From: Oscillospiraceae bacterium | Lineage (GTDB): Bacteria > Bacillota > Clostridia > Oscillospirales > Acutalibacteraceae | DNA: 33,150 bases | Assembly (NCBI GenBank): GCA_015066065.1 | Contig: SVPB01000014.1 | Span: 1-33,150, forward strand | Reading direction: 5' to 3' | Shown: piece by piece, positions 1 to 33,150 of the stretch | Layout: the number at the start of each line of letters is the position of its first letter | Position numbering within the stretch: the stretch's first letter is position 1 | Position numbers and translations under genes: made by a program | Notes under the pieces: model-generated | What the model was told of the DNA's origin: nothing | The model's database searches: none | The model's input: only the letters and a program-made list of their open reading frames with translations

Positions 1-115
1 GACTGACGGTGGCTCACCACCACACACTAAATTAGAAAGCTCAAGATATTTTGTGAGAGTTCGAAGTCATACGCAAAACGGCCGAAAATATCTTTTTTAT
101 AGTCCTTACACAAGT

Positions 116-148
116 AAAGAGGAGTACCGTTCATCGGTACTCCTCTTT
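116..148. terminator. Bidirectional intrinsic terminator-like hairpin
   Basis: A perfect 14-bp stem (AAAGAGGAGTACCG against CGGTACTCCTCTTT) closes on a 5-nt loop and is flanked by A and T runs on either side, so it could stop transcription from either direction. It follows about 115 bases in which I could not assign a gene; only a 53-codon open stretch without a start crosses the left edge. It probably ends a gene lying outside the window. Confidence 0.7.
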
Positions 149-174
149 GCTTTGTGCTGGTGACAGGGTTTAAG

Positions 175-300
175 GCGGCCTCTTGACCCCCGGGTCAGGC
201 TTTGCCTGCGAGCGCCGCCGGTGGCGGATACAGCGAGCAAGGCAAAGGCGCCGCGGTCGAAATTCGCCGAGCGATAGCGAGGGAAGCGAATTTCGGGCAC
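175..300. repeat. Palindrome-rich structured intergenic element
   Basis: This GC-rich patch holds two hairpins inside AT-rich surroundings. The first pairs CTTTGCCT (200-207) with AGGCAAAG (240-247) and encloses a smaller CCGCC/GGCGG hairpin (215-227). The second pairs GAAATTCGC (259-267) with GCGAATTTC (286-294). No coding frame with a start and ribosome binding site is convincing; the 106-603 minus-strand ORF is a read-through of this structure. It resembles a REP-like extragenic palindrome or a structured RNA. I cannot name a family. Confidence 0.5.
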
Positions 301-308
301 CGCAAGAG

Positions 309-340
309 GTAGCCGTGAGTTCAAGTCTCGCCACACCTCG
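309..340 (+). other. tRNA T-arm-like relic
   Basis: GTGAG (315-319), the 7-nt loop TTCAAGT and CTCGC (327-331) form a canonical T-arm: a 5-bp stem with one G-T pair and a loop fitting TTCRANY. It is followed by CACACCT, which could be the 3' strand of an acceptor stem. I find no matching AGGTGTG 5' strand or anticodon arm upstream, so this is not an intact tRNA. It could be a 3' tRNA fragment left by an integrated element, or chance. Confidence 0.3.
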
Positions 341-388
341 CAAAACCGCTTAACGAAAAGCTTTACAGCAATTTTGTAAATGGGATGC

Positions 389-446
389 GTTTCATTGTGG
401 GAGAAAAGTTTCATCGTGAGTGAGAATAGTTTTATTGTGTTGAAAA
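389..446 (+). repeat. Three imperfect direct repeats over the promoter of the 503 gene
   Basis: GTTTCATTGTG (389), GTTTCATCGTG (408) and GTTTTATTGTG (429) recur with spacings of 19 and 21 bp. The last copy runs into the -35 box at 440. The near-helical spacing suggests a row of binding sites for a regulator. Confidence 0.4.
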
Positions 447-468
447 AGCGGTTTTTGGGTGATATAAT
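440..468 (+). promoter_or_regulatory. Sigma-A type promoter for the 503 gene
   Basis: TTGAAA (440-445), a 17-bp spacer and TATAAT (463-468) lie 35 bp upstream of the start codon. The only real gene downstream in this orientation is the 503-961 / 974-1342 pair. Confidence 0.75.
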
Positions 469-502
469 ATATAAATAACACATAATTGAAGGGACATTAA
501 AT

Positions 503-961
503 ATGAAAATAATTGACCTATTAGAATATGTATACTCAAAATTGCGTACCGAACGCATTTTCCGCTGCTTTATAATTACATACTTGCTACTATGGTGTAT
601 CACCAGTTTCCTTATGCTTTTAGATTATGATGACAAAAGATTAGCGATGAGTATATTTGCTCTACTACCGGCAACGATTGGTGTACCTATATACTTTGGA
701 CACTATTTCCCCTTGTTTCGTTCCACACAATGGCTACGCAAAAAAGGTGTTGACTTTACACAAGAAATCCGTTTGAAGAAGGCTGTGATATCATTAAAAC
801 CTTGTGTGGTAGTCCCTTTTTCCCAAATAGCCTGGATATTTCTCGATCCGTTTTACGGAGAAGACAGTGAACCAATATACTATGGCTTTGCTGAAGACAG
901 CCGATCGCTTATAACAACGCCCCCACAGAAAAAAGCGGAAGCATTGAAAATGAGAAAATAA
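503..961 (+). CDS. Small membrane protein of unknown function
   Basis: This is a 152-residue protein I do not recognise. Two hydrophobic segments (about residues 20-42 and 47-70) suggest a hairpin in the membrane. The following roughly 80 residues are more polar, with a basic patch (LRKKG, residues 78-82) just after the second segment. The start is supported by a GAAGGG ribosome binding site 8 bases upstream and by a good promoter at 440-468. It is AT-rich, unlike the GC-rich core of the window, which fits acquisition. The next gene begins 12 bases downstream behind its own AAGGAG, so the two are probably one transcript. It may be an integral membrane partner of the 974 product, but nothing in the sequence proves this. 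Confidence 0.6.
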   Translation: MKIIDLLEYVYSKLRTERIFRCFIITYLLLWCITSFLMLLDYDDKRLAMSIFALLPATIGVPIYFGHYFPLFRSTQWLRKKGVDFTQEIRLKKAVISLKPCVVVPFSQIAWIFLDPFYGEDSEPIYYGFAEDSRSLITTPPQKKAEALKMRK

Positions 962-973
962 GGAGATACGGTT

Positions 974-1342
974 ATGAAGATCCCGGACGATAAAATGGCG
1001 CAGCTCCAACAGATCCTTGTAAAAGACAATGCGTGTGTCGTTGGATTGAAAATTTCTCATGGCTATCAAGGGGTTGGCGGCTCCAACAGCTCGGGGTTTC
1101 AGAGCGAAAGCTGTCAGGAATATACCGTGGAACAGCTTGAGGGAATGGCACCCATTCGGGTGCTGGGAACCGAAATCTGCGCCTTAGTCAACGACGTGCT
1201 GTATTTCCGACGCGAAGCCGCCGGGCAAATGCAGGTGCACACGATAGCATGCAACGAGGGCGGGTACACTGTTATGGGTGACAGTATCGGCTATGACACC
1301 GTCATTGCCGTAAGGGTAGACTTACTGCTGAAGAAAGACTGA
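974..1342 (+). CDS. Hypothetical cytosolic protein
   Basis: This 122-residue protein has no signal peptide, membrane segment or motif that I recognise. It is Gly/Ser-rich around residues 30-45 (GYQGVGGSNSSGF) and has alternating hydrophobic strands towards the C-terminus, consistent with a small beta-rich fold. AAGGAG sits 8 bases before the ATG, which fixes the start. It lies 12 bases after the small membrane protein gene and is likely co-transcribed with it. No terminator immediately follows; the next hairpin (1513-1544) also ends the convergent regulator gene. The function is unknown. Confidence 0.6.
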   Translation: MKIPDDKMAQLQQILVKDNACVVGLKISHGYQGVGGSNSSGFQSESCQEYTVEQLEGMAPIRVLGTEICALVNDVLYFRREAAGQMQVHTIACNEGGYTVMGDSIGYDTVIAVRVDLLLKKD

Positions 1343-1512
1343 AAGGCGCAAAAAACCATCAAAGCCGCGCCGATGTCAGCTCCGTTTTCGGTTGCTTTTC
1401 GATGCCGCTTGCAACCCGTCGCAACCATTGCGTTAAGGAGATCATTATGCTGTCTTTCCATGGTGTCGCTTTACAGCACCATCACAAGCCATGCGTAAAC
1501 CGTCGCACAAAA

Positions 1513-1544
1513 AAGGTGTGCCGTTCACATGAACGGCACACCTT
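1513..1544. terminator. Bidirectional terminator between convergent genes
   Basis: A perfect 14-bp stem (AAGGTGTGCCGTTC / GAACGGCACACCTT) with the 4-nt loop ACAT. On the minus strand it is followed by a T run just after the regulator stop codon (1549). It can also stop plus-strand transcription from the 503-1342 pair. Confidence 0.85.
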
Positions 1545-1548
1545 TATC

Positions 1549-2343
1549 TTATACACTATGGCGGCGGTACTCGGTCGGGCTGCGGCCGGTATGCTTCTTA
1601 AACAGTCGGGAAAAGTAGGCGTAATTGTCAAACCCCAGCTCCCGGGCAATATCCTGGGCACGGCGGTCGGTATCCTCCAACCGGCGGCAGGCTTCCTCCA
1701 ACCGCCGGCGGGTAACGTACTCTCCCACCGTACAGCCGCAGAAGGTGTGAAACCCCTCGTACAGGGTGTTCTTGGAGACGAACATGGCTTTACACAAGCC
1801 CTCCACCGTGAGCTTTTCCCCCAAATGGGCATCCACATACCGGATCACCCGGGTCATCAGCTCGTCATGCCGGATACGGATGGCGTTGTCAAAGAAGACA
1901 AGGGGCAGCAGCTCCAGCAGCGCATCCAGCCGGTCTCGGGTCAGGTAGCTGAGCCTGGCATATTCCCGGCGAATATCCTCCGGCAGCCCGTCCAGGTGCC
2001 GGTTATCCCGGGCGTGAAAGGTGGGGCGGATGCGACCGATAAAGATGTACGCCACCACCGCCCCTTCCTTGATGATGGGTACGACGGTGTCCAGAATGCC
2101 GGCGTGGCAGAGGTGCGATACCGGAGCACGGCTTTGCACACACTTATCCATCAGCTCGTGATCCGAACAGACGCAGGCCATGGGCTGTTCCCGGTGGATG
2201 CGCTCACAGAAGGCATCCCGCTCCTTGGTATGGGAGTACAAAACCTGCCGTTCGTGATCCGCCACAGCCATGCTCAGTCCGGTCAGGACACACAGACTGT
2301 CCACAATAGCCTTGAGCCGCCCCACGTCGTAGTCAATGTGCAT
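1549..2343 (-). CDS. PocR-domain AraC-family transcriptional regulator
   Basis: This 264-residue regulator has an N-terminal sensory domain (about residues 5-150) of the PocR type. It is Cys/His-rich, with CERIHREQP and CVCSDHELMDKC followed by a VVPIIKEGAVVAYIFIGRI core. The C-terminus (about 165-262) is a double AraC helix-turn-helix, including the typical ending GFDNYAYFSRLFKKHTGRSPTEYR. PocR domains are known to bind small organic ligands or metabolites and to couple them to output domains. The start has GGGGGTG upstream and a strong promoter at 2365-2393. The gene is divergent from the DMT transporter at 2502, a typical regulator-target layout, so the transporter is its likeliest target. 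The ligand cannot be read from the sequence. Confidence 0.85.
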   Translation of the reverse strand: MHIDYDVGRLKAIVDSLCVLTGLSMAVADHERQVLYSHTKERDAFCERIHREQPMACVCSDHELMDKCVQSRAPVSHLCHAGILDTVVPIIKEGAVVAYIFIGRIRPTFHARDNRHLDGLPEDIRREYARLSYLTRDRLDALLELLPLVFFDNAIRIRHDELMTRVIRYVDAHLGEKLTVEGLCKAMFVSKNTLYEGFHTFCGCTVGEYVTRRRLEEACRRLEDTDRRAQDIARELGFDNYAYFSRLFKKHTGRSPTEYRRHSV

Positions 2344-2364
2344 ACCGCCACCCCCTTTTCCCTC

Positions 2365-2393
2365 ATCATAAACACCCGTTAGGGTTTTGTCAA
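2365..2393 (-). promoter_or_regulatory. Promoter of the PocR/AraC regulator
   Basis: On the minus strand TTGACA (2388-2393), a 17-bp spacer and TATGAT (2365-2370) form a near-consensus sigma-A promoter. The spacer contains a short dyad, ACCC-N4-GGGT, which could be an operator. Confidence 0.75.
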
Positions 2394-2446
2394 TACGTTT
2401 TTTCTTCTTTAGGGAAGATAAGATAAGTTTTAGGAAGGTAGTGCTA

Positions 2447-2476
2447 TTGACTTGCGGATACCCCTCGCCGTATAAT
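2447..2476 (+). promoter_or_regulatory. Promoter of the DMT transporter
   Basis: TTGACT (2447-2452), an 18-bp spacer and TATAAT (2471-2476) precede the transporter start by 25 bp. It is divergent from the regulator promoter, with 54 bp between the two -35 boxes, where the regulator could bind. Confidence 0.75.
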
Positions 2477-2501
2477 AAAGCGAAAAGGGGGCTTTGGGCC
2501 T

Positions 2502-3371
2502 ATGAACGGGTTTTTTCTTATCGTTATCGTCGCCATGATGGTGCTGCAAAACATCGTGCGCAAGCAATACAACCTCAAGCTGGCACAGCCGGGGGTATTC
2601 GTCTTTAACGGCACCTCCTGCCTGGCGGCCATGGCGGTGTTTCTGGTCTATTCCAAGGGGGACCTGCATTTTACATGGGCGTTTATCCCCTATGCGGTGC
2701 TGTTTGCGGTGTTCTTTGGCATGGCGACCCTGTTTGCCCTGCTGGCCATCCGGACGGGGCCGCTGTCCTTCACCTCCCTCATCATCTCCTACTCCTTAGT
2801 CATCCCCACCTTCCTGCTGATGCTGTTGCCCCAGCCGGACGGCGCCAGGGCACCGTCGGTGGGCGCCTTGTTCTACGTGGGCTTTGCCCTACTGCTACTG
2901 AGCCTGCTCCTCATCAACAACTACAGCGGCAACAACCGGTTTTCCTTTAAGTGGGTGCTGTTTGCGGTGCTGGCATTCCTGGGCAACGGTCTGTGCTCCA
3001 CGGTGCAGACCTACCAACAGCGGGTGTTTGCCGGGGCATACAAAAGCGAGCTGATGATCGTTGCTCTGACGCTGCTGGCCGTGCTGTTCTTCCTCCTGGC
3101 GGCGTTTGCCGAGCGCACCACGGTGGTGCCCTCTCTCAAGGGCGGTGCGGTGCTGATGGTGATGTACGGCGTGGCGGTGGGGCTGGTCAACCTGCTGGTG
3201 ATGGTACTGTCCAACAGGATGAACCCCTCCCTCCTATTCCCCCTCATCTCCGGCGGCAATCTGGTGCTGACCAGCGGGGTATCCCTCTTCTTCTATAAGG
3301 AGAAACTGACAAAGCTGCAGCTGACCGGCCTATGTCTGGGCATCGGTGCGGTGGTACTGCTGAATATGTAA
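2502..3371 (+). CDS. DMT-superfamily (EamA-like) transporter
   Basis: This is a 289-residue, strongly hydrophobic protein with about ten predicted membrane helices in two halves, as in drug/metabolite transporters. The second half ends with the typical pattern of a short loop with FYKEKLTKLQ followed by a last helix GLCLGIGAVVLLNM. The family includes exporters of amino acids, nucleosides and other small metabolites; the substrate here is unknown. The start codon follows AAAAGGGGG at a slightly long distance. The promoter at 2447 and the terminator at 3377 make this a single-gene unit. It is divergent from, and probably controlled by, the PocR/AraC regulator. Confidence 0.85.
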   Translation: MNGFFLIVIVAMMVLQNIVRKQYNLKLAQPGVFVFNGTSCLAAMAVFLVYSKGDLHFTWAFIPYAVLFAVFFGMATLFALLAIRTGPLSFTSLIISYSLVIPTFLLMLLPQPDGARAPSVGALFYVGFALLLLSLLLINNYSGNNRFSFKWVLFAVLAFLGNGLCSTVQTYQQRVFAGAYKSELMIVALTLLAVLFFLLAAFAERTTVVPSLKGGAVLMVMYGVAVGLVNLLVMVLSNRMNPSLLFPLISGGNLVLTSGVSLFFYKEKLTKLQLTGLCLGIGAVVLLNM

Positions 3372-3376
3372 CAGCC

Positions 3377-3410
3377 GGCGGTGTGTTGTCACAAGCACAC
3401 CGCCTTTTTT
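3377..3410 (+). terminator. Intrinsic terminator after the DMT transporter
   Basis: GGCGGTGTG (3377-3385) pairs perfectly with CACACCGCC (3396-3404), followed by six T residues. Confidence 0.85.
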
Positions 3411-3434
3411 GTTTTGCTCCGGCGGCCTCGATGG

Positions 3435-3463
3435 TTGACAAATCGACGCTTTTCCTGTAAAAT
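3435..3463 (+). promoter_or_regulatory. Consensus promoter of the acyltransferase gene
   Basis: TTGACA (3435-3440), a 17-bp spacer and TAAAAT (3458-3463). Between it and the start codon lies an imperfect hairpin (GACCGTCTTTC against GAAAGACCGTC, one mismatch) in the 5' leader. Its role is unknown. Confidence 0.8.
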
Positions 3464-3535
3464 AATGCTGTTAGCATCCAATAGATTGACCGTCTTTCCT
3501 CCGAAACAGAAAGACCGTCACGAGGAGGAATCCCC

Positions 3536-4666
3536 ATGCCCGTCACCATAACCGAGGTGTTGACCAACAGGGACATCCGCATTTTTATCAACTTTTCCCG
3601 TAAGATGTACAAGGACGTTGAAGCCTACGTGCCCAGCTTTATCGGGGACGACAAGGACGACTGGGATCCCCGTAAAAACCCGGCCTTCACCTACTGCGAG
3701 GCCAAGCGCTGGCTGGCGTGGAAGGACGGCAAGCCGGTGGGGCGCATCGGTGCCATCCTCAGCCACAAGGCCAACGATAAGTGGGGCACCAACCGGATGC
3801 GGTTCTCTCAGATGGACTTTATCGACGACCCGGAGGTGTCCGCCGCTTTGTTTGGGGCGGTGGAGCAGTGGGCCGCCGAAAAGGGCTGTGACCAGATCCA
3901 CGGTCCTCTGGGCTTCACCGACATGGACCGGGAAGGCATGCTGGTGGACGGCTTTGATAAGCGCAACATGTTTATCACCTACTACAACCACCCCTACTAC
4001 AACGAGCACATGGAGCGTCTGGGCTACCGCAAGGACGTAGACTGGGTGGAATACAAGATATACACCCCCTCTCCCGACAGCCCCGAGGCGGTCAAGCTGC
4101 ACCGCATTGCGGAGCACGTCAAGCGCAGCCGGGGACTGCACGTGGCAGATATCAAGACCCGGTTTCATATGAAATCCCTGGTGGGGCAGGTGTTTGCTCT
4201 GGCCAACGAAGCCTATTCCCCTCTGTACGGCATGGTGGAGCTGACCGACGAGCAGATAAAGCGCTACGCCAGCAACTTTATCCCCCTGCTGGATCCCCGG
4301 TACACCTGCTTTGTACTCAATCAGCAGGAGGAGCTGGTAGCCTTTGGCATCAGCGCCCCCTCTCTGGCCAGTGCTATGAAAAAAGCCAAGGGACACATGC
4401 TGCCCTTCGGCTGGGTGCATCTGCTCAAGAACCTGATCAAAAACGATGCGCTGGATATGTTCCTCATTGCGGTCAAGCCGGAGCTGCAGGGTGCCGCCAT
4501 CAACGCCATCATCCTCGACAAGCTGATCCAGAGCGCCGCCAAGGGCGGTATCCGGTACGCCGAGACCGGCCCTCAGCTGGAGACCAACGCCAAGATCCTG
4601 GCGCAATGGAAGCTGTTTGATAAGGAGCTGCACAAGCGCCGCCGGTGTTACATAAAAGATATCTGA
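3536..4666 (+). CDS. GNAT-fold acyl-CoA N-acyltransferase, YghO-like
   Basis: This 376-residue protein has the length and layout of the poorly characterised YghO-like family of two-part GNAT proteins. The N-terminal half carries KRWLAWKDGKPVGRIGAI, the beta strands that usually start a GNAT core. The middle has a conserved-looking HGPLGFTDMDREGMLVDGF segment, and the C-terminus (about 300-376) has IAVKPELQGAAINAIILDKL, which corresponds to the acetyl-CoA-binding loop and helix. No signal peptide is visible, so it should act in the cytosol. The acceptor is unknown. GAGGAGG lies 7 bases before the ATG. The gene has its own promoter and terminator. Confidence 0.75.
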   Translation: MPVTITEVLTNRDIRIFINFSRKMYKDVEAYVPSFIGDDKDDWDPRKNPAFTYCEAKRWLAWKDGKPVGRIGAILSHKANDKWGTNRMRFSQMDFIDDPEVSAALFGAVEQWAAEKGCDQIHGPLGFTDMDREGMLVDGFDKRNMFITYYNHPYYNEHMERLGYRKDVDWVEYKIYTPSPDSPEAVKLHRIAEHVKRSRGLHVADIKTRFHMKSLVGQVFALANEAYSPLYGMVELTDEQIKRYASNFIPLLDPRYTCFVLNQQEELVAFGISAPSLASAMKKAKGHMLPFGWVHLLKNLIKNDALDMFLIAVKPELQGAAINAIILDKLIQSAAKGGIRYAETGPQLETNAKILAQWKLFDKELHKRRRCYIKDI

Positions 4667-4671
4667 TCAAA

Positions 4672-4701
4672 AAAACGGGGTGCCGCCGGCACCTCGTTTT
4701 T
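4672..4701 (+). terminator. Intrinsic terminator after the acyltransferase gene
   Basis: A GC-rich hairpin (CGGGGTGCCG pairing with CGGCACCTCG, with minor mismatches) is followed by five T residues, six bases after the stop codon. Confidence 0.75.
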
Positions 4702-4703
4702 AC

Positions 4704-4732
4704 TTGCATATTTTGGAAGAATGGTATATACT
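4704..4732 (+). promoter_or_regulatory. Promoter of the gpsA-tagD/glf operon
   Basis: TTGCAT (4704-4709), a 17-bp spacer and TATACT (4727-4732), 29 bp before the start codon of the fusion gene, which has an AAAGGGG ribosome binding site. Confidence 0.75.
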
Positions 4733-4761
4733 AAAGATAATTAACAGAAAGGGGTGAGTGC

Positions 4762-6228
4762 ATGAGCCGTATCGGTATACTGGGCGCCGGCACCTTTGGT
4801 GTGGCGCTGGCACGGATGCTCTGCCGCAACGGTCACGACGTGACCCTGTGGTCGGCGGTTGCATCCGAGATCGAGCATCTGCGGCGTACACACGCCCACC
4901 CCCATCTCCCGGAGGCGGTCATCCCGGAGGCCATCCGGCTGACCACCGACGACGCCACCGTCTGTCAGGAGCAGGATATCCTGCTGTTTGCAGTATCCTC
5001 CCCCTACGTGCGGTCAACGGCGGCGCGGATGCGCCCCCACATCCCTGACGGCCAGATCATCGTGGACGTGGCCAAGGGCATGGAAGCGGACACCCTCCTG
5101 ACCATGTCCCAGGTGATCAGCAAGGAGATCCGGCAGGACGGCCGGCACCCTCACCTGCATCTGGTGGCGCTGTCCGGCCCCACCCATGCTGAGGAGGTGG
5201 CCCGGGACCTTCCCACCACCATTGTGTCCGCCTGCGACGACCTTACGGTGGCCCAGCAGGTGCAGGAGATATTCTCCAACACCTGTATGCGTGTATACAC
5301 CAACGAGGATATGCACGGGGTGGAGCTGTGCGGTGCCATGAAGAACATCATTGCCTTAGCCGCCGGCATTTCCGCCGGGCTGGGGTACGGGGACAACGCC
5401 AAGGCGGCGCTGATCACCCGAGGCATGGCGGAGATCACCCGGCTGGGCACCGCCATGGGCTGTGCCGAATCCACCTTCCGGGGCCTGGCCGGTATCGGTG
5501 ACCTGATCGTCACCGCCACCAGTGTCCACAGCCGCAACAACCGTGCCGGTACGCTTATCGGGCAGGGCTACACCCCTGCCCAGGCCACCCAGGAGGTGGG
5601 GATGGTGGTGGAAGGCATCCACGCCCTCCCGGCCGCCATCAAGCTGGCCCAGCAGTACGGGGTGGATATGCCCCTGATCAGCGCCGTTGACCGGGTGGTC
5701 AACCAGGGTGCGGATCCGGCGGCCACCGTCCACCAGCTCATGAGCCGCCAGCGCACCTCCGAAAACGAACCGGCGCCGGCCGGTCTGCAGTACGAGCGCT
5801 CCTTACTGGACAGCAAGAAGGGCCACGGCATGAAGCGTGTCATCACCTACGGCTCCTTTGACCTGCTCCATTACGGGCACATCGACCTCCTGCGCCGTGC
5901 CAAGGCCATGGGCGATTATCTGGTGGTGGCCCTGTCCACCGATGCGTATCATCAGCAAAAGGAGGGGCGCCCCTCCCACATCCCCTATGCGCAACGCAAA
6001 GCCCTGCTGGAAAGCATCCGGTACGTGGACCTGGTCATCCCGGAACAGGGAGAGGACCAAAAGCCCCAGGACTTCCGGGAACACCGTATCCACGCCCTTG
6101 TCATGGGAGACGACCGGACAGGGCAATTTGACCACCTACAGCAGTACGGGGTAGAGGTAGTGTACCTGCCCCCTGCCCCTGCGATCGCCACCACCCCAGT
6201 CAAAAACAATCAGAACAGCGAGGGATAA
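4762..6228 (+). CDS. GpsA-TagD fusion: glycerol-3-phosphate dehydrogenase plus cytidylyltransferase
   Basis: This 488-residue protein joins two enzymes usually made separately. Residues 1 to about 330 are NAD(P)+-dependent glycerol-3-phosphate dehydrogenase: the Rossmann motif GILGAGTFG, then VDVAKGME, SGPTHAEEV, the catalytic region ELCGAMKNIIALAAG and FRGLAGIGDL. After a polar linker (about 331-356), residues 357-488 match glycerol-3-phosphate cytidylyltransferase, with RVITYGSFDLLHYGH (the HxGH nucleotidyltransferase signature), RYVDLVIPE, VMGDD and IATTPVK. Together they would take dihydroxyacetone phosphate to CDP-glycerol, the precursor of teichoic-acid-like polymers. The reading frame is continuous. 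Codon 357 is an ATG with AGAAGGG upstream, so a separate TagD-only product by internal initiation is possible. glf follows after 3 bases. Confidence 0.9.
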   Translation: MSRIGILGAGTFGVALARMLCRNGHDVTLWSAVASEIEHLRRTHAHPHLPEAVIPEAIRLTTDDATVCQEQDILLFAVSSPYVRSTAARMRPHIPDGQIIVDVAKGMEADTLLTMSQVISKEIRQDGRHPHLHLVALSGPTHAEEVARDLPTTIVSACDDLTVAQQVQEIFSNTCMRVYTNEDMHGVELCGAMKNIIALAAGISAGLGYGDNAKAALITRGMAEITRLGTAMGCAESTFRGLAGIGDLIVTATSVHSRNNRAGTLIGQGYTPAQATQEVGMVVEGIHALPAAIKLAQQYGVDMPLISAVDRVVNQGADPAATVHQLMSRQRTSENEPAPAGLQYERSLLDSKKGHGMKRVITYGSFDLLHYGHIDLLRRAKAMGDYLVVALSTDAYHQQKEGRPSHIPYAQRKALLESIRYVDLVIPEQGEDQKPQDFREHRIHALVMGDDRTGQFDHLQQYGVEVVYLPPAPAIATTPVKNNQNSEG

Positions 6229-6231
6229 GCT

Positions 6232-7347
6232 ATGAAGTACGATTATCTAGTGGTCGGTGCCGGCCTGTATGGCGCCGTCTTTGCCCATGAAGCCAAGAAA
6301 GCCGGCAAGCAGGTGCTGGTCATTGACAAGCGCCCCCATGTGGCCGGCAACGTGTACACCGAGCCGGTGGAGGGCATTCAGGTGCACCGGTACGGCGCCC
6401 ACATCTTCCACACCAACCTCAAGCGTGTGTGGGACTACGTGGGGCAGTTTGCCACCTTCAACCGGTTCACCAACGCCCCGGTGGCCAACTACCACGGGGA
6501 GCTGTTCTCCCTGCCCTTTAATATGTATACCTTTAATAAGATGTGGGGGGTGGTGACCCCGGAGGAGGCCGCCGCCAAGATCGAGGAGCAGCGCCAGGCC
6601 GCCGGTATCACCGATCCGCAGAACTTAGAGGAGCAGGCCATCTCGCTGGTGGGCACCGACATCTACGAGAAGCTCATCAAGGGCTACACCGAGAAGCAGT
6701 GGGGCCGCCCCTGCACCGAGCTGCCCCCCTTCATCATCAAGCGGCTGCCGGTGCGGCTGACCTTTGATAACAACTACTTTAACGCCCTGTACCAAGGCAT
6801 CCCGGTGGGTGGCTACACCCGGATGGTGGAAAACATGCTGGAGGGCATCGAGGTGCGGCTGAACACCGACTATCTGGCCGACAAGGAGGCGCTGGATGCG
6901 CTGGCGGATAAGGTGGTATACACCGGCCCCATCGATGCGTACTTTAACTTCGCTCTGGGCACCTTGGAGTACCGTTCGGTGCGGTTTGAAAACGAGACGC
7001 TGGATATCCCCAACTACCAGGGCAACGCCGCCGTCAACTACACCGACCGGGAGAGCCCCTACACCCGCATTATCGAGCACAAGTGGTTCGAGTTCGGTAA
7101 GGATGCCGAGGGCAACGACCTGCCCAAGACGGTCATTTCCATGGAGTACAGCTCCGAGTGGAAGCCGGGTGACGAGCCCTATTACCCGGTCAACGACGAG
7201 AAGAACGGGGCGCTGTACCATCGGTACAAGGAGCTGGCCGACCGGGAAGAAAAGGTCATCTTCGGCGGCCGCTTAGGCGAGTACAAGTACTACGACATGG
7301 ATGCGGTCATCGCCTCCGCCCTGTCCCTGTGTGACCGGGAGCTGTAA
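6232..7347 (+). CDS. glf: UDP-galactopyranose mutase
   Basis: This 371-residue flavoprotein has the family's usual length. It interconverts UDP-galactopyranose and UDP-galactofuranose, supplying galactofuranose for cell-surface glycans. The N-terminal FAD motif VVGAGLYGAVFAHEA is followed by VIDKRPHVAGNVYTE and YGAHIFHTN, all typical of Glf. The central region has YTEKQWGRP and the C-terminus has GGRLGEYKYYDMD, also conserved in the family. It starts 3 bases after the GpsA-TagD stop, with the ribosome binding site inside the end of that gene, so translation is probably coupled. The pairing suggests a polymer combining glycerol phosphate and galactofuranose; no glycosyltransferase for it is in the window. 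Confidence 0.92.
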   Translation: MKYDYLVVGAGLYGAVFAHEAKKAGKQVLVIDKRPHVAGNVYTEPVEGIQVHRYGAHIFHTNLKRVWDYVGQFATFNRFTNAPVANYHGELFSLPFNMYTFNKMWGVVTPEEAAAKIEEQRQAAGITDPQNLEEQAISLVGTDIYEKLIKGYTEKQWGRPCTELPPFIIKRLPVRLTFDNNYFNALYQGIPVGGYTRMVENMLEGIEVRLNTDYLADKEALDALADKVVYTGPIDAYFNFALGTLEYRSVRFENETLDIPNYQGNAAVNYTDRESPYTRIIEHKWFEFGKDAEGNDLPKTVISMEYSSEWKPGDEPYYPVNDEKNGALYHRYKELADREEKVIFGGRLGEYKYYDMDAVIASALSLCDREL

Positions 7348-7356
7348 GAGAATCAT

Positions 7357-7395
7357 AAAAAAGAGGACGAAGCGTGCGCTTCGTCCTCTTTTGTT
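7357..7395. terminator. Bidirectional terminator, copy 1 of a duplicated sequence
   Basis: A perfect hairpin (GAGGACGAAGCG / CGCTTCGTCCTC) with A and T runs on both sides sits between the convergent genes glf and the XRE repressor. The same 39 bases recur exactly at 8226-8264, and both are followed by ATTCTTCC (here after one extra T), which forms the end of the minus-strand gene in each case. Confidence 0.9.
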
Positions 7396-7634
7396 TATTC
7401 TTCCCCATCCAGCAAAGCATCGTAAGTGGTTTCCAACACATCCCGGATAGCACGAAGCTGACTGGCTTGTACGTGCTGGGTACACCGTTCGATCTTGACC
7501 AGACATTCCCGGGTCATATCACAGCCACCGATCTGCAGCAGCCGCACCAGATCGGTCTGTCCCAACCCTTTCTGCCGTCGTATCCGACGAATATTGTCAC
7601 CGATCCGCACGTCCTGCTTCACCTTTTGTTCCAT
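7395..7634 (-). CDS. XRE-family HTH repressor
   Basis: This 79-residue protein consists of little more than one helix-turn-helix domain of the Cro/cI type. IGDNIRRIRRQKGLGQTDLVRLLQ opens the domain and MTRECLVKIERCTQHVQASQLRAIRDVL covers the recognition and supporting helices. It is divergent from the SLOG gene at 7738. Two matching GGAC-N8-GTCC dyads (7651-7666 and 7704-7719) lie between them, one just upstream of this gene's own ribosome binding region (GGGGGCG) and one over the start site of the SLOG promoter. This is the usual layout of a self-regulating repressor controlling its neighbour. The end of the gene overlaps the duplicated terminator. Confidence 0.85.
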   Translation of the reverse strand: MEQKVKQDVRIGDNIRRIRRQKGLGQTDLVRLLQIGGCDMTRECLVKIERCTQHVQASQLRAIRDVLETTYDALLDGEE

Positions 7635-7650
7635 TTTATCGCCCCCATAT

Positions 7651-7666
7651 GGACCAAAATTAGTCC
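7651..7666. promoter_or_regulatory. Operator dyad 1 (XRE/SLOG intergenic)
   Basis: GGAC-N8-GTCC, 17 bases upstream of the XRE start codon. It shares the dyad arms and a TAGTCC half-site with operator 2; the two centres are 53 bp apart, about five helical turns. Confidence 0.65.
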
Positions 7667-7673
7667 TTATGGG

Positions 7674-7702
7674 TTTATTTTATGTCTTTTTTATGATATA
7701 AT
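7674..7702 (+). promoter_or_regulatory. Promoter of the SLOG gene
   Basis: A perfect TATAAT (7697-7702) ends one base before operator 2. The -35 region at the 17-bp distance (TTTATT) is weak. AGGAGAGG precedes the ATG at 7738. Confidence 0.6.
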
Positions 7703-7703
7703 G

Positions 7704-7719
7704 GGACTCATACTAGTCC
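7704..7719. promoter_or_regulatory. Operator dyad 2 (over the SLOG start site)
   Basis: GGAC-N8-GTCC directly after the -10 box, where a bound repressor would block transcription initiation. It pairs with operator 1 on the same helical face. Confidence 0.65.
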
Positions 7720-7737
7720 ACTTTAGGAGAGGATACT

Positions 7738-8178
7738 ATGTTTACCTGTTTTTGTTGCGGTCACCGTGACACACCCGAAGCAATCTACCCACTGCTTTTC
7801 AAAGCTGTTTGTACACTGATGGAGCAACACAAGGTCATCGACTTTCTGGTAGGCCACCGGGGAAATTTTGATCAGTTAGCCGCCAGAGCCGTTAAGGAGG
7901 CAAAAAAGAGGTATCCGCAGGCACGTCTTACCCTGCTCCTCAGCCATCTGCCGCCAACGCCTCTGTCACCCGGCTTTGACGACTCCCTTTATCCCGAGGG
8001 GCTGGAAACCGTACCAAAACGGCTGGCTATCTGTCGGGCCAATCAATTAGCCGTTGTCACCAGTGATTGCTTGTTGTGCTACATATGTCACAGCCCCTCC
8101 AACACGGGAAAGCTGTTGCCCTATGCGCAGGGACGAGGGATACCCGTTTATAATCTGGCTCATGAGGAAGGTCTGTAA
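7738..8178 (+). CDS. SLOG-family (DprA/YpsA-like Rossmann) protein
   Basis: This 146-residue protein resembles the SLOG superfamily of nucleotide- or ligand-binding Rossmann folds. It opens with FTCFCCGHRDTPEAIYPLL, the typical 'GHR' start of YpsA/DUF1273-like members, and carries a second motif FLVGHRGNFDQLAARAVKEA around residues 36-55. The C-terminal part has a long sheet-helix region ending in an NTGKLLPYA segment. There is no catalytic motif I can assign. SLOG proteins have been proposed to bind nucleotide-derived signals and occur in phage-conflict settings; a role here is inference. It is divergently paired with an XRE repressor through two operators, so expression is probably kept off until a signal releases the repressor. 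Confidence 0.75.
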   Translation: MFTCFCCGHRDTPEAIYPLLFKAVCTLMEQHKVIDFLVGHRGNFDQLAARAVKEAKKRYPQARLTLLLSHLPPTPLSPGFDDSLYPEGLETVPKRLAICRANQLAVVTSDCLLCYICHSPSNTGKLLPYAQGRGIPVYNLAHEEGL

Positions 8179-8225
8179 GAGCGTTTCCATCGGTAGCGAA
8201 AAACACAGACTGGTTTGAGGGAAGT

Positions 8226-8264
8226 AAAAAAGAGGACGAAGCGTGCGCTTCGTCCTCTTTTGTT
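8226..8264. terminator. Bidirectional terminator, copy 2 of a duplicated sequence
   Basis: This is identical over 39 bases to 7357-7395 and followed by the same ATTCTTCC. It lies between the convergent SLOG genes (7738-8178 plus, 8263-8649 minus) and is the likely 3' end of the long leftward operon. Confidence 0.9.
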
Positions 8265-8649
8265 ATTCTTCCGGCAAACAGGCGGTCTGTTCCTCTTGCT
8301 CCTCCGCCGGCGGCTGGGGGTTAAACCGGTAGGCACGCAGGGGCTTGCCCACCGCCTGGCACCGGTCGATGACATACTTGGTGCCCCGGGAGATGCCGTC
8401 CCACAGAGCGATGACCAGGTCGGCGTAGTCGATGATCTGGTCGTTGCGGCGGATGGGTGCCGCCCGGCCGTACCGGTCGTATTCCGGCAGGAACTCGGTG
8501 TATAAAAGGCCACTTTCCTCCGCAAACTTCCGGGCGCAGGTATCCACGCCCAGAGCGCCGCCGGATACGATCTCGGTGGTCTCCTCCGGGACAAAAGCGT
8601 CTATGTCGGTGATCTTCAGGGTTCGGGAACCAATGATGGCTACTTTCAT
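8263..8649 (-). CDS. SLOG-family protein, last gene of the long operon
   Basis: This 128-residue Rossmann-like protein belongs to a different SLOG branch from its neighbour. MKVAIIGSRTL (residues 1-11) is the nucleotide-binding loop, SGGALGVD (29-36) the second conserved loop, and ADLVIALWDGISRGTKYVID (about 77-96) the third. This GSR / GGAxGxD / WDGxSxGT set is typical of YspA/DUF2493-like SLOG proteins. The track start at 8652 is a GTG; the ATG at 8649 overlaps the TGA of the upstream Clp gene and follows AAGGAGG, so I prefer it. The acidic tail (EEQEEQTACLPEE) is unremarkable. Co-transcription with a Clp-type unfoldase makes a stress-related role possible. Confidence 0.8.
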   Translation of the reverse strand: MKVAIIGSRTLKITDIDAFVPEETTEIVSGGALGVDTCARKFAEESGLLYTEFLPEYDRYGRAAPIRRNDQIIDYADLVIALWDGISRGTKYVIDRCQAVGKPLRAYRFNPQPPAEEQEEQTACLPEE

Positions 8650-10940
8650 CACAAGTCCTCCTTCAGCACGATCTTACCGGTCTCATCCACCCGGAGAGAC
8701 ACGGCAGTAAGCGGATCGTCGTGGCGACGAACAATGGCTTCTGCCACGGGGTTTTCCACCTGACGGCGGATGGCGTTGCGCAGGTCACGGGCCCCTCGCT
8801 TGCCGCCATGGGACTGCTCAGCCAGCACCCGGGGCACCGCCTCCTCCCACGTGAGGGTGATCCCCCGTTCCTTCAGAGGCTCGACCAGCTCGGTTAACAT
8901 GAGCACCGCAATCGAGGCGTAGGTGTCCACGCTCAGGGGCTGGAAGAACACCACCTCGTCCACACGGCCGATAAACTCGGGGCGCAAAAAGTCGCTGAGC
9001 GCCTTGACCGCCCGTTCCCGGGCGGCTTCACCGGCGGTCTGGCCGAAGCCCATAAGGCTGTCCCGGCGCTCGCTGCCGGCGTTGGAGGTCATCACGATCA
9101 CGGTGTTCTCAAAGTTGACGGTGCGGCCGTGGGCGTCGGTGACCCGGCCTTCGTCCAGGATCTGCAGCAGGATGTTGAGCACGTCCGGGTGCGCCTTTTC
9201 GATCTCGTCAAACAGAATGACCGAGTAGGGCTTGCGCCGCACCTTTTCGGTGAGCTGGCCGGCCTCGTCGTACCCCACGTAGCCGGGGGGCGAGCCGATG
9301 AGCCGGGAAACGGCGTGCTTCTCCATAAACTCCGACATATCCAGCCGGATCAGGGTCTCGGGGGTGTCAAACAGCTGGGCGGCCAGCACCTTGACCAGCT
9401 CGGTCTTGCCCACACCGGTAGAACCCACAAAGATGAAAGAGGCTGGACGGCGGCGAGGGCTTATCTGCACCCGACTGCGGCGGATGGCGGCGGCCACCGC
9501 CTGTACCGCTTCCTCCTGCCCGATGACCCGGGCACGCAGGTGCTCCTCCAACTGTGCCAGCTTGCCCAGCTCACTCTCCTGCACCTTGGAGGCCGGGATG
9601 CCGGTCCACAGCTCGATGACCTTGGCCAAAGCCTCCTCGGTGACCGGGGCGGCGGTGGCTTCCTCCTTGATGGACGCCAGCTGCTCCTCCACCTGCATGA
9701 GCTGTGCCCGGGTGTTGGCCAGGGCTTCATAATCCTTCTCCTCGGCGGCCATCACAGACTCCTCCTGCTCCTGCAGGGTGGCCTGCTGGCGCAGCAGCGC
9801 CGCATAGGTGTCCGCCGCCTTGTTGGCCAATGCCGTGGCGGCACAGGCCTCGTCCAGCAGGTCGATGGCCTTATCCGGCAGATACCGGTCGGTGATATAG
9901 CGCTCGGACAGCGCCACCGCCCGGCGCAGCACCGTGTCGGTGACCCGGACGCCGTGGTAGCCCTCATAGTATTCCCGTACCCCTTGCAGGATGGCAAAGG
10001 CGTCCTCCACCGAGGGCTCCTCCACCGTCACCGGCTGGAACCGGCGCTCCAAGGCGGCATCCTTCTCAATGTGCTTGCGGTATTCGTTAAAGGTGGTGGC
10101 ACCGATGACCTGCACCTCGCCCCGGGACAAGGCCGGCTTGAGAATGTTGGCGGCGGAGAGGCTTCCCTCCGCATCCCCGGTACCCACCAAGGTGTGCACC
10201 TCGTCAATAAACAGGATAATGTTGCCGGCCGCCTTGACCTCCTGGATCAGCCCCTTGATGCGGCTCTCAAACTGGCCGCGGAACTGGGTGCCAGCCACCA
10301 AAGCGGTCATATCCAGCAGTAACAGCTCCTTGCCCTGCAAACGGGGCGGCACCTCGCCGGCGGCCATGCGCAGCGCCAGACCTTCCGCAATGGCGGTCTT
10401 GCCCACACCGGGTTCACCAATGAGGCAGGGGTTATTCTTGGTGCGGCGGGAGAGAATCTGGGTGACCCGGTAGATCTCCCGTTCCCGGCCTACGGTACGG
10501 TCGATCTTACCCTCTCTGGCCCGGGCGGTCAGATCGGTGCAATACTGGGAGATGTGCTTGCGGCTCGGCTCCTTGGGGGCACGCTTTTTCTTATCCGCAG
10601 GGGCGTCATCCACCGGTTCCCCCTCCAAGGGAGGCTCCTTTGCCGGCTGGGGGCCGTTGCCAAACAAGCTCTGCAGGAAGGGGAACACCGGCGCACCGCC
10701 GGGGGTGAAATCCTCCTCGCCCTCCTCCCCGGAAACGGCCATCATCTCCTCCATCTGCTGGTTCATCTGCTCCATATCCTCGTCGCTGATGCCAAACTTC
10801 TCCAGCATATCGTTGACCGGCTTGATGCCCAGCTCCTTGGCGCAGGACAGACAGTAGCCCTCGTTGGCGCTTTCGCCGCCCTCTACCCGGGTGACAAACA
10901 CCACGGCCGGTCGTTTTTTACATCGGGTGCAAATGATCAT
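8649..10940 (-). CDS. ClpE-like AAA+ unfoldase with N-terminal zinc finger
   Basis: This 763-residue double-ATPase of the Clp/Hsp100 class has two Walker A motifs, GEPGVGKT (175-182) and GSTGVGKT (506-513), with matching Walker B motifs (LFIDEVHT, ILFDEIEKA). The N-terminus is a small treble-clef-like zinc finger with cysteines 4, 7, 30 and 33. The usual double Clp-N repeat is missing; residues 50-150 are an acidic, low-complexity linker. This combination matches ClpE rather than ClpB or ClpC. A short coiled middle region lies at about 380-430. In the second ATPase domain, LMGFG is a plausible ClpP-docking loop, so it may feed ClpP. The ATG overlaps the pgsA-like stop (ATGA). Confidence 0.85.
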   Translation of the reverse strand: MIICTRCKKRPAVVFVTRVEGGESANEGYCLSCAKELGIKPVNDMLEKFGISDEDMEQMNQQMEEMMAVSGEEGEEDFTPGGAPVFPFLQSLFGNGPQPAKEPPLEGEPVDDAPADKKKRAPKEPSRKHISQYCTDLTARAREGKIDRTVGREREIYRVTQILSRRTKNNPCLIGEPGVGKTAIAEGLALRMAAGEVPPRLQGKELLLLDMTALVAGTQFRGQFESRIKGLIQEVKAAGNIILFIDEVHTLVGTGDAEGSLSAANILKPALSRGEVQVIGATTFNEYRKHIEKDAALERRFQPVTVEEPSVEDAFAILQGVREYYEGYHGVRVTDTVLRRAVALSERYITDRYLPDKAIDLLDEACAATALANKAADTYAALLRQQATLQEQEESVMAAEEKDYEALANTRAQLMQVEEQLASIKEEATAAPVTEEALAKVIELWTGIPASKVQESELGKLAQLEEHLRARVIGQEEAVQAVAAAIRRSRVQISPRRRPASFIFVGSTGVGKTELVKVLAAQLFDTPETLIRLDMSEFMEKHAVSRLIGSPPGYVGYDEAGQLTEKVRRKPYSVILFDEIEKAHPDVLNILLQILDEGRVTDAHGRTVNFENTVIVMTSNAGSERRDSLMGFGQTAGEAARERAVKALSDFLRPEFIGRVDEVVFFQPLSVDTYASIAVLMLTELVEPLKERGITLTWEEAVPRVLAEQSHGGKRGARDLRNAIRRQVENPVAEAIVRRHDDPLTAVSLRVDETGKIVLKEDL

Positions 10941-11548
10941 ATGGTTTCACCTTTCTCGTCAACGGGGGATTCCTGACCGTAGCGGTCCGGCCGCCACAGG
11001 CGCAGGAAGATACGCAGATAGCCTATGAACGCAAACACCGTCAGGCCAATGACCACCGCAATCAAAGCGGTAGGCAGCCACGGCGCATGGACCGCCATCC
11101 AGTCGTGCCACAGCACCAGGCTGGCCATAATGGTGTAAAAGGCGATGGTGTAGAGCTTGCCAAACCACTTGGCGCCACGCACCTCGTTGCGGTGGCGCAG
11201 CAGCAATAAGCCGCCGATGGCCTGACACAGCTCCTTGGCAAAGCACAGCACCGCCACCGGAATGATGACCCGGTACCGGGTGGACAGACAGATGACCACC
11301 ATCACCTGCGTCAGCTTATCCGCCACCGGATCAAGGAGCTTGCCCATCTCGGTGATCTGGTTAAAGTGCCGGGCAATAAACCCGTCCAGACAATCGGTCA
11401 AGCCGGACAGCGCCAGCACGCCGAAGGCCCAGTAATCCCATCGCTCCCCCTGCAGATACAGCACCGCAAACAGCGGCACCAATCCCAGACGTACCAGGGA
11501 CAGGATGTTGGGTATGCTCCACTTCCACGGAATATTAAACAACTGCAT
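10937..11548 (-). CDS. pgsA: CDP-alcohol phosphatidyltransferase, PgsA-like
   Basis: This is an integral membrane enzyme of about 203 residues with five to six predicted helices. It carries the complete CDP-alcohol phosphotransferase signature, D55-G56-x2-A59-R60-x8-G69-x3-D73-x3-D77. Enzymes of this type transfer a phosphatidyl group from CDP-diacylglycerol to an alcohol; phosphatidylglycerophosphate synthase is the likeliest role, but a cardiolipin-synthase-like function cannot be excluded. The track start at 11557 is a GTG without a spaced ribosome binding site; the ATG at 11548 has AAGAAGG 8 bases upstream and is preferred. It overlaps the Clp gene by four bases. Confidence 0.8.
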   Translation of the reverse strand: MQLFNIPWKWSIPNILSLVRLGLVPLFAVLYLQGERWDYWAFGVLALSGLTDCLDGFIARHFNQITEMGKLLDPVADKLTQVMVVICLSTRYRVIIPVAVLCFAKELCQAIGGLLLLRHRNEVRGAKWFGKLYTIAFYTIMASLVLWHDWMAVHAPWLPTALIAVVIGLTVFAFIGYLRIFLRLWRPDRYGQESPVDEKGETI

Positions 11549-11581
11549 TGAAAACACCTTCTTTAAACGTTGCAGGCTTTT

Positions 11582-12313
11582 TTATTGCGGCATGACGCCA
11601 AGGATGCTGGTCACCACATCGCCAAAGGGGTTGATGCTGACCAGCCACTCCAGCAGGGTCGTGTCCGCCAACACGGTGGGGGTGATCAAGCTCTCGGACG
11701 TGCCGGTCACCGCCAGCACCTGCGCCACGCAAGCGAGGATGAGCGCCCACAGCACGCCGTTGATGGCGCCGGGGATCAACCCGAGACCCCGGTTCAGGCT
11801 GCGCAGCAGGGGGAGACGGCAGACCTTATCCAACAGCCGCACCAGCAGGGAGCCGAGCAGGCTGGTGACCGAAAACAGCACAAAGCCCAGAAGCATCTCC
11901 ATCATGGGCAACACCAGCGGCCGTACCACGGTGGTCTGCACCTCGTGGGCGATGGCCGCCGCCGGGGCGGTGGGATCCACCTGCTCCATGAGAGAGGCGC
12001 CGTCGGTCACGCCGCCGTTACCCAGCAGGTTGCGGATGTAGCCCGGCAGGGCATCCAGGGCGGTATCCGCCTTGGCGGTCATGTCCCGGGTGCTGTCATC
12101 CACCAGATGGGTGGTGAGGGTCTCCTCCACCTCCGGCGCTACCGTGCCGTCGTACAGCGATTCGGCCAGAGGGCCGCTGAGAAGCAACGCCACCAGCAAC
12201 GCCAGCACGAAGGCCAGCAGGCGGCCCAAGGTCTTGACAAAGCCCTTGCGCCAGCCACTCCAGATACAGAACGCTACCACTAAAATAACCAACAGATCAA
12301 GTACATATGCCAT
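11582..12313 (-). CDS. CvpA-family membrane protein
   Basis: This is a roughly 243-residue membrane protein. The first helix (AYVLDLLVILVVAFCIWSGWRKGFVKTLGRL) has the family's typical start with a basic GWRKGF turn, followed by a second helix at about 33-55. An extracytoplasmic segment of about 80 residues comes next, then two or more further helices. CvpA proteins were named for colicin V production; their general role in Firmicutes is unclear, with links to envelope stress. Three ATGs are possible: 12328 overlaps the previous stop, while 12316 and 12313 follow GGAGGG. I chose 12313 because of its 7-base spacing. Confidence 0.75.
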   Translation of the reverse strand: MAYVLDLLVILVVAFCIWSGWRKGFVKTLGRLLAFVLALLVALLLSGPLAESLYDGTVAPEVEETLTTHLVDDSTRDMTAKADTALDALPGYIRNLLGNGGVTDGASLMEQVDPTAPAAAIAHEVQTTVVRPLVLPMMEMLLGFVLFSVTSLLGSLLVRLLDKVCRLPLLRSLNRGLGLIPGAINGVLWALILACVAQVLAVTGTSESLITPTVLADTTLLEWLVSINPFGDVVTSILGVMPQ

Positions 12314-12327
12314 CATGGTTCCCTCCA

Positions 12328-13518
12328 TTACTGTAAATCATACGACTGAATCAAATTAAGCCCCAATACCACGGCCGCATCCCCGGTGAGGACACACCGC
12401 TGGCCGTCCGCTTCAATAGAGGCGGTGCCCCCGGCACCGGCGGCAGATATCGCCTGCACCCGGTTGTCGGTAAGCACCAGGAACCGGTCGCCGTCGGTGG
12501 ACACATGCCGGAACTCCCCTTCAAAAGCCACCTCGGCATGGGGGGCAGCGGCGGTATCCAGCACCACCACCGAGCCGGAGGCGGTATCTCCATAATCCCG
12601 CAGCACCAGGGCGACCCCCTTGCTGCCGACCACGCCGCCCAACACCCGGCGATCGCCGGCCATGTAGGTGGTAGGGGTGCCGGTAGCGGTATCCACCAGC
12701 AGGACACCCGTCTCGCCTATGGCGGCCAGATGCCCGTCGTCCATATATTCCAGCCGGTACAGCAGGGTGTCCGGCAGGGTGTGGGTAAACACCGCTTCAC
12801 TGCTGGTGCCCACCGTAGGGAAAATCGCCACCGTGCTGTGGATCACCCCGGCAGAGGCTTCCACGCTGAGCATGGCCAGCCGGTCGCCCTCGGAGGACAG
12901 CGCCACGCCGGTCGCCAGCTTGGTGCGGCTGCGCGCGTATACCTGCTCCCCCGTCTTGTCGTACACCGTCACCTGCACCGCATAGTTCTGCAGGCCACGG
13001 GTCATCACCGCAAAGCGGCCCTCCTCATTGAGCGCCACCGAGAGTATCCGTTCCTTGGCGGTCAGCTCGGTCTCCAGACCGGAACGGGTGTACAGCTGTA
13101 CCCGTTTCCCGTTCTGCTCGGCCAGGAGCACGTACTCCCCGGCGGTGCGCACCAGAGGGTTGCTGTAGGTGCAGGCGTGACGGTTGACCTCCGCCCCGTC
13201 CTCGTTGTAAAACACCAGATAGCTGTCGCTGACCGCTACCACATATTCCTCCGCCCGGTCCAGGGTCACCACGTTGGTGCCGGACACGTCCACCGGGAAG
13301 GTGCCGGCGGAGGTGGTGAAGGAATCACGCAGCCGGGCAATCAGCTTATCCGGTGCCAGGGTATCCCAATGGCGCCACAGCACCACCGCCAGCACCACCA
13401 CTACGGTGAGGATGAGCAGCCGGCGCAGCATGATGAACCGGGACCGGCGGCGACGACGGCGCCGCTTATCCTGCGTGCTGGGCGCGCGCTCCGGGGCGGT
13501 CGTTTGCTTATCACCCAC
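12328..13518 (-). CDS. DUF5711-like membrane-anchored beta-propeller protein
   Basis: This protein of about 396 residues has a short cytosolic N-terminus with a strongly basic run (KRRRRRRRSR), one membrane helix (LLILTVVVVLAVVLW) and a large outer domain. That domain is made of repeating beta segments such as NVVTLDRAEEYVVAVSDSYLVFY and GEYVLLAEQNGKRVQLY, which look like propeller blades. I associate this pattern with DUF5711, found in Clostridia next to cvpA; no activity is known. TTG at 13527 lies against the GGAG and cannot serve, so the GTG at 13518, 9 bases after AAAGGAG, is the likely start. It follows truA directly. Confidence 0.7.
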   Translation of the reverse strand: MGDKQTTAPERAPSTQDKRRRRRRRSRFIMLRRLLILTVVVVLAVVLWRHWDTLAPDKLIARLRDSFTTSAGTFPVDVSGTNVVTLDRAEEYVVAVSDSYLVFYNEDGAEVNRHACTYSNPLVRTAGEYVLLAEQNGKRVQLYTRSGLETELTAKERILSVALNEEGRFAVMTRGLQNYAVQVTVYDKTGEQVYARSRTKLATGVALSSEGDRLAMLSVEASAGVIHSTVAIFPTVGTSSEAVFTHTLPDTLLYRLEYMDDGHLAAIGETGVLLVDTATGTPTTYMAGDRRVLGGVVGSKGVALVLRDYGDTASGSVVVLDTAAAPHAEVAFEGEFRHVSTDGDRFLVLTDNRVQAISAAGAGGTASIEADGQRCVLTGDAAVVLGLNLIQSYDLQ

Positions 13519-13523
13519 GCCGG

Positions 13524-14267
13524 TCAACTCCTTTCATCATAGAATACTTCCTGCAGGCACAGACCGTGAGCCGGTGCGGTCGCTCCAGCACGGGCACGAT
13601 CGGCGCTGGCCAGGATAGCCGGAAGATCGGCGGCGGCAAGACGGCCGTCGGCGATGTCCAGCAAGGTGCCTACCATAATGCGCACCATATTATACAGGAA
13701 GCCGTCGGCTTCCACCGTAAACAGAACCATATCCCCTTGTCGGGTCACGGTGCACCGGGTGACGGTGCGTACCGTCCCCTGCACGTCGCTACCCGCCGAG
13801 CAGAAGCCGGCAAAGTCGTGGGTGCCCACGTAGGCTGCCGCCGCTGCATGGAGAGCATCCACATCCAGCGGGCGGTTGCGGTGCAGAGCGTACCGGGCGT
13901 AGATGGGATGGCGCTGAGCGCCGTTCCAGATGCGGTAGACATACCGCTTGCCCAAGGCCTGGTACCGGGGATGGAAATCCGCCGGCCGTTCGATCGCTTC
14001 GGTCACCGCCATGTCCTCGGGGAGATGAAAGTTGAGGGCACTGCACAGCTTGTTGCCACGCAAGGGACTATCGGTATCGAAGGTACAGCAGAATCGGTCT
14101 GCATGTACCCCGGCATCGGTACGGCTGCAGCCAATGACCCCGGAGCGTACCCCGGTAACCGCTTCAATAGCGTCCTGCAGGGTCTCCTGCACCGTACGCA
14201 CGCCCGGCTGTACCTGCCAACCGTGGAAGGCGGTACCGTCGTACCGCAGGGTAAGCTGTAGTCGCAT
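13524..14267 (-). CDS. truA: tRNA pseudouridine(38-40) synthase
   Basis: This 247-residue enzyme has the usual TruA length. It converts uridines 38-40 of the anticodon stem-loop to pseudouridine. It opens with LTLRYDGTAFHGWQVQP, and the catalytic aspartate is D51 in CSRTDAGVHA. The middle has HPRYQALGKRYVYRIWNG and the end has FLYNMVRIMVGTLLDI, all characteristic. GGAGG lies 8 bases upstream of the ATG. It sits just after the ECF transporter genes, an order that is common in Firmicutes (ecfA1-ecfA2-ecfT-truA). Confidence 0.95.
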   Translation of the reverse strand: MRLQLTLRYDGTAFHGWQVQPGVRTVQETLQDAIEAVTGVRSGVIGCSRTDAGVHADRFCCTFDTDSPLRGNKLCSALNFHLPEDMAVTEAIERPADFHPRYQALGKRYVYRIWNGAQRHPIYARYALHRNRPLDVDALHAAAAAYVGTHDFAGFCSAGSDVQGTVRTVTRCTVTRQGDMVLFTVEADGFLYNMVRIMVGTLLDIADGRLAAADLPAILASADRARAGATAPAHGLCLQEVFYDERS

Positions 14268-14300
14268 GGGAACCGCCTCCTTTGTCGTCGTTACCGGTGC

Positions 14301-15116
14301 TTAGGCCAGCACCGAACCCAGTTGATTGAGCAGGAACAGCCCGATCATCAGCGCCAGCATCACGGTCAGGGTCAGCCAATCCCGGCCGGCGGTGCGTAAC
14401 CGCTTCATCCGGGTGCGGCCTTCTCCTCCCCGGTAGCACCGGCATTCCATGGCCATGGCCAGGTCGTATGCCCGGCGGAAGGAGGAGATAAACAGAGGGA
14501 TGATCACCGGGATCAGCGCCTTGATGCGGCGCAAAAGACCGCCGCTTTCCATGTCGGCGCCCCGGGCCTTCTGGGCGGACATGATCTTGTGGGTCTCCTC
14601 CATAAGAGTGGGAATAAAACGCAGAGCGATGGTCATCATCATGGCCAGCTCGTGGGCGTTGATGCGGATGATCTTAAGGGGGCGCAGTACCGCCTCGATG
14701 GCATCGGTCAACGCCGTGGGGGTGGTGGTATAGGTCAGCAGAGAGCTGCCAATGATCAGGCAGATGATACGGGCGGACAGGAATGCCGCCGTGATCAGGC
14801 CTTGGGTGGTCACACGCAAGAAGCCCCAGTGCACCAGGGTGGTGCCGCCGGTGACATAGAAGATGTTGAGCACCGAGGTGAACAGCACCAGGAACAGAAT
14901 GGGCTTGACGCTGCGCCAGATCAGCCGCAGGGGCAGCCGGGACAGTAGGACCGCCGCCAGCAGGAAGCCTGCCGCTGCCGCCAGACCGTACCAGTTACGG
15001 GGCAGAAACACCGCCACCATATAGAGTAAGGTCAGCAAAAGCTTCATCCGGGGGTCCAGACGATGCAGGAGAGAACGGCCGGGAAAATACTGGCCGATGG
15101 TGATATCCGTCAGCAT
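14301..15116 (-). CDS. ecfT: ECF transporter transmembrane component EcfT
   Basis: This 271-residue membrane protein has about five helices. It is the scaffold of a group II energy-coupling factor transporter, linking the two ATPases to interchangeable substrate-binding S components. The coupling segment AQKARGADMESGG and the later AMECRCYRGGEGRTRMK contain the two short Arg-Gly motifs that dock into the ATPases. The ATG overlaps the ecfA2 stop by 7 bases. No S component is in the window, so the module is probably shared among several vitamin or micronutrient S proteins encoded elsewhere. Confidence 0.93.
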   Translation of the reverse strand: MLTDITIGQYFPGRSLLHRLDPRMKLLLTLLYMVAVFLPRNWYGLAAAAGFLLAAVLLSRLPLRLIWRSVKPILFLVLFTSVLNIFYVTGGTTLVHWGFLRVTTQGLITAAFLSARIICLIIGSSLLTYTTTPTALTDAIEAVLRPLKIIRINAHELAMMMTIALRFIPTLMEETHKIMSAQKARGADMESGGLLRRIKALIPVIIPLFISSFRRAYDLAMAMECRCYRGGEGRTRMKRLRTAGRDWLTLTVMLALMIGLFLLNQLGSVLA

Positions 15117-15973
15117 CCGGCGTCACCCCCTAACAGCGGCAACAGCCGTTCCACCGCTTGGGAAACGGTGTACACATCGGTGCCCACGTCCACGCCCTGC
15201 TCACGCAGGTACAGCATGATCTGGGTCACCGCCGGCACGGTCAGCCCCATCGCCTGCAGCTGATCGGCCCGGGAAAACACCCCTTGCACCGTGTCCAGCA
15301 TGGCCACGGTACCTTGGTCCATCACCAGCACCCGATCAGCGACCCGGGCAATATCCTCCATGCTGTGGGAAACCAACAGCACGGTGGCGCCGCTGCGGGC
15401 ACGATAATCTTCGATAAGAGACAGCACCCGTTCCCGACCCCGGGGGTCAAGACCGGCGGTGGGTTCATCCAGCACCAGAATGTCCGGCTCCATGGCCATC
15501 ACGCCGGCAATAGCCGCCCGGCGCTTTTCGCCTCCGGACAGGTCGAAGGGCGATTTATCCAACAGCTCCTCCGGCAAACCCACGTATCCGGCGGCCAGCC
15601 GTACCCGGCGGTCGATCTCTGCCTCGTCCAGCCCCATATTGCGAGGGCCAAAGGCAATGTCCTTATAGATGGTGTCCTCAAACAGCTGGTACTCGGGATA
15701 CTGGAATACCATGCCCACCCGGAACCGCACCCGGCGGATCTCCTTGGGCTTCTCCCAGATATCCTCCCCGTCCAGCAGGACCTTGCCCTCGGTGGGGCGC
15801 AGAAGGCCGTTGAGATGCTGCACCAAGGTGGATTTGCCCGAGCCGGTGTGGCCGATGATACCCAGCAGCTCCCCCGGTCGGGTGCAAAAAGACACCGCAT
15901 GCACCGCCTGCTTCTCAAAGGGAGAGCCGGCGGCGTAGGTGTAGGTTAAGTTTTGTACCTCCAGTACAGCCAT
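15110..15973 (-). CDS. ecfA2: ECF transporter ATPase EcfA2
   Basis: This 287-residue ABC ATPase carries Walker A GHTGSGKST (41-49), signature LSGGEKRR, Walker B ILVLDEPTAGLDP and a switch histidine in LLVSHS. As second ATPase of an ECF module it pairs with EcfA1. The track's 15979 start is a TTG inside the previous stop region; the ATG at 15973 has AAAGGCG upstream and gives the normal MAVLEVQNL start. It overlaps ecfT. Confidence 0.93.
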   Translation of the reverse strand: MAVLEVQNLTYTYAAGSPFEKQAVHAVSFCTRPGELLGIIGHTGSGKSTLVQHLNGLLRPTEGKVLLDGEDIWEKPKEIRRVRFRVGMVFQYPEYQLFEDTIYKDIAFGPRNMGLDEAEIDRRVRLAAGYVGLPEELLDKSPFDLSGGEKRRAAIAGVMAMEPDILVLDEPTAGLDPRGRERVLSLIEDYRARSGATVLLVSHSMEDIARVADRVLVMDQGTVAMLDTVQGVFSRADQLQAMGLTVPAVTQIMLYLREQGVDVGTDVYTVSQAVERLLPLLGGDAGC

Positions 15974-15975
15974 GG

Positions 15976-16833
15976 TCAAACGCCTTTCTTCTTAGCAATC
16001 AATGGGATAAGGGCCGCCGCACATTCCTCCGGCGTGAGTATATCCTGGGGCAGCGCCACGCCAGCCTGCCGCAAGGCGGCGCACAGCGCCGTGGGCTGGG
16101 GCACGTCCAGACCCACCTGCCGCAGGCGGTCACCGTCCGCAAACACCTCACGGGGGGTGCCGTCCGCCAGCACCAAGCCGTCGTCCACCACCACCACGCG
16201 GTCAGCCAAGGCCGCTTCTTCCATATAGTGGGTGATCAGCACCACCGTCATCCCTTGTTCCCGGTTCAGCCGGCAGACGGTGTCCAGCACCTCCCGGCGC
16301 CCGGCCGGGTCCAGCATGGCGGTGGGTTCGTCCAGCACCAGACAGGAGGGGTGCATGGCCAGCACCCCGGCAATGGCGATGCGCTGTTTCTGGCCACCGG
16401 ACAGTTTATGCGGCGAATGGGTGCGGTAGTCCAGCATATCCACCGTGCGCAGGGCTTCTTCCACCCGTTCCACGATCTCCGCCGGAGGGACACCCAAGTT
16501 TTCCGGTCCGAAGGCCACGTCCTCCTCCACCACGGTGGAGACCAGCTGGTTGTCCGGGTTCTGCAATACCATCCCCACCAGCCGGCGTACCGGATAGGTG
16601 TTGTCCGGGTCGGTGGTATCCATCCCGTCCACCAGCACCTTGCCGCCGGTGGGCAGAAGGATGGCGTTAAAATGCTTGGCCAAGGTGGATTTACCCGAAC
16701 CGTTGTGGCCTAACAGCGCCACGAACGATCCCTTCTCAATGGTCAGGTCGATGCCGCGCAGTACCGCCGGAGGCACCAGATCGTGTTCCCCGTCAGCTTC
16801 GTATTGAAAATGTACGTCCTGCACCTCGATCAT
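15976..16833 (-). CDS. ecfA1: ECF transporter ATPase EcfA1
   Basis: This 285-residue ABC ATPase has Walker A GHNGSGKST (42-50), signature LSGGQKQR, Walker B LVLDEPTAMLDP and switch region VLITHYMEEA. The sequence MIEVQDVHFQYE is the family's normal N-terminus. GTG at 16839 lies 3 bases from AAGGAGG while the ATG at 16833 lies 9 bases away, so I chose the ATG. The gene ends next to the ecfA2 start and forms the ATPase pair of the ECF module. Confidence 0.93.
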   Translation of the reverse strand: MIEVQDVHFQYEADGEHDLVPPAVLRGIDLTIEKGSFVALLGHNGSGKSTLAKHFNAILLPTGGKVLVDGMDTTDPDNTYPVRRLVGMVLQNPDNQLVSTVVEEDVAFGPENLGVPPAEIVERVEEALRTVDMLDYRTHSPHKLSGGQKQRIAIAGVLAMHPSCLVLDEPTAMLDPAGRREVLDTVCRLNREQGMTVVLITHYMEEAALADRVVVVDDGLVLADGTPREVFADGDRLRQVGLDVPQPTALCAALRQAGVALPQDILTPEECAAALIPLIAKKKGV

Positions 16834-16860
16834 CGGCACAGACCTCCTTCTGTATCGCTG

Positions 16861-17727
16861 TCAGTCAGCCCGCCACAGCGCCGTGGCGCCGCAGGGCAGG
16901 GTCATCCCGGTGGCGGTCACCGGCAGACCGATCTCGTCCGCCTCCAGACGACCGCCCACCTTCCGGGGCATCAAAGAGCCCAGCACATACTGCATCACCG
17001 AGGGGCTCAGCCCGGTGGTGTAGGAATTGATGAGGAAAAAGAGGGGGGTATCCGACAACAGCCGTACACAGTCTGCCACCAGAGGGTAGATCTGCTCCTC
17101 CAGCTTCCACACCTCACCCCCGGGGCCGCGCCCGTAGGAGGGAGGATCCATGAGAATGCCGTCGTAGGTATTGCCCCGGCGCAGCTCACGCTGCACAAAC
17201 TTGCCGCAGTCATCCACCAGCCAACGCATGGGGCGGTCGGCCAGGCCGGAGGCCACGGCGTTCTCCCGTCCCCAGGCCACCATGCCCTTGGAGGCATCCA
17301 CATGGGTCACGTGGGCACCTGCCTGCAGACACGCTAAGGTGGCGCCGCCGGTGTAGCCAAACAGGTTGAGTACCCGGATGGGGCGGCCGGCATCCCGGAT
17401 GAGGGATGCCATCAGATCCCAGTTGACCGCCTGCTCGGGAAACAGGCCGGTGTGCTTAAAGCCCATGGGCTTGAGGGCAAACCGCAGGTCACCGTAGGTG
17501 ATCTGCCAGCTGTCCGGCAAAGGACGCAGACGTTCCCATTGTCCGCCGCCGGTGTTGGAGCGATGGTACCGGGCATGGGCCTGCTGCCACCGGGGATCCC
17601 GACGGGGGGTGTCCCACAGGATCTGGGGATCCGGGCGGATGAGCAGGATGTCCCCCCACCGTTCCAGCCGTTCCCCTCGGGAGGCATCCAGCAGTTCATA
17701 GTCTTTCCATTGTGAAGCGGTTCTCAT
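16861..17727 (-). CDS. Class I SAM-dependent rRNA methyltransferase, RlmI/RlmK-like
   Basis: This 288-residue protein has a Rossmann methyltransferase core. The SAM loop is VLNLFGYTGGATLACLQAG (about residues 118-136), followed by HVDASKGMVAWGREN and the catalytic motif ILMDPPSYGRGPGG. The DPPSY motif and flanking order match the 23S rRNA cytosine-C5 methyltransferases RlmI and RlmK. An N-terminal PUA domain, present in RlmI, is not evident, and the usual long N-terminus is replaced by about 110 residues of mixed beta structure. The exact target base is unknown. It lies between ruvB and ecfA1 in the same operon, with AAGGA before the ATG. Confidence 0.82.
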   Translation of the reverse strand: MRTASQWKDYELLDASRGERLERWGDILLIRPDPQILWDTPRRDPRWQQAHARYHRSNTGGGQWERLRPLPDSWQITYGDLRFALKPMGFKHTGLFPEQAVNWDLMASLIRDAGRPIRVLNLFGYTGGATLACLQAGAHVTHVDASKGMVAWGRENAVASGLADRPMRWLVDDCGKFVQRELRRGNTYDGILMDPPSYGRGPGGEVWKLEEQIYPLVADCVRLLSDTPLFFLINSYTTGLSPSVMQYVLGSLMPRKVGGRLEADEIGLPVTATGMTLPCGATALWRAD

Positions 17728-17739
17728 ACCACAACATCC

Positions 17740-18768
<1,029 letters not shown>

Positions 18769-18790
18769 GGCAAAGCCCTCCTTTGGGGGG

Positions 18791-18811
18791 ATAGTGACAT
18801 TACGCCACTAT
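18791..18811. promoter_or_regulatory. Dyad operator in the ruvB leader
   Basis: ATAGTG-N9-CACTAT is a perfect 6-bp dyad located just downstream (minus strand) of a TATAAT and a TATACT hexamer that are candidate -10 boxes of the ruvB operon. It does not match the Gram-positive SOS box (CGAACnnnnGTTCG), so LexA control is not indicated. Confidence 0.4.
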
Positions 18812-18906
18812 GCTATTATAGTAGTATATCATACTTCCTTATAAAAAGAAAGGGTCAGAACCAAAAAAGTCCGGCAAAGATGTAAAATATTTGTGTATAA
18901 AACAAA

Positions 18907-18934
18907 GCAGACGGAGCGATGTCACTCCGTCTGC
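18907..18934 (-). terminator. Terminator overlapping the end of the SGNH hydrolase gene
   Basis: GCAGACGGAG pairs with CTCCGTCTGC. The stop codon of the gene (18922-18924) lies in the loop, so the last codons form one arm of the stem. A T-rich stretch follows on the minus strand. Confidence 0.7.
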
Positions 18935-19554
18935 TGATCCATGACTTGCAGCACCCGGTCGGCGATCTGCCGCATGCCGGCCGCCGTGGGATGCCCGTTC
19001 TGCTTGTCAATGTGGCTGAAAACCACCGGGATGGCTCCGTTGTGCCGGGCAGCCACCTCCAGCGTGGTGGTAATTTCCGGCTTGAGATCGGTGTTTATCA
19101 GGCAGTACACCGCCGCCCGGGGCGCCGCCTGCCGCAAAGCGGCAAAAAAGTGCCCAATGGCCGGCAACACCGCGTAAAGATCCTTTTCTTCTGCTCCCTC
19201 CAGCAGGGGTTCCCCCAAAGGGCCGCCCGTCCAGCTGTCGTTGGTGCCGCCGAACACCAGCACGGTGTCGATGGCGTTCTTCTCAAAGAAGCCCTCCTCC
19301 ACCAGACAGCGCAGGCGGTAGATAAAGGAGGAGGAGCGAGACCGATCCACCCCGTTGTAACCGGTATAGCAGATGGTGGAGCCAGACCAGCTGTCGTTAC
19401 GCACCAAGGTCAGGGGCGCCTCGGCCGCCACCAGATGCCACCAGGTCTTGTCCGCTGTCTCCACGTCCAGACCGGGATAATACGGCTCGTACCCCTCCGG
19501 AATACACCCGGCAAAGGTGGAATAGCTGTCTCCGAAAATAAGTGCCCGTTTCAT
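18922..19554 (-). CDS. SGNH/GDSL-family hydrolase
   Basis: This 210-residue enzyme has all four SGNH blocks. The nucleophile serine lies in IFGDSYS, the glycine/asparagine blocks in NDSWSGSTI and VFGGTNDSW, and the catalytic histidine in NGHPTAAGM near the C-terminus. There is no signal peptide, so it should act in the cytosol as an esterase or lipase-like hydrolase; the substrate is unknown. GTG at 19557 is possible, but the ATG at 19554 follows GGGAGG with 7 bases and is preferred. It is a single gene between the rpsT terminator and its own terminator. Confidence 0.88.
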   Translation of the reverse strand: MKRALIFGDSYSTFAGCIPEGYEPYYPGLDVETADKTWWHLVAAEAPLTLVRNDSWSGSTICYTGYNGVDRSRSSSFIYRLRCLVEEGFFEKNAIDTVLVFGGTNDSWTGGPLGEPLLEGAEEKDLYAVLPAIGHFFAALRQAAPRAAVYCLINTDLKPEITTTLEVAARHNGAIPVVFSHIDKQNGHPTAAGMRQIADRVLQVMDQQTE

Positions 19555-19585
19555 CACGATACCTCCCCATGTCGTAGCCTACATA

Positions 19586-19619
19586 CAAGAAAGGCTCTGT
19601 CCCGGTGGGACAGAGCCTT
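19586..19619 (-). terminator. Terminator of rpsT
   Basis: A 13-bp perfect stem (AAGGCTCTGTCCC / GGGACAGAGCCTT) with a 3-nt loop and a short T-rich tail on the minus strand. Confidence 0.8.
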
Positions 19620-19641
19620 AATGTTGTCTGTACAGACGGGA

Positions 19642-19893
19642 TCAGGCGTTGGCCTTCTTGGCGAGGGCGGACTTTTTACGAGCCGCAGTATTCTTGTGCA
19701 GCAGTCCCTTCGCGACAGCCTGGTCGATCTTCTTGGTAGCGACGCGCAGCGCCTCTTCCTTATTCTCACCCGTAGCGATCGCGGCATTGGCCTTCTTGAT
19801 CTCGGTCTTCAGAGCAGAGCGGTTGGCCTTGTTGCGAGCCGTCTTGACTGCGATGACCTTTACACGCTTTTTAGCGGATTTGATGTTAGGCAT
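19642..19893 (-). CDS. rpsT: 30S ribosomal protein S20
   Basis: This 83-residue basic protein is typical of S20: it starts [13 protein letters not shown] and is rich in Lys and Ala helices ([32 protein letters not shown]). It binds 16S rRNA in the small ribosomal subunit. The ORF track begins 12 codons too early at 19929; the ATG at 19893 has AGGAGG 7 bases upstream and gives the conserved N-terminus. It is divergent from gpr, an order seen in many Firmicutes. Confidence 0.97.
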
Positions 19894-19932
19894 AGTCACA
19901 CCTCCTAGATTAAAGTAAATCACGCACATGAT

Positions 19933-19961
19933 ATATTACCACCTTTGTTGCGAAAATGCAA
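19933..19961 (-). promoter_or_regulatory. Promoter of rpsT
   Basis: On the minus strand TTGCAT (19956-19961), a 17-bp spacer and TAATAT (19933-19938), 40 bases before the start codon. Confidence 0.7.
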
Positions 19962-20064
19962 CTAAAATTTTTTCAAAACGGGAAATTTATGTGATTTGGT
20001 GGGAAAATCTCGCTTTTTACGGGGTATGATAGGGTAGAATAAACAACAAACAGGAGGCGCTGTT

Positions 20065-20928
20065 ATGCAAGCACGCACCGATCTGGCCATTGAAGCCACC
20101 CCCGGACGGGTGACCGCCAACGGAGAGGAGGTCTCTCTGAGCGAGGCGATCTACGGCCGTCTGCGCATCTCCCGGCTGCAGGTGCGCTCCGAGCGTGCCG
20201 CCCGGCAGATGGGCAAGCCCCGGGGGCGGTACGTTACCGCCCAGTTTCCTCCCCTGTCGGATGACGAAAAGGGACTGGCCAACTACGCCGAACACATCGG
20301 TAACGAGCTGCAAAGTCTGTTGCCCACCACCGGCACGGTGCTGGTCGTGGGGTTGGGGAACCGGACGGTGACCCCGGATACACTGGGGCCGGCCACCGCC
20401 GATATGGTGCTGGCGACCCGGCATATCCGGGGGGAATTTGCCCGGACGGTGGGTCTGCAGGACCTGCGGCCCACGGCGGTGCTCACCCCGGGGGTGCTGG
20501 GGCAGACCGGCACCGAGAGTGGCGAGATCGTCCGGGGTGTCTGCCGGGAGGTACAGCCGGCGGCGGTGATCGTAGTGGATGCGCTGGCCGCCCGCAGCCC
20601 GGACAGACTGGGCTGTACCGTCCAGCTGTGTGACAACGGCATTGCGCCCGGCTCCGGGGTGGGCAATGACCGGCAGCCCCTCAACCGGGAGCTGCTGGGG
20701 GTACCGGTCATCGGTCTGGGGGTTCCCACGGTGGTGGATGCCGCCGCATTGGTGGAGGCGTATCTCCCCGGCACCCGTCCCACCGCCGATTTTCCGCCGA
20801 TGATGGTCACCCCCCGGGAGATCGACCTGACGGTCAGCCGTGCCGCCCGGCTGTTGGCCATGAGCATCCACCGGGCACTGCAGCCGGGGTATTCCCCCAC
20901 CGATCTCATCAGCGTAGCCAGTCGCTGA
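20065..20928 (+). CDS. gpr: Germination protease GPR
   Basis: This 287-residue aspartic-type protease degrades small acid-soluble spore proteins when the spore germinates. It begins MQARTDLAIEA, matching the RTDLAxE segment around which the Bacillus zymogen is processed, but with only three residues ahead of it, against about 15 in Bacillus. It continues with VLVVGLGNRTVTPDTLGP, AVLTPGVLGQTGTES and IVVDALAARSPDRLG, all strongly conserved. GGAGG lies 7 bases before the ATG and an in-frame stop lies a short way upstream, so no longer propeptide is possible. It is about 80 residues shorter than the Bacillus enzyme. Confidence 0.95.
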   Translation: MQARTDLAIEATPGRVTANGEEVSLSEAIYGRLRISRLQVRSERAARQMGKPRGRYVTAQFPPLSDDEKGLANYAEHIGNELQSLLPTTGTVLVVGLGNRTVTPDTLGPATADMVLATRHIRGEFARTVGLQDLRPTAVLTPGVLGQTGTESGEIVRGVCREVQPAAVIVVDALAARSPDRLGCTVQLCDNGIAPGSGVGNDRQPLNRELLGVPVIGLGVPTVVDAAALVEAYLPGTRPTADFPPMMVTPREIDLTVSRAARLLAMSIHRALQPGYSPTDLISVASR

Positions 20929-20960
20929 AAATAGCGGGAAATAGCGCTCTCCGACCCATC

Positions 20961-20992
20961 CGCCCCGGAACCGGCACAAACCGGGGCGTTTT
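20961..20992 (+). terminator. Terminator of gpr
   Basis: CGCCCCGG (20961-20968) pairs perfectly with CCGGGGCG (20981-20988), followed by four T residues. Confidence 0.75.
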
Positions 20993-21003
20993 GCGCCCTT
21001 CCT

Positions 21004-21036
21004 TTGACAGGTTTTACACACCGCTTGTCCTATACT
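21004..21036 (+). promoter_or_regulatory. Spo0A-type promoter of spoIIE with 21-bp spacing
   Basis: TTGACA (21004-21009) and TATACT (21031-21036) are separated by 21 bp, too far for normal sigma-A recognition. The same 21-22-bp spacing is known for the Bacillus spoIIE and spoIIG promoters, which need Spo0A-P bound at the -35. TTTGACA here differs by one base from a 0A box (TTCGACA). I infer activation by Spo0A. Confidence 0.75.
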
Positions 21037-21061
21037 AACCGTAGGAAAGGAAGGGACTTCT

Positions 21062-23374
21062 ATGAAACGAACCGACACCGCCATCTTACGCCGGCAGGCG
21101 CACACCGTACCGGCCTCCTTGAGCCTTCTGTGGTGCTTATACGGTCTGCTGGCGCCCCGGGCACTGCTATACGGAGAGGTAGCCCCCTTTGGGGTGGCGC
21201 TGGCCGCGGCGGCCCCCTACGGTGCCGGGCCGATCACCGCCGCCACCCTGCTGGGATACCTGCTGGCCGGGCAAATCACCGGCCCTCTGCGGTATCTGGC
21301 CGCCGTCCTGCTGACGGTGGGCGGCCGCTGGGTGCTGGCCGCCATCCCGGAATGGAAGGGTCACCGGGCGGTGGGGGCCGGGCTGGCCTTTGCCGCCACC
21401 CTTGTGACCGGTCTGCTGCTTATCTGGCCGTTGGGGCCGGACGGCTATACCGTCCTGCTCATCGTGGCAGAAAGCGCCGTGGCCGGGGGCGGTGCCTTCT
21501 TTTTTGCCACCGCTATGGACTGGCTGTACGGGGCGGTGACCTCTCCGCCGGAGGAGGTGCCCCTGCTGACCCATCCCCGGCAGGCCTCCCTCATCCTCAC
21601 CGGTGCCATCGGGGTGATGGCCATCGCCACCCTAACGGTGGGGGACTTTTCCCCCGGCCGGGCAGTGGCCATTCTGCTGACCTTGGTGCTGGCGCGCACA
21701 GGCCGGGAGGCAGGTGGCTGTATGGCCGGCGTTATTCTGGGAACGGCGGTGGCGTTGGCCACCCCCGATCAGGCGGTCCCGGCCATGGCCATGGCCGCCG
21801 GCGGACTGTGTGCCGGGGTGTTTTCCCGGTTTGGCAAGGCCTTGGGGGCAGGGGCGTTTCTGGTAGCCGCCGGGGTGGTGGCGTTGCCGGAGACCGATCC
21901 CGGCATCCTGCTGTTTCTGTATGAGATCTTTGCCGCCGGGGTGCTGTTTGTTCTGCTGCCCCGGCGATGGGATCACGCCCTGGCGCATCTGTTCATCCGG
22001 GGACGGGAGGCACCGGCGGTGGACGGGTATCGCACCGCCGTGACCTTGCGGCTGGGAGCCGCCGCCCATGCCATCACCGAGGTGGCCGACACGGTGGAGG
22101 AGGTCTCCCGTCGGCTCAGCCGTCGGGGGGATGCCGACGTAGGTTCCGTGCTGGAACAAAGCTGTCACACCGTCTGCGCCACCTGCCCCCTGCAGGCGGT
22201 ATGCGACGGAGAAAACCGGGAGGAACGGTTGGGAGCCCTGGATGCCCTGCGGCCGTTGCTGGCCGCCGAGGGGCAGGTCACCGGCCGGGATCTGCCGGGA
22301 TTCCTGGCACGGCAATGCCGCCGCAAGGATCGGCTGGCCGAGGAGATCACCGGGCGGTACCGCCGCTATCAACAGCAGGCGGCCGCCTGGCAGCGGCTGG
22401 GGGAGCTGCGGGACGCCCTGCGGAATCAATGGGGCGCCACCGGCGAGCTGCTGGATGCCTTATCGCATCAGCTGAGCCGCCCGGAGGAGGCGGACACCGT
22501 GCTGGCTGCCCGGGTGCAGGCGGTATGCGCCGACCACGGTATGCCGGTCAAAACGGTGCTGTGCACCCGGGACACCACCAACCGGCTGACGGTGGAGATC
22601 CTCACCGCCGAGGTGGGGGTGCGCACCGAAGCCGGCCGCTGGCGCCGACAGATGCAGCAGGTGTGCGGCCGCACCTTTGCCCCGGCGACGCTGGTGCAGG
22701 ATGGAGAGGACGTGCGCATCACCCTCACCGAAAAGCCACGGTACCGGCTGGAGATCGGGCTGTACCAGCATTGCTGTGACGGGGAAAGGCTGTGTGGCGA
22801 TGCGGTGGATCGGTTCACCCAACAGGGGGAAACGGTGCTCCTGCTCAGCGACGGCATGGGCAGCGGCGGCCGGGCGGCGGTGGACGGTGCCATGACGGTG
22901 GGCTTGTGCGCCCGGCTGTGGCAGGCCGGGTTTTCCCCCGACTGTATCCTTAAGACGGTCAATGCCGCCCTGATGGTCAAGAGCCGGGAGGAAAGCCTGG
23001 CCACCCTGGACGTAGCGGTCATCGACCGGCATTCCGGTCGGCTGGACAGCTTCAAGGCCGGGGCGGCCGCCACCCTGCTGCGCAGTCACGGCCGGGTCTC
23101 CCGGCTGGAACGCTCCTCCCTACCGGTGGGGATTCTGCCGGAGGTCACCTTCTCCCATAGCCGGGATTGGCTGGCAGAGGGGGACATCCTGCTGATGGGC
23201 AGTGACGGCGCTTACCCCACCGGGGTAGCGGCGGTGGAGGAGCTGCTGGCGGCCTTCCCGGAGGAGGAGGGGATGCAGGTGCTGGCCGACCGGGTAGGCG
23301 ATGCCGCCCGGCAGGCCGGGCAGGAACATCCGGACGATGTGACCGTTCTGGCGGTGCGGCTGTTAAAAGAATAA
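21062..23374 (+). CDS. spoIIE: Stage II sporulation protein E (PP2C-type phosphatase)
   Basis: This 770-residue protein has SpoIIE architecture. Residues about 20-320 contain roughly ten membrane helices, the middle holds a regulatory region with a Cys cluster (CHTVCATCPLQAVC), and the C-terminal third (about 560-770) is a PP2C-like phosphatase. Metal-binding motifs are visible in LLLSDGMGSG (about residue 595) and MGSDGAY (about 712), with HPDDVTVLAVRL near the end. SpoIIE dephosphorylates the anti-anti-sigma factor SpoIIAA at the division septum and so activates sigma-F in the forespore. The start has AAGGAAGGG, and the promoter has the Spo0A-type spacing. Confidence 0.96.
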   Translation: MKRTDTAILRRQAHTVPASLSLLWCLYGLLAPRALLYGEVAPFGVALAAAAPYGAGPITAATLLGYLLAGQITGPLRYLAAVLLTVGGRWVLAAIPEWKGHRAVGAGLAFAATLVTGLLLIWPLGPDGYTVLLIVAESAVAGGGAFFFATAMDWLYGAVTSPPEEVPLLTHPRQASLILTGAIGVMAIATLTVGDFSPGRAVAILLTLVLARTGREAGGCMAGVILGTAVALATPDQAVPAMAMAAGGLCAGVFSRFGKALGAGAFLVAAGVVALPETDPGILLFLYEIFAAGVLFVLLPRRWDHALAHLFIRGREAPAVDGYRTAVTLRLGAAAHAITEVADTVEEVSRRLSRRGDADVGSVLEQSCHTVCATCPLQAVCDGENREERLGALDALRPLLAAEGQVTGRDLPGFLARQCRRKDRLAEEITGRYRRYQQQAAAWQRLGELRDALRNQWGATGELLDALSHQLSRPEEADTVLAARVQAVCADHGMPVKTVLCTRDTTNRLTVEILTAEVGVRTEAGRWRRQMQQVCGRTFAPATLVQDGEDVRITLTEKPRYRLEIGLYQHCCDGERLCGDAVDRFTQQGETVLLLSDGMGSGGRAAVDGAMTVGLCARLWQAGFSPDCILKTVNAALMVKSREESLATLDVAVIDRHSGRLDSFKAGAAATLLRSHGRVSRLERSSLPVGILPEVTFSHSRDWLAEGDILLMGSDGAYPTGVAAVEELLAAFPEEEGMQVLADRVGDAARQAGQEHPDDVTVLAVRLLKE

Positions 23375-23375
23375 G

Positions 23376-23410
23376 AAAAAAAGCGGTGTGAACAGTCACA
23401 TCGCTTTTTT
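23376..23410 (+). terminator. Terminator of spoIIE
   Basis: AAAAAAGCGGTGTG pairs with CACATCGCTTTTTT (one G-T pair), with a 6-nt loop and a T run, right after the stop codon. Confidence 0.85.
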
Positions 23411-23472
23411 ACTATAGATTTTTTTGAAAATAGGGTGTATAATGAAAAAAACAGCCGAAAGGAGGCGCACGC

Positions 23473-24495
23473 ATGACCGAAGCAGAGCTTAAGCAGCACA
23501 TCAAGGACGGCCCCCGGGGGCTTTACCTGCTCTATGGCGAGGAAAGCTATCTGGTGGAGCAGTATGCGCGCCTCCTTGCCCGTCAAGCGGTGGAGGAAGG
23601 GTTTGACGCCTTTAATCTCCAGCGGTTTGACGGCCAGGATATGACGGTGGAGGCGCTGGAGGAGGCGGTGGAAGCCCTCCCCCTCATGGCAGAGCGCAAG
23701 TGCGTCACCGTCCGCGACCTGGACGCCGCCGGTCCGGACGCCGCCCGACTGCTTACCCTCATCGATAACCTGCCGGACACCTGCGTGCTGGTGGTGTGGC
23801 AGATGACCCTCCAGCCGGACAAAAAAGCCGCCTGGAAAACCTTTCTGGAGCATGCCAACAAGGTGGGTACGGTAGTGTGCTTTGAGCGTAAGGAGGCCGC
23901 CGATATCGCCAAGATGCTGGTATCCGGTGCCAAGCGCCGGGGATGTGTCCTCAGCGGAGAGGACGCCCGGTATCTCATCCGGCAGGCAGGCAACGACCTG
24001 TACCTGCTGTTGGGCGAGCTGGACAAGCTCTGTGCGCTGGCGGAGGACGGCGTGGTGACCCGGGCGGTGATCGACCGAGCCGCCACTCGTAGTCTGGAGG
24101 CCAAGGTGTACGATCTGTCCAAGGCCATCCTGGCACAGCGCACCGGCGATGCCTTCCGGCTGCTTCACCAGCTGTTTGCTCTGCGGGAACAGCCCTTGGT
24201 GGTGCTGGGGGCGCTGTCCAACGCCTATGCGGATCTGTACCGTGCCAAGGTGGCGCAGGCAGACGGGCAGGATGCCGCCGCCCTTGCCAAGGTGTTCAAG
24301 ACCTACCGGGGCAAGGAGTGGAAGCTCACCAACGCCCTGCGGGATGCCCGACGGCTGAGCGTGGAGACCCTCCGGGAATCGCTGGAGATCTTAGCCGCCA
24401 CCGACACCGCCCTCAAGAGCAGTGCCGCCGATGACCGGGTCATGCTGGAGCAAACGGTAGCCCGTCTGTGCGAGCTGACCCGGAGGCAAGCATGA
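23473..24495 (+). CDS. holA: DNA polymerase III delta subunit
   Basis: This 340-residue protein of normal HolA length is the clamp-loader subunit that opens the sliding clamp. Its N-terminus, PRGLYLLYGEESYLVEQYARLL, is the degenerate AAA+ start typical of delta subunits. The C-terminal helical domain (about 210-340, including RTGDAFRLLHQLFALREQPLVVLGAL and KSSAADDRVMLEQTVARL) matches the collar domain. AAAGGAGG lies before the ATG, and a TATAAT at 23438 is a likely -10. The stop overlaps the rnmV start (ATGA), so the two are co-translated. Confidence 0.94.
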   Translation: MTEAELKQHIKDGPRGLYLLYGEESYLVEQYARLLARQAVEEGFDAFNLQRFDGQDMTVEALEEAVEALPLMAERKCVTVRDLDAAGPDAARLLTLIDNLPDTCVLVVWQMTLQPDKKAAWKTFLEHANKVGTVVCFERKEAADIAKMLVSGAKRRGCVLSGEDARYLIRQAGNDLYLLLGELDKLCALAEDGVVTRAVIDRAATRSLEAKVYDLSKAILAQRTGDAFRLLHQLFALREQPLVVLGALSNAYADLYRAKVAQADGQDAAALAKVFKTYRGKEWKLTNALRDARRLSVETLRESLEILAATDTALKSSAADDRVMLEQTVARLCELTRRQA

Positions 24496-25070
24496 AGCCC
24501 CGGGTAGCCTCCGTCATCGTGGTGGAGGGGAAATACGACGCACAGCGTGTCCGGGACGCCGTGGATGCCACCGTGGTGGAGACCGGCGGATTCCGGCTGT
24601 TCCGTGACCCGGAAAAACGGGAGATGATCCGCCGTCTGGCCGCCGCCAGAGGGGTCATCGTGCTCACCGACAGCGATGCCGCCGGCGCGGTCATCCGCAA
24701 TCATCTGCTGAGCTTTCTGCCGCCGGAGCAGGTACGGCTCGCCTACGTGCCCCCTCGGCCGGGCAAGGAGCGCCGCAAGGCCGTCCCCTCTAAGGAAGGC
24801 CTGCTGGGGGTGGAGGCCATGGACGACGCCACCCTTGTTGAGGCGCTGGAAAAGGCCGGTGCTTTCACCGGGGAGCCGCCTGCCCCACCGCTGACCAAGG
24901 GGGAGATGGTGGAGCTGGGTTTGTCCGGACAGCCGGACAGCGCCGCCCGACGACAGGCATTGCTGCACCGGTTAGGGCTACCCTCCCATCTCTCCGCCAA
25001 CCGTTTGGCGCAGGTGCTTCCTTGCCTGCTGACCCCCCAAGAGCTGGAAGAGACCGTCTCTCAACTGTAA
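24492..25070 (+). CDS. rnmV: Ribonuclease M5 (TOPRIM)
   Basis: This 192-residue protein has an N-terminal TOPRIM domain: the catalytic glutamate is E12 in VVEGKYDA and the metal-binding acids are in LTDSDAAG (58-65). The second half is the DUF4093-like region of Firmicute M5 proteins. RNase M5 makes the final cuts that mature 5S rRNA. The track starts 8 codons too early at 24468; the ATG at 24492 overlaps the holA stop and follows GGAGG with 5 bases. Related TOPRIM proteins exist, but length and neighbours fit RnmV. Confidence 0.88.
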   Translation: MKPRVASVIVVEGKYDAQRVRDAVDATVVETGGFRLFRDPEKREMIRRLAAARGVIVLTDSDAAGAVIRNHLLSFLPPEQVRLAYVPPRPGKERRKAVPSKEGLLGVEAMDDATLVEALEKAGAFTGEPPAPPLTKGEMVELGLSGQPDSAARRQALLHRLGLPSHLSANRLAQVLPCLLTPQELEETVSQL

Positions 25071-25072
25071 AT

Positions 25073-25112
25073 AAAGCCAAGAGCCATCCTTGCCGGATGG
25101 CTCTTGGCTTTT
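25073..25112 (+). terminator. Terminator of holA-rnmV
   Basis: A perfect 17-bp stem (AAAGCCAAGAGCCATCC / GGATGGCTCTTGGCTTT) with a 5-nt loop and T run. It marks the left boundary of the phage-like islet. Confidence 0.9.
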
Positions 25113-25129
25113 GTATTGTCCCGGATACG

Positions 25130-25372
25130 TCAGCCGACCCCTTCCGGGCGGTTGGCCAGCCACTCGTCCACCGCCACCGAGCGCGCCACCCACAGGTGAC
25201 TCCCCCGGGCGTGGCACAGCTCGTGCTCCAAGGCACGGCGGCGGCCCTCCTCCCCCAGCTGGCTGTTGATGTAGATGTCCAGCGTCCCATCGCTGTTGGT
25301 CACCGTCGCTCCGTTGACCCCCGGCGGCAAGGACAAAAACCGGACATAGATGCCGTCAGATTCCAATCCCAC
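25130..25372 (-). CDS. Short HExxH metalloprotease-like protein (ImmA/IrrE type)
   Basis: This 80-residue protein carries ALEHELCHA, an HExxH zinc-protease motif at about residues 47-55, preceded by beta strands (IYVRFLSLPPGVNG, LDIYINSQL). In phages and integrative elements, ImmA-type proteases of this kind cleave or inactivate the neighbouring repressor to trigger induction. It is much shorter than full ImmA/IrrE proteins and may be a minimal or decayed version. The start is GTG with CAGGAG 6 bases upstream, just after the stop of the XRE gene, so the two are one transcript. Confidence 0.65.
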   Translation of the reverse strand: MGLESDGIYVRFLSLPPGVNGATVTNSDGTLDIYINSQLGEEGRRRALEHELCHARGSHLWVARSVAVDEWLANRPEGVG

Positions 25373-25375
25373 TTG

Positions 25376-25750
25376 TTACTCCTGCTTTCTCAATACCTCA
25401 ATGATGCGCACCGCCTGCTCCACCTGCTCCCGGGTACAGCCCCGGGCCAGCGAGAACAGCATCCGCATCTCATCACGACTCTTCAGTTCATCCAGATACG
25501 CGGTCAATTCCTCATCCCCGTTGACCGCCGGCCGGGTCTCCTCCCAGCCCAACAGCCGGGCGGTGGTCATGCCCAGCCCGGCGGCGATGCTCTCCACCCG
25601 GTCGGTGGGCACCTTGGCCGTCTCCCCCGTGGCGTAACGCTGTAACGCCGACTTGGGGATACCGGTCACCCGGCTCAGCTCCCCGTAGGATATCCCCCTC
25701 TCCGCCATCGCTTGGGTCATGCGCTCTCCGATACTGCCGCTGTCTGTCAT
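25376..25750 (-). CDS. Phage-type XRE repressor
   Basis: This 124-residue protein has an N-terminal Cro/cI helix-turn-helix (about residues 5-65: GERMTQAMAERGISYGELSRVTGIPKSALQRYATGETAKVP) and a C-terminal helical part likely used for dimerisation. The ORF track reads much further upstream; the ATG at 25750 follows AGAGGAG closely and removes an improbable leader. The gene is divergent from the 25971-26854 genes. The region between them holds two opposed promoters and five CGTCCC-type sites, the pattern of a lysogeny switch. Confidence 0.82.
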   Translation of the reverse strand: MTDSGSIGERMTQAMAERGISYGELSRVTGIPKSALQRYATGETAKVPTDRVESIAAGLGMTTARLLGWEETRPAVNGDEELTAYLDELKSRDEMRMLFSLARGCTREQVEQAVRIIEVLRKQE

Positions 25751-25775
25751 GTCCTCATCTCCTCTTTGTACCGTC

Positions 25776-25804
25776 ATTGTATCACACTCGTCCCGAAATT
25801 GCAA
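25776..25804 (-). promoter_or_regulatory. Leftward promoter of the XRE/HExxH operon
   Basis: On the minus strand TTGCAA (25799-25804), a 17-bp spacer and TACAAT (25776-25781). The first CGTCCC site (25789-25794) lies in the spacer. Confidence 0.7.
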
Positions 25805-25955
25805 CAGTTTTTTAAAATTCGTCCCAAAAATGTTGACAATCCGTCCCGCCCGTGGTATGCTAAAGCCGTCCCAAAAACGGAACGAAAAGGAGACCACTCC
25901 GCCTTTTTGTCCTGCATTGGCATTTTAAATAACAAATTTGTCCCATTTGTGGGAC
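25789..25955. promoter_or_regulatory. Array of CGTCCC operators
   Basis: CGTCCC occurs at 25789, 25820, 25842 and 25867, and a perfect dyad GTCCC-N6-GGGAC lies at 25940-25955 next to the ribosome binding site of the 25971 gene. Two sites are embedded in the spacers of the leftward and rightward promoters. The XRE product is the likely ligand. Confidence 0.6.
25833..25861 (+). promoter_or_regulatory. Rightward promoter of the phage-like genes
   Basis: TTGACA (25833-25838), a 17-bp spacer and TATGCT (25856-25861). A CGTCCC site lies in the spacer at 25842. It should drive the genes at 25971-26854. Confidence 0.7.
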
Positions 25956-25970
25956 GGCGAGGAGGCGCGT

Positions 25971-26156
25971 ATGGCGTTATCATGTGCCCTGATGAGCCGG
26001 GAATGTACCGGCTGTGGCGGATGTCGGGACGGGATAGCCGGACGGCTGTTCTGTCATTATTGCGGCCGTGTCCTGCTCACAGGCGAGGACTATCTCGATC
26101 TGGAGGGGGAGGCCATGTGTGAAGATTGTCAGCTACAACACCAACGGGAGGCGTAA
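25971..26156 (+). CDS. Small zinc-ribbon protein
   Basis: This 61-residue protein is dominated by cysteine pairs: CTGCGGC, CHYC and CEDC, enough for one or two zinc sites. Such small ribbons are common in phage early regions. The track start at 25938 is a TTG; the ATG at 25971 has GAGGAGG upstream and is preferred. The gene is 3 bases from the next and probably co-transcribed. A role in DNA or RNA binding is inference. Confidence 0.7.
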   Translation: MALSCALMSRECTGCGGCRDGIAGRLFCHYCGRVLLTGEDYLDLEGEAMCEDCQLQHQREA

Positions 26157-26159
26157 GCG

Positions 26160-26420
26160 ATGCAACGATACTGTAAGATGTGTGAATTATCCTTTGAGCC
26201 GCGCAATCACCGGCAGATCTACTGCAGTCCGGGATGCGCCCAGCTGGCCCGGCGGCTGAACAACCGGCGGTATGAGGAAAACAAAAAGAATAAGCGCTCC
26301 GCCCCGGCGGTGACGGTGGACCAGGTGCTGGCCTTTGCCCAGCGGTATGCCGCCGCCACCGGGCGGTATCCCCATTACGGGGAGGCGGTGCGGCTGATGG
26401 AAAAGGGGGTCACGGTATGA
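26160..26420 (+). CDS. Zinc-finger protein, phage-like
   Basis: This 86-residue protein begins with a CKMC...CSPGC zinc finger (residues 5-25, YCKMCELSFEP...IYCSPGC), followed by a basic helix (ARRLNNRRYEENKKNKR) and a C-terminal helical section. It may bind nucleic acid. The gene lies 3 bases after the zinc-ribbon gene and overlaps the next by 4 bases, so the three form one tight operon. Confidence 0.7.
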   Translation: MQRYCKMCELSFEPRNHRQIYCSPGCAQLARRLNNRRYEENKKNKRSAPAVTVDQVLAFAQRYAAATGRYPHYGEAVRLMEKGVTV

Positions 26421-26854
26421 AGGAACAGGCCATACGGGAGCTTAAGCTTTTGGAGGTACGGCGCATGGCGGCCGACAGCCTGCGGCTGCGCCGTCGGGTA
26501 CTGGAGGCGGACGCCCTGGGGCTGGCCGACCGGGACGAGCGCACGGCGGCAACAAGTCAGGCATGGCTTTGCGGCCGGTGCGACCGTCTGCAGCAGCAGG
26601 AAGCGCTGCTCCGGGAGCAGGTGACCCAAACCGAACGGGTATTGGCGTCCATGCCGTCACGACAGCGCACGGTGCTGGAGGCGTTGTATGTCCACCCCCG
26701 GCAGAACCCCATCCGTTGGCTGCAGGACACCCTGTACGTGTCCCGTACGCAGGTGTATCGTATCCGGGAGGAGGCGCTGACACGGTTTTCCCTGCTGCTG
26801 GGGCTGGATCTGGTGCCCGGCGAGGCTGTACAAGAGGATAAAAGTGCGGTATAG
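26417..26854 (+). CDS. Sigma-70 region 4-like phage late-transcription regulator
   Basis: This 145-residue protein has a long N-terminal helical part, a coiled section around residues 55-80, and a C-terminal helix-turn-helix (about 80-130: LASMPSRQRTVLEALY, then DTLYVSRTQVYRIREEALTRF). That order matches the sigma-factor-like activators (RinA/ArpU type) used by Gram-positive phages to switch on late genes. No structural phage genes follow in this window, so it may be a leftover or have been adopted by the host. It overlaps the previous gene (ATGA). Confidence 0.7.
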   Translation: MKEQAIRELKLLEVRRMAADSLRLRRRVLEADALGLADRDERTAATSQAWLCGRCDRLQQQEALLREQVTQTERVLASMPSRQRTVLEALYVHPRQNPIRWLQDTLYVSRTQVYRIREEALTRFSLLLGLDLVPGEAVQEDKSAV

Positions 26855-26859
26855 CAGGA

Positions 26860-26888
26860 AAAGGGGACGGTGATACACCGTCCCCTTT
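26860..26888. terminator. Bidirectional terminator between islet and spoVT
   Basis: AAAGGGGACGG pairs perfectly with CCGTCCCCTTT around a 7-nt loop, between the convergent phage-like operon and spoVT. Confidence 0.85.
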
Positions 26889-26892
26889 GGCG

Positions 26893-27435
26893 TTATTCCT
26901 CCATCTGCTTACCGAGGAAAGCGGCGGCCACCTGCGCCAGCCGCACGTCCCCTTCCCCGGGGACGGCGCCGCTTTCCGGCTGCAGCAGACACACCGCCCC
27001 GGTCACGTCACCGGAGGCCAGGATGGGCGCCGCCACCCCTGCCGTGCGGTTGATGGCTTCCACCGGCTGCAGAGGATCGGGAGCGCCGGCCTTGGCCACG
27101 TACACCTGCCGCCCCTCCATAACCTCGTCCAGCTGGGCGGATACCCGGCGGTCAATGAACTCCTTGCGGCTGTTGCCGGCGGCGGCGATCACGTGGTCCC
27201 GGTCGCACACCAGCACGGTCATGTTGCAGGCCCGGGCCAGCACGTCCGCATACTGCACCGCAAAAGGGGACAGTTCCCCCACCGGCGAGTATTTTTTAAA
27301 CACCACTTCCCCATCCTTTTCGGTAAAGATCTCCAGCGGATCCCCCTCACGAATCCGCATCGTCCGGCGGATTTCTTTCGGGATAACCACACGCCCAAGG
27401 TCGTCTATTCTACGAACTATTCCTGTTGCTTTCAT
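26893..27435 (-). CDS. spoVT: Stage V sporulation protein T
   Basis: This 180-residue regulator has an N-terminal AbrB-type swapped-hairpin DNA-binding domain (residues 1-50, MKATGIVRRIDDLGRVVIPKEIRR) and a C-terminal GAF-like sensory domain (about 55-178), the SpoVT layout. In Bacillus it acts in the forespore under sigma-G. AAGGAG lies 13 bases before the ATG, somewhat far, and forms the downstream arm of a 14-bp palindrome (27449-27495). Two truncated copies of this 5' region occur at 28092-28337 and 30794-30934. The first ten codons use different synonymous codons from those copies, but codons 11-28 are identical to the first of them. Confidence 0.93.
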   Translation of the reverse strand: MKATGIVRRIDDLGRVVIPKEIRRTMRIREGDPLEIFTEKDGEVVFKKYSPVGELSPFAVQYADVLARACNMTVLVCDRDHVIAAAGNSRKEFIDRRVSAQLDEVMEGRQVYVAKAGAPDPLQPVEAINRTAGVAAPILASGDVTGAVCLLQPESGAVPGEGDVRLAQVAAAFLGKQMEE

Positions 27436-27448
27436 AATATATAATAAT

Positions 27449-27495
27449 CTCCTTGCTTTACAAATTTGTACTGTTAGTATCTGTAAAACAAGGAG
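27449..27495. repeat. spoVT upstream palindrome, copy A
   Basis: CTCCTTGCTTTACA (27449-27462) and TGTAAAACAAGGAG (27482-27495) form a 14-bp inverted repeat with one G-T pair. On the minus strand the proximal arm contains the AAGGAG of spoVT. The same structure recurs at 28275-28320 and 30879-30921. Confidence 0.85.
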
Positions 27496-27503
27496 ATTTA
27501 TAC
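27475..27503 (-). promoter_or_regulatory. Forespore (sigma-G-like) promoter of spoVT
   Basis: On the minus strand GTATA (27499-27503), a 17-bp spacer and GATACTA (27475-27481) match the sigma-G consensus GHATR-17/18-CATNHTA in 11 of 12 defined positions counting N as free. The spacer contains one arm of the palindrome. Confidence 0.6.
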
Positions 27504-27514
27504 TTGTGTTATTT

Positions 27515-28024
27515 CTATTTCAAATTTTCAACACAATTATATTTGTCGTCATAATCTTTCACATTATCAATAATATTAGAATAATCCCAAATATAATTTT
27601 TGATGGAATAATCCTCTAATAAATCCTTCTTCGGAACTTTCATATCACCATTATTATAAACAATAACGGAATTTGATACTCTATAATTGGAATGATAAGG
27701 TGCAGAACCAAAATAATCCGTATACAAAACAAATTCAATTATGTATTTAACATCTTTAAATTCTTCAATGTCAGTTTTCTTTATTTTTATAACCCTGGTA
27801 TTTTTTATTTCAAAATATCTATCTGTTTCCAATTTCATCTTATCATAAATATCTTCCCATTCGGATTTCAATTCTTTTATGGCATCTTCAATCAATTCAT
27901 CTTTAACGCTTTCGCCATTTATGACATCTTCATTCTTTTTGTTTTGAAGACTTTTATCATTATTGCAAGAAGTCAAGCAAAACATAAAAGCAAGTGACAA
28001 AAATACTGCTAAACCTTTTTTCAT
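27515..28024 (-). CDS. Small lipoprotein of unknown function
   Basis: The protein is about 169 residues long. It begins with a signal peptide and lipobox (MKKGLAVFLSLAFMFCLTSC), so it should be attached to the outer face of the membrane. A Lys/Glu-rich helical stretch follows, then an alternating beta pattern (YIIEFVLYTDYFGSAPYHSNYRV, SVIVYNNGDMKV). I do not recognise the family. The track start at 28042 would add six residues before the signal; the ATG at 28024 is preferred. It is very AT-rich and lies between two copies of the spoVT 5' region. Confidence 0.75.
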   Translation of the reverse strand: MKKGLAVFLSLAFMFCLTSCNNDKSLQNKKNEDVINGESVKDELIEDAIKELKSEWEDIYDKMKLETDRYFEIKNTRVIKIKKTDIEEFKDVKYIIEFVLYTDYFGSAPYHSNYRVSNSVIVYNNGDMKVPKKDLLEDYSIKNYIWDYSNIIDNVKDYDDKYNCVENLK

Positions 28025-28091
28025 TCTATTTTCCCCAATCATAATGGATTTATGATTGTATTATACAACAAATGGCAAATTATTGCAATAT

Positions 28092-28262
28092 CTATTTAGA
28101 TCTCTCCACCACACTATGTATTGCTATACAAAACCTGTTGAAAGGTGTCGATGTTGTCTGTGAGGGGTCCCCCTCCCGAATCCGCATCGTCCGGCGGATT
28201 TCTTTCGGGATAACCACACGCCCAAGGTCGTCAATTCTTCTCACAATACCAGTTGCTTTCAT
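28092..28262 (-). pseudogene. Truncated spoVT copy B
   Basis: The ATG at 28262 opens a 56-codon frame whose first 33 residues equal the start of SpoVT (MKATGIVRRIDDLGRVVIP... to REGDP) before it runs into unrelated sequence and stops. Fifty-five consecutive bases (28178-28232) are identical to spoVT, while codons 5-10 differ by synonymous changes. The AbrB domain is incomplete and the GAF domain missing, so it is most likely a remnant. A short AbrB-like peptide cannot be excluded since its ribosome binding site is intact. Confidence 0.8.
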
Positions 28263-28274
28263 ATATAAATCAAT

Positions 28275-28320
28275 CTCCTTGTTTTAGTAATAGTGATACT
28301 ATTATCTGTAAAACAAGGAG
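28275..28320. repeat. spoVT upstream palindrome, copy B
   Basis: CTCCTTGTTTTA (28275-28286) pairs with TAAAACAAGGAG (28309-28320); the inner TAATAGT/ACTATTA extends the hairpin. The flanking motif GTTTATACTTG matches copy A. On the minus strand GTATA-17-GATAATA again resembles a sigma-G promoter. Confidence 0.85.
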
Positions 28321-28392
28321 GTTTATACTTGCCAACTTGCTTTTAGTTTCGCAAACCACAGACCTTAATAGTCAACTTAAAGCACACCGGGG

Positions 28393-29208
28393 TTATATTG
28401 AAATAAATCCTGTATTTCGATACTGGCGTGGTGTTTTTTGTGCGTGGCGCTTAAAAAACACTCTCATTTCAGCGGTGGATGAAAAATTCATCATATCTGC
28501 TATTTCTGCTTCACTGCGGTGTGTGGTGAGAAAATAGCAAAGTCGTTCAAACCGCTTGTCGCTTATATATTTTCTCGGAGTTATTCCGGTTTCTTTGAAA
28601 TATTGCCGCTGGAGGTGTTCCCTTGAAATTTTCATCTCTGCAGCAATTGCAAAAATAGTTGGATTTTTGAGTAAATCTCTTTCTACTATGTTTTGAAAGA
28701 CTGAACTTATTTTTGCAGTTGGTTCATGTGCGTTATCAAGCATTGACACAAGTTTCGGGAAAATGTTTATGCTGGTATCACTATTGTGACACTCTAACAG
28801 CTTTTTACACATCAAATAGATTCCCTCTGGGTTCACACGATATTTTACATCGCTTTCAAGCAGTTCTTTTACCACTTCTCTAACATTGCCGTCTTTAAAA
28901 CAGATTACGACGAACTCCCATGGTTCACTCCCAAGCAAAGGATATCCGTAGCCCGAATTCGACTCGTTGATTATGTTGAAAAACCCCTCTTCCTCATTTG
29001 TGATATATGGCATCCCTTTATATATCACTTCGCCATGTCCTTTGATGGTATAATGAAAAATACAGTGTGTCTCGCTTTTTCGCAATTCTCCCGTCGAGCG
29101 ATAGGATACATCGGTTACTGTCGAATGAAACAGTTGAAACGCCTTTGTCATAGAGCAGGGCGCCCGCTTCGCTTCAATATTCGTTAGCGGAGGGATTTTT
29201 GCAAACAT
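28393..29208 (-). CDS. AraC-family regulator
   Basis: This is a 271-residue regulator. The N-terminal half is a cupin-like sensor domain (HCIFHYTIKGHGEVIYKG, EEEGFFNI), and the C-terminal 100 residues form a double helix-turn-helix ending in STAEMRVFFKRHAQKTPRQYR. Such proteins usually sense sugars or related metabolites. GTG at 29217 is possible; the ATG at 29208 is preferred, but neither has a clear ribosome binding site. It is divergent from the cupin and Gfo/Idh/MocA genes and probably controls them through the TATCACAA sites between them. Confidence 0.85.
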   Translation of the reverse strand: MFAKIPPLTNIEAKRAPCSMTKAFQLFHSTVTDVSYRSTGELRKSETHCIFHYTIKGHGEVIYKGMPYITNEEEGFFNIINESNSGYGYPLLGSEPWEFVVICFKDGNVREVVKELLESDVKYRVNPEGIYLMCKKLLECHNSDTSINIFPKLVSMLDNAHEPTAKISSVFQNIVERDLLKNPTIFAIAAEMKISREHLQRQYFKETGITPRKYISDKRFERLCYFLTTHRSEAEIADMMNFSSTAEMRVFFKRHAQKTPRQYRNTGFISI

Positions 29209-29216
29209 ATAGATCA

Positions 29217-29312
29217 CATCACAAATCGCATAATTATATCACAACCAAGCTCTTGATACTGCTATAATTCAGAGTTATACTGAAGTTGTGATATGCAGTA
29301 TTATATCACAAA
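29217..29312. promoter_or_regulatory. TATCACAA operators in the AraC/cupin intergenic region
   Basis: ATCACAA (29218-29224), TATATCACAA (29235-29244), inverted TTGTGATAT (29286-29294) and TATATCACAA (29303-29312) are copies of one motif. A TATAAT at 29263-29268 has no good -35; the second site sits exactly at that position, as expected for an activator-dependent promoter. Confidence 0.6.
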
Positions 29313-29343
29313 AAAACACATATTTCAAGAAGGAGTTTTTATT

Positions 29344-29682
29344 ATGGACATTATGAAAAGCAAAAATATCATTCCTCAACCGTTTGCCAGTTGCCACGAC
29401 GGAGAGGGTACGCTTCTATGCAAATCGCTTCTTGACAACCTTGAAAGCGAAAAATTCAATTTTATGCATTCTGATGATATGCCGGCAGGCGTTTCCATTG
29501 GATTGCACAAACACTTCACCAACGAGGAAATCTATTATCTTGTTTCCGGAAAAGGCATCCTTACATACGACGACAACAAATATGAAATGAAAAAGGGTGA
29601 CATATCACTGTGTAAAATGGGTCATTCCCATGCCTTCGAGGCTGTTGATGATTGTGTTCTTATCGTTGTAGGAAGCAAATGA
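29344..29682 (+). CDS. Small cupin-domain protein
   Basis: This 112-residue single-domain cupin has the first metal-binding motif in GVSIGLHKHFTNEEIYYLVSGKG (two His and one Glu) and the second in GDISLCKMGHSHAF. It could be a sugar isomerase-like or metal-dependent enzyme, or a sensor. The ORF track begins earlier at 29293; the ATG at 29344 follows AAGGAG and is preferred. It lies 15 bases before the oxidoreductase gene and probably works with it on the same carbohydrate. Confidence 0.82.
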   Translation: MDIMKSKNIIPQPFASCHDGEGTLLCKSLLDNLESEKFNFMHSDDMPAGVSIGLHKHFTNEEIYYLVSGKGILTYDDNKYEMKKGDISLCKMGHSHAFEAVDDCVLIVVGSK

Positions 29683-29697
29683 TTGGAGGCGTAGCAG

Positions 29698-30684
29698 ATG
29701 ATCAATTTAGGAATCATTGGTTTGGGGGGCATAACCAAGAGCTTGCACATCCCCGAGGTCAACCACAGTGGAAAATTCTACATTAAAGCTGCTGCAGATG
29801 TTTACACGGACAATTCTGTGGCAGAGAAATTTAATATTCCGGATTATTACACCGATTACAGAGAGCTTTTGAAAGATCCTTCTATCGATGCGGTATTGGT
29901 GGCAACACCTCACGACCTTCACGAAGAACACTGTGTTGCCGCTTTTGAAGCCGGTAAACACGTCATTATTGAGAAGCCCATCTCCCGCAATTTGCAGGAA
30001 GCCGAAAAAATTATTGCTGCAGCCCAAAAAGCCGGGACGGTAGGAATGATTGGTTTCTGCGAACGCTTTTATGATGAACACGCATATATCAAAACCTTAC
30101 TTGACAATAAATCACTTGGAAGGCTCCTTAGTGCAAGGATTGACCATTATCAGAATTTCAATCCTCCCCAAAACTCATGGTGGAGAGATGAACAAAGCGT
30201 CGGCGGCGGTGCTGTTATAGGAAGTGGCGTTCACAGACTGGATCTTTTGAGATGGTATTTTGGAGAAGCCGTTTCTGTATATGCCAAAGCGGTGAAGATG
30301 CCCCAGCGACTGAATGCAGAAGCATGTGTCCATGCCGTAATAGAATTTGACTCGGGTGTAATCGCTGATTTTTCTATAAACTGGGCTTCATATAACTATC
30401 TGTACTGTGAAGGACTTTCTATTTCAGGAGAAAACGGACTTGTCGTTACAGTTACAGGACTCACAAACAAGCTTGGACTTGCAGACGTTGACAACGGTAT
30501 GCTGAAAGATTTTACTGCACCACGCAGTCTGACTATGTATGAGCATTTTGCTGAATGTATCGAAACCGGCACGCAACCCCTTACCAGTTTGGAGGAAGGA
30601 TATAAATCCTTGCAGCTTGTTCGCGCTATTTATAAATCTCTCGAAACAGGAACAAGTGTTATTCCCCAAACCGTAACATTCTAA
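29698..30684 (+). CDS. Gfo/Idh/MocA-family oxidoreductase
   Basis: This 328-residue NAD(P)-dependent dehydrogenase has the Rossmann motif GIIGLGGIT (5-13) and the family's EKP motif at 92-94 (IIEKPISRN), where the lysine is catalytic. The histidine of the active site is H179, with D182, in GSGVHRLDLLRWYFGE. Relatives oxidise sugars, inositols or sugar derivatives; the substrate is not readable here. GGAGG precedes the ATG. It forms an operon with the cupin gene under the AraC regulator. Confidence 0.9.
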   Translation: MINLGIIGLGGITKSLHIPEVNHSGKFYIKAAADVYTDNSVAEKFNIPDYYTDYRELLKDPSIDAVLVATPHDLHEEHCVAAFEAGKHVIIEKPISRNLQEAEKIIAAAQKAGTVGMIGFCERFYDEHAYIKTLLDNKSLGRLLSARIDHYQNFNPPQNSWWRDEQSVGGGAVIGSGVHRLDLLRWYFGEAVSVYAKAVKMPQRLNAEACVHAVIEFDSGVIADFSINWASYNYLYCEGLSISGENGLVVTVTGLTNKLGLADVDNGMLKDFTAPRSLTMYEHFAECIETGTQPLTSLEEGYKSLQLVRAIYKSLETGTSVIPQTVTF

Positions 30685-30699
30685 ACACAAAAACGTATA

Positions 30700-30736
30700 C
30701 AAAAAACCGAGGTTGATTACATCTTCCTCGGTTTTT
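30700..30736 (+). terminator. Terminator of the cupin/oxidoreductase operon
   Basis: AAAAACCGAGG pairs perfectly with CCTCGGTTTTT, ending in a T run. Confidence 0.85.
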
Positions 30737-30793
30737 GCATATAATCGATTTGTGCAAATCGAGTCTAATCAAAAACTGCAAAAGCACTGGTAT

Positions 30794-30868
30794 TTATGCG
30801 GCTTTAAAAGACTTTTGCCCTATTATAACACAAGCCTCTATTCTTCTCACAATACCCGTTGCTTTCAT
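30794..30868 (-). pseudogene. Truncated spoVT copy C
   Basis: The first ten codons after the ATG at 30868 encode MKATGIVRRI, using the same codons as copy B (GGT ATT GTG AGA AGA), then the frame leaves the similarity and stops after 24 codons. It is the shortest of three copies of the spoVT start. Confidence 0.7.
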
Positions 30869-30878
30869 ATATACATTT

Positions 30879-30921
30879 CTCCTTAAATTACAAATTGTGA
30901 TGTTTGTATTTGTAATTGGAG
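30879..30921. repeat. spoVT upstream palindrome, copy C
   Basis: CTCC plus AATTACAAAT (30886-30895) pairs with ATTTGTAATT plus GGAG (30908-30921), with a 3-nt bulge. The sequence differs from copies A and B yet pairing is kept, and the flank GATTTATACT is conserved. Confidence 0.75.
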
Positions 30922-30957
30922 GGGATTTATACTGGTAAGAAAACAGGTTTTCAAAAT

Positions 30958-31863
30958 TTAAATTGCAAGCCTTTTACTGTATTTGCTTCTGAAAGCGGAT
31001 GGTGTCATATCGGTTTCGGAAAGAAACTTTCGATTAAACCAAGATATATCACCAAAACCGGCTTCAATACATATTTCCGAAATGCTTTTATCTGTTGTTA
31101 AAAGAAGTTGCTGCGCCTTGTTGATAAAACATTTCATGATATACCTTTTAGGAGAAAGTCCGGTAACCTCGAAAAAGACCTTGCGAAAATTTGAAACGCT
31201 CATATTGCAAGAAGAAGCAAGCGTTTCTACAGACGGTGTATTCGCTTTTTGTACAGCATGCGAAATAATATCAAGAGCAGGGGATATGGTCTGTAATTTT
31301 ACATTTTGCCTAACTTTTAATTTTGGCAGAGGTTCGGAAACACGCGCAAGACAGATAAAAAGCTGATATACATATAGGGCACAAAGTTCCGAATGGTACA
31401 ATGAAGCATGATCCTTTTCCAAAAGTTCCCCAAAAAACTGTTCAACCAAAGCAACAATCTCAGGATACTGCTCCGGAGAAAAGATACCGCAGAGTCCCAT
31501 TTCGTTGTAAATCGCTTGTTCTAACTTAGTCTCGGCCAAAAACCCACCTTTTTTCATAAGTGAGTGCGGATGAAAGGTGAGCCAATACCAGATGCTAGAC
31601 TCTTTTTCACTATTTCTGGATAAATGCTTTTGAAAAGGAAAAATAATCTCAACATCGCCCTTCTTAAAGGCGTATTGCTTATCTTCTACCAGACAGATCC
31701 CTTTTCCGCTGACGCAATAACCAATTTCAAGGCAATCATGATAGTGAAGATATGAAAAATCATTTATTTCAAGGGAAGCAATAATTGGTTTGCCGGAGCC
31801 CATAATCATATCATTGTGGCGTGTATAAAATACCGGCAAGTCATCATTTGAGCGATTTAGCAT
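30958..31863 (-). CDS. AraC-family regulator with cupin sensor
   Basis: This is a 301-residue regulator. The N-terminal cupin domain (about 25-110) contains YLHYHDCLEIGYCVSGKG, the usual sugar-sensing fold. The C-terminal domain (about 195-295) is a double helix-turn-helix including GFGDISWFNRKFLSETDMTPSAFR. The ORF track starts 11 codons earlier; the ATG at 31863 follows AAAGGGG and is preferred. It is divergent from the glycoside hydrolase-like gene, which is its likely target. Confidence 0.87.
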   Translation of the reverse strand: MLNRSNDDLPVFYTRHNDMIMGSGKPIIASLEINDFSYLHYHDCLEIGYCVSGKGICLVEDKQYAFKKGDVEIIFPFQKHLSRNSEKESSIWYWLTFHPHSLMKKGGFLAETKLEQAIYNEMGLCGIFSPEQYPEIVALVEQFFGELLEKDHASLYHSELCALYVYQLFICLARVSEPLPKLKVRQNVKLQTISPALDIISHAVQKANTPSVETLASSCNMSVSNFRKVFFEVTGLSPKRYIMKCFINKAQQLLLTTDKSISEICIEAGFGDISWFNRKFLSETDMTPSAFRSKYSKRLAI

Positions 31864-31967
31864 ACTTTTTGCCCCTTTACACAAAGAAAAACACAATACT
31901 TTTATGATACAATACTACTATAAACTTATAAATCATACAAGAGTTTTTCTTTTGGAGGGATTAGAAT

Positions 31968-33080
31968 ATGAAAAAAATTGATATCGCCGCATATGTGTGG
32001 CCGGCTTATACCGGTGATGAACCGAGAAGTCGAATTTTTTGGCCGGAGGGGATCGGGGAGTGGCAAACTGTAAAAAACTCCTCTGCAAAATCAAACGGTT
32101 ATCATTGGAACAGAAAACCATTGTGGGGATATGTAAACGAAGCGGATCCATATGTGATGTGCGGACAAATTGAGGCGGCTGTTTCACACGGAGTCAATGT
32201 GTTTATTTATGATTGGTATTGGTATGATAACCGCCCTTTTCTTGAAAACTGCCTGAATGACGGCTTTTTGAAAGCGCCTAATAACAACAAGATGAAATTC
32301 TATATTATGTGGGCAAATCATGATGCAACACATCTGTGGGATATTCGTAATTCCGATTCGGATTCGGTGAGATCTACCATTTGGCAGGGTACTGTAACTC
32401 GCGAGCAGTTTGAGATTATCGGTAAGCGGTGGATAGAACAATACTTTAAGCGTGAGAACTATTACCGAATAGACGGAAAACCCGTTATAAGTATTTATGA
32501 TATTAACAATTTGATAAACGGTTTAGGCGGGATTGCCGAAACTGTCGATGCTTTGCAGTGGCTTAACAAGGAAGCCCAAAAGGGAGGCTTGGACGGTGTA
32601 CATCTGCAATTTATCCGTTGGAACGGGGAAATCAAAAACCATTCCGGCGTTGACGGTAAGCCTGTTGAAAATGAAAGCGCACTTGTAAATACCCTCGGGT
32701 TTAGCTCGGTGACGAATTATCAGTTTGTTCATATGACCGATGTTAACAGAGATTATCTTGATGTGCTTGAAGATGTAAAGAAGCTTTGGAGAGAAATTAA
32801 AGACGAATATTCGGTTTCCTATTTTCCAAACGTATCGGTTGGTTGGGATAATAACCCCCGTCTCAAAAAATATATCACCCCGATAATCACCAATAATACG
32901 CCTGAAAACTTTAAAAAATGCCTGGAATATGCCAAAGAATACTGCGAGCAGGCAGGCGTTCATTTAATCACGGTAAACAGTTGGAACGAGTGGACAGAAA
33001 CAAGTTACTTGGAGCCTGACGATTTTTACGGCTACGGTTACCTTGAGGCAATTAAAGAAGTATTCGGGAAAAATAACTAA
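31968..33080 (+). CDS. WbsX / GH99-like glycan-active protein
   Basis: This 370-residue protein matches the WbsX (GH99-like) family. It has MKKIDIAAYVWPAYTGDEPR at the start, VNVFIYDWYWYDNRP around residues 72-86 and NSWNEWTETSYLEPD near 337-351; acidic residues in the last two are the likely catalytic ones. Related proteins include endo-alpha-mannosidase-like hydrolases and proteins annotated as glycosyltransferases in polysaccharide clusters. There is no signal peptide, so it acts inside the cell. GGAGGG precedes the ATG. It is divergent from its AraC regulator and ends at a strong terminator. Confidence 0.82.
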   Translation: MKKIDIAAYVWPAYTGDEPRSRIFWPEGIGEWQTVKNSSAKSNGYHWNRKPLWGYVNEADPYVMCGQIEAAVSHGVNVFIYDWYWYDNRPFLENCLNDGFLKAPNNNKMKFYIMWANHDATHLWDIRNSDSDSVRSTIWQGTVTREQFEIIGKRWIEQYFKRENYYRIDGKPVISIYDINNLINGLGGIAETVDALQWLNKEAQKGGLDGVHLQFIRWNGEIKNHSGVDGKPVENESALVNTLGFSSVTNYQFVHMTDVNRDYLDVLEDVKKLWREIKDEYSVSYFPNVSVGWDNNPRLKKYITPIITNNTPENFKKCLEYAKEYCEQAGVHLITVNSWNEWTETSYLEPDDFYGYGYLEAIKEVFGKNN

Positions 33081-33101
33081 AAAGTTTTTATAGCATGCAC
33101 G

Positions 33102-33135
33102 GCAAAAAGCGAGGGGAAATTCCCCTCGCTTTTGC
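33102..33135 (+). terminator. Terminator of the GH99-like gene
   Basis: AAAAGCGAGGGG pairs perfectly with CCCCTCGCTTTT, followed by a short T-rich tail. Confidence 0.85.
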
Positions 33136-33150
33136 TATGTATCGGTCAAA

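Follow-up and report, generated by a model that had tools for sequence, protein, structure and literature searches.

HldE (RfaE) is a kinase fused to an HxGH nucleotidyltransferase, and makes an NDP-activated precursor. Strictly as an analogy, the fused gene described here likewise joins a sugar-phosphate-forming enzyme to a nucleotidyltransferase in one chain, and the HldE-type profile NF008454 matches its TagD part weakly, but HldE differs from GpsA-TagD in both its first enzyme and its product. The first half of the fusion resembles the GpsA glycerol-3-phosphate dehydrogenases (NF000942; PDB 1z82, 3k96) in having a full-length domain that passes the family cut-offs and keeps the conserved residues, and is unlike them in carrying a C-terminal cytidylyltransferase. 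The second half shares the fold family, the HxGH motif and about 56% identity with TagD of Bacillus subtilis (PDB 1coz, 2b7l), but lacks the RTxxIST motif, K44, K46, W74 and W95, and falls under the equivalog cut-off. PMC8262930, with reference to Park 1997 and Pattridge 2003, gives His14, His17 and Arg113 of B. subtilis TagD as experimentally essential, and Lys44 and Lys46 as contacting phosphates. No description of a GpsA-TagD fusion was found in the literature searched.

The window analysed is a stretch of 33,150 nt (contig SVPB01000014.1) from an Oscillospiraceae bacterium, the assembly of which (G000) is a 91-contig draft that is 90% complete. As originally predicted, one continuous frame joins GpsA to TagD, with all 488 codons open and both domains confirmed by profile match (Table 1). 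The GpsA half is complete and scores above the curated cut-offs for PF01210 (136.8 bits, cut-off 23.1; E 8e-40), PF07479 (179.7, cut-off 25; E 4e-53) and NF000942 (402.8, cut-off 257). It keeps K194, N195, D247, T251, R258 and N259, which are nearly invariant columns in an alignment with 16 relatives. The TagD half matches PF01467 (1e-18) and B. subtilis TagD (PDB 1coz, E 1e-38 over residues 357-482). In an AlphaFold2 model of the fusion the GpsA half has a pLDDT of mostly 90 or more; the TagD tail is of low confidence and the inter-domain arrangement uncertain, and this part of the model was unusable because the alignment is thin over the tail. An Rfam search of the window gave no match.

Table 1. 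Features of the fusion locus and of related loci. Positions are those of the window unless a genome or locus is given.
Feature	Location	Strand	Remarks
Promoter-like site 5' of the fusion	4713..4741	+	TTGGAA-17-GATAAT, 9/12 match to consensus; number of such matches in the region at chance level
GpsA-TagD fusion ORF	4762-6228	+	ATG start, 488 aa, no internal stop
GpsA (NAD(P)H-dependent glycerol-3-phosphate dehydrogenase) domain, residues 1-334	4762..5763	+	PF01210/PF07479/NF000942
22-residue linker	5764..5829	+	Shares E-x10-[YFH]-E with homologous linkers in four other fusions
Internal ATG (5830, codon 357) with weak SD-like AAGAAGGG	5815..5832	+	Chance level
TagD-type cytidylyltransferase domain, residues 357-488, eroded	5830..6225	+	TIGR01518 below cut-off, residue losses
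Changed TagD sites (fusion numbering)	365, 401, 403, 431, 452, 471, 472, 476		Same order as T9 to S118
glf, UDP-galactopyranose mutase	6232..7347	+	TIGR00031 417.8 bits (above cut-off), PF03275
Hairpin terminator 3' of glf	7359-7392		First copy of 34-nt hairpin AAAAGAGGACGAAGCGTGCGCTTCGTCCTCTTTT
Second 34-nt hairpin	8228-8261		Identical to the first
ClpB-like AAA protein, 763 aa	8649-10940	-	Shorter than ClpB, under all Clp equivalog cut-offs
CDP-alcohol phosphatidyltransferase	10937-11557	-	PF01066, PgsA-like
LicD-family transferase gene	G000:C80:5927-6595		PF04991
LicD polysaccharide locus	L125 (G000:C80:1-18000), 5840-10941	-	
Split point between gpsA and tagD of G008	L110, about 8985-9065		Linker region still adjacent, overall in frame
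GpsA with C-terminal TagD relic	L111:7978-9489	+	Relic in frame, without HxGH and RTxxIST part
GpsA with C-terminal TagD relic	L112:7793-9241	-	Relic in frame, without HxGH and RTxxIST part

The draft state of the assembly, and the presence of the two genes as separate ORFs in a member of the same genus (G008), could suggest that assembly or sequencing had artificially joined two genes. The same domain order was found in six other genomes, four of which also have a homologous linker, and since these independent genomes belong to different families an artefactual junction was rejected as exceedingly improbable. Intact fusions occur in G007 (same genus, 64%), in G708 and G941 (same class), and in Massilimicrobiota sp. 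An134 of the Erysipelotrichaceae (L018). Their TagD parts score 197.8-202 bits with TIGR01518 and keep all TagD residues. In two genomes of the same order, G471 and G510, the fusions are decayed (43.9 and 47.2 bits), the tails being without HxGH and the C-terminal part while the frame is still open, and they show a further stage of TagD decay. The number of fusions is a lower bound, as the search outside the genus covered a sample of about 1,500 genomes, with E limits set at 1e-100 to 1e-130. The genes with TagD relics at L111 and L112 are the only gpsA genes of their genomes.

In G008, gpsA and tagD are adjacent and split by two TAA codons. The GpsA of this strain is the sister of the fused GpsA of G007 (support 100/98 in the GpsA tree), and the split pair is likely to have arisen by fission of a fused gene. 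Searches for other intermediates or vehicles were negative: free gpsA genes of this clade are not followed by TagD remnants, the free tagD genes found in the order have no gpsA within about 1.5 kb, among 50,697 phages and 72,556 plasmids there was no record with 80% of the query covered at a single place, and the fusion was absent from a scan of viral contigs.

The linkers are 22 residues long in the window, G007 and L018, 21 in G708 and 27 in G941. All five share one gap-free invariant column, a Glu situated 11 residues past the last Glu of GpsA and preceded by Tyr, Phe or His. The motif E-x10-[YFH]-E, which was picked after being seen, arose in none of 200,000 shuffles, and any invariant column in 84 of them. 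Because this motif is common to the five fusions, the fused frame was probably inherited and not remade each time. Tests of a single origin gave p-AU values for GpsA of 0.11 (six members) and 0.027 (all eight), and of 0.03 for TagD (132 columns). A single origin is backed by the linker and not by the trees, which neither show nor firmly exclude it.

The TagD half of the window has diverged strongly. All main motifs of both domains had been thought visible; HxGH is indeed present (H370, H373), but RTxxIST, the motif that defines cytidylyltransferases, reads PAPAIAT (PAPAIATT versus RTxGISTT). Sites T9, K44, K46, W74, W95, R113, T114 and S118 (B. subtilis numbering) are invariant in an alignment of 30 intact TagDs, fused and free and including that of B. 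subtilis (one row ends after position 63), and all are altered in the window (T9S, K44E, K46R, W74E, W95R, R113P, T114A, S118A). All intact TagDs whose aligned sequence covers position 113 have Arg there. When the domain is aligned with those of the other fusions, which needs no gaps, E and R stand in place of the phosphate-binding pair Lys44/Lys46, with a Lys one position before. With TIGR01518 the domain scores 141.8 bits, against a cut-off of 165.4 and the values of the intact fusions given above.

These changes reflect an accelerated evolution of the TagD half. At sites that are otherwise invariant, the window has 19 private changes in TagD and 4 in GpsA, compared to 12 and 56 for five relatives (Fisher p 3e-8), and in the TagD tree the end branch of the window is 1.51 long compared to a median of 0.098. 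The TagD changes favour functional sites (8/19 vs 3/29, p 0.016), counted over a wider list of residues that we take from TagD structures to be functional. Hydrophobic positions are largely kept (41/46), as are the codon-position bias, D11, D38, R55, R63, D66, K77, D94 and the core. With an open frame, codon bias and hydrophobic core retained and functional sites lost, the TagD half looks like a translated, folding domain without a working CTP site. Since the residues that bind CTP and phosphate have been lost, it is probably non-catalytic and no longer forms CDP-glycerol.

The features that have been kept, namely the open frame, HxGH, codon-position bias and hydrophobic core, may also indicate that some activity is retained or changed. 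If the TagD half had switched substrate, it would remain a nucleotidyltransferase acting on another nucleotide or acceptor, and the clustering of changes at functional sites, beside an intact HxGH and the retained residues listed above, is in keeping with this. Against such a switch, the searches turned up no relative sharing its residue pattern, the standard residues are all kept in the best full-length TagD matches (about 60-63% identical), and two other lineages show plain decay that includes loss of HxGH; we consider it quite improbable. Preservation of fold positions together with loss of the active site would also suit a role as pseudoenzyme in stabilising, multimerising or regulating GpsA, which would be one form of the non-catalytic tail. 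The decayed tails of G471 and G510 point the same way, as they stay in frame though a stop codon would free GpsA. Purifying selection would have to be seen among close relatives, of which there are none (the genera of G471 and G510 comprise one genome each), and the tail is predicted with low confidence in the structural model, so that a pseudoenzyme role is conceivable but not the likely outcome. The fuller version, in which a domesticated domain with its fold kept and its CTP site lost would now control the cell's sole GpsA or stabilise it, and G471 and G510 may have arrived at this separately, is doubtful.

The internal ATG at the start of the TagD domain had been put forward as a possible source of free TagD. 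Both the ATG and the AGAAGGG upstream of it are present, but the pairing with the anti-SD sequence (-5.0 kcal/mol) is no better than chance, because pairing at least as strong is seen at 111 of 300 in-frame codons within the gene. The TagD ATG of the intact fusions is preceded by stronger SD-like sequences (-7.3 to -8.8 kcal/mol), a further difference from the window; the corresponding value in G471 and G510 is -1.1 kcal/mol. The linker is likely to include what was the leader of tagD when that gene stood alone, now translated. Intact relatives may make some free TagD, and in the window the internal start has likely faded along with the enzyme.

A profile search of the 90%-complete assembly detected no separate gpsA, the fusion being the only match to PF07479. 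The same holds in the genus for G007 and G008, each of which, like G000, has a single PF07479 protein of the fusion's clade. Seven other members, the majority of the genus, carry a different GpsA (45-48% identity to that of the window over the PF07479 domain) and none of the fusion clade. Given completeness values of 90, 85 and 78% for G000, G007 and G008, the chance that a native gpsA was missed in all three is about 0.003. A second gpsA, or a CDP-glycerol polymerase, could sit in the missing part of the G000 assembly, but very probably the cell has no GpsA besides the fusion, which must then feed phospholipids too. This undercuts the proposal that the fusion diverts glycerol-3-phosphate away from phospholipid synthesis; no separate supply for phospholipids was found. 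The PgsA-like phosphatidyltransferase encoded in the window is probably another user of glycerol-3-phosphate made by the fusion.

The surroundings of the gene bear on whether CDP-glycerol is still made. As predicted, glf starts 3 bases past the fusion stop, and the two genes are probably cotranscribed. Two identical 34-nt hairpins lie on either side of the region that separates glf from the ClpB-like gene; no such pair is expected by chance, and no further copy was found elsewhere in the loci examined. Among the other fusions with neighbours scanned, none lies beside glf. A search for CDP-glycerol polymerase (PF04464, glycerophosphotransferase) found none in the 90%-complete G000, and none in G007, G008 or G510. 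These two results speak against galactofuranose and glycerol phosphate entering one polymer, as had been proposed. Genes for CDP-glycerol:poly(glycerophosphate) glycerophosphotransferase adjoin the intact fusions of L018 and G941, the latter inside a Wzx/Wzy capsule-type locus, and PF04464 matches occur elsewhere in the genomes of G708 and (weakly) G471.

An alternative CDP-alcohol transferase is present. G000 has one copy of a LicD-family gene (PF04991), which keeps a DDD-containing motif. LicD is related to fukutin. The latter can use CDP-glycerol (PMC8587909). In this genus the LicD gene lies apart from the fusion, in a polysaccharide locus that also encodes a Wzx flippase, a DUF4422 protein and glycosyltransferases. 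An EpsG polymerase gene is found between DUF4422 and Wzx in G008 and is absent at that place in G000. The species of the genus that have tagD (G000, G002, G004, G007, G008) all have LicD, and G003 has LicD with no tagD detected. Since a LicD-family transferase could use a CDP-alcohol, decoration with glycerol phosphate is possible in G007 and G008, and less so in G000.

An enzyme still active in both halves, which makes glycerol-3-phosphate, hands it over and turns it into CDP-glycerol destined for a galactofuranose-containing surface polymer, would account for the domain order, the polymerase genes beside intact relatives, the proximity of glf, and the LicD gene in its Wzx/glycosyltransferase locus. 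It is difficult to reconcile with the substitutions in the TagD half (R113P, T114A, S118A, K44E, K46R, W74E and W95R), with the fusion as sole GpsA, and with the results for PF04464 and glf described above, and must be regarded as unlikely. Channelling into a polymer would fit the relatives and not G000.

The explanation we consider probable is that a once bifunctional GpsA-TagD, now scattered over Clostridia and Erysipelotrichia, was probably spread by horizontal transfer and took the place of the GpsA native to the genus. The GpsA half of the fusion would convert dihydroxyacetone phosphate to sn-glycerol-3-phosphate as the only such activity of the cell, feeding phospholipid synthesis. The TagD half, which formerly would have turned sn-glycerol-3-phosphate into CDP-glycerol, would now be a non-catalytic tail, either a vestige or a pseudoenzyme. 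The original prediction was thus right in recognising a real fusion of two consecutive enzymes of CDP-glycerol synthesis, with intact relatives beside polymerase genes, and fails in G000 at the eroded TagD active site.

Annotated by profiles, this protein would pass for a bifunctional enzyme of CDP-glycerol synthesis, and a teichoic-acid-like polymer would be predicted, whereas the evidence at the level of residues indicates that the second activity is probably gone. Judged from sequence, the bifunctional family appears to be real, and in G000 the fusion most likely serves as a housekeeping GpsA whose TagD tail is dead or re-used. The series of intact fusion, split pair, eroded fusion and decayed tails would represent a metabolic fusion that was gained, split, and is losing one of its activities, with what is apparently the sole GpsA of the cell keeping the frame open while the other activity is lost. 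If the intact relatives channel glycerol-3-phosphate into CDP-glycerol, they would offer a clean test of channelling between the supply of membrane lipids and that of the cell wall.
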